Below, piece by piece: positions 1 through 47,649 of a stretch of DNA of 47,649 nucleotides; the first letter of the stretch is position 1; the number at the start of each line of letters is the position of its first letter. The notes under the pieces are model-generated. The model searched no databases. It was not told the origin of the DNA and saw only the letters and a program-made list of their open reading frames with translations. Location: NCBI GenBank assembly GCA_016872645.1, contig VGZH01000044.1, positions 1-47,649 on the forward strand, in the 5' to 3' direction. Source of the DNA: Planctomycetota bacterium (GTDB lineage: Bacteria > Planctomycetota > Planctomycetia > Planctomycetales > Planctomycetaceae). A program made the translations under genes and the position numbers.

Positions 1-69
1 CCGGTTCCATCCGCGATGAACTGCCCGGCGTGTCCGTTTCGCGAGCCGTGCCGTCGCTGGACCGGTTAG
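1..69 (+). CDS. C-terminal end of an unidentified protein with a Cys cluster (partial)
   Basis: Frame 1 is open from the window edge to a TAG at 67-69 and gives the last 22 residues of a protein. The tail contains CPACPFREPC, a tight three-Cys cluster. Clusters of this shape (C-x2-C-x6-C, usually with CPF or CPY) end many Cas4/RecB-like PD-(D/E)XK nucleases, where they help bind an iron-sulfur cluster. That identity is an inference from a short tail, because the nuclease core lies outside the window. It is followed 41 bp later by a small membrane protein gene on the same strand and may belong to the same mobile-element transcript. Confidence 0.4.
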   Translation, partial: PVPSAMNCPACPFREPCRRWTG

Positions 70-110
70 CTGCGGTGATGACCGCATCCCTCCAACCAAT
101 AGGAGATCAA

Positions 111-239
111 ATGGAATCATTATTTGCCGTCGCGCTGCTGGTCGGCGTCGTCTTATTCTTTTTCCAGTCTGGTAAGCGACTCGGCAGCCGCCGCGGCTTC
201 CACGCTGGATGTCGCTGTCGTCGTCGCCGATTCCGCTGA
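111..239 (+). CDS. Small single-span membrane protein with a cationic tail, 42 aa
   Basis: A 42-residue ORF starts at ATG 111 behind an AGGAG box at 101-105, which is why this start is preferred to upstream ones. Residues 3-18 form one hydrophobic segment (LFAVALLVGVV then FFF). The rest is strongly basic, with many Arg and an RCRRRRFR end. The expected topology is a short membrane anchor with a positively charged cytoplasmic tail. It lies between the Cys-cluster protein and the coiled-coil gene at 304 on the same strand. No family is recognised; small membrane proteins of this type can be holin-like, toxin-like or simple anchors, and the sequence does not decide. Confidence 0.5.
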   Translation: MESLFAVALLVGVVLFFFQSGKRLGSRRGFHAGCRCRRRRFR

Positions 240-303
240 CGAGCTTGGGCATTGCTCGATTCATCCGCCTTTCATTTTCACGCATCCCTCAAGGAGACCC
301 GCC

Positions 304-849
304 ATGCCGCTGACCGTGGCTGAAAAAGAACATTGGAAAGAGCGCATCTCACGCCGCATCGACAAGAAGATCGCCGCCATTACCGCGCGCGATCCTGGTC
401 TGTTTGACCGTCTTGGCAGCGAAGCCCGACAGCGGGCCATCCAATCGTTGGGTGTGAGTGAACTCATGGCCGAACAGGAACAACTTGAACAACAGAAGAA
501 AGCCCTGGAGACCCGCGACGGGGTCGTGTGCCGCTTGCTGCTCGCCCGCCTGCGCGGAGTCCCAGCCGAGACGATCGACATGTACTCCATGTGTCGGTCG
601 GAGACCGAGATCGGCAACGCCATCAAAAGTCGTCAGGCCGTCCACGAAGATGAACTGATGCGAGAGCACGAACTCGGCCGCCAGATCGTTCAACTCCGGC
701 TGGAGCGGGAGAATTTGTTGGACACCGTCTTTTTAGCCACCTCACCCATTCAAGTTCGGGTTCTGTGGGAGAAGGTTTCCGACTTGCTCGGTGACGAATT
801 GTCGCAGTTGCAGCGTGCGGCACTGCAGATCCAGCCGCCCGTTGAATGA
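304..849 (+). CDS. Coiled-coil protein of unknown function, 181 aa
   Basis: ATG 304 follows an AAGGAG box at about 290-295. The same frame is open further upstream, but only this start has a ribosome site. The protein is rich in Glu, Gln, Leu and Arg, and residues 45-75 (EQEQLEQQKKALE) and about 115-140 read as amphipathic helices likely to form a coiled coil. There is no signal peptide or membrane segment. It ends 30 bp before a strong intrinsic terminator, so it is probably the last gene of a rightward transcript that includes the 42-aa membrane protein. I do not recognise a family. Its position in the element suggests an accessory or structural helper role. Confidence 0.7.
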   Translation: MPLTVAEKEHWKERISRRIDKKIAAITARDPGLFDRLGSEARQRAIQSLGVSELMAEQEQLEQQKKALETRDGVVCRLLLARLRGVPAETIDMYSMCRSETEIGNAIKSRQAVHEDELMREHELGRQIVQLRLERENLLDTVFLATSPIQVRVLWEKVSDLLGDELSQLQRAALQIQPPVE

Positions 850-879
850 CGTCATCTCTTTCGTGTCGAGAAGAACCAC

Positions 880-919
880 GCCGGGCCGCATGGTGCGGCC
901 CGGCTCTTTTGATTTTCTT
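880..919 (+). terminator. Strong rho-independent terminator
   Basis: A perfect 11-bp GC-rich stem (880-890 with 894-904, loop TGG) is followed by a T-rich run at 905-919. It lies 30 bp after the stop of the coiled-coil gene and ends the rightward transcript just before the convergent gene at 951. Confidence 0.9.
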
Positions 920-950
920 AGCACTCACAGATTCAACGACGAGATGGTGG

Positions 951-1691
951 TCAACTGCGAGGCTTACGGCGACGGCCTTTCTTGTGTGGCCGCTTCGCGG
1001 GCCTCGGCGGCGACGTGAGCTGTTTCTCCAGCCGAGCACTTTCAGATTTCACTTCCGCCAAGAATTTGGCAAGCTGCTGTAGCTCAAGCTGATCGGCAGC
1101 GTGACGCAACTTGACTCTATCCCGAATCGAATCCAACTCCCCGACAAACTTCTTCGCGCGGGCCAGCCAGAGATTCCCTTCGCGAACGATCTGCTGGATG
1201 GCATCGGTGGGATTCTTCGGGAGTTCGACACGACGGCCGTGACCTGGTGGGCGGCCTTCCAGTTTTCGGATCTCGGCGTGGAGTCGGGTGGGAGACCAGC
1301 CGTTAGTGGCAGCGTTAGCAGCCATCTCGGTCCGCTTCACCGGGTTCTTGATGGTCAACAAGTACGGCAGGTAGCCCCAGTGCAGCGGCAGCCTGTTTAG
1401 GCGGCGGAGCATGCAGAACTCTACAAGCTGTTCAGCCGAGTACGACTTTGCGAACAACTTGAAGCGTCTCAACGCACCTGAATCTAAACCCTTCTTTACC
1501 GCCAACTCCTCCGTAGTGGTGCCGTTCTTGATCTGTTCGGTGTTGGCCTCAAGCCCCATCGCATGATGATCTTTGACACGCTGAACAATCCGTTCGGCTT
1601 TGGCAGTCACCGCAGCCTGTTTTGCAGAAGCTGTCGTTGGTGGTGTCGTTGCCATTTTCAGCCGACTTTGTTGTTTTCGTGTCTTCCGCAT
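951..1691 (-). CDS. DUF1016-N-like protein without a nuclease domain, 246 aa
   Basis: The central part (roughly residues 95-150) has the pattern of the DUF1016 N-terminal (YhcG-type) helical domain: a WGYLPYLL block, then an ENP/KNP-like turn, then NGWSPTRLHAEIRKL. In YhcG-type proteins this domain precedes a PD-(D/E)XK nuclease. Here the C-terminal 80 residues are instead a charged helix and a very basic tail (KRPHKKGRRRKPRS), which suggests nucleic-acid binding. Start chosen: ATG 1691, 13 nt after AAAGGAGGGG; ATG 1654 is an alternative with no visible ribosome site. It is the last gene of the leftward replication-gene cluster. The family call rests on the motif pattern only. Confidence 0.6.
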   Translation of the reverse strand: MRKTRKQQSRLKMATTPPTTASAKQAAVTAKAERIVQRVKDHHAMGLEANTEQIKNGTTTEELAVKKGLDSGALRRFKLFAKSYSAEQLVEFCMLRRLNRLPLHWGYLPYLLTIKNPVKRTEMAANAATNGWSPTRLHAEIRKLEGRPPGHGRRVELPKNPTDAIQQIVREGNLWLARAKKFVGELDSIRDRVKLRHAADQLELQQLAKFLAEVKSESARLEKQLTSPPRPAKRPHKKGRRRKPRS

Positions 1692-1811
1692 CTCGAGCCA
1701 AACCCCTCCTTTCCAGAGGAACTGCCTGCAACGGCCCTGCTGCAGGCAGTTCATCTTACTCTCGCTACCGTGGCGTGGCTCGATCCATGCCTGCATCGCG
1801 TACCGCCGCTA

Positions 1812-3023
1812 CTACTGCACACAAAAATCCCTCGCGGTAGTCAAATAGCGCTGAATCAAAGTCTCACGAGTCCAACGAGGGAGCTGCTCAAGCACACCCG
1901 AAACCGCATCTTCAGGGTGGCCAGCCGCAAGACAAATGGACCGGATTCGGTCGAGTGTGTCCACCGCAGGAGCGGACTGCCAAGTATCAACAAGCTCCCC
2001 AAGCCCCAATGCATGATCTTGTACCCACGTCCAGAGGAGGTCGTCGAACTGCATCACAGCGGCGACGTCGAGGAAAGCGTAAATCAAGGTGCTCAAATTA
2101 ACGAATGCGCGATCCGCCAAGCGGCAGCGGAGCCGCGGTCCATCGAAGTCCAAAAGATAATCATTGAGATCAAAAGGCGTACTCCTCATATCTGGACTGT
2201 GCGTGCCTTGCCGCCAACGCGAGCCGGAGAATTCTTCGGCGTGCAGGAACACTGGCGATTTCACAGCTTCAGGATTTTCGCCCAAGATAATGACTTGAGA
2301 GCCCCGACGAAGAACCGTCGACTTGTCATTCAGTTGCGCGCTCACGCTGACTGCCCTCCTGAACCGCAATTCAGTCGCAAAATGAAACAACGGGTTTCTC
2401 CGACTGATTGTTTGCGCGTGAGAGGGAGAGCTGGGGTCTGCGAGTCCAAGCTGCAGCCAGCGCTGGGTCTCGCGATCTTTGACGAATGGAGCCAAATCCA
2501 TCATGACTTCCTCAACCACAATCCGCTTCTCGCCGTCATAGAAATACTCTGCGACGGCATACCAGTTATGAGCCTGCGCGGCCGCTTGAATCGCGTCGAT
2601 CAAATCGCAACTGGAATAACACCGATAAGGCAGGCGAGTTTGCGCAGCGAGTTTTCCGAGCGGTATAGTCAGCAGTGCCGGAACAATGGACTTCAGCCGC
2701 TCGACGACGAAGTCTGCGTCCTGCCCAAAATCCACTAGAGCCTGCGCGGCTTCGGCGAAGGATCGGCAGTTGCCGCTGTTGACCGATTCAACGAACCGCT
2801 GCGTGATCTGCAGGATTTTGCAGTCGGCTTGGATCGGCGCGTCTTGGCCGTGTGGCAGCCCCAATTCAGCGATCGGCGACAAGCACAGCCGAGTCAGGTT
2901 GGCGGGTGTGATCAGCGTGGCGAGGTCGATGTCGAGCTTGGGCTTTTCTTGGCCGGGAATCGGCAAGGATGACGTCGAGCCGAGCTCATCCATGTGAAGT
3001 TCTGAAACGGGGATGTGGGACAT
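1812..3023 (-). CDS. Unknown element-borne protein, 403 aa
   Basis: The gene starts at ATG 3023 directly behind TTTAGGAG, so the start is firm. The product has no signal peptide and no membrane segment. It is a mixed alpha/beta, probably cytosolic protein with several Trp/Tyr-rich stretches (NWYAVAEYFYDGEKR near residue 150) and a hydrophobic helical patch near residue 325. I recognise no catalytic motif or family. It lies between the primase-polymerase gene and the DUF1016-N-like gene on the same strand, behind a 12-bp GC-rich hairpin. Cargo or a replication/maintenance factor of the element are both possible. Confidence 0.65.
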   Translation of the reverse strand: MSHIPVSELHMDELGSTSSLPIPGQEKPKLDIDLATLITPANLTRLCLSPIAELGLPHGQDAPIQADCKILQITQRFVESVNSGNCRSFAEAAQALVDFGQDADFVVERLKSIVPALLTIPLGKLAAQTRLPYRCYSSCDLIDAIQAAAQAHNWYAVAEYFYDGEKRIVVEEVMMDLAPFVKDRETQRWLQLGLADPSSPSHAQTISRRNPLFHFATELRFRRAVSVSAQLNDKSTVLRRGSQVIILGENPEAVKSPVFLHAEEFSGSRWRQGTHSPDMRSTPFDLNDYLLDFDGPRLRCRLADRAFVNLSTLIYAFLDVAAVMQFDDLLWTWVQDHALGLGELVDTWQSAPAVDTLDRIRSICLAAGHPEDAVSGVLEQLPRWTRETLIQRYLTTARDFCVQ

Positions 3024-3086
3024 AACTGAAAACTCCTAAAGGATGGCCGCCCCTGCAACGAAAGGGACACGACCACGACGGATGAG

Positions 3087-3113
3087 GCCAGCCGCCGACC
3101 ATCGGCGGCTGGC
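3087..3113. repeat. 12-bp perfect hairpin in the primase-403 aa intergenic region
   Basis: Bases 3087-3098 pair perfectly with 3102-3113 around a 3-nt loop. The stem is almost all G:C. It sits 64 bp upstream of the start of the 403-aa gene and is not followed by a T run on the minus strand, so it is more likely an RNA processing or stability element, or a protein site, than a terminator. The rest of 3024-3297 holds no gene I can support. Confidence 0.6.
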
Positions 3114-3297
3114 GGTGCGGACAGGGGATGTGACGTCGGCGGCTCGGGGGAGGGCGGGCGAGTTGGGCGGTAGTAATCATGAAGGGCTTCGTTGTCATGG
3201 TGGTTGTATTTGGTTTCTAATTACCGTGGTTTCTATGTACTGGTGACTGACCACACCGGATCAACAGGCTGTGAATGCGACCCTCCTATTCGGGCCG

Positions 3298-4440
3298 TCA
3301 ATGCCGCCGGGTAGCCCGGTAGGCGGCACCGCGGTCCCGATACGGCCGCCCAGCACCCGTAGCGACACCCCGGCTTCGTGCGCCGTACGGCAGCTCCGGC
3401 GGTCGATAGCCGGCGGCGGAGAGTGCCGCGGCGGCGGCGGCAAAATCGCCGTGATGCTCCATCGCTGCGAAAAACTCGAACCTCGAATACGACTTATTTT
3501 GTTCCAGCGGCGCGGCGCTCGACGAAAATACAAACAGACGTTCGCAGCCGGCGTAGTCCAACGAAGCACTCGTCCCCGATGACTTCCCGGGACGCCGCCA
3601 AAACGAGACGCCGCCGCCACCCTCGATTACGAAGGACCAACCGTGACGCTCAAGTAACTCCGGCCAGTCGGCGCGGGCGTTAAAGAGGTCGCCTGGCCGC
3701 ATACCAGTTGCCAATGCGGTTGTTTTCGAATCCGATTCCAGTCGATTCTTATTTTCTGCTGCGGGAATTTGATTGAACGACCGTGATATCGCGTGCAGGA
3801 CTTCGCGCTCGGACTCACTGATCGTCGCAACATCCAGGAGCGTCCGGGGGGTCATGTACTGATACATCCGCATCGACTTGTGGCATTCCGGCGGGGACGG
3901 GAACGTCGTCACATAGCTCCGCTCACCCCTCGTCTCGACAAGCGTTTTGATTTGCGGGATGCCGTTTCCGTCCGGGACCATCCCATGTGCGAGGATCGTG
4001 CTCCCCTCGATCACCGGACAGCGAAAAAAGGCGTGCAGCCCCGGTCGTGGCGTCTGCACGAGGACCAGGCGGTCAAGCACGTCCGGTGCCGCCTGACTAA
4101 CCTGATCGAGCCACGGCTGGATGAGGTCTGGCACATCCACGTCGATTGCCTCCAGGCCGCCAGAGACTGTCCCGCAAACGACGCCGAGGCCGTACGGGAT
4201 TGCGCCACGGCAATACCAGCATTCTAACTCGTCGGTCGTAGGCAGCCGGGTCTGGAACGGAGACCAACTACGATGAGGGTCTGCACCTGGAATCGACGTG
4301 TGCATGGGAAGGAGGTGCCCGGCGGGGGCCTTCTCCCCGTCCTTGGAGATCGGGATGACCGAGATCCCGGCAGCGACAAAGGCGCGGGCCCAGGCCAGGA
4401 CGACGGAGTGAGGGACATAGATCGGAGTGTAGTCGGGCAT
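3298..4440 (-). CDS. Bifunctional DNA primase/polymerase (prim-pol, AEP superfamily), 380 aa
   Basis: The protein matches the prim-pol N-terminal domain of mobile elements: an N-terminal helix with AGISVIPI and a Lys-rich loop, YGLGVVCG, the metal-binding AIDVDVP (Asp100, Asp102), and PRPGLHAFFR with His136. These elements prime and extend DNA during replication of plasmids and phage-like elements. Residues after about 230 are less conserved and contain RPGDLFNARADWPELLERHGW, a common linker in element replicases. Start chosen: ATG 4440, behind GGAAGGAA; the longer frame back to 4656 crosses an AT-rich non-coding stretch. It is transcribed after the DUF927 helicase, so the pair forms a replication module. 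Confidence 0.85.
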   Translation of the reverse strand: MPDYTPIYVPHSVVLAWARAFVAAGISVIPISKDGEKAPAGHLLPMHTSIPGADPHRSWSPFQTRLPTTDELECWYCRGAIPYGLGVVCGTVSGGLEAIDVDVPDLIQPWLDQVSQAAPDVLDRLVLVQTPRPGLHAFFRCPVIEGSTILAHGMVPDGNGIPQIKTLVETRGERSYVTTFPSPPECHKSMRMYQYMTPRTLLDVATISESEREVLHAISRSFNQIPAAENKNRLESDSKTTALATGMRPGDLFNARADWPELLERHGWSFVIEGGGGVSFWRRPGKSSGTSASLDYAGCERLFVFSSSAAPLEQNKSYSRFEFFAAMEHHGDFAAAAAALSAAGYRPPELPYGARSRGVATGAGRPYRDRGAAYRATRRH

Positions 4441-4744
4441 GATGTTCCTTCCGGCGAAGGGCAGTGGTGTGTTGTTCGGCATTTTGGGAACAGCGAAAGG
4501 GGTGAGGTCACAAGAAGTTGCGGCAGATGTTCCCTTGTTCGCAGTGTTTTGGGTTCGACAGCGCGTATCTATATAAAAACAACAAATACTCGGATTGATA
4601 AATCCAATTGGTGATGGACATATAGAGTCATGTAATAAATATAGAACAGGGAACAATTAAAAAAGAAAACCTCTAATTACCCTGCCCTCATGGACTTCCG
4701 ACTGTTCCCTCCCTGTTCCCGTTTTCGCCAGATCGAGAACAACG
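4441..4744. other. AT-rich gap with iterated TGTTCCC motifs; candidate replication origin
   Basis: This gene-free gap separates the primase and helicase genes. TGTTCCC occurs at 4528-4534, 4703-4709 and 4714-4720 on the plus strand and at 4649-4655 on the minus strand. Each copy is followed by a second TGTTC: after 1 nt (4528-4540), after 0 nt (minus strand, 4655-4644) and after 4 nt (4703-4720). Between them, 4565-4680 is unusually A+T rich and includes the small hairpin GGATT-GATA-AATCC. Direct iterated motifs flanking an AT-rich block beside replicase genes are typical of iteron origins. That role is inferred; operator sites for a repressor would look similar. Confidence 0.45.
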
Positions 4745-7075
4745 TCATGCCACAGCCTCCTCGGTCCCCATCACCGAGCGGATCGCGTCCCACCGGATCG
4801 CGACCATCTCGATCGTGTCCGCGTCGATCCTGACCTTCAACGTCGTCTTCCCGTCGCTGGCCCGAAGCCACTCTCTGTCTTTCCAGAGCCGGCGGACTGC
4901 GGCCGCCTCGAAGCCTCTCTCTTCGAGAACCTTGTCCAACCGGTGTGGATACAGCGCCAAGCACTCTGGCTCCCCTTGGCGGCCAGTAACGCGCCATCGA
5001 CCTGCCCATCCAGTAGATGGTGCGTATAGACGGTTCGAAGACGTCCAGAGATCACTCTCATGGGCGTGGCACCATCCGGCGACGTACCTGAGAGCGACTG
5101 CGGCGCGATCGGCTTCATCCGTCTCTGCGGTAATCTCAGCCCAGAGAGCGTTGGCGGTCTGCAGATTATCCCACGGCAGGATGCCGGCTTGACACGCCAG
5201 TTCCTCAGTGACATGCAGCACAGCGAAGTGCTCGGCCATCCGACCTGCCACGGAGTTGGTACCAGCTCTCTGCTGAAAGAACTCTCGGAGTTGCCGGAAT
5301 CGTTCTTGAATGACGGGCCAACTGTCCTCGCTATTGATCAAGTGTCGGACGAACCTCGGACCAGCGTGACCATAATGCTCGCGGATGACCTCGTTGAGCT
5401 GACTGACAAGGGAGGCAGATCCAGCAGTCAGTTGCCCGAATGGGCTACCCCACATCTCAAGTGCCCGTGCCCGCGTCCCACCATGCTCGGTGTAGGTCGT
5501 CAATGGACCTTCGCCGGTGGTACACATCACCGTACGCCAGACATTGGTCCGAGCTAAACCGCGTTCACTCCCGCGGCCACGTCCGCGCCCGTTTGTGACG
5601 TCATAGATGGTCTGTCCGATGTCGTGTCGGTTTTTTGCGCGCTGCGTGTCGTCGATGATTAACGGGATGCAATCGTTGATCGCCGAAGCCCGTTCGAGCC
5701 ATACACGCGTCGCATCCCATGTACCGATCGCTGCTGCTGGGGAACGCTCATCGGGACACCCCCAACACGACGCTCCGAGGCGTAGGGTTGACGTTTTTCC
5801 GGTGGAAGTCGCGCCGGCGTAGCTGATGATGAAGTTATGAGTGGCGAGAGGAGCCAGTAGCGGCGGTGCAAGACTGGCGATAACGCCCAATCGCGCGCGG
5901 GGGAATTGTTGCAGAGGCGTAATGGCATTGCGCCAAGTGTCGAAATCTCCCTTATCGTGCAAGCCGGCGACAAGCTGCTCGTCGCCGACATCGAATCCCC
6001 GAAACTCGACCCGCTCCGTTTGTCCTTCTGAGGACTCATTTGAGACCAATTGCCGGCCACATAAAAACAACTGATACTCATCGTTGCCTCTTAACCATCC
6101 CATCCGGTGTGATACTCGTGATTGCGGCAGGACGTCGAAGTTCGCAACTTCAATGTCGAGCAAATAATCCACCAACGCCTCGGCATTGGTGCTCGTGACG
6201 GGCAATCCATAGTCAGCCAATTCGACGATCGTACGAGACTTCGCAATAGTGCCCCGTGCTACGATCCGTGTGTGCCATGCTCCACCGCGCCACCACGCGA
6301 GCTCGACGGACTCATCGCCCCCATCGACATCCGTAAGTCTTCGTGTGGCCAACACAGGGGCCGGCACGAGCACCTCGGGGCCTGCGGTGCGCGACACGAT
6401 TCCGTCGGCCGTGAGGATCCACTTTGGCGGTACGATCGTGTCGGCCGGACATGGAGCGTCCGGCAGGACTTCATGGACACGTACAGCGTTATCGTCACCA
6501 CGACCAGCAACCGGCCGACGAAGAAGATCACGGGCTTGGGCGACAAGCGCAGCGACGCGTAGGCCGCGAACGCCATGTTCGCGAAGGCGATTTACAATCG
6601 AATTGCATGCGATCTCCAGCCCATTGGGCTGGGCGTAGGCGGCAGCTTCGACTGCGAATGTGAGCACTGAACTACGATCAGAAGTGCTTTGGTCGGCACG
6701 AAAGAGTGATAGAATCGCGTCAAGAAGGTCAGCGTGTGTGTCGCCATTATGAGTGACACGATAGGCGACATCACCATGTTCGCGACCGAGGTCGGCTAGC
6801 CACCGCAGGATTTTTCGCCGGTCCTCGTCCGGCCATTCGATTAGAAGGCTAAGTTCAGCGACGATCCGCCCGCCATCGCCGCAGCGCCGTCGGAGTTCTT
6901 CGAGGCGGGCGGGATCGTGGATCGTATCACCATCGACCACGACGGCTTGACCGTCGATGAAGAGCGCGAAGAGGGTGAGGCGGCCCGTTGGCGTCGATTC
7001 GTGCGAATGATCGGCGGCAGGCGGATTGCCCGCAGGAAAGGCGGATGGTATAGTCATCTTGCTTTGAATCCTCAT
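4745..7075 (-). CDS. DUF927-type helicase/ATPase of a mobile element, 776 aa
   Basis: The C-terminal half carries a P-loop ATPase: Walker A GATSTGKT at residues 421-428 and Walker B PLIIDDT at 471-477. These are followed by GRGRGSERG near 500 and MCTTGEGPL near 525, a layout seen in DUF927 proteins, which are replicative helicase-like ATPases of phages and plasmid-like elements. The N-terminal 200 residues look like an accessory domain. No membrane segment is present. Alternative starts are ATG 7075 and ATG 7057; neither has a strong ribosome site. It lies downstream of two small DNA-binding genes and upstream of the primase-polymerase on the same strand, consistent with one replication operon. 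Confidence 0.8.
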   Translation of the reverse strand: MRIQSKMTIPSAFPAGNPPAADHSHESTPTGRLTLFALFIDGQAVVVDGDTIHDPARLEELRRRCGDGGRIVAELSLLIEWPDEDRRKILRWLADLGREHGDVAYRVTHNGDTHADLLDAILSLFRADQSTSDRSSVLTFAVEAAAYAQPNGLEIACNSIVNRLREHGVRGLRVAALVAQARDLLRRPVAGRGDDNAVRVHEVLPDAPCPADTIVPPKWILTADGIVSRTAGPEVLVPAPVLATRRLTDVDGGDESVELAWWRGGAWHTRIVARGTIAKSRTIVELADYGLPVTSTNAEALVDYLLDIEVANFDVLPQSRVSHRMGWLRGNDEYQLFLCGRQLVSNESSEGQTERVEFRGFDVGDEQLVAGLHDKGDFDTWRNAITPLQQFPRARLGVIASLAPPLLAPLATHNFIISYAGATSTGKTSTLRLGASCWGCPDERSPAAAIGTWDATRVWLERASAINDCIPLIIDDTQRAKNRHDIGQTIYDVTNGRGRGRGSERGLARTNVWRTVMCTTGEGPLTTYTEHGGTRARALEMWGSPFGQLTAGSASLVSQLNEVIREHYGHAGPRFVRHLINSEDSWPVIQERFRQLREFFQQRAGTNSVAGRMAEHFAVLHVTEELACQAGILPWDNLQTANALWAEITAETDEADRAAVALRYVAGWCHAHESDLWTSSNRLYAPSTGWAGRWRVTGRQGEPECLALYPHRLDKVLEERGFEAAAVRRLWKDREWLRASDGKTTLKVRIDADTIEMVAIRWDAIRSVMGTEEAVA

Positions 7076-7120
7076 GAACGCCCGCCGGCTGGCACCGAGC
7101 GGGTGTTCGCGTTTAGCAGA

Positions 7121-7384
7121 TCAAATATCTGCGAGCGTTGACCTGCCGGCGCAAGCCCCACGGCTCAGCCAACGATCGAGGGCACGCCGGTCATAGCGGA
7201 CGATTCGGCCTATCTTCGAGAAAGGCACATAGCGTGCGCTTGTCCAGTTGCGAAGCGTGCCGATGGCGACTCGCAAATAGAGCGCGGCCTCGATCGGCGT
7301 CAGCCAGTGGCTTCGTTGGTCGTCGAGGGGTGGCGTACTCGCAACGGCCGTGGTGCTAGGAGTTCGAACGGCGCTACGAGGCAT
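7121..7384 (-). CDS. Excisionase-type helix-turn-helix protein (HTH_17), 87 aa
   Basis: Residues 27-75 follow the MerR-like helix-turn-helix of excisionases and AlpA-type regulators: LTPIEAALYLRV, then TLRNWTSARYVPFSKIG, then RIVRYDRRALDRWL. Such proteins bind DNA at element ends or promoters and act as directionality factors or activators. The start overlaps the end of the upstream 80-aa gene by 11 bp, so the two are translationally coupled. The DUF927 helicase follows 45 bp downstream. The DNA-binding call is solid, but the split between excisionase and replication regulator is not decided by sequence. Confidence 0.8.
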   Translation of the reverse strand: MPRSAVRTPSTTAVASTPPLDDQRSHWLTPIEAALYLRVAIGTLRNWTSARYVPFSKIGRIVRYDRRALDRWLSRGACAGRSTLADI

Positions 7385-7616
7385 GGCTGTGAGCCTCCTC
7401 GACTCTCGACGAGATCACGCCGCGCTCCACGAGCACCTGCTCGATGAGTGGCAGCACTTCGCGCGAGATCATCCGATGCCCCGCGATGATGGGACACAGA
7501 CGGTCGTCGATCCGGCGGTCATATAGCAGGGTGCTGATGTCACGCGGCCGTACAGGACAGCCACAGTGGTGCTCGATCTCGCGAGCAGCTCCCGACACGG
7601 TGAGCAGGTCAACCAT
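7374..7616 (-). CDS. Small putative DNA-binding protein, 80 aa
   Basis: This short soluble protein begins LTVSGAAREI and continues with RPRDISTLLYDRRIDDRLCPIIAGHRMISREVLPLI. That is the layout of a small winged helix-turn-helix that reads a regulatory site, with a predicted recognition helix near residue 25 and a wing (CPIIAGHRMI). It is the first gene of the leftward cluster, starting 147 bp from a nested inverted-repeat region, and it overlaps the next gene by 11 bp. A regulator of the replication operon is the likely job. The exact family is not recognised. Confidence 0.6.
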   Translation of the reverse strand: MVDLLTVSGAAREIEHHCGCPVRPRDISTLLYDRRIDDRLCPIIAGHRMISREVLPLIEQVLVERGVISSRVEEAHSHAS

Positions 7617-7762
7617 TTCGGATCCTCCAGGTGGTCATGACGGCGATCACCATCGTCGTCGTGTGTAGTCCCTGGAGATCTGGCTCACGCGCGGAGGTCT
7701 GGTCGTTTTAGTCAAACAGCAATGGCCATCCTTGACATGAGTTACGTCGCGCAACGACGGAT

Positions 7763-7845
7763 ACCAAATAATTTTGGATGATCCATTTTCATCCAATTGA
7801 TCCACTTGCGAAGGCGATCAAACGGCGACAATTCAATTATTTGGT
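7763..7845. promoter_or_regulatory. Nested inverted repeats upstream of the replication operon
   Basis: An outer 10-bp inverted repeat (7763-7772 ACCAAATAAT with 7836-7845) encloses an inner 8-bp one (7774-7781 TTGGATGA with 7789-7796). The motif GATCC recurs at 7781-7784 and again after the inner repeat. The tract is A+T rich, lies between the 366-aa gene and the leftward operon and overlaps the former's stop codon. An operator or promoter region is the best reading. A recombination or origin accessory site is also possible. Confidence 0.45.
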
Positions 7846-8937
7846 GCTCAACCTACGTCGTGTCGTGGCAGGTCGACGTCGGCGGGTGGGGTTATCATCC
7901 CGCTTGGGAATGTCGGCTTTTTCAAAAGGAGTGACGCTCCGATTTCGGTAACCGGACGAACCAAGTTCAGGATGCTCGCGATTGAATTTCTCCGCCGTGC
8001 GGAGGTAACGGCTCCAATTTTCAAATTTAGGAAGCTGGTACTCTGGCTCGCCGTTCAATCTCAACCAGTTCCAAACGGCTCGTTCTCGCTCTTGCTTCTT
8101 ACTGGGAAGCGAGTCCCTTTCCATTCGCAAAACAGCAAATTGAAAACTCTCGTACGCCAAAGAGGGCTGCCGCGACAAACGGGGCACATGGCTGTCTTCT
8201 GTTCGCGAAGTTGTGCGTGAAGTCGTTCGTGATTCTAAATCGACGCCGTGTTGTCGAATCGTGCGCAAGATTGTAGTTCGAGCGTCCCCCAGCCTTTCGA
8301 TCAATTCGATGGTTTCCAGATTGTTCAATTCATAGGCGATTTGTCGGAGGGGAGACAATTTACGTGCGACAGCACGCAGCTTCGATTTGATTTGCCGAAG
8401 TAAGGTGACGTTCGTGAATTCACGATGAGGCGATGGTCCATCGGAGCGATACCCCCACGATCCCTTTGCAATCAGTTCGGCGAGTTGCGTGAGTAATCGC
8501 AACACGGGCGGAAGTTTGTCGATGAAGCCATTGGCCTGTTGCTGCAGCAACGTCCAGGCGTTTTTTGAAACTGGACTGAGTTTGAACCGCTGGTCCTCGA
8601 TATCACTCACGAATGCAGGATCCACCTGCTGAATTGCATCAATAGTTTCGCGATGCCCTTCACTTCCCCAATGATTCTTGTAGTCGTCCCAAACAACTTG
8701 GAGTTGATCAAGAAGACGGTCGCACAATGGCGGTCGCGACCGGGATGGGAAAAGTCTTCGCAATCCTCCTACTGAGACACGAATCTGGTCGCAACATCCG
8801 GAGACACTCTCTGGAAATCGAGCCTCAGAATTCGGAGCCTGAGTCCAATTGTATTCCGCCAAGAAGGGGAGGCGGATCATCGACTCTCCAAAAACGAACG
8901 CTTGTTCGTACGATTCTGGATGAAGCCGAGTAGCCAT
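7837..8937 (-). CDS. Unknown element-borne protein, 366 aa
   Basis: This soluble protein has no signal peptide or membrane segment. It is helical in its middle part (about residues 75-250). A short Ser/Thr/Arg repeat (RTTSRTTSRTE near 240) links to a C-terminal third that ends in a very basic tail (RRRRPATTRRRLSTK), so binding to nucleic acid is plausible. Start chosen: ATG 8937, because the upstream in-frame TTG at 8973 has no ribosome site. It sits alone between the integrase and the replication operon, a spot that often carries cargo in integrated elements. I recognise no family and assign no function. Confidence 0.6.
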   Translation of the reverse strand: MATRLHPESYEQAFVFGESMIRLPFLAEYNWTQAPNSEARFPESVSGCCDQIRVSVGGLRRLFPSRSRPPLCDRLLDQLQVVWDDYKNHWGSEGHRETIDAIQQVDPAFVSDIEDQRFKLSPVSKNAWTLLQQQANGFIDKLPPVLRLLTQLAELIAKGSWGYRSDGPSPHREFTNVTLLRQIKSKLRAVARKLSPLRQIAYELNNLETIELIERLGDARTTILRTIRQHGVDLESRTTSRTTSRTEDSHVPRLSRQPSLAYESFQFAVLRMERDSLPSKKQERERAVWNWLRLNGEPEYQLPKFENWSRYLRTAEKFNREHPELGSSGYRNRSVTPFEKADIPKRDDNPTRRRRPATTRRRLSTK

Positions 8938-9035
8938 GATCCGGTACTTTGGAATGGAGTGTAGAACAACCAACCAGCCTGGAAGTCACGGCTTAGCAGA
9001 ATGACCTCTGCCGTCAGTAATTCAATCAATAAATC

Positions 9036-10379
9036 TCAATCGCTGACCAACCGCTCCAGCGCCTCCCGCTTCGCGTCCATGCCCAGGTGAGTGTACCGCT
9101 TGGTCATCGTCAGCGTCGCATGTCCCAAAATCTCTTGGACCAGCAGCGGATTGACCCCTTCTTCCTGCGCCCGGCTCGAAAATAAGTGCCGCAGGTTGTG
9201 CGCCCGCGTGAACTGCGGACAGCCGATCTCGGTGGTGAGCTTGCAGAATTCGAGTTGCACGCGCTTCACCGGAATCTGTCCCATGCGGCGGCAGTAGGCC
9301 GTGACCAACTGCCGACGCTGCTTGTCGGTCGTGTTGGGTTCCTTGGCCGTCAGGTCATGCGCCAACTTGGCCAGCTTCTCGCGAAAGGCGCGGTCGGATC
9401 CGAACTCGGAAATCAGCCGGCGTCGGCCATTGAAGTATTCCTCATTCAAGAACACGAAACCGGCGCGGCGCTCGCCGATCCGCTGTTCGAGGATGGTTCT
9501 CATTTCGCGGGTGATCGGGAGTTGTCGGCGGCGGGCGGTCTTCACGCGCCAGTGCAGTTCCGGCTTCGAGCAAATCTGAATCGAGCCGGCATGGAAATCG
9601 ACGTTCTCGATGAGCAGGTTCGTCAACTCGCCGACCCGCATCCCGTACGTCACCAACGCCTGAAAGATTCCCCGCTGCCAGTCATTGCAGGTGGTGAAGA
9701 ACGCCTTCTGTTGCTCCGGCGTGAAGATTGGCAGCCCCTCGTCCGGCGCGTCCACGTCGCGCAGGTTGTCGATCGGGAAGCGGGAGAACGGGTTCTCGGC
9801 ATAAGGCGGAAGCATGCGTCGTCGAGCCGCCCAGTTGAACGCCGTCCGGCAGGTGCTGAGGATGAACTTCACACCGCCAACCGCATAGACATCCCGCTTT
9901 CCTTTTTTGGCTCCGTTGCGAGTGCGAGTTTGGCCGCGTAGCCAACGCACAAAATCCTCAACGCTCCGCTCATCGACCGAATCGACGGCGGTGATTTCGG
10001 CGGCGGCGCAGAACTCCCCGAACCGATCGAGGGCCGCGCGGTAGCGATCCTGGGTGCGCCACGCGAGCTTCTGGACGTTGGTCACGAAGTCCAGATAGCC
10101 CTTGGTCAACACCGTCGGAGCTGTTCGCTCAAAACCGAGCGGCGACGGTCGGTTCTCACCTAGCGCGGCAGCGACTTTGGCGGCTGTGGCGCGGGCGACC
10201 TGCAAGTTGCCGTCCACGCGGCGGCGTTCGGATTTGCGGTTCTCGCGGTAGTAAAGGTAGTACGTCTCACCGCGTTTGTAGATCGTGACCGGGCCGACCC
10301 GGTCTACTTTGACGTCGCGAATGTGACCACCGGCGGTCTGGCCTGTGTGCCCCACGGGGCCGCGTGCTTTCCGAGGCAT
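9036..10379 (-). CDS. Tyrosine recombinase / integrase, 447 aa
   Basis: This phage-type integrase has an Arg-rich N-terminal arm-binding region (residues 1-75), a core-binding helical domain (about 90-190) and a catalytic domain. The catalytic set is visible: Arg248 in GMRVGEL, Lys280, His394 and Arg397 in HNLRH, His420 in ILGHATL, and the nucleophile Tyr429 in KRYTH. It recombines element and host att sites. The gene begins 140 bp from the 3' end of tRNA-Ser(CGA) and is transcribed away from it, in the same direction as the tRNA. All catalytic residues are present, so the enzyme is probably functional. Confidence 0.95.
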   Translation of the reverse strand: MPRKARGPVGHTGQTAGGHIRDVKVDRVGPVTIYKRGETYYLYYRENRKSERRRVDGNLQVARATAAKVAAALGENRPSPLGFERTAPTVLTKGYLDFVTNVQKLAWRTQDRYRAALDRFGEFCAAAEITAVDSVDERSVEDFVRWLRGQTRTRNGAKKGKRDVYAVGGVKFILSTCRTAFNWAARRRMLPPYAENPFSRFPIDNLRDVDAPDEGLPIFTPEQQKAFFTTCNDWQRGIFQALVTYGMRVGELTNLLIENVDFHAGSIQICSKPELHWRVKTARRRQLPITREMRTILEQRIGERRAGFVFLNEEYFNGRRRLISEFGSDRAFREKLAKLAHDLTAKEPNTTDKQRRQLVTAYCRRMGQIPVKRVQLEFCKLTTEIGCPQFTRAHNLRHLFSSRAQEEGVNPLLVQEILGHATLTMTKRYTHLGMDAKREALERLVSD

Positions 10380-10520
10380 GATCCTGAAGCTCCCGACGGG
10401 TTCTCATAGAAATGGGAACCAATCTTTCACAAAAAGTTTCACAATGGCGAATTGCAGAGCTTACGCCTGTCGTGAAACTGCTTCAAGGATTCAAGTTATG
10501 GAAACCACTAGAAAATGAGC
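10380..10520. other. Integrase promoter / probable attachment-site region at tRNA-Ser 3' end
   Basis: These 141 bp separate the integrase start from the tRNA 3' end. Elements of this type cross over within the tRNA 3' sequence and keep one att copy here. It contains imperfect repeats of TTTCACAA (10427-10445), which may be arm-type integrase sites. I found no second copy of the tRNA 3' end elsewhere in the window, so the other att must lie left of base 1 if it exists. Confidence 0.55.
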
Positions 10521-10606
10521 GGAGAGGGAGGGATTCGAACCCTCGGTACCCTTGCGGGTACACTGGTTTTCGAGACCAGCACAATCGGCCGCTCTGTCAC
10601 CTCTCC
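10520..10606 (-). tRNA. tRNA-Ser (anticodon CGA)
   Basis: On the minus strand an 87-nt tRNA folds fully. The acceptor GGAGAGG (10600-10606) pairs with CCTCTCC (10521-10527). The anticodon arm CTGGT-CTCGAAA-ACCAG gives anticodon CGA, which reads UCG. The variable arm TACCC-GCAA-GGGTA is long, as expected for tRNA-Ser, and the T arm contains GGTTCGAATCC. The discriminator is G and CCA is not encoded. The integrase next to its 3' end suggests it is the integration target. Confidence 0.95.
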
Positions 10607-10660
10607 AACGCAACGAATTGCGTCATTCGCGGTTGCCCACGAGGGGGGCGGATAATAGCG

Positions 10661-10679
10661 GGCGTTTTGTTGAAACGCC
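10661..10679 (-). terminator. Hairpin downstream of the thioredoxin-like gene
   Basis: A 7-bp stem (GGCGTTT at 10661-10667 with AAACGCC at 10673-10679) lies 89 bp past the stop of the gene ending at 10768. There is no clear T run, so terminator function is only possible. Confidence 0.35.
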
Positions 10680-10767
10680 AAGTGAGGGAATTCGCGCGTT
10701 GCGGAGTCATTCTTGCGAATGTAAAGCCCACGAAATGCAACTCGGATGCGGGGCTTTGCGAACAGAT

Positions 10768-11754
10768 TTAGCGCCAGCGCGGGCCGTCGATTTGATCGAC
10801 TTTCAGAACGTGTTGAGGCCGCGTGTAGAGAGTGGGGTTGGACTTGAAGCGGTCGCGATTTTCTGGCGATGCGAAGAGGAACAGTTCACCGTCGAAATAT
10901 GCTCCGAACTGTGTACTCCCTGGTATGGCACGATCTGAAGTCCACAGAACAACGGGGTCGCATCCGAGTAATCGTGGAGCGTACTTGCCGGGGTCTGTTT
11001 TGAACTCACGGTATTCGTCTTCGTCACGCAGCAAGTAGACGATTCCTTGATAGACGAGTGCAAATTCGGATTTCCCTTTTCGCCATTCTCGATGATTAGC
11101 CAAAGAGACTGGGCTAAACCGGTCCAGTCCAATCAAAAGTTTCTCGGCCGGTGCTGCTGACTCCTTGCGAGCAGGTTCGACCACAGGCGTGGTTTCGGGA
11201 ACGAGTTTGGTCGTGAGTCGCTCATCCGCTGGGTTATCCGATCGAATCCCGACTTTCGGCTGAGACGATTCCGTCCGGGTGATTTGTGGTTGAACAACCT
11301 CTGATCCCGGATCGTCCTCTCGAGCGGGCATCTGCTCCAAGGCATGCCGCATCTGATTCAAGTACATCTTGCGGTCGCGCTTCCCTTCCGACTTCAAAAG
11401 TACCGTACCATCGGGAGCGATCACCAGATCCGTCGGCAGGAGTTTGATCTCAAATTTATTGACCAGATCAGGTTTCTGATCGTAGTCGACCATCACTGCA
11501 ACGAACTGTCGGGACAGAAAGTCGCGGACGTCGGGATGATGCAGGACATCCCTTTCCATATCACGACATGGTCCGCACCATGACGCATGGAAGTGAATCA
11601 ACAACGGCCGCCCTGATTGTTTGGCGACCTTCGCAGATTCTGTGAAGTCGTGTCTCCAGACATCTGGCTTGCTCGCGCCGATCGCTGTCAGGCTGACCCA
11701 AATTAACAATCCGGCGGACATCGCCGAGCCAAACAGCAATCGATTGCGCAGCAT
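10768..11754 (-). CDS. Secreted thioredoxin-fold protein with C-terminal YHS-like domain, 328 aa
   Basis: An N-terminal hydrophobic segment (residues 8-27) acts as a signal peptide or anchor. Residues 35-145 form a thioredoxin-like domain with WCGPC at 59-63 and a cis-Pro loop at LLPTDL, as in DsbD-C or thiol-disulfide proteins. After a Pro/Glu-rich linker (about 146-205) the last 120 residues resemble the YHS-like domains of planctomycete proteins, with two similar halves, each with an SP/DPV start and a FxxNPxxY-like end. The start follows GAGGTGAGAAG. The product probably works in the periplasm on thiols or metals. It is the first chromosomal gene right of the tRNA-Ser. Confidence 0.8.
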   Translation of the reverse strand: MLRNRLLFGSAMSAGLLIWVSLTAIGASKPDVWRHDFTESAKVAKQSGRPLLIHFHASWCGPCRDMERDVLHHPDVRDFLSRQFVAVMVDYDQKPDLVNKFEIKLLPTDLVIAPDGTVLLKSEGKRDRKMYLNQMRHALEQMPAREDDPGSEVVQPQITRTESSQPKVGIRSDNPADERLTTKLVPETTPVVEPARKESAAPAEKLLIGLDRFSPVSLANHREWRKGKSEFALVYQGIVYLLRDEDEYREFKTDPGKYAPRLLGCDPVVLWTSDRAIPGSTQFGAYFDGELFLFASPENRDRFKSNPTLYTRPQHVLKVDQIDGPRWR

Positions 11755-12016
11755 CTTCTCACCTCATCCAGAAACCGTTCGACAAGCGTCGTCCGGCGTC
11801 TTTCGCCGTTCATCCTGAACAGCTTGCCTTATGCGGGTGTCCCGCTTCTGGTTCTATCGACCTTGAGCGGCGAGAAAATCAGATCGGCTCTGCCGGTTTT
11901 GCCGAAGCTGCGATCGCCCTTCGAGCCAGAAGGCCATTTGGTGAAAGTGGGCAAAGTTGGTGGGGTCAGTCTAAGATGACTCTGTCCGATCCGCGCAACG
12001 ATTACCCGCTCAGACA

Positions 12017-12694
12017 TCACCAATGGAGCGGCCCCACGGCTTCCCAATCATCGGCGTCGGACATCGGGCGGACGGACTGTTCCAAGCGGTCGAGTTCTCC
12101 GGCCTCAAGCGCATCCGGACGGGTGATGTCAGCTAAATCCAAGAAGTTCCGGAGTAATCGATGTCCGCCCGTAGTCAGAACGGACTCAGGATGAAATTGC
12201 ACTCCGAATGTTGGCCAACAGGTGTGTTCAAATGCCATCAGCACATCATCGAGCGTTCGAGCCGTAGGCCGCAAACAGGCAGGCAGCGCGGCTTCCGAAA
12301 CGATCAACGAGTGATATCGAGTTGCCGTCAGAGGATTCGGCAAGCCGGCAAACAGACGTTGGGCATCATGCTCGACGAGAGACGTCCGGCCATGAAATGG
12401 CTCAGCCGCTCGGACAACTTCGCCTCCCAAAGCCGCGGCAATGGTTTGATGACCCAGGCACACGCCCAACAACGGAATTCGCGATCCCAATTGCCGCACA
12501 ACCTCCACGCAGATTCCGGACTCGTTGGGAGTACATGGACCGGGCGACAACACGATCGCCGCTGGTTGCATCGCGGCCACCTCGGTGATGGTGATTCTGT
12601 CGTTGCGCACCACAGAAACGTCCTGACCCAACTCGCGAAAGTAGCGAGCCAGGTTGAAGACGAAACTGTCGTAATTGTCGATCAGTAAAATCAT
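12017..12694 (-). CDS. pabA: Aminodeoxychorismate/anthranilate synthase glutaminase subunit, 225 aa
   Basis: This class I glutamine amidotransferase releases ammonia from glutamine for its PabB partner. The nucleophile Cys79 sits in GVCLGHQ, and His168 and Glu170 in FGVQFHPES complete the triad. The oxyanion loop SPGPCTPNESG is intact. Start chosen: ATG 12694, giving the usual MILLIDNYDSF opening and family length; the frame upstream of it is pabB coding sequence. The ATG overlaps the pabB stop as ATGA, so the two subunits are translationally coupled. The partner is PabB-type, so folate (p-aminobenzoate) synthesis is the main role. Such subunits can also serve tryptophan synthesis. Confidence 0.95.
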   Translation of the reverse strand: MILLIDNYDSFVFNLARYFRELGQDVSVVRNDRITITEVAAMQPAAIVLSPGPCTPNESGICVEVVRQLGSRIPLLGVCLGHQTIAAALGGEVVRAAEPFHGRTSLVEHDAQRLFAGLPNPLTATRYHSLIVSEAALPACLRPTARTLDDVLMAFEHTCWPTFGVQFHPESVLTTGGHRLLRNFLDLADITRPDALEAGELDRLEQSVRPMSDADDWEAVGPLHW

Positions 12695-14130
12695 GGGACA
12701 GAGGTTGGGGCTTGGGAGCTGGGGGTTAGGGCTTGCAGCATTCCCGCGGCTTTGTGAAGAGTCTCTTCGTATTCGGCGGCCGGATCCGATTGCGCGACAA
12801 TTCCTCCGCCGACAGAGCACTGAATCCAGCCTCGGCGGATTGTGAATGTTCGAATCAGGATGCTGCTGTCGGCCGAGCCGTCGAAGCCGACATAAAACAA
12901 GCTGCCGCAGTACGGTCCGCGAACAGTCGGCTCCAGCTCAGCGATGATCTGCATCGCTCGAACCTTTGGCGCGCCGGTAATCGAGCCGCCGGGAAACAAA
13001 GCCGCCAGTAAATCCCAGGCATTGCACTGCCGGCCGGCCGAGTCTCGTCCGAGTGTACCACGCACCACCGAGACCAAATGCTGTACCGTCTCGTAAGTCT
13101 CGACCGCGCACAAACTCGGCACGCGGATCGAACCGGGGGAACAGACTTTCGACAGATCGTTGCGGAGCAGGTCTACGATCATCACGTTCTCGGCTTGATC
13201 CTTCTCGCTCTCACGCAGTTCGTCTTCGGTGAAGAGATCCGCTTCCGGACGATGCCGTCGCCGCCGAGTTCCCTTGATGGGGCGTGTCTCGACCACGTTG
13301 TCCTGCACATTCACGAATCGCTCCGGCGATGCGCTGGCAATTGTCCAATCGTCGTGAGCGAAGTATCCCGCGAACGGTGCGGGGTTGAGTTGTCGAAGTC
13401 GCAAGTACAACTCAAGCGGGTTTTCGCAAACCGGAAACAGCAGCCGTTGCGAAAGGTTCGTCTGAAAAATATCCCCCGCGCGGATGTATTCGATGACCCG
13501 CTCTACTGCGAGGAGATATTCGTCGCGCGAGAAGTTGCTTCCCCCCATGTCGAAGGAGCTGCTCATCAACGGGTGCGGCAGATTCTCAATCGGCCTTTTC
13601 GAGACAGACCGGTTGACAATCGGTTCCGCATTCAACTGAGCAATCACAGATTGCATTCGCTCAGCCGCACGCTGTTCGCGCGCGGCACCCTTGGCCGGAA
13701 AGCCCTGAGAGATGATCCACGCGGTGCCGAGTTCGTGATCCCACGCGATGACCCAGTCGTACAAGCCAACTGCTAGCCATGGCAGTTCGAATTCGTCGAT
13801 GGCGGGACGCGGCAATTGTTCCCATGCGCCTCCCAACTCATACGACAACAACCCAGCCGCCCCCCCCTGAAACGGGGGCATATTTGGTAACGACTCGCTT
13901 GAAAAGCGCTGCGACCACTGGCGCAATCGAGCAAAGGGATCAACTCCGAACGGCGTGCTGGCGAGTTCTTCGAACTCGAATGGATCGGCGGCTAGAAACG
14001 AATAGCGACCCAGATTCGGCCGTCGCGACGCACTGTCAAAGAGCACGATGTCAGGCCAATCGGCGAAGCGGCGCAACGTCTCGGCGACATCAGGTGGCGG
14101 GTCAAGCGATTGAATCAACGGCAATGACAT
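12691..14130 (-). CDS. pabB: Aminodeoxychorismate synthase component I, 479 aa
   Basis: The protein converts chorismate with ammonia to 4-amino-4-deoxychorismate. Signature blocks are present: GDIFQTNLSQR near residue 219, PERF near 269, PIKGT at 284-288, DLLRNDLSKV, and PGGSITGAPKVRAM toward the C-terminus. Lys286 in PIKGT marks the PabB branch; anthranilate synthase (TrpE) has Ala there. The N-terminal domain (about 1-170) is present, so the gene is full length. It precedes pabA with a 4-bp overlap. No pabC-like lyase is visible nearby. The mechanism and subunit pairing are family knowledge; the PabB assignment rests on the visible Lys. Confidence 0.93.
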   Translation of the reverse strand: MSLPLIQSLDPPPDVAETLRRFADWPDIVLFDSASRRPNLGRYSFLAADPFEFEELASTPFGVDPFARLRQWSQRFSSESLPNMPPFQGGAAGLLSYELGGAWEQLPRPAIDEFELPWLAVGLYDWVIAWDHELGTAWIISQGFPAKGAAREQRAAERMQSVIAQLNAEPIVNRSVSKRPIENLPHPLMSSSFDMGGSNFSRDEYLLAVERVIEYIRAGDIFQTNLSQRLLFPVCENPLELYLRLRQLNPAPFAGYFAHDDWTIASASPERFVNVQDNVVETRPIKGTRRRRHRPEADLFTEDELRESEKDQAENVMIVDLLRNDLSKVCSPGSIRVPSLCAVETYETVQHLVSVVRGTLGRDSAGRQCNAWDLLAALFPGGSITGAPKVRAMQIIAELEPTVRGPYCGSLFYVGFDGSADSSILIRTFTIRRGWIQCSVGGGIVAQSDPAAEYEETLHKAAGMLQALTPSSQAPTSVP

Positions 14131-14173
14131 CGACTTCGGCTTTCGCGAGAGAGACGCTCACATCCTCGCGTCT

Positions 14174-15571
14174 TCAGCGTCCACTCCGCAACGGAATGTC
14201 GCGCAGCTCAAATTCCAGCGGAACGTTGAGAATCAACGTCGGGGCGACGTATCGGAAACGGTACTCGCCGGCGGGAAGCGGGAGTTTCTCGAAGCGGTAC
14301 GTCACCGCGATGCTGCCATCAGGTTGCACATCGCTGTCGATGTGCGTCGGCTTGAGCAGGTTCACATCGTTGAGAGCCGAGCCGCTCGCCGGCTTCTCGG
14401 TCGGCATCATGCCAGATCGGACAAGTCCCGCGACGTTGAACAGCATCCACGAGCGATGCGACTCGAACGCCGGCCCGCCTGTGTCGTAGGTCACGAGCGT
14501 GGTGACCTCCAAGCTGTTGTCCTTCGCGCCGCCGGATTCCCACCGCAGCACTTTGACGGTCACGCCGCCGCGCCGTCGCGACACGCTCTGAGCTTCCTTG
14601 CCTGCTGGAAAATCTAACGGCTCTTCACCCGCCGCCGTCTCCAGGTGCAGCTTGCCGACCACCGACAACGAGGCCCAATCTCCTTCCGGGCGTCGGAAGT
14701 CGAGCGGCACCGACATCTGGCGGTGTCCCTGTCCGAAGGTCAATTCCAACTTCGCATCCGGCGAGTACGGCTGCCAGACCATCGCAGCGGGCTTGTCCTT
14801 GGTCGTCCTTCGCATCCCGCTCACCACGACATCCGCGACCGAGCAATTTAAGAACAATGGCCTCAGCCGAGGCTCCGACATGACTTCCACTTCCAACCGC
14901 AGCAGCGGTTCAGAATCTTGGCCGACGACGGTTCGCTCGCGAATCGACTTCAATGCGAGGCGAAACGCTTTCGATTGAGTCGCCGCCAAGACCGCTCGCG
15001 GCGAGTCCTCTTTCGTCGCAGCGTCCCAGGGAAACAGCCGCACCCGCGCTGGCGATCCAGTGAACGACCAACTCAATTCGTGTTGCCGAGCCGTCGCTTC
15101 GATCACATCCCAGAACGTCGGCCGGTCCGACAACTTCACTGGTTGCGACAACAACTGATCCGACAAATCGTCGGTCACGACGACGTTGCCGGTCTCTTTC
15201 GTCAGCCGCTGCATCGTCTCGCCGATGGAAGAGGTGACCGCACCGGTCAGCCGAGCCGCATGCACCGACTCCTCCGCCTTCTGTCGCTCCAACTTGGAAC
15301 GCACATCACGAAGAGCTTCCATCGTCGCGCGGCTGCCGAGCGACTCCGGTTCCGGCAACCACTTCAACGCCGTCGGTCCCAGCTTGAGGAGTTCTTTTTT
15401 AGCCTCCTCTCGGTCCACCTTCCGATTCGAATCCAGTCGCACGACCCAACGCCGCACGGCCGACTGATCAACGACTTCGTCGGCCGGCAACTGCCCCGCC
15501 CATGGTGAAGCAATGGCCAGAGCGATCACGGCTCGCGAGACCAACCACTCACACAGACGGGGAGCAAACAT
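14174..15571 (-). CDS. Secreted planctomycete protein of unknown function, 465 aa
   Basis: An N-terminal signal peptide ends near the Ala/Asp junction (VIALAIASPWAGQLPADE), so the protein is exported. Residues 30-100 are helical and charged (VDREEAKKELLKLGPTAL), similar to a HEAT-like repeat. The remainder is beta-rich with Ser/Thr and ends in a probable surface domain. I know this layout (helical start, then beta sandwich) from secreted proteins of planctomycetes but recognise no catalytic motif. Start: ATG 15571; the upstream GTG at 15580 is equally possible and neither has a clear ribosome site. It is 43 bp upstream of pabB on the same strand. Confidence 0.65.
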   Translation of the reverse strand: MFAPRLCEWLVSRAVIALAIASPWAGQLPADEVVDQSAVRRWVVRLDSNRKVDREEAKKELLKLGPTALKWLPEPESLGSRATMEALRDVRSKLERQKAEESVHAARLTGAVTSSIGETMQRLTKETGNVVVTDDLSDQLLSQPVKLSDRPTFWDVIEATARQHELSWSFTGSPARVRLFPWDAATKEDSPRAVLAATQSKAFRLALKSIRERTVVGQDSEPLLRLEVEVMSEPRLRPLFLNCSVADVVVSGMRRTTKDKPAAMVWQPYSPDAKLELTFGQGHRQMSVPLDFRRPEGDWASLSVVGKLHLETAAGEEPLDFPAGKEAQSVSRRRGGVTVKVLRWESGGAKDNSLEVTTLVTYDTGGPAFESHRSWMLFNVAGLVRSGMMPTEKPASGSALNDVNLLKPTHIDSDVQPDGSIAVTYRFEKLPLPAGEYRFRYVAPTLILNVPLEFELRDIPLRSGR

Positions 15572-15580
15572 TATTGGCAC

Positions 15581-16196
15581 GCGGCTCTGTTTGAGATCTC
15601 GGACGACACAGGTTTTGTGGAGTCCATGCTAGGTACCACTCCACATCACAGCCAGTCCGGCAATCGGCTCACCGCATGAAATCACTCTCGAAAGCCGCTT
15701 CACTCGGCTACGGTCATTCACTCAACGTGGCGTAGCTCGACCAAATCAAAACCAGCGTCGATGGTGGCTGATCAGTTTTCTCCGCTGTCGAGGATTCGGC
15801 AACATCCAATCTCCGAATCGTCTTTACTCCCAAACGGGACTTCAGGGATCGTGTCATCCGCAAACCCAGCGATGACTCGCAGGGCGATTCTCGGGTGTCC
15901 CTAGCGGGACAAAGACCATCAACGTCTGCGAGACGAATTACATCCGGGGGCTTCCGTGTTTGTCCCGCCAGGGACACGCGCAAATAGCCCACCGTTTCAA
16001 CGGTGGGTGACGAGATCACCCGACGAGGCCCCGGCAGGCGCGAAAGAGGTCGGTGCTCGCCACTCCGCCGTTCGCGAACATCCGTTCGACCGGAGGCACC
16101 GGAAGCCGAGGCCACGCGATGACAGACGACTTGCGTGGCACGCCCCTGAGTCATCGAAGGGCGTGGACATTTGCTTCCTCGGATTACGCGCGCTAA
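15581..16196. other. Gene-poor region with REP-like hairpins
   Basis: This 616-bp stretch contains no ORF I trust. The 146-codon frame at 15714-16154 reads through the hairpins listed separately and looks like translated repeat DNA rather than a protein. Besides the hairpins there is only low-complexity GC-rich sequence. Confidence 0.6.
15897..16007. repeat. Three hairpins forming a REP-like repeat unit
   Basis: Three perfect inverted repeats lie close together: GTCCC-TAGC-GGGAC (15897-15910), TGTCCC-GCCA-GGGACA (15961-15976) and CCCACCGTT-TC-AACGGTGGG (15988-16007). The first two share their arms, so the unit looks like two related palindromes plus a third. This arrangement resembles the REP/BIME-type elements mobilised by IS200-like (RAYT) transposases. 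No transposase is in the window. That relation is an inference. Confidence 0.6.
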
Positions 16197-16766
16197 TCAG
16201 GAGCGTGACATCGTCCGCCAAGTGGCACCGATTCCAACGTATTCAAATTCGGCTTGCGATTTCGCTTCAGCTATCGAATCGTGGTAGGTGTCTGTAATGG
16301 CCCGCCAATTCGCATCGCAGCGAAACAGGTAGTACCCTGGATCATCGGAGTATTGGCAGATTGCCAGACCGGCAACGAGCAATTCGATGTTTTCAGAGAC
16401 GATGTGTCGGCACAGTCCAGTTTGACTTTGCCAAGCGCTGAACGCCGCAAGGCATCGGACTATCGCACCGCCGATTTCTTTTGGTGGATGTGGCGCAGCG
16501 ATTGGACGTGGCAGACCTTCGATTAGTTCGCCAGCGGCGATCAGCTCATTGAGCCAACCAACTCGACCGACTACTTCGCGCAGGACAATTTGTTCCGAAG
16601 GGCAAAATGACTCGGAATGACGAACCGCGTAGTTGATCCAGCACCGCTCGAGAGGGTCACCCGAAAACCAATCTTCTTTAAAGCCGAACGACCCATCCTC
16701 GCGCCTGAAAACTTCAACACGGCGAAGTCGGTCACGCGAATAGATGATTCGGACAACTTCGATCAT
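16197..16766 (-). CDS. Unknown small protein coupled to the aminotransferase, 189 aa
   Basis: ATG 16766 follows CGGAGG at 6 nt, and this ribosome site lies inside the end of the aminotransferase gene, 1 nt from its stop. That spacing implies translational coupling. The product is soluble and acidic, opening MIEVVRIIYSRDRL, with a cluster of aromatic and acidic residues near 25-45 (FGFKEDWFSGDPLERCW) and a Cys-containing helical centre (LCRHIVSENIE). The C-terminus ends in a helix with IAEAKSQAEFEYVG. I do not recognise a family. The coupling suggests a small partner or regulator, but no function is assigned. Confidence 0.6.
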   Translation of the reverse strand: MIEVVRIIYSRDRLRRVEVFRREDGSFGFKEDWFSGDPLERCWINYAVRHSESFCPSEQIVLREVVGRVGWLNELIAAGELIEGLPRPIAAPHPPKEIGGAIVRCLAAFSAWQSQTGLCRHIVSENIELLVAGLAICQYSDDPGYYLFRCDANWRAITDTYHDSIAEAKSQAEFEYVGIGATWRTMSRS

Positions 16767-16767
16767 T

Positions 16768-18036
16768 TCATGCCTCCGTGGCATACGGCGCCGGCAGGCG
16801 GAACTGCGGATGTGAATCAAGGTACGCGGCGATGCGGTTGGTGCGAGAGAGGGCGGTCGGGATGAAGTCCACGGCTTTTTGGAGGCGATCGTTGGGTTCG
16901 GCGCAACTGAAGCGGAGGAAGCCGGCTCCCGCTTCGCCGAAGCATTCGCCGCCGAGGCAGGCGACGCCGAAATTGTCGTCGGCTCCTTCCAGCAGGTACA
17001 GCGCGAGGCCGTGGCTCTTGATGCCCAGCTTGTTGCAGATCGGGGCGACGTTGGGGAAGACGTAGAACGTCGCGGTCGGGTCGAGCGTTTTGAATCCCTC
17101 GATTTTGTTGAGTCCGTTCGTCAACAGCACGACCTTCTCGCGGAACTTAGCCATGACGGCGTCACGCTCGGCGGAGTCCCGTTCGAGGGCGGCTTTGCCG
17201 GCGAGTTGCACCAGCGGCGGCGTGCAACTCAGCGTGGTGTTGATCATCTTGCCGATCGATTCCACGATCTCGGCCGACGAGACCGCGAAGCCCAGCCGCC
17301 AACCGCTCATGCTGTAGCTTTTGCTGAACGTGTACGCGGCCACGCACTGCTCCATCATGCCGGGTTGAGCCAGCAGCGAATGATGCTTCCCCTTCCAGAC
17401 CATGTGGCAATACGGCTCGTCGCTGAGCACCGCGATGTTCTTGCCGCGGATCAAGTCGGCGATCTCGCGCAGGTCTTGCTCGGTCTGCACGCCGCCGGTC
17501 GGGTTGTGTGGCGAGTTCAAAAAGATCGCCTTCGGTTTCGGATCGTCCTTGAGGAACGCTTCGATGTCCGCAATCGCCGGGCGGAAGCCGTTGGATTGCT
17601 TGAGCGGCTTGAACACCGCGCGAGCGCCTCGTCGCAAGATGTTCGGCGTGTACGTGGGGAAGTACGGGCTGAAGACGAGTACTCCATCATTCGGATCGAG
17701 GAACGCTTCGCAGAAGAATTGCTCGAAGACCTTCGCTCCGGGACCGACGACGACGTTCTTCGCCTCGGCGGGAATGCCGAACTCCTCGCGCACGAATTTC
17801 GCTGCGGCCGCGCGGAACTCTGGCAACCCGGGTGACGGGCAGTAATGCGACTGGTTGTTCGCGATCGCTTGCGTTCCCGTCGCTTTGGCCGACGCCGTGC
17901 TGTCGAACGGACTGTCGCCAATTTCGAGTTCAACGACGTCCTTCCCTTTTGCCTTCAACTCTTTCGCGATGGCGAGCACGGAGAAGGCGGTTTCGACGGT
18001 CAGTGATTTGGTGAACTGACTGAGTTGAGCGGGCAT
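16768..18036 (-). CDS. PLP-dependent class I aminotransferase, 422 aa
   Basis: The fold-type I aminotransferase pattern is complete. There is an N-terminal helix, GDSPFD near residue 41, HYCPSPG near 65, the NSPHNPTGG block at 174-182, SDEPY at 205-209 with Asp206 for the PLP pyridine nitrogen, and SKSYSMSGWRLG with Lys239 as the PLP lysine. A C-terminal Arg-containing block (FLRFSCAEPNDRL) supplies the substrate carboxylate contact. The enzyme transfers amino groups between amino and keto acids; aspartate or aromatic substrates are typical of this family, but the exact one cannot be read here. It precedes the 189-aa gene with a 1-nt gap. Confidence 0.85.
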   Translation of the reverse strand: MPAQLSQFTKSLTVETAFSVLAIAKELKAKGKDVVELEIGDSPFDSTASAKATGTQAIANNQSHYCPSPGLPEFRAAAAKFVREEFGIPAEAKNVVVGPGAKVFEQFFCEAFLDPNDGVLVFSPYFPTYTPNILRRGARAVFKPLKQSNGFRPAIADIEAFLKDDPKPKAIFLNSPHNPTGGVQTEQDLREIADLIRGKNIAVLSDEPYCHMVWKGKHHSLLAQPGMMEQCVAAYTFSKSYSMSGWRLGFAVSSAEIVESIGKMINTTLSCTPPLVQLAGKAALERDSAERDAVMAKFREKVVLLTNGLNKIEGFKTLDPTATFYVFPNVAPICNKLGIKSHGLALYLLEGADDNFGVACLGGECFGEAGAGFLRFSCAEPNDRLQKAVDFIPTALSRTNRIAAYLDSHPQFRLPAPYATEA

Positions 18037-18142
18037 TGTTGGGTTCCTCCGAAGAGATGACGTTCGTCATCGGAAACAAGGGAATCACGGCCATCGGCTT
18101 ACGGCAAACTGCGGTCGGCCGAACCGGGCGCTATCGTGATAC

Positions 18143-18174
18143 AAAAAAGCCCGGCTCCTGAAGAGAAGCCGGGC
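18143..18174 (-). terminator. Rho-independent terminator after the 573-aa gene
   Basis: On the minus strand GCCCGGCT (18167-18174) pairs with AGCCGGGC (18149-18156) over a 10-nt loop. It is followed by a run of six T (18143-18148). It lies 24 bp past the stop of the gene ending at 18198. Confidence 0.85.
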
Positions 18175-18197
18175 GTGATGAACGAGGAGAGAAGCGG

Positions 18198-19919
18198 TTA
18201 CTTCTTCTTCGTGCCGAAGCTGACGAACAGGACTCCCTTTTTGTCGGGGACCGAGTATCCGCCGTTGGGGGTCAAATACTTTTTGACCGAGTCGAATTCG
18301 GGCAGCTTCGAAAAGTCGATCTGCGGCAGGAGTAGAACCGCTTGGCCACCTTTGGCCATCTCCCACAACGTTTCGATCTGTGAATCGTTGCGAGAAAAGC
18401 TGACGATGGATGACTTGGCCGGAAGGTGTTCAGCGATAGTTTTGTAGGCGGCCGAATCGACCAGTGCGTCCTCATCGGTTGAGCCACGCAGCATCGACTC
18501 AATGGCAGTGACATCGTTGCTGAACATCAATTGATCTTTGCCAATTGCGAGACCAGCCGTCTTTGGCTCCAAGCCGCCGCTGATGTCGGGCACCTCGAAC
18601 TCGATGATCGTCGAGCCTTGGAACTCGCGCGTCTGGCCGGGAAAGCCTTGCATCTTGGTGAGTTTCGTCAGCGTCGCCTGGAACTTCTTCGCATCTTTCA
18701 GGCCCAAGGCGACGACGATTCGATCCTGAGCCGGCTCATCGTCCTTCTTTTTACCGGGCTCGAGTACGACCTGAATGCGGCCGGAGACCACATCGATAAC
18801 GTCTTTCTTGAGATGCACTTTCGGGCCACCTTCTTGCTGAGCGAACTGGTCGATCAGCGCGGCAACCGTGCCGGGACCCTGGAACATGTCGACCATCGAC
18901 TCGATGGCGGTGTACGCTCCGGCGATATCCCAGTTCAGCGAAAACCACGCACTGGTGCTGGCCGAGACCCACTTCGGCGGCTTCTGTTCGATGGCCGGGA
19001 ATTGGAAAATGTTCATCAAGCCCTTGGTCGGCTGCTCGATGACCAAGAGCGATTTGGTGATGCTGTCAAAGTTCTCGGTGGCCATGTCATACGAGCCGCC
19101 GATCGCCTTGAGGGCGGTGATACCCAACGGGTCAAGGAATCCCATCGCCAGCGCGGCCTGAGGATTTTGAGCCGCCGCTTGCGTGACAACTGCCTGGATC
19201 AGGCTGTTCGGATTGAGGTACCAGACGAAGAGACCGTTGTCATCGTCGGTCGAACATTTTTCGAGAATCAAGTTGTAGTTGTCGTTGTCGGCAAACGTGT
19301 CGGAGTGCTTGCCGTCCCAGCGCGACAGCACGCCCTTGGCTGTGTCCAAATCAGAGCTGACGACGAGCATGGAGTCCTTGATGAAGTAGGCCATCTGATT
19401 GAATGGCCCTCCCTCTTTGAACTTCCAGCTGGTGACATTCGTCCCATCGATCTCTTCATCGTCGCTTTCGGCATTCTCTGCCAGAGCTTTCTCGGCTTTC
19501 TCCATGAGCGCGTCGACGGTCTTCTTGTTGTCGCCGAAGTCGAGGAACATCGCGACGGCAGGCTTCTTGCCTTGCGGCGTGAGCACGGCGAAGGCGAACT
19601 CGCCGCTGGGGATTTCCAGGAAGTCGTTCAGCGAAACACCGAGCTCCTTTTTGATCTCGCTGGAGACCAATTCGAGGGCCTTGGTGATTTCACCCTTGAA
19701 TGGCTCGAACACCGAATCCTGCGTGAGGCTTCCAAACGCAGTTTTGAACCAGCGACCTTTCAGTTCATCGACGTCGGGAATCGAGACGTAGACCGACACA
19801 TCCGGCGGTAGCAGGCGGTCGGTCGGAACGGCTTCATCTTCGGCCCGCAGACTCAAACGCGGCAGCAGTGCTGCTGCCAATGCCAACCATACGGTTCCGA
19901 CACGCAACCAACGATTCAT
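18198..19919 (-). CDS. Large secreted planctomycete protein of unknown function, 573 aa
   Basis: A signal peptide opens the protein (WLALAAALLPRLSLRAEDE), with cleavage likely near residue 27, so it is exported. The mature protein is mixed alpha/beta with repeating blocks ending in patterns such as KGVLSRWDGK, VVSGRIQVV and FEVPDISGG. This fits the DUF3352-like secreted proteins of planctomycetes, which have no assigned activity; the relation is by general pattern only. Start chosen: ATG 19919, which opens the signal peptide. The longer frame upstream has no ribosome site. It ends with a strong terminator at 18143-18174, so it is probably transcribed alone. Confidence 0.65.
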   Translation of the reverse strand: MNRWLRVGTVWLALAAALLPRLSLRAEDEAVPTDRLLPPDVSVYVSIPDVDELKGRWFKTAFGSLTQDSVFEPFKGEITKALELVSSEIKKELGVSLNDFLEIPSGEFAFAVLTPQGKKPAVAMFLDFGDNKKTVDALMEKAEKALAENAESDDEEIDGTNVTSWKFKEGGPFNQMAYFIKDSMLVVSSDLDTAKGVLSRWDGKHSDTFADNDNYNLILEKCSTDDDNGLFVWYLNPNSLIQAVVTQAAAQNPQAALAMGFLDPLGITALKAIGGSYDMATENFDSITKSLLVIEQPTKGLMNIFQFPAIEQKPPKWVSASTSAWFSLNWDIAGAYTAIESMVDMFQGPGTVAALIDQFAQQEGGPKVHLKKDVIDVVSGRIQVVLEPGKKKDDEPAQDRIVVALGLKDAKKFQATLTKLTKMQGFPGQTREFQGSTIIEFEVPDISGGLEPKTAGLAIGKDQLMFSNDVTAIESMLRGSTDEDALVDSAAYKTIAEHLPAKSSIVSFSRNDSQIETLWEMAKGGQAVLLLPQIDFSKLPEFDSVKKYLTPNGGYSVPDKKGVLFVSFGTKKK

Positions 19920-20213
19920 GTTCAATCCAATCAAAAAAGAGACGCCGTCCCCGACGGCTGTTTGGGTTTCACGCACGAAGCCCGTCGTACCACGCATCGG
20001 GCTTAACGGTTTCAATCCGTTCGTCGTAACGAGCGACTATTGGCCTCCCTAGCCAAGCGGGTGTTGTTGTAAGAGCGACCAAATGGACACGCAAGGCACG
20101 GTCGGATCGCAATCGAAATACCTCTCGCGGCATTGCGAGTTTCCGCGTGACAGCGATAGCCTGAACTGCGTTCGTTCGTCGAAGTCGCCTGCCTTTCTGC
20201 CGGGAGTTTGCCG

Positions 20214-21509
20214 ATGCTGTGTGATTGGACTGTCCGTCGTTTGTGGCAATTCGTGATGTTTTGCGGTCTGAGCTTCGGATCAGTGGCCGCCGCTGAGTTT
20301 CCGTCGTTCGAACAACTTCCCGAGCGGCCTGAGCCGCCCGATCCGTTGGTAATGCTGGATGGCACTCCAGTCCGCACGCGCGATGACTGGTTCAACAAGC
20401 GACGCCCCGAATTGAAAGCTCTGTTCGAGCACTACATGTACGGCAAGGCTCCGTCGCCACCGGACAACCTTACGGCGACGATCGTCCGCACCGATGAAAA
20501 ATGCCTCGACGGCAAAGCGACGCTCCGCGAGGTCACGATCAAGTTCGGCCCGAAGTCCGCGCCACCGATCAATCTGCTGCTGATTGTCCCCAACAACCGC
20601 AAGGGGCCATCACCAGTGTTCGTCGGCTTGAACTTCTGCGGCAATCACGCGGTGCTGGACGACCCCAAGATCGCGCTGCCGCCGCAGTGGATTTACAAAA
20701 GTTGTGCTGGCGTCGAAAGCGAACGCGCGACCGACAAAGGTCGCGGATCGCAAAAGAATGTTTGGGCCGCGGATCTGCTGGTCGAACGCGGCTACGCGCT
20801 GGCGACGCTCTACAACGCGGATCTCGATCCCGACACGCCCGAACTGACCGATGGCATTCATCCGTATTACTTGCCAGCCGGACAAGACAAGCTTGGTCAG
20901 AATGATTGGGGCACGATCCGAGCCTGGGCGTGGGGTCTGTCTCGCGTTGTTGATTACCTCGTAACTCGTCCGGATATCGACAAGACGCGAATCTGCGCGA
21001 TCGGCCACTCGCGACTGGGCAAGACCGCGCTGTTCGCGGCGGCGTTCGACGAACGGATTGCTCTCGCTGTTCCGCATCAATCGGGGACTGGCGGCATGGC
21101 GCTGAGTCGCGACAACAAACAGGAAACCGTCACCCGCATCAACAATTCCTTCCCGCACTGGTTCAGTGACTCATTCGTGCCGTTTGGCGGACACGAAGCG
21201 AAACTGCCGATCGACCAACACATGCTCGTGGCGTTGGTCGCTCCTCGTCCGCTGTTGGACGGCGAGGGAGACCAAGACACTTGGGCCAATTTCGACAACG
21301 CGATGCTGTCGCTGAAGGGAGCGGACAAGGTCTACAAGTTTCTCGGCAATCAAGGCCTCGTCGGCAGCGGCATCGTGAACGGCGACGAACGTTTCACCGA
21401 CGCGAATTGCGGCGACCTTGTCCAATATCGTCGCGACGAAAAGCACGTCCTCAACCGAGCCTATTGGCAACGCATCCTCGACTTCGCCGATCTCAAGCTG
21501 CCAAAGTAG
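20214..21509 (+). CDS. CE15-like carbohydrate esterase, secreted, 431 aa
   Basis: ATG 20214 is 7 nt behind GGGAG. The frame also opens at TTG 20208, without its own site. Residues 9-28 are a signal peptide ending AAAEF. The serine hydrolase core has GHSRLGK with Ser266, matching the G-x-S-R-x-G-K of CE15 glucuronoyl esterases; downstream HQSGTGG and DQHMLVALVAPRP (His336) fit the acid and His positions. CE15 enzymes cut ester bonds between glucuronate and lignin-linked alcohols, or related acyl esters of plant and algal sugars. The usual Cys before Ser is His here, so the substrate may differ. Confidence 0.8.
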   Translation: MLCDWTVRRLWQFVMFCGLSFGSVAAAEFPSFEQLPERPEPPDPLVMLDGTPVRTRDDWFNKRRPELKALFEHYMYGKAPSPPDNLTATIVRTDEKCLDGKATLREVTIKFGPKSAPPINLLLIVPNNRKGPSPVFVGLNFCGNHAVLDDPKIALPPQWIYKSCAGVESERATDKGRGSQKNVWAADLLVERGYALATLYNADLDPDTPELTDGIHPYYLPAGQDKLGQNDWGTIRAWAWGLSRVVDYLVTRPDIDKTRICAIGHSRLGKTALFAAAFDERIALAVPHQSGTGGMALSRDNKQETVTRINNSFPHWFSDSFVPFGGHEAKLPIDQHMLVALVAPRPLLDGEGDQDTWANFDNAMLSLKGADKVYKFLGNQGLVGSGIVNGDERFTDANCGDLVQYRRDEKHVLNRAYWQRILDFADLKLPK

Positions 21510-21564
21510 TCGAGTCAATCCGCGATTCGAATTGTCTAGTCGCCGAGTGACTGCTCTACGTTGG

Positions 21565-22482
21565 TTACTTCGGATCGGTGGAACCTCGCGAGACCCGCGT
21601 CAAATCATCGCCGAGGATCGACGGGCACCAGTATTTCTCGATGTGCTCGACGATCAGTTCGGTGCCACGTGTGTGGCTGACGTACGGTTTCTCTCGCGGG
21701 TCGTACATTGCGTCGGTCAGATCGCGTGCCAACACGACGTTGAAGCCTTGCTTGACCATCTGCCGAATTCCAAACGGCCGCCCCAGTACGCACATGTTGG
21801 TATGCACGCCCATCAGCACGACATTCTTCAAGCCCTCTTGCTTGAGGTAGCTGAGAATCTCTTCGCCGTTGTCGCTGACTCCATCCCAGCCAGAGATCGT
21901 CAGCCCCGGATGCTGCCGACTGAATTTTTGAACGACCGCTCCGACCACCGGATCATCGCACGGTTGCTTCGAGACATCGACGGGAAGTTCCGGCTCGCGT
22001 TTCGGATCGACGTAGCACCACGCTTCGAGCGGAATCTCCGGCTTGAACTTTGTCGCCTGCTGCATCCGCTTGCGTTGTGGCATGTCGGCGTAGTGGTACG
22101 TGACGCCGCTGGGAGCATGAATGATGGTCGCCCCATGATTTCGCGCCGCCGTCAGCACCGCGTTCATCCGCGGCACCATTTCCGCAACACGCTCAGCGGC
22201 AGAGACGCAGTAGTGCCCGTCCCACATGTCGCAGATGATGATCGCCGTCTCCGAGGCGTTCCACACAGCCTCCTTGCTCCCTTCTTTCCATTCACCGCTG
22301 CCCTTTGCCATCTCCGAGCGAGTCCGCTGACGCAACACAAACTGTCCCGGAGTCTTCGGCTTGTTGGCAATCCGTTCTGGCGCGGTCTCTGATTTCAGGT
22401 CGGCGGTCGGCCAGCAAACAACGACCAAGATCAGTACCGCGAAGAGTCCTGTCAGCAGGCAATGTCTTCGTAAAAACAGCAT
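21565..22482 (-). CDS. Isochorismatase-fold cysteine hydrolase, membrane-anchored, 305 aa
   Basis: A hydrophobic segment at residues 8-24 acts as an anchor or signal. The rest follows the isochorismatase/nicotinamidase fold: ICDMWDGH with Asp85, VVQKF with Lys186, and GVHTNMCVLGRPFG with Cys231, which together form the Asp-Lys-Cys triad. Such enzymes cleave an amide or vinyl-ether bond; the acid or amide substrate cannot be read. Start chosen: ATG 22482, which has AAAAGGCG before it and opens at the membrane segment; the frame upstream to 22545 is not convincing. It converges with the CE15-like gene, 55 bp apart. Confidence 0.8.
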   Translation of the reverse strand: MLFLRRHCLLTGLFAVLILVVVCWPTADLKSETAPERIANKPKTPGQFVLRQRTRSEMAKGSGEWKEGSKEAVWNASETAIIICDMWDGHYCVSAAERVAEMVPRMNAVLTAARNHGATIIHAPSGVTYHYADMPQRKRMQQATKFKPEIPLEAWCYVDPKREPELPVDVSKQPCDDPVVGAVVQKFSRQHPGLTISGWDGVSDNGEEILSYLKQEGLKNVVLMGVHTNMCVLGRPFGIRQMVKQGFNVVLARDLTDAMYDPREKPYVSHTRGTELIVEHIEKYWCPSILGDDLTRVSRGSTDPK

Positions 22483-22656
22483 GTCGAACGCCTTTTTAGA
22501 AAGAAGGGATGGACTGGAATGGTCCTCGGCAGAGTACTGTGACAATAGGGCGCCTCCAGGCGAGCGAGACTCATGGCAGAGTCCAACGATGCAACCGCGA
22601 ACTCAATGAGTCCCGCAGCGGGCGCGAGAGCGAATCGCTTGATCATGAAGCATGAG

Positions 22657-22727
22657 TTACCCGACCAGGATTCGAACCTGGACAAACAGAACCAAAATCT
22701 GTTGTGCTACCGTTACACTATCGGGTA
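22657..22727 (-). tRNA. tRNA-Gln (anticodon TTG)
   Basis: On the minus strand a 71-nt tRNA starts TACCCGA (22721-22727), paired with TCGGGTA (22658-22664). The anticodon arm ACAGA-TTTTGGT-TCTGT gives anticodon TTG, which reads CAA (Gln). The T arm contains GGTTCGAATCC. The discriminator is A, and CCA is not encoded. Confidence 0.93.
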
Positions 22728-22803
22728 CCGCAGGCAGAGAGTGAGTCTAGTGGAGCATGCTGGTGTGACTCAAGAGGGTTGAATGCGCCTGCGACATCGC
22801 TGC

Positions 22804-24129
22804 TCACGCGAACTGTGTGATGCCCGGCATCGCCATCTTGGGGAGTTCGACTTGTGTCTTCCAACCGTCGGGGAATGACGTTGGAACGAGCGACTCTTGT
22901 GAGTTGAGCATCATCTCCCAGGTGATCTGTTTGCCGGTGTAGGCGGCAGTGCGGCCCATGATGCCCATCAGAGTGCTCTTGGCCATCCGGTCGCCGTTGT
23001 TGAGCGGCTTGCCGTCGCGGATCGATTTAAAGAACTCGTCGTGTTCGGTCTGGTACATGTTGTTGCCGGGGCCTTTGTACTTCCACTCGGACTCGCCATT
23101 GATGACCGTGCCGCGCGGGCCGAGTTGGCCGCTCCCCTTCGTGCCGAGGACGTACAAATTGTTTTCGTTGTGGCAGCCGGGGGTCTGCCGCTGAGCCAGG
23201 AAGCCACGCGCGTCGTTGGCCCAGACGTAGTTCACCTCGATGTGATCGAAGATGTTGCCACCCTCTTGCGGGATCTGTCGGCCGCCGACAGCCGTGCAAC
23301 TGACGGGAGGCTGATCTTGGAAGACCCAGGCCAGCCAATCGACCGTGTGGACCGCTTGCTCGACGAGTCCGTCGCCCGAGAGCCATGTGTAATTGTACCA
23401 GTTGCGGACCATCCACTCTAAATTGCTGAGTCCCTCCGGCCGCGTGTTCGCGGGAGGCATCGGCTTCACCGGACTGGTCAGGTACGTTCCGAAGACGGCC
23501 TTCACTTCACCGAGCGTTCCGTTTTGAATTTGCTCGAAGAAGGCTCGCTTGGCGTTGTCGTAGCGCCAGCAGAAGCCGGCGCAAATCGCGAGCTTCTTTT
23601 GTTTACTGACCTCGACCGACTCCATGATCGAGCGGACTCCGGGTGCGTCCGTAGCCATCGGCTTTTCAGTAAAGATGTGCTTGCCGGCCTCGACGGCGTA
23701 CTTGAAATGGACCGGGCGAAAACCGGGTGGGCTGCACAGCAACGCGACGTCACACGAGTCGATGACCTTCTTGTAAGCGTCGAGCCCAACAAACTTGTGA
23801 TCATCATCGACTTTGATCTTGGACTTGATCGTGTCGACCCCGGCCAAGTTTCGCAGGCTGCTGTTGAGGTTCTCGCCGAAGGCGTCCCCCATCGCGACCA
23901 GTTCGACGTTTGGGTCGGCCGACAGAGCTTCGCGAGCGGCTCCCGAACCGCGACCGCCGCAGCCGACGAGGCCGATCTTCAGTTTGTCGCTGCCAGCGGC
24001 GTAGGCTCGCGGAGCAATCGACGCGATTACTGCCGGAATCGCGACAGCGGCGGCTCCGGTTTTGAGAAAGTCGCGACGAGACGACGAGGCGGAATCAGCA
24101 GCTTGCGGGGCAGGGGTGGGCAGATTCAT
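22804..24129 (-). CDS. Tat-exported Gfo/Idh/MocA oxidoreductase, 441 aa
   Basis: The N-terminus has a twin-arginine signal (SSSRRDFLKTGAAAVAIPA near residues 15-35), so the folded protein is exported. A Rossmann NAD(P) domain follows with GLVGCGGRGSG and ends in HIFTEKPMA, the EKP motif of this family. The C-terminal domain carries NWYNYTWLSGDGLVEQAVHTVDW with the substrate-facing His. Family members oxidise or reduce sugar derivatives, and export of them is typical of planctomycetes. Start chosen: ATG 24129, 9 nt after GGAG; ATG 24144 lies upstream without a site. The substrate cannot be told from sequence. Confidence 0.9.
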   Translation of the reverse strand: MNLPTPAPQAADSASSSRRDFLKTGAAAVAIPAVIASIAPRAYAAGSDKLKIGLVGCGGRGSGAAREALSADPNVELVAMGDAFGENLNSSLRNLAGVDTIKSKIKVDDDHKFVGLDAYKKVIDSCDVALLCSPPGFRPVHFKYAVEAGKHIFTEKPMATDAPGVRSIMESVEVSKQKKLAICAGFCWRYDNAKRAFFEQIQNGTLGEVKAVFGTYLTSPVKPMPPANTRPEGLSNLEWMVRNWYNYTWLSGDGLVEQAVHTVDWLAWVFQDQPPVSCTAVGGRQIPQEGGNIFDHIEVNYVWANDARGFLAQRQTPGCHNENNLYVLGTKGSGQLGPRGTVINGESEWKYKGPGNNMYQTEHDEFFKSIRDGKPLNNGDRMAKSTLMGIMGRTAAYTGKQITWEMMLNSQESLVPTSFPDGWKTQVELPKMAMPGITQFA

Positions 24130-24316
24130 CGGGCAGTTCTCCACGAAACGCGGTGAGGTTGTTGCCGGGCGGGTTGAGCCAGATCAAGATGCTAACAGAG
24201 CCGACCAATGACTTTCGAGCCAGCCAGACTCAGCAAATCTTTGAGTTGCCAGACGCGACTCAGCTTGCCGATAATCTTCGCATCCGTGATGGCTGATTGA
24301 AATCTGGAGAACAGGC

Positions 24317-25681
24317 ATGCTCGACCTGCTGTGTGATCCGCTGCGACTGCGACGAATGATGACTCGGCGAGACTCGCTGAGAGCTGGTTTTTTGGGACTC
24401 GGCGGTATGACGCTGGCCGAATTGCTTCGCTTGCGAGCTTCGGCTGCGACGAACGGTATCGCCGAGAGCAAAGACACAGCGGTCATTCTGCTGTTCGTGC
24501 ATGGCGGGCCGAGTCATCTCGAAACGTACGATATGAAGCCGCAGGCTCCGAGCGACATTCGTGGGCCGTTTTCGCCGATTCGGACGAATCTGCCCGGCCT
24601 TGATGTCTGCGAGTTGCTGCCGAGGCACGCTCAGATTGCCGACAAGTACACGATTCTGCGTTCGGTCAGTCACGATCAGGCGAATCACTTCGAGGGACAC
24701 GCCCGGTTCCTTTCTGGCTATGGCCAGTTTAAGGCGGGGACCAGTGAGTCGCATCATCCGATGGTCGGAGCGGTCGTGAATCGGGTGCTCGAAAACAAGC
24801 ATCGCGGGCTGCCCGCCGCCGTGGCGATCAACGGCGTCTGTCTCAACGGGCCGGACTACAGCCCTGCGATCGCTCAGGGTTATTGGAGTGCTCAGTACCG
24901 CGTGCCGATCTGCAATTTCTCGTTGCGGGATTCATGGCTGACGGTTGAATCCCGGCGGCTCAACGATCGGCTGGCTGTGCAGCGCGGGTTTGACCAATTG
25001 CGGCGCGACCTCGATCAGGGAGGCGCGATGGACGCCCTCGATTCGTTCAATCGCCGAGCGATCGACATTCTCACGACCGGCAAGGCTCAGAAGGCGTTCG
25101 ACATCAACCAGGAAGACCCGAAGCTGCGCGACAAGTACGGCGACGACTACTTCGGCCGCGAATGTCTGCTCGCTCGGCGGCTGGTCGAATCGGGAGTCAG
25201 CTTCGTGTCGATTCGAGTCCCCGGCAGTGGCCCGAATTCAAAGGCTCACGATTGGGACGACCACGCCGTCAACTGGGACATGCCGACCGCGATGGTCGCT
25301 CGCTCACCGCGCTACGACCAGGTTGTCACGACACTGATCGAAGACCTGTTCGATCGCGGACTCGACAAGAAGGTACTGTTGATCGTTACCGGCGAATTCG
25401 GTCGCACTCCGCGTCTCGAATTCAAAGATGGTCGCATTGGCCGCGATCATTACCCCGGAGCCATGTCGATCCTTGTCAGCGGCGGCGGAATGCCGATGGG
25501 CCAAGTCATTGGTCAAACGAATCGCTTCGGCGAGCACCCTGTCGATCTGCAACACGACCCGCATGACATCCTCGCCACGATCTACAAACACCTCGGCATC
25601 GACCACACGCAAGAATTTCTCGACCCGCAAGGACGCCCGATTCCGTTGACGCGCGGCACGCCGATTCGCGAATTGATTTGA
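24317..25681 (+). CDS. DUF1501 secreted protein (sulfatase-like fold), 454 aa
   Basis: This fits DUF1501, a planctomycete family related to alkaline phosphatase/sulfatase folds and often paired with a DUF1553/DUF1549 cytochrome gene. Visible blocks are the Tat-like start (RRDSLRAGFLGLGG), HGGPSHLETYD near residue 63, GHARFLSGYG, TGEFGRTPRL and DHYPGAMS, all in the usual order. The start is ATG 24317 behind GGAG at 7 nt. The family's biochemical activity is not established. The nitroreductase gene follows 37 bp downstream, so co-transcription is likely. No DUF1553/DUF1549 partner is visible nearby. Confidence 0.85.
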   Translation: MLDLLCDPLRLRRMMTRRDSLRAGFLGLGGMTLAELLRLRASAATNGIAESKDTAVILLFVHGGPSHLETYDMKPQAPSDIRGPFSPIRTNLPGLDVCELLPRHAQIADKYTILRSVSHDQANHFEGHARFLSGYGQFKAGTSESHHPMVGAVVNRVLENKHRGLPAAVAINGVCLNGPDYSPAIAQGYWSAQYRVPICNFSLRDSWLTVESRRLNDRLAVQRGFDQLRRDLDQGGAMDALDSFNRRAIDILTTGKAQKAFDINQEDPKLRDKYGDDYFGRECLLARRLVESGVSFVSIRVPGSGPNSKAHDWDDHAVNWDMPTAMVARSPRYDQVVTTLIEDLFDRGLDKKVLLIVTGEFGRTPRLEFKDGRIGRDHYPGAMSILVSGGGMPMGQVIGQTNRFGEHPVDLQHDPHDILATIYKHLGIDHTQEFLDPQGRPIPLTRGTPIRELI

Positions 25682-25718
25682 GCTTAGCTTCGGCCTTTGA
25701 ATTAGGAAGAACCCGCGC

Positions 25719-26381
25719 ATGTCGTCAAAGCCTGTCAGCAACGAAACGTTGCTTCAACAATTGCGGTGGCGATATGCCGTCAAGAAGTTTGATCCAGCTC
25801 GCAAAGTTTCGGCCGAGGATTGGCAGACGCTGGAACAGGCGTTGGTGTTGACCCCTTCCTCGTTTGGTTTGCAGCCGTGGCGGTTTGTGGTCATCACCGA
25901 TCAGGCGACGAAGGACCAGCTGGTGCCGATGTCGTGGGGGCAGCGGCAGGTCGCGGAGGCGTCGCACGTCGTTGTCTTTGCCGTGCGGAAGCCGTTGACC
26001 GAGTCAGACGTTGATGGGCATCTCGCGCGAACGGCGGAGGTTCATGGAAAGCCGGTCGAGTCATTGGCTGGATTCAAGAAAATGCTGATGAAGTCGCTGG
26101 TTCCTCCACCGGAAGGATTCGACATCCATCATTGGGCGGGGCTGCAAGCCTACATCGCTTTGGGGAATTTCATGACGTCGGCGGCGATGCTGGGTATTGA
26201 TACCTGTCCGATGGAGGGGATTGTTCCGGAGAAATACGACGAACTGCTCGGTCTGCCGAGCGAGGGTTACGGCACCGTCGTCGTCTGCGTGGCTGGCTAT
26301 CGAGCGGCCGACGACAAGTACGCAGCGCTCCCGAAAGTTCGCTTTCCGGCTGCCGAAGTCGTGCGGCGGATCGGTGGCTGA
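25719..26381 (+). CDS. Nitroreductase-family NAD(P)H oxidoreductase, 220 aa
   Basis: This flavin nitroreductase fold is about the usual length for the family. LRWRYAVKKFDP near residue 16 is the N-terminal FMN-binding block, and TPSSFGLQPWRFVVI near 45 contacts the flavin. HHWAGLQAYIALGNFM near 140 and GIDTCPMEGIVPEKYDE near 165 match the C-terminal blocks. Members use NAD(P)H to reduce nitro groups, quinones or enones, and the natural substrate is often unknown. The start is ATG 25719 behind AGGAAG. It lies 37 bp after the DUF1501 gene, so the two are probably co-transcribed. Confidence 0.88.
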   Translation: MSSKPVSNETLLQQLRWRYAVKKFDPARKVSAEDWQTLEQALVLTPSSFGLQPWRFVVITDQATKDQLVPMSWGQRQVAEASHVVVFAVRKPLTESDVDGHLARTAEVHGKPVESLAGFKKMLMKSLVPPPEGFDIHHWAGLQAYIALGNFMTSAAMLGIDTCPMEGIVPEKYDELLGLPSEGYGTVVVCVAGYRAADDKYAALPKVRFPAAEVVRRIGG

Positions 26382-26588
26382 CGACTCGCAATGTGAAGCT
26401 TTGCCGCGAAAACCACTCGATCCGCTCAGCGAAACTTTGCTCTGGCCTTCACGCCAACTGGTCGAGCATAAGGCAGTTCGTATCATTAAGCGCTTGCTGT
26501 CGCTCCGATTCTAAGAGCGCGTGCTGATCGGCATGGTTTACGAAGGCAGACGACTCGGCCACTAGCCGGCTCGCGGGGGACTCGCGCT

Positions 26589-27758
26589 ATGACTTCATCG
26601 CCGCTTCCGGCGGATACGGCCCCTGCACAGTCGGAGACGGTCTCGACGAGTTCGGGTTTGTCTCTCGTGCGGTTGGTGCCGCTGGCGGTGATCGCCTTGT
26701 TTGCTGGACTGGGAGCGACGGTTTTGCTGGCCCGCGCCGGAGAAGTCCGCCTGATCGGATATCTCCGTGCGGAGCAATCGGTCGTGTACGCGCCGCACTC
26801 CGGTCGCGTGGAAGCGGTGCAAGCTCGTTCAGGCGAGTCGATCAAACCGCGTCAACCGCTGATTCAACTGGCCGACGAGTCACTCGATCGAGAGATCTCC
26901 GTGAAGTCGCGCGAGGTCACCTCACTGCAGGCATCTCTCGAACAGTGCCGAGCCAAAGCGGAAGTCGAAATGAGTCTGCAACGTAAGGACGTTGACGATG
27001 CTCTCCTGCGCACGCGGCTCGAGGCGGCTAAGTTCCTTCGCGAGAGTTACGCCGCCAAGTTTGAACATGTCACCCTGCGAAACCTTGCCCGGGAGTCTGC
27101 GAACCGACGATGGTTGGCGGCGAGTCCCGAGTTCCTCGTACAGCCAGAGCGGATTTTTGATTCGATTCCCGTTGAGCCGGTCGCTGTTCCTCAAGAAATG
27201 AAATTCAGCGCCGTCATGCGTCAAGAATTGGCGCTCAACTTGGCAGAGGTCAACAAAGCCTCTTCGGAGTTCTGCGAGCATCACATTGCCGAGTTGGAGA
27301 AGCTGCGCAAAGATCTGCCGGAGATGATCCGCAAGGCGGCTGGCGTGGATGTTGCCGAAGCCAAACTCGCAGAGGCGACCGAGCAACTTGAAGCGTTCAA
27401 CAAGCAGAAGTCCGCGATGTCGGTCACGTCACCGGGACATGGAATCGTGGGTTCGTTCTCTAAGCGCGTGGCCGATCCGGTGGGAGTCGGTGAGGCTCTA
27501 GTCACGGTTCACGATCGCGAGCGGCCGTTCGTCGAAGTCGATGTCCCGTCTCGCGAAGTCATCAAGCTGCATGTCGGTCAGACACTGCGGCTGGACTTCG
27601 CCGGTGAAGATCGTACTGGCCGAGTGGCCTTCATCTGCCCGCAGGCTCACAACCGCAACGGTGATGCCGAGTCGTGGATCACCGTTCGTGTTCACCCCGC
27701 CGGAAAGCTGTGGCCGGAAGTCGTCATCGGCTCGGCGGTCGGCGTACGGATGAAGTAG
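26589..27758 (+). CDS. HlyD-type membrane fusion protein, orphan, 389 aa
   Basis: The N-terminus holds one membrane anchor (LVRLVPLAVIALFAGLGATVLL, residues 26-47). A biotinyl-lipoyl half follows (YAPHSGRVEAVQARSGESIKPRQPLIQL), then two long helices (about 90-265) that form the hairpin, then the second lipoyl half (MSVTSPGHGIVGSFSKRVADPVGVGEALVTV) and a beta-barrel end. That is the layout of periplasmic adaptors of tripartite exporters. No ABC transporter, RND pump or outer-membrane factor gene is adjacent, so its partner is elsewhere or not yet recognised. The start ATG 26589 follows GGGGGA. Confidence 0.85.
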   Translation: MTSSPLPADTAPAQSETVSTSSGLSLVRLVPLAVIALFAGLGATVLLARAGEVRLIGYLRAEQSVVYAPHSGRVEAVQARSGESIKPRQPLIQLADESLDREISVKSREVTSLQASLEQCRAKAEVEMSLQRKDVDDALLRTRLEAAKFLRESYAAKFEHVTLRNLARESANRRWLAASPEFLVQPERIFDSIPVEPVAVPQEMKFSAVMRQELALNLAEVNKASSEFCEHHIAELEKLRKDLPEMIRKAAGVDVAEAKLAEATEQLEAFNKQKSAMSVTSPGHGIVGSFSKRVADPVGVGEALVTVHDRERPFVEVDVPSREVIKLHVGQTLRLDFAGEDRTGRVAFICPQAHNRNGDAESWITVRVHPAGKLWPEVVIGSAVGVRMK

Positions 27759-27779
27759 CCCAGGCTTTTGTGGCCCGGG
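27759..27779 (+). terminator. Imperfect hairpin after the membrane fusion gene
   Basis: CCCAGGC (27759-27765) pairs with GCCCGGG (27773-27779) with one mismatch over a T-rich loop directly after the stop codon. There is no clear T run afterwards. It may end the rightward transcript before the convergent gene at 27826. Confidence 0.35.
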
Positions 27780-27825
27780 TGATTCGAAAAAGAGGCTGAG
27801 ATCGACCGACGCACAAGCGGTCGGG

Positions 27826-28221
27826 TTACAAACGTTGCACCGCGACAACGTCGTCAATCGAGATCGCTTCTGAGAGTTCATGCCGCCCAGTTCCGGGCAA
27901 AGTTTCACAGAGCAACCGCAGCTTCCCATGTCGGCTTTCACGGTTGTCGGGGTAGCCAACGAAGACTCGCCCGTCGCGCGTTGTCACCCGCACGCAATGT
28001 GATTCTTCGATCCCCGGCAAGCCTTCGCAGACAAGGGCTGCAAAGCGGCTCCACGCCCAGGTCCACAACGTTCCCTGCGGATCGACTTGGCCGGCGAGGT
28101 TGATCCAGTCTTGCTCGGCTTGAAACAGTTCTTTCCAGGGCGCGGCGAGGCACCACGGTCTGAGAGTTCCCTCCAGCCATTGCTGACGTGATACGACCAG
28201 TTCGGCAAATGTGGGCATCAT
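27826..28221 (-). CDS. Unknown small soluble protein, 131 aa
   Basis: The protein has no signal peptide or membrane segment. It is Trp-rich (five Trp in the first 60 residues), and the middle is helical. The second half carries CVRVTTRDGRVFVGYPDNRES, a beta hairpin with a DG turn, and ends in SEAISIDDVVAVQRL. The first codons are ATGATG, with a weak GAGAAAAG before them. I recognise no family. The opposite strand of part of it reads longer, but its codon pattern is poorer. Confidence 0.55.
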   Translation of the reverse strand: MMPTFAELVVSRQQWLEGTLRPWCLAAPWKELFQAEQDWINLAGQVDPQGTLWTWAWSRFAALVCEGLPGIEESHCVRVTTRDGRVFVGYPDNRESRHGKLRLLCETLPGTGRHELSEAISIDDVVAVQRL

Positions 28222-28256
28222 CTTTTCTCGTCTTGTGGTGCAGGCTGATCAACAAA

Positions 28257-28288
28257 GAAGCCCGGCTTCTCGAAAGAAACCGGGCTTC
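28257..28288 (-). terminator. Rho-independent terminator after the Gfo/Idh/MocA gene
   Basis: On the minus strand GAAGCCCGG (28280-28288) pairs with CCGGGCTTC (28257-28265), followed by TTTGTT. The stem is 9 bp and lies 24 bp past the stop of the gene ending at 28312. Its core is similar to the terminator at 18143-18174, so this may be a recurring terminator sequence in the genome. Confidence 0.75.
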
Positions 28289-28311
28289 TCGCGAATCGAG
28301 TTCGCAAACAG

Positions 28312-29511
28312 CTACTTTCGAGCCAGCTTGTGCTTGAGTGGCAGCCATGCTCCGTTTTCGGTGCTGCTGGCGACGCATTGTTGGATGAAGTACATCCCTT
28401 CCACGCCGTCGTTCACGTTCGGATAAACCGTGTTGACCTTCTCCCAGGCGGTTCCGGTCGCGCGGGCGATGATTGCGTCGTACGCCGAGCGATAAATGTT
28501 GGCGAAAGCCTCGAAGAACGCTTCCGGATGGCCGGAGGGCAAGCGGCACGCGGCCTTGCCCGAGTCGTTCATATACGGCGCGTTCGGATCGCGCGTGTAG
28601 ATCGCGTGCGGCTGTCCGTTGCGCCTCAGGGTAAGCACGTTCGGCTCCTCTTGCCGCCACTGCATCGCTCCCTTTGTGCCGTCGATTTCGATGAACAGAT
28701 CGTTTTCGCGGCCGTGAGAAATCTGGCTGGCGGTGACGGTGCCAAGTCCTCCGTTCTCGAAACGAACGACCGCGTGCCCGTAGTCATCGAGCTTCCGACC
28801 AGCCTCGAACACTTTCAGATTGCACGAGACCGACTCCGGCAACAGGCCAGTCATGTAGCGGCCGAGGTTGTACGCGTGCGTCGCGATGTCGCCGAAGCAA
28901 CCCGCTGCGCCGGACTTGCCCGGATCGGTTCGCCACGCGGCTTGTTTTTGGTCGCTCGTCTCCAGTCGCGTGCGCAGCCAGCCTTGGATGTAGCACGAAC
29001 GAACCGCCTGAATCTCCCCCAGTTCGCCGGCGAGGATCATCTGCCGAGCCATTCGCACCAGCGGGTAGCCGGTGTAATTGTGCGAGACTGCGAAGACCGC
29101 TCCAGACTTGGTGACGATGTCGGCGAGCTGTTCGGCTTGAGCGAGATCAAACGTCATCGGCTTGTCACAGATGACATTGAAGCCCCCTTCGAGCGCGGCT
29201 TTGGCAATTGGGAAGTGTGTGTGATTCGGCGTGGCAACAGTGACGAAGTCGATTCGTTTATCGGCGGGGAGTTTCGATTCTTTCTCGACCAACTCTTCGA
29301 TCGAGCCATACGCGCGGTCTGGCTTGATGTCGTAGGCTGGGGCGGAGGCCTTGGCCTTCTCGGCATTCGACGAGAGCGCGCCGGCGACGAGTTCGGCTCG
29401 GTTGTCGAGGATCGCGGCGGTCGCATGGACTCGGCCGATGAAGGCTCCTTGGCCACCGCCCACCAGAGCCATCCGAAGTTTGCGATTGAGAGCGCCGTTT
29501 GTCGTGTCCAT
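28312..29511 (-). CDS. Gfo/Idh/MocA oxidoreductase, cytosolic, 399 aa
   Basis: A Rossmann domain opens with MALVGGGQGAFIG and closes with GFNVICDKPMTF, where DKP replaces the more common EKP. The C-terminal domain contains GWLRTRLETS near residue 190 and CFGDIATHAYNLGRYM with the catalytic-region His, plus SGHPEAFFEAFANIY near 320. It has no signal peptide, unlike the Tat paralogue at 22804, so the two act in different compartments. Family enzymes oxidise sugars or inositols with NAD(P). The start ATG 29511 follows AGGAG at 9 nt. It shares no operon with its neighbours and ends in a terminator. Confidence 0.9.
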   Translation of the reverse strand: MDTTNGALNRKLRMALVGGGQGAFIGRVHATAAILDNRAELVAGALSSNAEKAKASAPAYDIKPDRAYGSIEELVEKESKLPADKRIDFVTVATPNHTHFPIAKAALEGGFNVICDKPMTFDLAQAEQLADIVTKSGAVFAVSHNYTGYPLVRMARQMILAGELGEIQAVRSCYIQGWLRTRLETSDQKQAAWRTDPGKSGAAGCFGDIATHAYNLGRYMTGLLPESVSCNLKVFEAGRKLDDYGHAVVRFENGGLGTVTASQISHGRENDLFIEIDGTKGAMQWRQEEPNVLTLRRNGQPHAIYTRDPNAPYMNDSGKAACRLPSGHPEAFFEAFANIYRSAYDAIIARATGTAWEKVNTVYPNVNDGVEGMYFIQQCVASSTENGAWLPLKHKLARK

Positions 29512-29690
29512 GTTGCCAATCTCCTGCGGAATGTCAGCGAGTTGAAGAGTCGGCGGTCAGTCCCCCGCCGGAATGTGCGGCGGAATTACACGGCTGCCGC
29601 GAGCAAAAATCAACGCGGGCGGGTTTTGATCGTGGTGCGCGCGGCTGGCGTGTGGCCAGTTGCACGCCAGCCGGGCACGCAACAGGCGAA

Positions 29691-30509
29691 CTACGCGGCG
29701 TGCGGGATCGAGCCAGCCGCTTCCATCGCGATCACTTCTTCGAGGATCGACTGGTAATCCTGCGCGCCGGCGGACCTGGGCTCGTAGTCAAAGATGGATT
29801 GGCCGAAGCTCGGTGCTTCTGCGAGCTTGATGTTGCGGCGGATCTTCGTCTGGAAAATGCGGGCGTTCGCCCACGGAGCATTCGGATCGCTCGACCGCAG
29901 GAAGTTCGTCAGGTCGGCGATCACGTCGCTGGCCAGTCGCGTTCCGGTCTCGAAGAGGCAGACGACGACCCCGCTGACTTTGAGTTCGCGGTTTAATCGC
30001 CGAGTCACTCGGGCTGTCGTCTCCAGCAACTTTGATAACCCTTGTAATGCGAAAAAGTGCGGTTGCAGCGGGATGAACACTTCCTTGACCGCGGTCAACG
30101 CGTTGACGGTCAGCACTCCCAGTGATGGCGGGCAATCGATGATGACGTAGTCCACCGGCTGTGACTTCGCGAACTGCTGCAGCGTATCGCGGAGGATCAG
30201 TTCGCGGTCGGCGACATTGGCCAGTTCCATTTCGACCGCGGCGAGTTCGACGTTGGCCGGCACGACCCACAGATTCGCGGCCACCATCTGCCGGACATCG
30301 GCCAGAGTCTTGTCCCCCGCCAAGACTTGATAGATTGTCGGCGTGGAGTTGGTCGGCTCGACCCCCAGGTGCATCGAGGCGTGACCTTGCGGATCCAGAT
30401 CGATCAGGCACACCTTGCGTCCGCGAGTCGCCAGCCCCGCTGCCAGATTGACGCTGGTGGTCGTCTTGCCGACGCCTCCTTTTTGATTCATCACCGCGAT
30501 GGTCCGCAT
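29691..30509 (-). CDS. parA: ParA/Soj-family ATPase, orphan, 272 aa
   Basis: The deviant Walker A is KGGVGKTT at residues 10-17 with the signature Lys10, followed by [11 protein letters not shown] (Walker A' side) and [12 protein letters not shown] (Walker B) near 125. ParA-type ATPases dimerise on DNA and pattern chromosome, plasmid or protein cargo. The start ATG 30509 follows AAGGGAATTTT. No parB is adjacent and no sequence like TGTTTCACGTGAAACA (parS) is in the window, so it may act with a distant ParB or position another cargo. The gene symbol is by family only. Confidence 0.85.
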
Positions 30510-30765
30510 AAAATTCCCTTTTTGAACCGGCGGACGGCGTGGACCTCGCGAAACTCATTTTCGCGGACGGCGAGCCGACGTTGATTTCTCGTTTTGGAGG
30601 GTAGTCCAATCGCGACAAATGCCGGAAGACGAATTCATGGTGGTAGGGGCTGACCTAGTCGCTGGGAAACCGGCTCGATAGATTGCCGCTCAATCGAAAC
30701 GTTCGCTATAGGTGGCGTCCCCAAACCCATTTCTTCTGCCTCTTTGAACTTCACGGAGATTTCTC

Positions 30766-31302
30766 GTGGAACCTCTCGCACCTCAGCCGTTGATGGCCTC
30801 GTCGTCTCGTCGTCGTATCCCTGGTTGGCTCTGGCTGACTGCCGGAGTGGTGGTCGGATTGGGAATTGCGGCGTTCTGGCCGCATCGTCAGTTGACCGCC
30901 GCGACTTCGGATCGCAACGACAAATTTGGGATGTGTACCGTCGTCGTTTCCGAGAATTTGGAAGCGGTCTTCGTGCTGGATTTCCTCACCGGCCGGCTGA
31001 CGGGAGCCTGTCTGGGCAAGCAAGGAGTCGGGTTCGTCCAGTATTTCGCAGCCGATGTGGGGGCTGATCTGCAGGTCAAAGGGGCCAAGCCGGCCTACGC
31101 GATGACTCCGGGACTGGCGCAGATTCGTTCCCGTCCCGGGACGCAACCGGCGGCGAGCGTGATTTACGTCGCCGAGATGTCCACTGGAAAAGTTGGTTGC
31201 TACGCCATCCCGTTCCTTCTGCCAAACACAAAGAATCCGATACCCGCGAAGCTCGCGCCGCTGGATGTCTACACGTTCCGCGATGCGGCCCCCGCTGAAT
31301 GA
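30766..31302 (+). CDS. Membrane-anchored protein of unknown function, 178 aa
   Basis: Translation starts at GTG 30766, 7 nt behind GGAG; an internal ATG at 30793 has no site. A single membrane segment (WLWLTAGVVVGLGIAAFW, about 21-38) anchors the protein, and the rest is probably periplasmic. The centre reads as beta strands (CTVVVSENLEAVFVLDFLTGRLTGACLG) and the C-terminal part contains SVIYVAEMSTGKVGCYAIPF, similar in flow, so the protein may contain two repeats of the same small beta fold. No motif of known function is seen. It starts 257 bp from parA on the opposite strand. Confidence 0.6.
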   Translation: MEPLAPQPLMASSSRRRIPGWLWLTAGVVVGLGIAAFWPHRQLTAATSDRNDKFGMCTVVVSENLEAVFVLDFLTGRLTGACLGKQGVGFVQYFAADVGADLQVKGAKPAYAMTPGLAQIRSRPGTQPAASVIYVAEMSTGKVGCYAIPFLLPNTKNPIPAKLAPLDVYTFRDAAPAE

Positions 31303-31321
31303 TCCGTGAGGGAGCGCGACA

Positions 31322-32923
31322 TCACGCGGCTGGGAAAAGTGAATCGAGTACAGCGCGGACTTCGTCGGCGCGAAAGTTTTTGTCGATGATTGCCGACGCG
31401 CCGATGCGCCGCAGCAATTGCAACTTGGCCGGTGCGGCTTCGGCCGTGACCAGCAGAATTGGTGTGTCGGCGAACTCTGGAGTTTGCCGAAGACGACGGA
31501 TCAATTCTTGGCCATCGACCCCAGACAGGTTCAGGCCGGTGACAATCAGATCAAATGATTGAGTGACCAATTCGTTCATCGCTTTAGTGCCGTCCGAGAA
31601 GTCCACAACATTGGTGAAGCCGAGGTCGTTTAACGTGTTGCGGATATGGACTCGAACGGTGAGGCTGGGATCGGCCACGAGCACAGTTAATGAACCGCGT
31701 GCATGTGCGGAAGACATCGAATTCGGATGATCAAGCGTGGTCCCCTTTACGACGCCGGAAATCGGCCTCGCCGCGGAGGGTGGGCGTGGCGACGTGATCA
31801 AGTCGGACATCCGTATCTGGTTGAGTTCGCCGGCGACTTCGGCATCAGATAAGGTCAGTCCGCTCCGTTCAAAGGCGCGGACAACCAACGACATCGTGGC
31901 GAACCGTTCATTTGGCAACTTGGCGACCATTCGCCTGTAGAGGTTGTCCAACTCGCAGGGCATCTCCGTGCGCAGTTTCAGCAACGACGGGATGGGCTCT
32001 TGCTTGTGCAGAAGCAACGTCTCCATTGGCGTCTCGCCTCCGTACGGAGGCCGAGCCATCACCAGAAAGAAGAGCGTGCAGCCCAAGCTGTAGATGTCGG
32101 CGCGATGATCAACGAGCGACGGATTGAAGGCTTGCTCCGGCGGCATGAAATCGACTGTTCCCAAGATGCCGCCCGTTTTTGTCAGCATTGATTCGTGGCT
32201 GTCCGAGTCACCGAAAAGCTCTGTGCTGCGTACCAGACCCAAGTCGGTAATCTTGAGCGCCCCAGCCGAGTCCAGCAGCAGATTTGCCGGTTTAATATCG
32301 CAATGGATAATGCCCTGCGCATGCGCGTGCTCCAAACCGCGAGCCGCTTGCAAGATCAGCGTCGCGGACAGCCTGGGTGACAACGCACCGCGCAGTCGCA
32401 CGAGTCGGTCGAGGTCGGCACCTTCGATGAACTCCATCACGAGGTAGTTTCCCGCCTCACAAACATCGGCATCATGAGCAATTACGATGTTGGGGTGCGA
32501 CAGCCGCGCGATTGTCTCGACTTCGCGCTGGAAGCGTTGCACAAAGGACTTGTTGTCTCCGTGGCTCGCGGCCAGCACTTTGACCGCCACGATCCGCTTC
32601 ATGCGACGGTGCCGAGCCTTGTAAACCGTCCCCATCCCACCGCTGCCCAGCTTGTCGAGAATGTCGTAATTGCCAATTTGCAGATCGCCGATCCGCCCAT
32701 TGCAAACCGCCCGCGCTTGAAAAGGTGTCAACCGACCTTGCGCCGCCAGTGATTGCGCTGCCCACGCTCCGTCAAGCTTGCTGTCTTGAGCGTCGATCCA
32801 TTTCAGCGTTTGATCCAATTCCTCTTCCGTCAGCAACGAACTGGCTTTGAGACGCTCACGCAGTGCCTCTCGAAGCAACAGTTCGCAGGAAAGAGGATCA
32901 CCAGACATGGAGAGGTGGACCAT
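31322..32923 (-). CDS. Ser/Thr protein kinase fused to a pseudoreceiver domain, 533 aa
   Basis: The N-terminal 80 residues are helical. A kinase domain follows with the P-loop KLGSGGMGTV (91-100), Lys115, the catalytic HCDIKPAN (Asp209) and DLG (Asp227) in place of DFG. HCD replaces HRD, so this is a non-RD kinase. After a linker, residues 412-530 form a response-regulator receiver. Asp418 and Lys515 are kept, but the phosphoacceptor position is Gly463 (VTGLNLSG), so the receiver probably cannot be phosphorylated and may act as a binding module. Start: ATG 32923; ATG 32908 is also possible. The hpt gene starts upstream, 25 bp away. Confidence 0.85.
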   Translation of the reverse strand: MVHLSMSGDPLSCELLLREALRERLKASSLLTEEELDQTLKWIDAQDSKLDGAWAAQSLAAQGRLTPFQARAVCNGRIGDLQIGNYDILDKLGSGGMGTVYKARHRRMKRIVAVKVLAASHGDNKSFVQRFQREVETIARLSHPNIVIAHDADVCEAGNYLVMEFIEGADLDRLVRLRGALSPRLSATLILQAARGLEHAHAQGIIHCDIKPANLLLDSAGALKITDLGLVRSTELFGDSDSHESMLTKTGGILGTVDFMPPEQAFNPSLVDHRADIYSLGCTLFFLVMARPPYGGETPMETLLLHKQEPIPSLLKLRTEMPCELDNLYRRMVAKLPNERFATMSLVVRAFERSGLTLSDAEVAGELNQIRMSDLITSPRPPSAARPISGVVKGTTLDHPNSMSSAHARGSLTVLVADPSLTVRVHIRNTLNDLGFTNVVDFSDGTKAMNELVTQSFDLIVTGLNLSGVDGQELIRRLRQTPEFADTPILLVTAEAAPAKLQLLRRIGASAIIDKNFRADEVRAVLDSLFPAA

Positions 32924-32947
32924 CAAGCAGATAATGGAGAGCTCAAC

Positions 32948-33466
32948 TCACAAGTCCCTCGGTTCCAAGGCTGCGATGTACGGCAGATGCCGGTAGTCGT
33001 CGTTGTAATCCAGGCCATAACCCACGACGAAACGATCCGGAATTTGAAAGCAGTGATAGTCAGGTTGAATCGTGACCGTTGCCTTGCCGGTTTTCCACAA
33101 CAGCACTGCCGAGCGAATGCTGCGCGGCGAGTTATGGCGAATGATATCGATCAACGAAGCCAGCGTGTTGCCGGTATCGAAAATGTCATCCACCAGCAGC
33201 ACCGAACGGTCGCGAATATCTGGCACCAGTGAATCGTTGATCCGCAGTTCGAGCGGACGCGTCGTCGCGCCGCGATAGCTGGAGGCTTGAATCAATCCCA
33301 CTCGCAGCGGCAGGTCGATGGTCCGGATCAAGTCTGCCAGAAAAACGATGCTGCCGGTGAGCACTCCCAGCACGGTCAGAGGCTGGTCCCGATACTCGGT
33401 GGCGATCTGATGCCCCAAGTTCGCGACAACTTTTTGAATCTCCCTCGCTTCAATCAACGTCTGCAT
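32948..33466 (-). CDS. hpt: Hypoxanthine phosphoribosyltransferase, 172 aa
   Basis: The enzyme salvages hypoxanthine or guanine with PRPP. The PRPP loop VLLVDDIFDTGNTL near residue 92 is the diagnostic motif, with the TGS loop (GVLTGSIVFLADLI) near 35 and the base pocket (DRFVVGYGLDYND) near 145. The start ATG 33466 lies behind AGGAC and gives the usual family length; the frame further upstream is not needed. The kinase gene follows 25 bp downstream and an MFS gene lies upstream, all on the same strand. The assignment is firm by motif; base preference is not read here. Confidence 0.93.
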   Translation of the reverse strand: MQTLIEAREIQKVVANLGHQIATEYRDQPLTVLGVLTGSIVFLADLIRTIDLPLRVGLIQASSYRGATTRPLELRINDSLVPDIRDRSVLLVDDIFDTGNTLASLIDIIRHNSPRSIRSAVLLWKTGKATVTIQPDYHCFQIPDRFVVGYGLDYNDDYRHLPYIAALEPRDL

Positions 33467-33522
33467 GATCTGTCCTGTGTGAGGCAAGTGATTTGAAGCG
33501 GCGTGGAACAAGTTTTCAACCA

Positions 33523-33539
33523 GCCCCTGAATCAGGGGC
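33523..33539. repeat. 17-bp palindrome overlapping the MFS stop codon
   Basis: GCCCCTGA-A-TCAGGGGC is a perfect palindrome. The TCA at 33532-33534 is the stop codon of the MFS gene. It is not followed by a T run, so it is more likely a protein site or RNA hairpin than a terminator. Confidence 0.5.
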
Positions 33540-34926
33540 GAGTCTCATCTGGCAAACTTGAAAGAATTGGGCCGTCGAGTACTTCGCCGGTGGGACGCAA
33601 TTCTTCAATTTGCACTCCGACCGCGTCTCCTGTGACTTCGATGTGCGGCACGCGCCACAGGAAGATTAAACTGATCGCTCGCCACGTCGAAGAGGCGACA
33701 AATAATGTGTGATACGCCCATGGGGCCTCGTCCGCGAGCGACAGGATCACTCCGCCGACCAACGCCCCAGCAGCCAGCGCGGCGCTATTGAGCAGATTAA
33801 ACAGCGTCAGCACACCAACTCGTTCGTTCGCCGGGATCGACTCGAAGAACAACAGGAAGAACGCCAACTCGTAGGCGGCCCAGCAGACACCAGCGGTCAC
33901 CTGCGTCAGACACAGCCAGGCGTAATTGTCCGAAACGCTCCACATGCCGGAGAGTGGAATGATGCCGATTCCCCCCAGCGTCAGTAGTCGCCGAGCCCCC
34001 CAACGTTTCGCAAATCGACCGCACAGCGGCAGAGCCATGATCTTGAAGACGAACGAGAACGCGATCAGCACCGCATAATCGACGTACTCAAAATGCAGTT
34101 TCTTCTTCATGTAAGGAGCGAAGTACGGACCAGTGATCCACACGCCGAACTGCACCACGATGATGTAAAAAAGCAAGCGCCCTCCGGCGCTGTGTCGGTA
34201 CGACCGCAGTTGTTCGAGCACCGGCATTCGGCGACGCTCCACGGACAACGGCACCGGTTCATGCTGAGCGGCCAGGAACGAGGCGGACAAGACTCGACAG
34301 ACAAAAGCAATCGTGAACAGAATGCCAAACACCGCCAGTACATTTCCATGCCCGGCTCCAGCAGCCTCATCCAGCCGCTTTCCGAATTGCAGAGCGAACC
34401 CTCCACCGAGAAAACCAGCCAGCACGGTGAGCTGCTGCAAGCGTGTCCGTTTCGCGAAGAAGTGCGCTCGGATGGATCGAGGCACAAGGCTTCCGATCCA
34501 GACGTTCCAAGCTGGCCCGGTCCCCAATCCACCGGCCCAATACAGCGAGGCAACGACCAATGCCGCCCACGCCGGGATGTAACCGACGATCGCCGCTCCG
34601 ATTAGCGGCACAAAGCTGGCCGCTTGCAGCATCGAACAAAACACAACCCAACGCTTGTGTGACTTCAATAAGGCGACCGCCCACGGCGAAACCATCTGCA
34701 GCATGCCGCCCAGCAACACCGGCACGCTGACGACGAGGCCCGACATCACCTCGCTCAGCCCGACCGTCAGGACGAACAGCGGCAAGTAGGTCTCCCCCAA
34801 GCCGACCATTACGCCGAACGCCGCGGCGTCGGCCTGGCTGACTCGCAAGTTGTGAGTCAGTCGGCGCGATCTCTGGCCGCGAGTCATCGAGAGAGTCTTC
34901 GAACCGTCGTTCGTGAGTCCGTTCAC
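33532..34926 (-). CDS. MFS transporter, 464 aa
   Basis: Twelve hydrophobic segments are visible, for example AAAFGVMVGLGETYLPLFVL near the start, GLVVSVPVLLGGMLQMV, ALVVASLYWAGGLG, LAGFLGGGFALQFG, LLFYIIVVQFGVWI, FVFKIMALPLCG and GALVGGVILSLA. Basic loops between them fit the positive-inside rule. The substrate cannot be read. Start: GTG 34926, with AGGTAGGG before it; ATG 34887 would remove the N-terminal tail and is possible. It is the upstream member of a leftward set with hpt and the kinase, separated by 65 bp. Confidence 0.85.
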   Translation of the reverse strand: MNGLTNDGSKTLSMTRGQRSRRLTHNLRVSQADAAAFGVMVGLGETYLPLFVLTVGLSEVMSGLVVSVPVLLGGMLQMVSPWAVALLKSHKRWVVFCSMLQAASFVPLIGAAIVGYIPAWAALVVASLYWAGGLGTGPAWNVWIGSLVPRSIRAHFFAKRTRLQQLTVLAGFLGGGFALQFGKRLDEAAGAGHGNVLAVFGILFTIAFVCRVLSASFLAAQHEPVPLSVERRRMPVLEQLRSYRHSAGGRLLFYIIVVQFGVWITGPYFAPYMKKKLHFEYVDYAVLIAFSFVFKIMALPLCGRFAKRWGARRLLTLGGIGIIPLSGMWSVSDNYAWLCLTQVTAGVCWAAYELAFFLLFFESIPANERVGVLTLFNLLNSAALAAGALVGGVILSLADEAPWAYHTLFVASSTWRAISLIFLWRVPHIEVTGDAVGVQIEELRPTGEVLDGPILSSLPDETRP

Positions 34927-35200
34927 GTCAGTCGCCCTACCTGAGGCGATAACAAATCTTGGAATGGAATTCGGGAGCACCCTTCCGGAATCTGGTCGCG
35001 ATGCTTGGCAAATGCAACCACGAGCAGATTTGATTCAGGTTCGTGATTCCCCTGACCTTTACCTGAGCGGAACCTGAATTCCACGGCAAAATCTTGACTT
35101 TTGCTCCGCCTCCGCGTCCGATACCCCGTTCTCGCGGCAACTCGTGCCACTGATTCTGTTGGTCAATTCTTGTGTTTCCAAGGCGATCGGAGAAACCGTC

Positions 35201-36208
35201 ATGCCGTCTAAGTGTCGCCGTTCTTCTGGATTCACGCTGATCGAATTACTCGTTGTCATCGCCATTATTGCCATTTTGATCGCCCTGCTGTTGCCAGCTG
35301 TGCAACAGGCGCGCGAGGCCGCGCGACGGTCGCAATGCAAAAACAATCTCAAGCAAATCGGTCTGGCGATGCACAATTATGAAGAGTCGCACAAGATGCT
35401 CCCCGCGGGCTCGTTCGTCGTCGCTCCTGTCGCGGGTGCGACTTCGAATGATGCTTCTCCGCATCCCATGATCCTCGCCTACCTGGATAACAAAGCCGGA
35501 TTCAAGCTGTTCGACTTCAACACGAATCTCAATTCGTCAGCGACGAATCAAGCGTCGCGCCAACAAGACGTTCCCGTGTTTGCGTGCCCGTCCCAACCTG
35601 GAGTCTCGCGGTTCGTCCTTGCCGGGACGCAATGTCCCGCCGGTTGCGGTCAAACGAACTACGCACAAAGCTTGGGAAACAACGCCAACTATGCGGCCAA
35701 CGACGGCCCCTTTGGGCGGCGTTTCGGGGCGAAGTTTTCCGATATCCGAGACGGTCTGAGCGCCACCGGAATGTTCGCCGAAATCCGCCTTGGTCCATCC
35801 GGTGGAGTGACCTCGCAAAGCGTTCCGGCGACCGATCCCGAGTACTACAACGTCGCTACCAACTTGCCTTTTGGAACTTGGGACGCCAGTGCCACGGGTG
35901 ACACGATCTCCGTCCCGCAATGCGATACCACAGCCGCCGCCTTTCCCTACCGCGGGAAGCAATACTATCGCGGAGTCGTGGTCGCCACGTTTTATTCGCA
36001 CACACTGACGCCAAACTCAAAACGCCGCGATTGCATTCGCGGCACGGGTGTCGATCGCGGCCACTTGGCCACGCGCAGCTATCATGCCGGTGGTTCGCAT
36101 ATCGTCCTCTGCGATGGATCGGTTCGATTCGCCAACGATAATGTGAGCGAACCGGTGTGGCGTTCGGTGGGAAGCCGGGCCGGTCGAGAGTCGAACGGCC
36201 AATGGTAA
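35201..36208 (+). CDS. DUF1559 pilin-like protein with N-terminal methylation motif, 335 aa
   Basis: The N-terminus is a type IV pilin-like leader: basic start, then [23 protein letters not shown], a prepilin cleavage and methylation site. The mature protein is a beta-rich DUF1559 domain with [13 protein letters not shown]-like and [14 protein letters not shown] blocks, the latter typical of the family's end. DUF1559 proteins are abundant in planctomycetes and are thought to be surface or pseudopilus components. The start ATG 35201 is 8 nt behind GGAG. The small lipoprotein follows 88 bp downstream; such pairs are common in planctomycetes. Confidence 0.92.
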
Positions 36209-36296
36209 TGGAGTCGATTGCTCCCCTCGTTCAACAAGGCTGGAATTAAACGGCGCAATCGACTCGCTCGGTGGCGTCAGCAAGAAGGAGTTTCAC

Positions 36297-36749
36297 GTGC
36301 TGCGGTTGATCAATGGACTGGTTGGGTTTGGGCTGATTCTTGGACTCGCGGGATGCAGTCCCGCTGTGGTCAAGCCGACCCTCGAAAAAGTCGTGCCGGT
36401 CTCGGGCACAGTGACCTATCAGGGGAAACCGGTGGAGAGCTTTCAGGTCAGCTTCATTCCCACCGATGGCCGACGTGCTGCTGTGGGAATCACCGATGCT
36501 TCTGGAAAATTCACGCTGGGAACCAATGACGTGGCTGACGGTGCGCCTCCCGGAAAGCACAAAGTTTCGATCGCCTTCGCGCCCACGTCGACGGACGATT
36601 CCGCATCCGCGTCGCCGGTGGACGATCCGAAATTGCTCCCCAAGCCCAAACTTGCTGTTCCCAGCAAGTACGCAAACCCGGCGACTTCAGGACTCGAGCA
36701 AGAGGTTCCCGCTGGCGGCCTGACCGACTTAAAAATCGAACTGAAGTGA
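36297..36749 (+). CDS. Small lipoprotein with a carboxypeptidase-regulatory-like fold, 150 aa
   Basis: The GTG start 36297 is 6 nt behind AAGGAG. The N-terminus has a lipobox (ILGLAGCS), so Cys at about residue 18 is lipidated. Residues 33-90 (VSGTVTYQGKPVESFQVSFIP ... ITDASGKFTL) follow the carboxypeptidase-regulatory-like beta sandwich, and the rest is Pro/Lys-rich. This layout accompanies DUF1559 genes in planctomycetes and may attach or support the surface protein. The lipobox and fold are visible; the partnership is inferred from position. Confidence 0.85.
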   Translation: MLRLINGLVGFGLILGLAGCSPAVVKPTLEKVVPVSGTVTYQGKPVESFQVSFIPTDGRRAAVGITDASGKFTLGTNDVADGAPPGKHKVSIAFAPTSTDDSASASPVDDPKLLPKPKLAVPSKYANPATSGLEQEVPAGGLTDLKIELK

Positions 36750-36777
36750 TCCGCCCGAAGATGCAGTTCCGTGCGGT

Positions 36778-38154
<1,377 letters not shown>

Positions 38155-38190
38155 TGGTTGTCTCCTGATCTCTGAGAGGAACTCCAACAG

Positions 38191-38281
38191 ACTAACCCGA
38201 AGCGTCAGTGAGGGCGAACGCTCCGTCGAGTCGATTCAAAGCGTTTTGGAACGCCCGCCCCCACTGACGCTTCGGGTTAGT
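38191..38281. repeat. Long inverted repeat, 20-bp perfect arms
   Basis: Bases 38191-38210 and 38262-38281 are perfect reverse complements (arm ACTAACCCGAAGCGTCAGTG). The 51-bp spacer contains AGGGCG and CGCCC runs that extend the pairing partly. A related degenerate sequence (AAGCGTCGGGTT) occurs near 38790 and AGCGTCAGCGA near 45520. It is a dispersed, hairpin-forming repeat; a small mobile or RNA-structural origin is inferred. Confidence 0.75.
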
Positions 38282-38328
38282 GACGGCTTTGCCACAAAAC
38301 TGTTCAGCCAACTATACCCGCCCGGTCG

Positions 38329-38340
38329 TGTGACGTCACA
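38329..38340. promoter_or_regulatory. 12-bp palindrome TGTGACGTCACA
   Basis: The 12-bp palindrome TGTGACGTCACA lies upstream of the broken secreted-protein gene, with CCGGT and ACCGG flanks nearby. It could be an operator, but it is short and no regulator is known for it. Confidence 0.3.
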
Positions 38341-38487
38341 ACCGGACTGATTTACCAGCGCAGACTCGTTGCAGAAAACGTCGAGCTGGGAATCACCTGT
38401 TGCTCTGCGATAGCTCGACCAAACTCTCACGCCCAGGAACGAGGTCGTCCGTTCCATAAAACCATCGTTGAACCCCAAGGTGTCACT

Positions 38488-38706
38488 ATGCCTGCATTCA
38501 TTGAGAGATCCAGCCATTCCGGGCGACTGAGTTTTTCTTTCGGCCAACCATTCTTCGCTGCGATTGTCTTGGGATTGATCGCCGCCGCGAGCCAAGCGGC
38601 TGAGCCAAAATGACTCAAAGCTCCCTTCCCCGATTGGAAAATTGAAATCGTTCCTGCTGACGCCATCGGTCCGTCTCCAATTCCGAAAATCGATCGAGCT
38701 CCTGCT
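38488..38706 (+). pseudogene. Broken gene for a secreted protein
   Basis: ATG 38488 has AAGG at 7 nt upstream and opens a signal peptide (FAAIVLGLIAAASQAAEPK). A TGA stops it at 38611-38613 after 41 codons. The same frame then continues with LKAPFPDWKIEIVPADAIGPSPIPKID, which looks like the mature N-terminus of a PVC-type secreted protein, before losing any recognisable pattern. The most economical reading is a decayed or truncated gene; a 41-aa peptide by itself is possible. The rest of 38155-38908 holds only the repeat and palindrome above. Confidence 0.45.
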
Positions 38707-38908
38707 GTGCGCCGCAGCCGGCCCTGTTCAATCAGTGGTTCAGTCCCCGGGGTACGAACGCTTTTGACTTTCGCAAGTCGCACTTTCGCCCATAAGCGTC
38801 GGGTTGGCACGGAGAATTCGACGAGCCCGACGTGCAAACGACGAACTCATCCCAAAGAGGGGACTTCACGACTTGCTTGCGCTTCGTGTTGGATTGGCAA
38901 CCAGTTTT

Positions 38909-40837
38909 TCAAATAAAAAGCAACGCGATGCTGATGCTCAGGAAGAAGACTCCGCACAGCACGATGCCGATTTGATGGAACCAGCCAGGTTGGATTTCTT
39001 TCGGCAGCAGCTTGCGGTTGACGTACAAAGCCAAAAGCGATGTCGAACCCAACGCAATGTTTTGCAACACGGCAGCGAACTTCGCGATCGCCACGGCGGG
39101 AAACAGAATCAGGATCACTAAACCTCCGGTGGCATAGATCGACATGATGCCGTAATAGACGTAGCGCACCTCGCCTGTCCGTCGCACGCGTGAGCTGGCG
39201 TTCCACAGCATGTCGGTCCAGCGCCGAGCAATCTGGTCGCCGGTGCTGACTTGTCCCGGAGTCAGCACCAGGAAGCCGCAGATCAACGTCAAATACCAGA
39301 ACAGCGAGGCATACGACGGATACCGGCCGGCGATTCCTTCGGCCGACATCGCCGCGGCTCGGTCGCCGACCACGCTGGCATTGCGGATGAACTCCAGCGA
39401 CATCATACAGGGCAACGCCATGCCGATCACCGACGCCGCTATCCAGATCGCTTGATCGCGTCGAATGTGCTGCATCCAGCCGAGCCACTTGAAACGATTC
39501 TCACTGTCGAGCGAAAACACTTTGCCCGTATGTGACAGCGAGACGGTGATCCCGCCGCACGCGCTGGGAATTGCGCCGACGTGGCAGCCCATGCCCCAGC
39601 CTTTGTCGCGTGCGTAGTTCGAGAACATTGTGTTCGTCAGCCCGCCCGCTCCGGCGATCGCCACGAACGCCACGACCATCGACCAGTCCAGCGGCGGCAA
39701 CCGGCCATGCTCGCTGACGTAGTTGAAGGCGTTTACATAAGCTAAACCCTCGTGCTGCAAGTGATTTTTCAGCCGTGAGCGTTGAGAGTCGGGGACTTGG
39801 TCGAGCGTGGAATAGACCGTCGATTGTCCTGTGCCCAAAACGGTGATTCTTGAAGGCTGAAACGTGTGGTTGTCGACAACGTCTCCTTCGGCAGTCCACA
39901 CTTCAGTATCCGTCGAGTACTCAATCAGGAATCGTTTGCTGCGGATGAACACTTTCGTTCTCGCCAGGATTGCATCGCGGAATTGGCTCTCCTCGTCGCT
40001 GAGCTTGTCAGAGTTTGCCAAATTGAATTTGGACTTTTTGTTTCCGCGAATGACCTGCAACTCGCCCGTGATGGAGTCATCTTTCCGTTCCCAGGTTCCC
40101 TTGGCAAAGAATTCGGCGTCACCAACTATTTTTCGCACGCTGAAGTGACGATCGACGATGAGCGTGTCTGGGCGGAGTGGAACAGTGCCGAAGGCGAAGA
40201 AGCCAGTGCAAACATCCCAAAAGACGGGAGCGGAGACCATCGTCAGCGCGATGATCGACAAATAGCCCAGCACGACCACGAGTTTGGTCGCCATGATCTT
40301 TTCAAGCATCCGATAGACCGTGCCTCCAAAGATCAGCGGCACGAAACACAGCAAAAAGATCGTGATGCCCAATCCGCGCACGAGCAACTTGTCATCCGGG
40401 TTCCCGATGGTGTCTGGCAGGCGTCCGAGGATTCCCGTCGCCAACGGCACCGCCGCGTTCGAGGCGTTGTAGGGAAAGAACGAGGCCACATCGAGCAGCG
40501 CAAAGAACGCGATCCAGGCCATCGGTCCGGGCCAGGTCCTCAGGATGCCGACGTTCATTGGCTCACCGCAGTAGATCGCGTACCGCATGAACATCAGGTT
40601 CGCGAAGCCCTGCAACACGATGCTGATCATCGCCAGCCAGAACAGAGACGCTCCGTACTGAGCTGACACCACCGGGCCGAACAACCACTCACCAGTCCCG
40701 ATACTCGTGCCAGCCAGCACGACTCCCGGCCCGATCAAACCCAGCCACAACGTCCGTCCCGATCGCGGTGGTTCGGGCAAGTTGTCGATTTCCCAAGGAG
40801 CAAGCGCGCCGGCGGCAACGGTTGGTTTGTCGGACAT
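38909..40837 (-). CDS. Nramp-like divalent-metal transporter with a soluble insert, 642 aa
   Basis: Many hydrophobic segments are visible, from WLGLIGPGVVLAGTSIGTGEWLFGP (TM1) through GLGITIFLLCFVPLIFG, WSMVVAFVAIAGAGGL and IALGSTSLLALYV to GIVLCGVFFLSISIALLFI. The order fits the Nramp fold. TM1 lacks the metal-binding DPGN and reads GTSIGTGEW, and the TM6 MPH motif is also absent, so the substrate may not be a classical divalent metal. Between about residues 225 and 375 lies a hydrophilic, beta-rich insert (IVDRHFSVRKIVGDAEFFAKG ... RITVLGTGQSTVYS) that is not part of the usual family. The gene is full length and unpaired. Confidence 0.8.
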   Translation of the reverse strand: MSDKPTVAAGALAPWEIDNLPEPPRSGRTLWLGLIGPGVVLAGTSIGTGEWLFGPVVSAQYGASLFWLAMISIVLQGFANLMFMRYAIYCGEPMNVGILRTWPGPMAWIAFFALLDVASFFPYNASNAAVPLATGILGRLPDTIGNPDDKLLVRGLGITIFLLCFVPLIFGGTVYRMLEKIMATKLVVVLGYLSIIALTMVSAPVFWDVCTGFFAFGTVPLRPDTLIVDRHFSVRKIVGDAEFFAKGTWERKDDSITGELQVIRGNKKSKFNLANSDKLSDEESQFRDAILARTKVFIRSKRFLIEYSTDTEVWTAEGDVVDNHTFQPSRITVLGTGQSTVYSTLDQVPDSQRSRLKNHLQHEGLAYVNAFNYVSEHGRLPPLDWSMVVAFVAIAGAGGLTNTMFSNYARDKGWGMGCHVGAIPSACGGITVSLSHTGKVFSLDSENRFKWLGWMQHIRRDQAIWIAASVIGMALPCMMSLEFIRNASVVGDRAAAMSAEGIAGRYPSYASLFWYLTLICGFLVLTPGQVSTGDQIARRWTDMLWNASSRVRRTGEVRYVYYGIMSIYATGGLVILILFPAVAIAKFAAVLQNIALGSTSLLALYVNRKLLPKEIQPGWFHQIGIVLCGVFFLSISIALLFI

Positions 40838-40990
40838 GGCGTTCCTTTGCAGTGCAGTGATTCATCGCCACTTTGAATTGCGGCGGAGTCACTGTCTTTC
40901 TTATGAAGTCAAAATAACTCACGACAGATAAGAAAGCGGCGCTGCCGAGAAGTAAAGTGGCCATTCATCGCCGCACTCCAAAGGGCTTCC

Positions 40991-42148
40991 ATGAAGATCA
41001 CCAAGCTCAAGTCGTTTCTCGTGAATGGCGGGTTGCGGAATTATCTGTTCGTGCGACTGACGACCGACACGGGGCTGACCGGACTTGGCGAAGCAACGCT
41101 CGAATGGCAAGAGGCCACCGTGCAGACACTGATTCACGAATGGGTGGAGGATCGGATCGTCGGAGTCAATCCGTTTGACATCGAAAAAGTGTTTGGGAAT
41201 CTGATACGGGATCAGTATCAAGGTGGCTCGACGGTGCTGACGGCGATCAGCGGAGTTGAGATTGCGTGCTGGGATTTGATCGGCAAAGCCTGCGGTCAGC
41301 CAGTCTATAAGCTGCTGGGGGGCCAAGCACGCGAGCGGCTTCCCGCCTACGCGAACGGCTGGTACGGCGGTGCTTGCACTCCGGCCGACTACGCGGCCAA
41401 GGCGAAAGAGGTCGTCAGTCAAGGCTATCGCGGGATGAAGTTCGATCCGTTTGGAGTCGCCTGGAAAGAAATGACTCACGAGCGGATGGCCGACGCCGAG
41501 CAAATCGTCGCCGCCGTGCGCGAAGAGGTCGGAAACGAGATCGACTTAATGATCGAGGTTCACGGCCGCTTGTCCGTCGATTGTGCCATCGAAATGGGCC
41601 GCCGGCTGATCCCCTATCGCCCCGCGTGGTACGAAGAGCCGGTGACACCGCACAGTCTCGACCAGTTGCTCAAAGTCAAACAGGCATTGCCATTCCCCAT
41701 CGCGGCGGGCGAGCGGCTTTACATGCTCGAAGAATTCGAGCGGCTGGCTTCGCTGCGAGCGTGCGACATCGTGCAGATGGATTTGGCTCACTGCGGCGGA
41801 CTCGGCATCGGCAAGAAGATCGCTTCGTTGTGCCAAGCGAACGACCAACGCATCTCACCGCACTGCTCGATCGGTCCAGTCGCCTTGTGTGCCGCGCTCC
41901 ATTTCGGCTGGTCGACACCGCAAGTCGCTGTCCAAGAGAACTTCGCCGAGTACGACGTGCCTTGGCGAAACGACCTTGTATGCGGCTGGAATCCGATCCG
42001 GCGCGGCGAATTCGCTCTGCCCGATCAACCTGGCCTCGGACTCGAACTGAACGAGCAAGTGTGTGCTCAGCACCCGTATCGCAAGAATTCGTTCCCGTCT
42101 TTGTGGGACGATCGCTGGGTCAAGGAGTTCACGAAACGGGAAAGTTAA
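40991..42148 (+). CDS. Enolase-superfamily sugar-acid dehydratase (galactonate dehydratase-like), 385 aa
   Basis: This mandelate-racemase/MR-type protein is about the family length. GLTGLGEATLEWQE near residue 28 is the capping domain. The metal and catalytic blocks of the barrel follow: MKFDPFG near 150, LMIEVHGRLS near 185, AWYEEPVTPH near 214, AAGERLY near 239 and ISPHCSIGP near 290, the last with the catalytic His. Galactonate dehydratase (DgoD) and related acid-sugar dehydratases have this pattern, so the product probably dehydrates a sugar acid. The start ATG 40991 follows AAGGG. A dehydrogenase gene follows 67 bp downstream. Confidence 0.85.
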   Translation: MKITKLKSFLVNGGLRNYLFVRLTTDTGLTGLGEATLEWQEATVQTLIHEWVEDRIVGVNPFDIEKVFGNLIRDQYQGGSTVLTAISGVEIACWDLIGKACGQPVYKLLGGQARERLPAYANGWYGGACTPADYAAKAKEVVSQGYRGMKFDPFGVAWKEMTHERMADAEQIVAAVREEVGNEIDLMIEVHGRLSVDCAIEMGRRLIPYRPAWYEEPVTPHSLDQLLKVKQALPFPIAAGERLYMLEEFERLASLRACDIVQMDLAHCGGLGIGKKIASLCQANDQRISPHCSIGPVALCAALHFGWSTPQVAVQENFAEYDVPWRNDLVCGWNPIRRGEFALPDQPGLGLELNEQVCAQHPYRKNSFPSLWDDRWVKEFTKRES

Positions 42149-42155
42149 TGGCCAG

Positions 42156-42209
42156 TAGTCCGTTGTCAGTTGTGATTGCCACTGACATCGGATCATTGAC
42201 AACGGACTA
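42156..42209. promoter_or_regulatory. Two mutually exclusive hairpins between the dehydratase and dehydrogenase genes
   Basis: TAGTCCGTTGTCA (42156-42168) pairs with TGACAACGGACTA (42197-42209), while TGTCAGT (42164-42170) pairs with ACTGACA (42181-42187). The two left arms overlap by 5 bases, so only one hairpin can form. Such alternation is typical of attenuators. It lies 7 bp upstream of the dehydrogenase start, where it could control translation, but it may also be a dispersed repeat. Confidence 0.4.
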
Positions 42210-42215
42210 ATTCGC

Positions 42216-43241
42216 ATGCTCAAAGCCGTCCGACTCAACGCCGTCACTTATCCGACCGACAACGTCGAGCGCGAAACGCTTGCGCGGGCCGGTGCAGAGT
42301 TTGTCGAGATTGAAGGGCAGGAGCCGGACGAAATTCTCGCGGCAGCGGAGAACTGTGATGCGCTGCTGGTTGTTTCGTCGCGGGTACCGGGATCAGTGAT
42401 CCAACGGCTCACTCGTTGCCGCGTGATCGCTCGCTTGGGTGCGGGCACTGACAAGATCGATGTCGCCGAGGCCAGTCGGCAGGGGATCGTTGTTACGAAC
42501 GTGCCGGATTTCTGCCTCAACGAACAAGCCGAGCACACGCTGGCTCTGCTGTTGGCGTTTGCCCGCCGCTTGCCGTTCATGATGGAGTCGATGCGGACGT
42601 TCCAATGGACCGCGCGGCATCATCCTGGAGTGCATCGACTGGCCGGCCAGACGCTCGGCTTGGTCGGATTGGGTGCCAGCGCGCGAGCCGTCGCACAACG
42701 AGCCTCGGTGTTCGGTCTTCGTTTGCTGGCTTGGGTTCGTGACCCGGCCAAGTACCAAGACCTCGCGACAAAACATCACGTTGAACTGGTCCCGCTTGAC
42801 CGATTGCTCTCCGAGAGCGACTTCGTGTCGATCCATCTGCCGCTGTGCGCCGAGACTCACCACCTGCTTTCCGCCGATCGGCTCGCGCGATTGAAACCGA
42901 CCGCCGTGCTGATCAACACGGCTCGCGGCGCGATCGTCGACGAGGCCGCGCTGGTCAAATTGCTCCAGCAGCGCAAGATCGCCGGAGCCGCCCTCGACGT
43001 GTTCGAAGAGGTCGACGTCTTTGCCTTGCCAGGAAAACCCGCCGTGCATCCGCTGCTCGAATTGGACAACGTGATCCTCACGCCTCACAGTGCCGGCAGT
43101 TCGGTGGAATCGAGCCGAGAATCAAAGACCCGCGGAGCACGCAGTGCCGCCGACGTACTGCTCGGAATCCGCCCGCCATCCATCGTGAATCCGGCAGTTG
43201 CTCCCCGGTTTCCGCTTCGTGCGGACTCGCTTTGCGAGTGA
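42216..43241 (+). CDS. D-isomer-specific 2-hydroxyacid dehydrogenase, 341 aa
   Basis: This is a 2-hydroxyacid dehydrogenase of the phosphoglycerate dehydrogenase/CtBP type. The substrate domain contains LLVVSSRVPGS and ARLGAGTDKIDVAEA. The NAD(P) domain has LVGLGASARAVAQRA, where the third Gly of GxGxxG is Ala. The catalytic Arg is in INTARGAIVDE and the His in LTPHSAGSS. It follows a sugar-acid dehydratase by 67 bp, so it may act on the same pathway. The start ATG 42216 has only a weak site, with hairpins upstream. The substrate is not defined by sequence. Confidence 0.85.
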   Translation: MLKAVRLNAVTYPTDNVERETLARAGAEFVEIEGQEPDEILAAAENCDALLVVSSRVPGSVIQRLTRCRVIARLGAGTDKIDVAEASRQGIVVTNVPDFCLNEQAEHTLALLLAFARRLPFMMESMRTFQWTARHHPGVHRLAGQTLGLVGLGASARAVAQRASVFGLRLLAWVRDPAKYQDLATKHHVELVPLDRLLSESDFVSIHLPLCAETHHLLSADRLARLKPTAVLINTARGAIVDEAALVKLLQQRKIAGAALDVFEEVDVFALPGKPAVHPLLELDNVILTPHSAGSSVESSRESKTRGARSAADVLLGIRPPSIVNPAVAPRFPLRADSLCE

Positions 43242-43391
43242 GCCGAAACACATTGCGGGAATCGAACACTCTGGGCTAGAACCCCGCCCCCTTCTGAACG
43301 GAATCTGGCTCGATTGATGTGGGATCTGTATCGGAGTTGCTCCGTTTTTGCCCGTCTATCGCCCTGATTTGCTCTCCTCGTGGAACCCATC

Positions 43392-44348
43392 ATGCCTAAG
43401 TCCTTACGGTCGGCTTGTCGATGGTGCGCATTTCTGTGGGCCGAGATCGCACTTTGCGGGCTCTGCGGATGTGCGATGACACCGTATCGGTTCGGAGCGG
43501 CTCATTGGTATCGCACGTCGCCAGAACTGGATGCGACGACCGCCAGTCAGCCGGTCGAGCGCGGCCAGCCAAACAAGTTCGTTGATGCAGTTGGTTGGAT
43601 CTGGGGCATTCCGAACAAGATCATCCTGTGGGATCGCCGCATCGAGAATCATCGCATCGGTCCGCAGACCGAAGCCGCCGTCGCGGAATACCTGGCGAAG
43701 AACGAACTCTCGTCGGTCAAGGTGCGGCTGAATCAATACCACCCCGGCGACGACTGGCGGCGTCTGGCCGCGAACGATTCCGTTGGAGCCGGCTGGCGAT
43801 ACACGCTCGGAACGCTGAGCGTGCTCGGCGAGACGATCCTGCCCGGACGACTCTTTGGAGGCGATCACTTCAACCCGTTCACGAACACGATTCACATCTA
43901 TTCGGACGTCCCCGCCGTCGCCGTTCACGAAGCGGGGCACGCAAAGGACTTCGCGCAACGCGAATGGAAGGGGACCTACGCCGCCGTGTATCTACTGCCT
44001 GGTGTGCCTCTTTATCACGAAGCCATAGCTACCAGCGACGCGCTCGGGTACTTGTTGACCGAATCCGACGAGCAAACACAGCAGGACGCCTACGAGATTC
44101 TGTACCCGGCGTATGGAACGTACGTCGGCGGTGCGCTTGGCGGAATCTTCACTGGTTACGGCACGTACGTTGCCAGCGTGCTCGGAGGCCACGCGTTGGG
44201 TCGCATCAAGTCCAATCAGATTTCCAGCGGCACGCTGCTGGAATCAAAGCAAGTGCCTTCGCGGCCGACGTCCGATTTTCAGGAGGCGGTGTCGAACACC
44301 GAAGTTGACTGGCACGCAGTCGAGCGGCTGGACGTGGATTTGCCGTGA
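43392..44348 (+). CDS. Lipoprotein with an HEAGH zinc-protease-like motif, 318 aa
   Basis: The N-terminus has a signal and a lipobox ending at Cys27 (LCGC), so the protein is anchored at the periplasmic side of a membrane. Residues 179-183 read HEAGH, the zinc-binding HExxH of metallopeptidases, followed by YHEAIATSDALGY with Glu210 as a possible third ligand. The tail carries glycine-rich helices (YGTYVGGALGGIFTGYGTYVASVLGG). No known peptidase family is assigned; the motif may bind zinc without protease activity. Start: ATG 43392; GTG 43380 is also open. It lies alone after the dehydrogenase. Confidence 0.7.
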   Translation: MPKSLRSACRWCAFLWAEIALCGLCGCAMTPYRFGAAHWYRTSPELDATTASQPVERGQPNKFVDAVGWIWGIPNKIILWDRRIENHRIGPQTEAAVAEYLAKNELSSVKVRLNQYHPGDDWRRLAANDSVGAGWRYTLGTLSVLGETILPGRLFGGDHFNPFTNTIHIYSDVPAVAVHEAGHAKDFAQREWKGTYAAVYLLPGVPLYHEAIATSDALGYLLTESDEQTQQDAYEILYPAYGTYVGGALGGIFTGYGTYVASVLGGHALGRIKSNQISSGTLLESKQVPSRPTSDFQEAVSNTEVDWHAVERLDVDLP

Positions 44349-44554
44349 GGACTCGCCTAGTGACGCGGTGAAATCGTACCGAGGTGACAAGGCGAGAAAG
44401 TCGACTTGCTGATTTGTGCTTCTGCACCTTGTCACCAAGTCACTCCCTCACCATATCGTACCATTGCGGACGCGGGCCGGTTGAAAACCTGCCCCACGTT
44501 GGTACGATCCGGCCCGAACCTCCATTTTTGTCTTTTCGCCGGATACGAACGCCC

Positions 44555-45520
44555 ATGACCACCGCGACCGCTTCGGTTTTCGGGGTGCGTTGGACCAAGA
44601 AACATTTGCTCGGCTTGGAAGAACTTTCGGCCGACGAAATCTTGTTGATTTTGGATCAGGCCGCCGAATTCAAACGCCTGGCTGCCGCAGGTGAAACGAA
44701 ACTGGCGGCACTCAAAGGAACGGTCGTCGCAAACCTTTTCTTTGAGCCGTCAACTCGCACGCGGACCAGTTTCAGTCTCGCCGCCAAACGGCTGAGCGCG
44801 GACACGGTGGACTTCACCGCGTCCAGTAGCAGCCTCTCGAAAGGGGAGACGTTTTACGACACGGCTCAGAACATCGAGGCGATGGGTGTCGATCAGGTCG
44901 TCGTCCGTCACAGCACGTCCGGTGCTCCGCACTTACTGTCGAAGCTGCTGAAGGCCAGTGTGCTCAACGCGGGGGACGGCACGCACGAACATCCGACGCA
45001 AGGACTGCTCGATATCTTCACGATCCGCGAGCATCGCCAGAAAATCGCGGGCCTGACCGTCGCCCTCGTCGGCGACATCCTGCATAGCCGCGTCGCTCGG
45101 TCGAACATCTGGGGACTGAAGAAACTCGGTGCGCGAGTCATCGTCTGCGGGCCTTCGACGTTGATCCCGGCGCACGTCGAACGGCTGGGAGTCGAAGTCT
45201 CGAACAATCTCGACGAGATTCTCGGCCAGTGCGACTGCATCAACCTGCTGCGAATTCAGTTTGAGCGGCAACGTTCCGCGTTCTTCCCGTCGATCCGCGA
45301 GTACGCGCACTTCTTCGGCATGAACGGTGACCGCATCCGCCGAGCGAAGTCCGACGTGCTGATCCTCGCTCCCGGCCCGATCAATCGTGGCGTCGAGATT
45401 ACTCCTGAAGTCGCCGACGGCTCGCATTCAGTTATTCTCGATCAAGTCACCAACGGCCTTGTGATCCGCATGGCCTGCCTGCACCTGCTGCACAATCGGC
45501 GGCAGGAAGAGTCCCCTTAG
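44555..45520 (+). CDS. pyrB: Aspartate carbamoyltransferase, catalytic subunit, 321 aa
   Basis: ATCase makes N-carbamoyl-aspartate from carbamoyl phosphate and aspartate, the second step of UMP synthesis. The carbamoyl-phosphate loop [15 protein letters not shown] holds STRTR at 66-70, Lys96 is in SLSKGE, and [12 protein letters not shown] has His146 and Gln149. The end contains [12 protein letters not shown]. The start ATG 44555 gives the normal family length, though its ribosome site is weak. The dihydroorotase homologue starts 17 bp downstream, an arrangement found in bacteria whose PyrB needs a partner PyrC'. All catalytic residues are kept. Confidence 0.93.
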
Positions 45521-45536
45521 CGTCAGCGAAAATCCG

Positions 45537-46811
45537 ATGAGCACTACCCTGATTCGCGGCGGACGTATCGTCGATCCCAGTCAAAACATTGATCGGGTCG
45601 GCAATCTGTTTTTGCGCAACGATCGAATCGAAGGGATCGACACGGGCGCGGCGGTCGCTGATCACGTCATCGATGCGGCTGGCATGATCGTCTGCCCCGG
45701 CTTGATTGATCTGCACGTCTCGCTGCGCGAGCCAGGCGACGAGAAGGATGAGACGATCGAATCGGGGACAGCCGCGGCGCTGGCGGGGGGGATGACATCA
45801 GTCGCGTGCATGCCGGACACCTCACCGGTTGTTGATAACCGCGCGGCTGCTGAGTTCGTGCAGCTTCAATGTGCGCGTGCCGGACACTGCAACGTCTTCC
45901 CGTTGGGAGCTGTCACCAAGAATCACGATGGGCAGGAACTCGCGGAAATCGGTCAACTTGTCGAAGGGGGCGCGGTCGCCTTCACCGACGCCAAGAATCC
46001 CGTCGCGAACGCCGAGATCATGCGGCGAGCGCTCGAATACACGCGCATGTTCGGCCGGCCGATCTTCAATCATCCGCTGGTGCCGGAACTCGCGGCCAAG
46101 GGGATCATGCACGAAGGCTACTACTCAATGCAGTTGGGCCTGCGCGGCATCCCGGCCGGAGCCGAAGTCATCATGGTCGCTCGCGATATCGCGCTGGCTG
46201 AGATGACCGGCGGACACATTCACCTGATGACTCTTTCGACCGCTGGGGCTGTCGAGCAGATTCGCCGGGCAAAGGCCAAGGGGTTGCGAGTCACCAGCGA
46301 AGTCACTCCGCATCACCTCGCTCTGACCGACGCGAGCCTGAGCAACTACGAAACCAACTTCAAAGTCGATCCGCCGCTGCGATCCAAAGAGCACATCGAC
46401 GCTCTGATCGAAGGGCTGCGAGATGGCACGATCGACGTCATCAGTTCCGACCATCAGCCGTTTGCTGAAGAGAAGAAGCAGAACGAGCTCGACAGCGCAC
46501 CGGCGGGCGTTGTGGGACTCGAAACGCTGCTGCCGATCTGCATCAAAACACTGATTGAAACGGGGCACCTGACCTGGTCGAAGCTGATCGCCAAGCTGAC
46601 GGTCAATCCGGCGACGATCCTGGGCATCCAAAAAGGGACGCTGAAATCCGGCCACGATGCGGACGTCACGATCATCGATCCGACGACCTCCTGGCGAATC
46701 GACCCCGCCAAGTTCAAATCGAAAGGCCGCAACACCCCGTTCGCCGGCTGGGAAGTCAAAGGCCGAGCCCACACGGTCATCGTCACCGGCCGCGTGCGGC
46801 ATCGCGTGTGA
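45537..46811 (+). CDS. pyrC': Dihydroorotase homologue lacking several metal ligands (PyrC'), 424 aa
   Basis: The protein follows the dihydroorotase fold along its whole length: GLIDLHVSLREPG near residue 55, MPDTSPVVDNR near 92, and C-terminal GKNTPFAGW-like blocks. Several ligands are changed from active type I enzymes, however. HxH reads HVS (Ser62), the Asp pair reads Asp151-Ala152, and the His after HIHLM is Thr232 (TLSTA). His179 and Asp305 remain. Such loss is typical of PyrC', a structural partner of PyrB in Pseudomonas-type complexes. It follows pyrB by 17 bp. If this reading is right, a catalytic dihydroorotase is encoded elsewhere. Confidence 0.8.
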   Translation: MSTTLIRGGRIVDPSQNIDRVGNLFLRNDRIEGIDTGAAVADHVIDAAGMIVCPGLIDLHVSLREPGDEKDETIESGTAAALAGGMTSVACMPDTSPVVDNRAAAEFVQLQCARAGHCNVFPLGAVTKNHDGQELAEIGQLVEGGAVAFTDAKNPVANAEIMRRALEYTRMFGRPIFNHPLVPELAAKGIMHEGYYSMQLGLRGIPAGAEVIMVARDIALAEMTGGHIHLMTLSTAGAVEQIRRAKAKGLRVTSEVTPHHLALTDASLSNYETNFKVDPPLRSKEHIDALIEGLRDGTIDVISSDHQPFAEEKKQNELDSAPAGVVGLETLLPICIKTLIETGHLTWSKLIAKLTVNPATILGIQKGTLKSGHDADVTIIDPTTSWRIDPAKFKSKGRNTPFAGWEVKGRAHTVIVTGRVRHRV

Positions 46812-47649
46812 ACTTTGGAGTGCGATGCCGATACACCGCACTCCCGAAGACTTCTCCGCCGAGATAACCGGCGTGAGTACCAAGCGTCTCTTCCAACCGC
46901 AGCAACTGGTTGTACTTCGCGAGCCGTTCGCTGCGGGCGACCGAGCCAACTTTGAGCTGTCCCGCTCCGGTCGCGACGACGAGATCGGCAATCGTCGCAT
47001 CCTCGGTCTCGCCACTACGGGCCGACACGACTGGCAAGTAGCCGTTGTCGATGGCCAGCCTCAGCGTTGCCAGCGTTTCGCTGAGCGTGCCGATTTGATT
47101 CAGCTTGATGAGCACGCTGTTGGCCACACCGCGCTCGATTCCTTCACGCAGCCGAGCCACATTCGTCACAAACAGATCATCGCCAACGAGCTGTACGCGA
47201 TTGCCAAGCCGTTCGGTGATGAGCCGCCAACCGGCCCAATCGTCCTCGGCCAGCGGGTCTTCGAGGCTGATAATCGGATACCGCGCGACCCAGTTTTCGA
47301 GCAGATCGACCAGTTGCTCGGCTGAAAGTGGAGATGATGAAACACTTGGCAAGCGATAATGCCCATCCTCGAAAAAATGCGTGCTGGCGACGTCCAGACC
47401 AATCGCGACATCGTCGCCGGGTTTCAATTCGGCCGCTTCAATTGCGGCGACGACGAGTTCAATCGCCTCGTCGTTCGTTCGCAGCTTGGGCCCGTAGCCT
47501 CCTTCATCGCCGATCAGAGTGCCTTCGTGTCCGCGTTCGGTCAGCACTCGGCCGAGCCGCCGATAAATCGTGACGATCCACTCGAACGCTTGAGAGTACG
47601 ATGTTGCTCCAACTGGCAGGATCAAAAAGTCCTGGAACTCCAACTGCCG
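46783..47649 (-). CDS. eno: Enolase, C-terminal part (5' end beyond window)
   Basis: This is the C-terminal barrel of phosphopyruvate hydratase, cut by the window edge. Present are GDEGGYGPKL, GLDVAST, SLEDPLAEDDW, GDDLFVTN, LIKLNQIGTLSE, SARSGETEDATIADL and QLKVGSVARSERLAKYNQLL, in normal order. The metal ligands (Asp, Glu, Asp) and the catalytic Lys in LIKLNQIG are present. The His of the usual SHRSGETED is Ala here (codon GCC), so activity may be altered or the protein may be a paralogue. Its stop overlaps the dihydroorotase homologue by 29 bp, tail to tail. Confidence 0.9.
   Translation of the reverse strand, partial: RQLEFQDFLILPVGATSYSQAFEWIVTIYRRLGRVLTERGHEGTLIGDEGGYGPKLRTNDEAIELVVAAIEAAELKPGDDVAIGLDVASTHFFEDGHYRLPSVSSSPLSAEQLVDLLENWVARYPIISLEDPLAEDDWAGWRLITERLGNRVQLVGDDLFVTNVARLREGIERGVANSVLIKLNQIGTLSETLATLRLAIDNGYLPVVSARSGETEDATIADLVVATGAGQLKVGSVARSERLAKYNQLLRLEETLGTHAGYLGGEVFGSAVYRHRTPKFTRDAARGR

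Follow-up and report, generated by a model that had tools for sequence, protein, structure and literature searches.

A putative SaPIbov1/PICI-type replication origin behind the DUF927 helicase gene of an integrated planctomycete element

A 304-b gap that separates a DUF927 helicase gene from a Prim-Pol gene (positions 4441-4744 of the window, by which we mean the whole 47.6-kb stretch of planctomycete DNA analysed here) contains clustered repeats that are very probably the start point for copying of an integrated planctomycete mobile element. On sequence grounds, the gap is best read as a replication origin of the SaPIbov1/PICI type. We consider it highly probable that the gap serves as the element's origin and that the DUF927 helicase acts as an MCM-like, self-loading initiator, which would read the word TGTTC(C/G)C and load two hexamers across a melted spacer. 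This reading is built on results of the present analysis, namely the clustering of the repeats, their layout, the homology of the helicase, the recurrence of similar arrays, and the match between iteron and C-terminal domain in close pairs of helicases.

The word TGTTCCC occurs five times in the gap, at 4528, 4703 and 4714 on the plus strand and at 4649-4655 and 4486-4492 on the minus strand. The original prediction had named four of these positions, all correctly, and had overlooked the copy at 4486-4492; its further claim that each named copy is followed after 0-4 nt by a second TGTTC holds for 4528, 4649 and 4703 but not for 4714. Five of the nine TGTTCCC copies of the window fall in the gap, for which dinucleotide shuffling predicts 0.066 and none of 5,000 shuffles reaches five, and the shorter core TGTTC is found there 10 times against 0.85 expected from the same kind of shuffle (0/5,000 reach 10). 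Over its full length, the window shows no enrichment of the word, because its nine copies (5.78 expected) are equalled in 15 of 100 shuffles; the enrichment is thus one of clustering. Genome-wide, TGTTCCC is present 556 times in 5.76 Mb, compared with 379 for the reversed control word, and at this density the probability of at least five copies in such a gap is 1.6e-10, or approximately 3e-6 over all gap-sized windows. Even frequency of the word across the genome had been put forward as the result that would speak against an origin, and the count shows that its density is not even. Likewise, the pair pattern TGTTCCC-N0-12-TGTTC occurs 16 times in the genome, with three of those occurrences in the gap, and its reversed control seven times. 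It should be noted that fivefold 7-mers are not unique to the gap, as GC-rich coding DNA at about 3155-3420 reaches five to six copies of CGGCGGC/CGCCGCC words.

The repeats are TGTTC-core iterons grouped into four clusters on both sides of an AT-rich spacer, together making up the putative origin at 4443-4741. Numbered on the helicase strand from the base after the stop codon, the cores lie at 4, 25 and 36, at 90 and 97, at 203 and 211, and at 253, 266 and 296; the first core is only 4 b past the helicase stop, which places the array immediately 3' of the initiator gene. The cluster closest to the helicase stop, outer cluster A (4703-4741), comprises TGTTCCC at 4703-4709 and 4714-4720 on the plus strand and a degenerate TGTTCTC at 4735-4741 on the minus strand. 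Inner cluster B (4642-4655, minus strand) consists of TGTTCCC at 4649-4655 followed directly by TGTTCTA at 4642-4648, and inner cluster C (4528-4542, plus strand), inverted relative to B, consists of TGTTCCC at 4528-4534 and TGTTCGC at 4536-4542. Outer cluster D (4443-4492) combines TGTTCCC at 4486-4492 on the minus strand with degenerate plus-strand copies, TGTTCGG at 4473-4479 and TGTTCCT at 4443-4449. The two inner pairs face each other, with 106 b from 97 to 203 on the helicase strand. Between them, the spacer at 4541-4643, a putative unwinding element, is 66% AT, and no other 103-b stretch of the window equals it, so that the predicted AT-rich block flanked by repeats is real and represents the AT maximum of the window. 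The small hairpin ascribed to this block is only weak, but short inverted repeats do exist there (e.g., 4565-4580).

The gene upstream of this array encodes a DUF927 MCM-like helicase and replication initiator of 776 aa (4745-7075, minus strand), with a C-terminal HTH_56 (Cch) winged helix in Pfam at about residues 650-775 that we propose as the iteron reader. By both profile and fold, this protein is clearly homologous to SaPIbov1 Rep and SCCmec Cch. A profile built from 11 planctomycete helicases matches 8tch (SaPIbov1 Rep) with an E value of 7.9e-69 and 5dgk (SCCmec Cch) with 3.4e-33. The same two structures are the best PDB matches of the AlphaFold2 model of the window helicase (mean pLDDT 80.1) in Foldseek (1.1e-23 and 1.7e-19, respectively), and VIA-align with this model gives Z scores of 33.8 and 31.2. 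Residues 653-774 of the model, taken alone, match TcpK, a winged helix whose structure was determined together with oriT DNA (VIA-align Z 12.8 over 100 residues). A DUF927 AAA+ helicase carrying a C-terminal winged helix is the initiator expected of a SaPIbov1/PICI-type replicon, with self-loading being predicted here.

The gap is bordered on its other side by the gene for a Prim-Pol primase/polymerase (3298-4440, minus strand; 380 aa from a probable ATG at 4440; PF09250, E 1.3e-12, and translation), and the predicted placement between helicase and primase genes is thus borne out. All further genes described here are also on the minus strand. Beyond the helicase gene lie those for an 87-aa HTH_17 protein, excisionase/AlpA-like (7121-7384; PF12728), which matches the excisionase/transcriptional regulator family phrog_66 of PHROGs at E 4.4e-7, an 80-aa protein without a family (7374-7616), a 378-aa protein without a family (7837-8973) and the tyrosine integrase of the element (9036-10379; PF00589, phrog_1). 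The integrase gene ends beside a tRNA-Ser(CGA) gene (10519-10606), the probable integration site. The integrated element spans position 10379 of the window to the left contig edge; the contig begins inside the element, so only one of its sides is seen. A second att copy was not found, the five genome matches to the tRNA end all being tRNA-Ser genes, and no long direct repeat that could represent attL/attR is present within 1-10700. Searches of Pfam, PHROGs and PADLOC at E 0.01 found no match for the 378-aa protein or for a 403-aa protein (1812-3023), also of the element. A 281-aa protein (951-1796) scores below threshold against DUF1016_N (23.3 bits; the cut-off is 32.8) and is weakly similar to PDC-S02 and AbiEi in PADLOC; it is possibly defence cargo of the element. 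No packaging family was detected among the nine proteins scanned in PHROGs, the left part of the element being missing from the contig, and no Rep of a classical iteron-plasmid family (Rep_3, RepA_N or similar) was matched in Pfam among the 10 proteins scanned of the left 11.8 kb, the missing left end of the element lying outside the contig. Positions 3298-7616 have no DNA-level plasmid matches, and a single-protein helicase scan of genome_contigs returned no match. The host genome has no SSU rRNA (16S) match despite a stated completeness of 99.99%, the gene probably having been lost in assembly.

The gap could also be a former origin, in which the layout has been inherited and this copy no longer works in a decaying element. 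Half of the cores (5/10) are degenerate and one end of the element is not seen, which would be consistent with decay. However, the helicase, Prim-Pol and integrase frames are all open, the inner clusters and the spacer have been kept, and a relative (G005) also has an open helicase frame together with an array of its own. We regard loss of function as unlikely.

The closest known counterpart is found in the Staphylococcus aureus record PT1028, whose helicase ORF001 matches 8tch along its full length (569/569 residues). The first 450 b downstream of that helicase gene carry nine copies of AGTTCCC, at 3+, 12+, 23+ and 47-, at 90+ and 99+, at 196-, and at 239+ and 281+, a number reached in none of 85 control windows. 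The plan is the same and the word almost the same (AGTTCCC versus TGTTCCC), since the window reads 25, 36 | 90, 97 | 203, 211 | 253 on the helicase strand. In both loci, the gene for a DUF927 MCM-like Rep with a C-terminal winged helix has GTTCCC iterons in four clusters on its 3' side, and the inner clusters are inverted, lie about 97-106 b apart and enclose an AT-rich block. They differ in that the window comes from another phylum, that identity is only approximately 20% over the aligned fold, that a Prim-Pol gene follows the origin in the window, and that no pathogenicity-island genes were seen in the window.

As far as the published accounts go, the features of the gap agree with those of SaPI and PICI origins. 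The C-terminal domain of SaPI Rep is described as recognising iterons directly 3' of the rep gene (PMC7581432), and in PICI origins an AT-rich region is described as always being flanked by two sets of iterons, an arrangement said in that source to be common to no other replicon (PMC6092414). The same source places the primase of PICIs as a whole before rep or fused to it, whereas in the window Prim-Pol lies after the origin, a difference in gene order. It further reports such origins from Gram-negative and Gram-positive bacteria; here they are seen in a planctomycete element, in tailed phages and in plasmids. SCCmec elements offer a second comparison: Cch, also a DUF927 protein, has the fold of the window helicase (5dgk, Z 31.2), and the C-terminal domain of Cch2 is stated to bind iterons downstream of the cch2 gene, but Cch2 belongs to another helicase family and its putative origin has three AAGTG iterons (PMC7581432). 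Thermus ICETh2 resembles the present element in combining an integrase, a Prim-Pol and a helicase on a small integrated element; however, the account of it, so far as it extends, describes no origin, and it reports the Prim-Pol to be dispensable for ICETh2 replication (PMC7693054).

To investigate recurrence, copies of any single 7-mer were counted in the 400 b 3' of each helicase gene, with overlapping windows elsewhere in the same loci serving as controls. Eighty of 192 loci were kept at an earlier selection step. The locus set had 98 scored loci, one without a match and 36 dropped for a missing C-terminal part or less than 300 b of downstream DNA, and the addition of eight phage records and removal of eight near-duplicates gave 61 non-redundant loci, the window included; eight of 20 phage records and six of 22 plasmid records were examined. 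At least five copies of one 7-mer are present in 33 of the 61 loci, compared with 31 of 6,095 control windows, while 28 of the 61 fall short of five. At least four copies with an inverted gap of 60-140 b were found in 35 of 61 loci versus 66 of 6,095 control windows, and in 34 of those 35 the inverted gap is more AT-rich than the helicase gene. Arrays of at least five copies occur in 28 of 45 loci scoring at least 175 bits, in five of eight named phages and in none of eight loci below 131 bits. Inner gaps are seen in 45 of 52 arrays with a median of 97 b, the spread of these lengths being bounded by the search itself, which was limited to 78-125 b.

The iteron word varies from locus to locus, being TGTTCCC in L019, TATTCCCGG in L020 and GGGGTGAA in L024, and, among phages, GGTAACCGA in THSA-485A, AGGTGAAACA in FP_Epona and GGGGAACA in phiAH14b. 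In the nearest relative (L012, same genus, 55% identical), GCGAACA occurs six times at the same place (0/67 controls), without a clear inner cluster B. Two loci have their GTTCCC array about 2 kb from the helicase gene, after it in L136 and before it in L135, with inner distances of 107 and 119 b. Streptococcus thermophilus phages, which have their origins 3' of primase/helicase genes, represent a related case. Weaker arrays were found in the phage loci L129 (four copies, 5/154 controls), L131 (six, 1/143) and L132 (four, 7/143). Four of the six examined plasmids also have arrays, namely Geobacillus pSJEF4-2-2 (16 copies, 1/294 controls), a Streptomyces virginiae plasmid (13, 0/206), pFP4 (12, 0/183) and p1_EUCAMar (five, 0/168). 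In pSJEF4-2-2, a DUF927 protein and a CHC2 protein are the sole replication genes in an eight-gene, possibly incomplete, table. Its 13,067-b record appears to be a near-dimer, with 987 of 1,000 bases repeating at an offset of about 6676, and reflects either a true dimer or an assembly artefact. No array was found in the named phage L133 or in the plasmids L163 and L167, and the planctomycete loci L025, L027, L034 and L121 have fewer than four exact copies, with TTTTCCC-like runs visible in L025 by eye only.

Six strong new loci (L169-L173 and L175), obtained afterwards by searching 392 genomes of the phylum, served as a held-out set. Agreement was obtained in four: L170, L171, L172 and L175 have 7, 9, 12 and 12 copies, respectively, with no control window as high, and L175 displays the full plan with a 114-b inner gap; L169 has no array and that of L173 is degenerate. 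Weak partial matches gave no array in L178, L179 and L181 and four copies in L177 (7/60 controls), a set from which L180 (too little DNA), L176, L182 and L184 were left out. In one genome (loci L013/L174 and L014/L183), the N-terminal part of the helicase is on one contig and the C-terminal part on another, the latter followed by GTTCCC repeats and a gene that starts like a Prim-Pol. The search for repeats near related helicases, whose absence would have weighed against the original prediction, thus found them in relatives, with a changing word and two arrays about 2 kb away. An iteron-type origin with an AT-rich unwinding region is the reading favoured by local enrichment, the array of the nearest relative, the arrays 3' of many DUF927 helicases and PT1028.

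This recurrence also bears on the possibility that the repeats are operators of a transcription factor and the AT-rich block a promoter region for the Prim-Pol gene, with no origin present. The gap is indeed the 5' region of that gene as well, and an HTH_17 gene is nearby. Nevertheless, no sigma-70-like promoter was detected in 4300-4900 (the scan covers the sigma-70 type only), the arrays recur 3' of helicase genes that have other next genes (e.g., in PT1028, THSA-485A, FP_Epona and plasmids), the L136 array is situated beyond the Prim-Pol gene, and two inverted inner clusters about 100 b apart are found again and again. Regulation of the Prim-Pol gene is thus a very unlikely sole purpose of the repeats, and an origin accounts for them better.

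Which protein reads the iterons is best addressed by closely related helicases. Among 54 loci, seven pairs have helicase cores 77-88% identical; the two pairs with winged helices 83-86% identical share their iteron and the five with 51-59% do not. These seven comprise two triplets and one pair, and the core-identity cut of 0.75 was set after the list had been seen. Among phage contigs, the flanking DNA of L159 and L156 is 81% and 84-89% identical on the two sides, yet no alignment is possible across the final 250 b of the helicase gene and the adjoining origin; the helicases are mostly more than 80% identical in the N-terminal half and 45% identical in the last 50 residues, and the iterons differ (GTCGCAC in L159, CTGTGAC in L156). 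A third contig, L151, has the iteron of L159 and a C-terminal part 80-85% identical to it. From a comparison of L159 4986-6530 with L156 2310-3285, the winged-helix-coding end has apparently been exchanged along with the origin and neighbouring DNA, while the two phage contigs are otherwise similar. Because the iteron follows the C-terminal winged helix and not the core in the closest pairs, the helicase is the likely reader, and, as far as sequences can tell, its own C-terminal winged-helix domain likely binds the iterons. In a comparison of 41 divergent loci, the similarity of the iterons shows no significant correlation with that of the winged helices (Spearman 0.09, with a Mantel p of 0.07; partial 0.03, p 0.29), and among the 159 pairs with core identity of at least 0.42 the difference in winged-helix identity is small (0.40 versus 0.35, in 35 and 124 pairs). 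Iteron polarity, scored as GT in the 5' half, was not significant (15 versus 6, p 0.08, of 44 words); an inward C-over-G bias in the iteron words (33 versus 4) is post hoc and a lead only.

The 80-aa or HTH protein had been suggested as the binder, and we found no evidence for either. Binding by one of them, for excision or regulation, would agree with the HTH_17 family of the latter and its phrog_66 match. However, the sites of an excisionase should lie by the attachment site, which is 6 kb away, and iteron identity tracks the helicase C-terminal domain in close pairs; this alternative is extremely unlikely, and the helicase's winged helix is the better candidate on the basis of close pairs and fold. 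LexA-type operators have the form GTTC-N7-GTTC with fixed half-site spacing, and alphaproteobacterial LexA boxes were ruled out because the spacing of neighbouring GTTC cores varies (3, 4 and 7 b); a tandem duplication of coding DNA was rejected because the gap is non-coding, and a terminator or promoter as its main feature was rejected after the promoter scan of 4300-4900.

By analogy with SaPI Rep and MCM-type helicases, from which binding, melting, bidirectional loading, replication and the choice of primase are extrapolated, initiation at the proposed origin may proceed as follows. The C-terminal winged helix of the DUF927 helicase would read the TGTTC(C/G)C iterons, and two groups of subunits would assemble on B and C, the opposed inner clusters separated by about 106 b. 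Once the AT-rich spacer has melted, two hexamers would be loaded, probably in opposite directions, after which Prim-Pol or a host primase would prime and the host polymerase would copy the element.

The origin type itself is already known from SaPIs and PICIs; what is new is a host from the planctomycete phylum, a rep-ori-primase gene order, and the finding of tailed phages and plasmids that follow the same plan. A literature search, thin on subscription journals, found no paper on the spread of the PICI-type origin to these replicons. Taking the observations together, we lean towards the view that the "PICI-only" origin is the replicon that DUF927 self-loading helicases use in general, regardless of lifestyle, be it in integrated Planctomycetota elements, in tailed phages from Bacillota and Pseudomonas, or in circular plasmids from Geobacillus and Streptomyces. 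Specificity would reside in an exchangeable cassette of the helicase 3' end (winged helix) and adjoining iterons, swapped together to escape incompatibility, and each of the inner clusters, facing each other across about ten DNA turns, would load a single hexamer, a counterpart in bacterial elements of the head-to-head loading of MCM. The gap and the helicase constitute a small, testable candidate replicon for Planctomycetota, for which we know of few origin-based tools, and the plan allows origin and initiator to be predicted, from sequence alone, in many phages and plasmids that carry DUF927 helicases.

Two natural domain-swap sets, L064/L075/L073 and L170/L171/L172, provide material for learning how the winged helix chooses its iteron. 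The latter three loci, from the same phylum as the window, have CTACACC/ACTACCA arrays in which the inner gap measures about 45 b rather than about 100 b, and represent another origin plan within the same helicase family.
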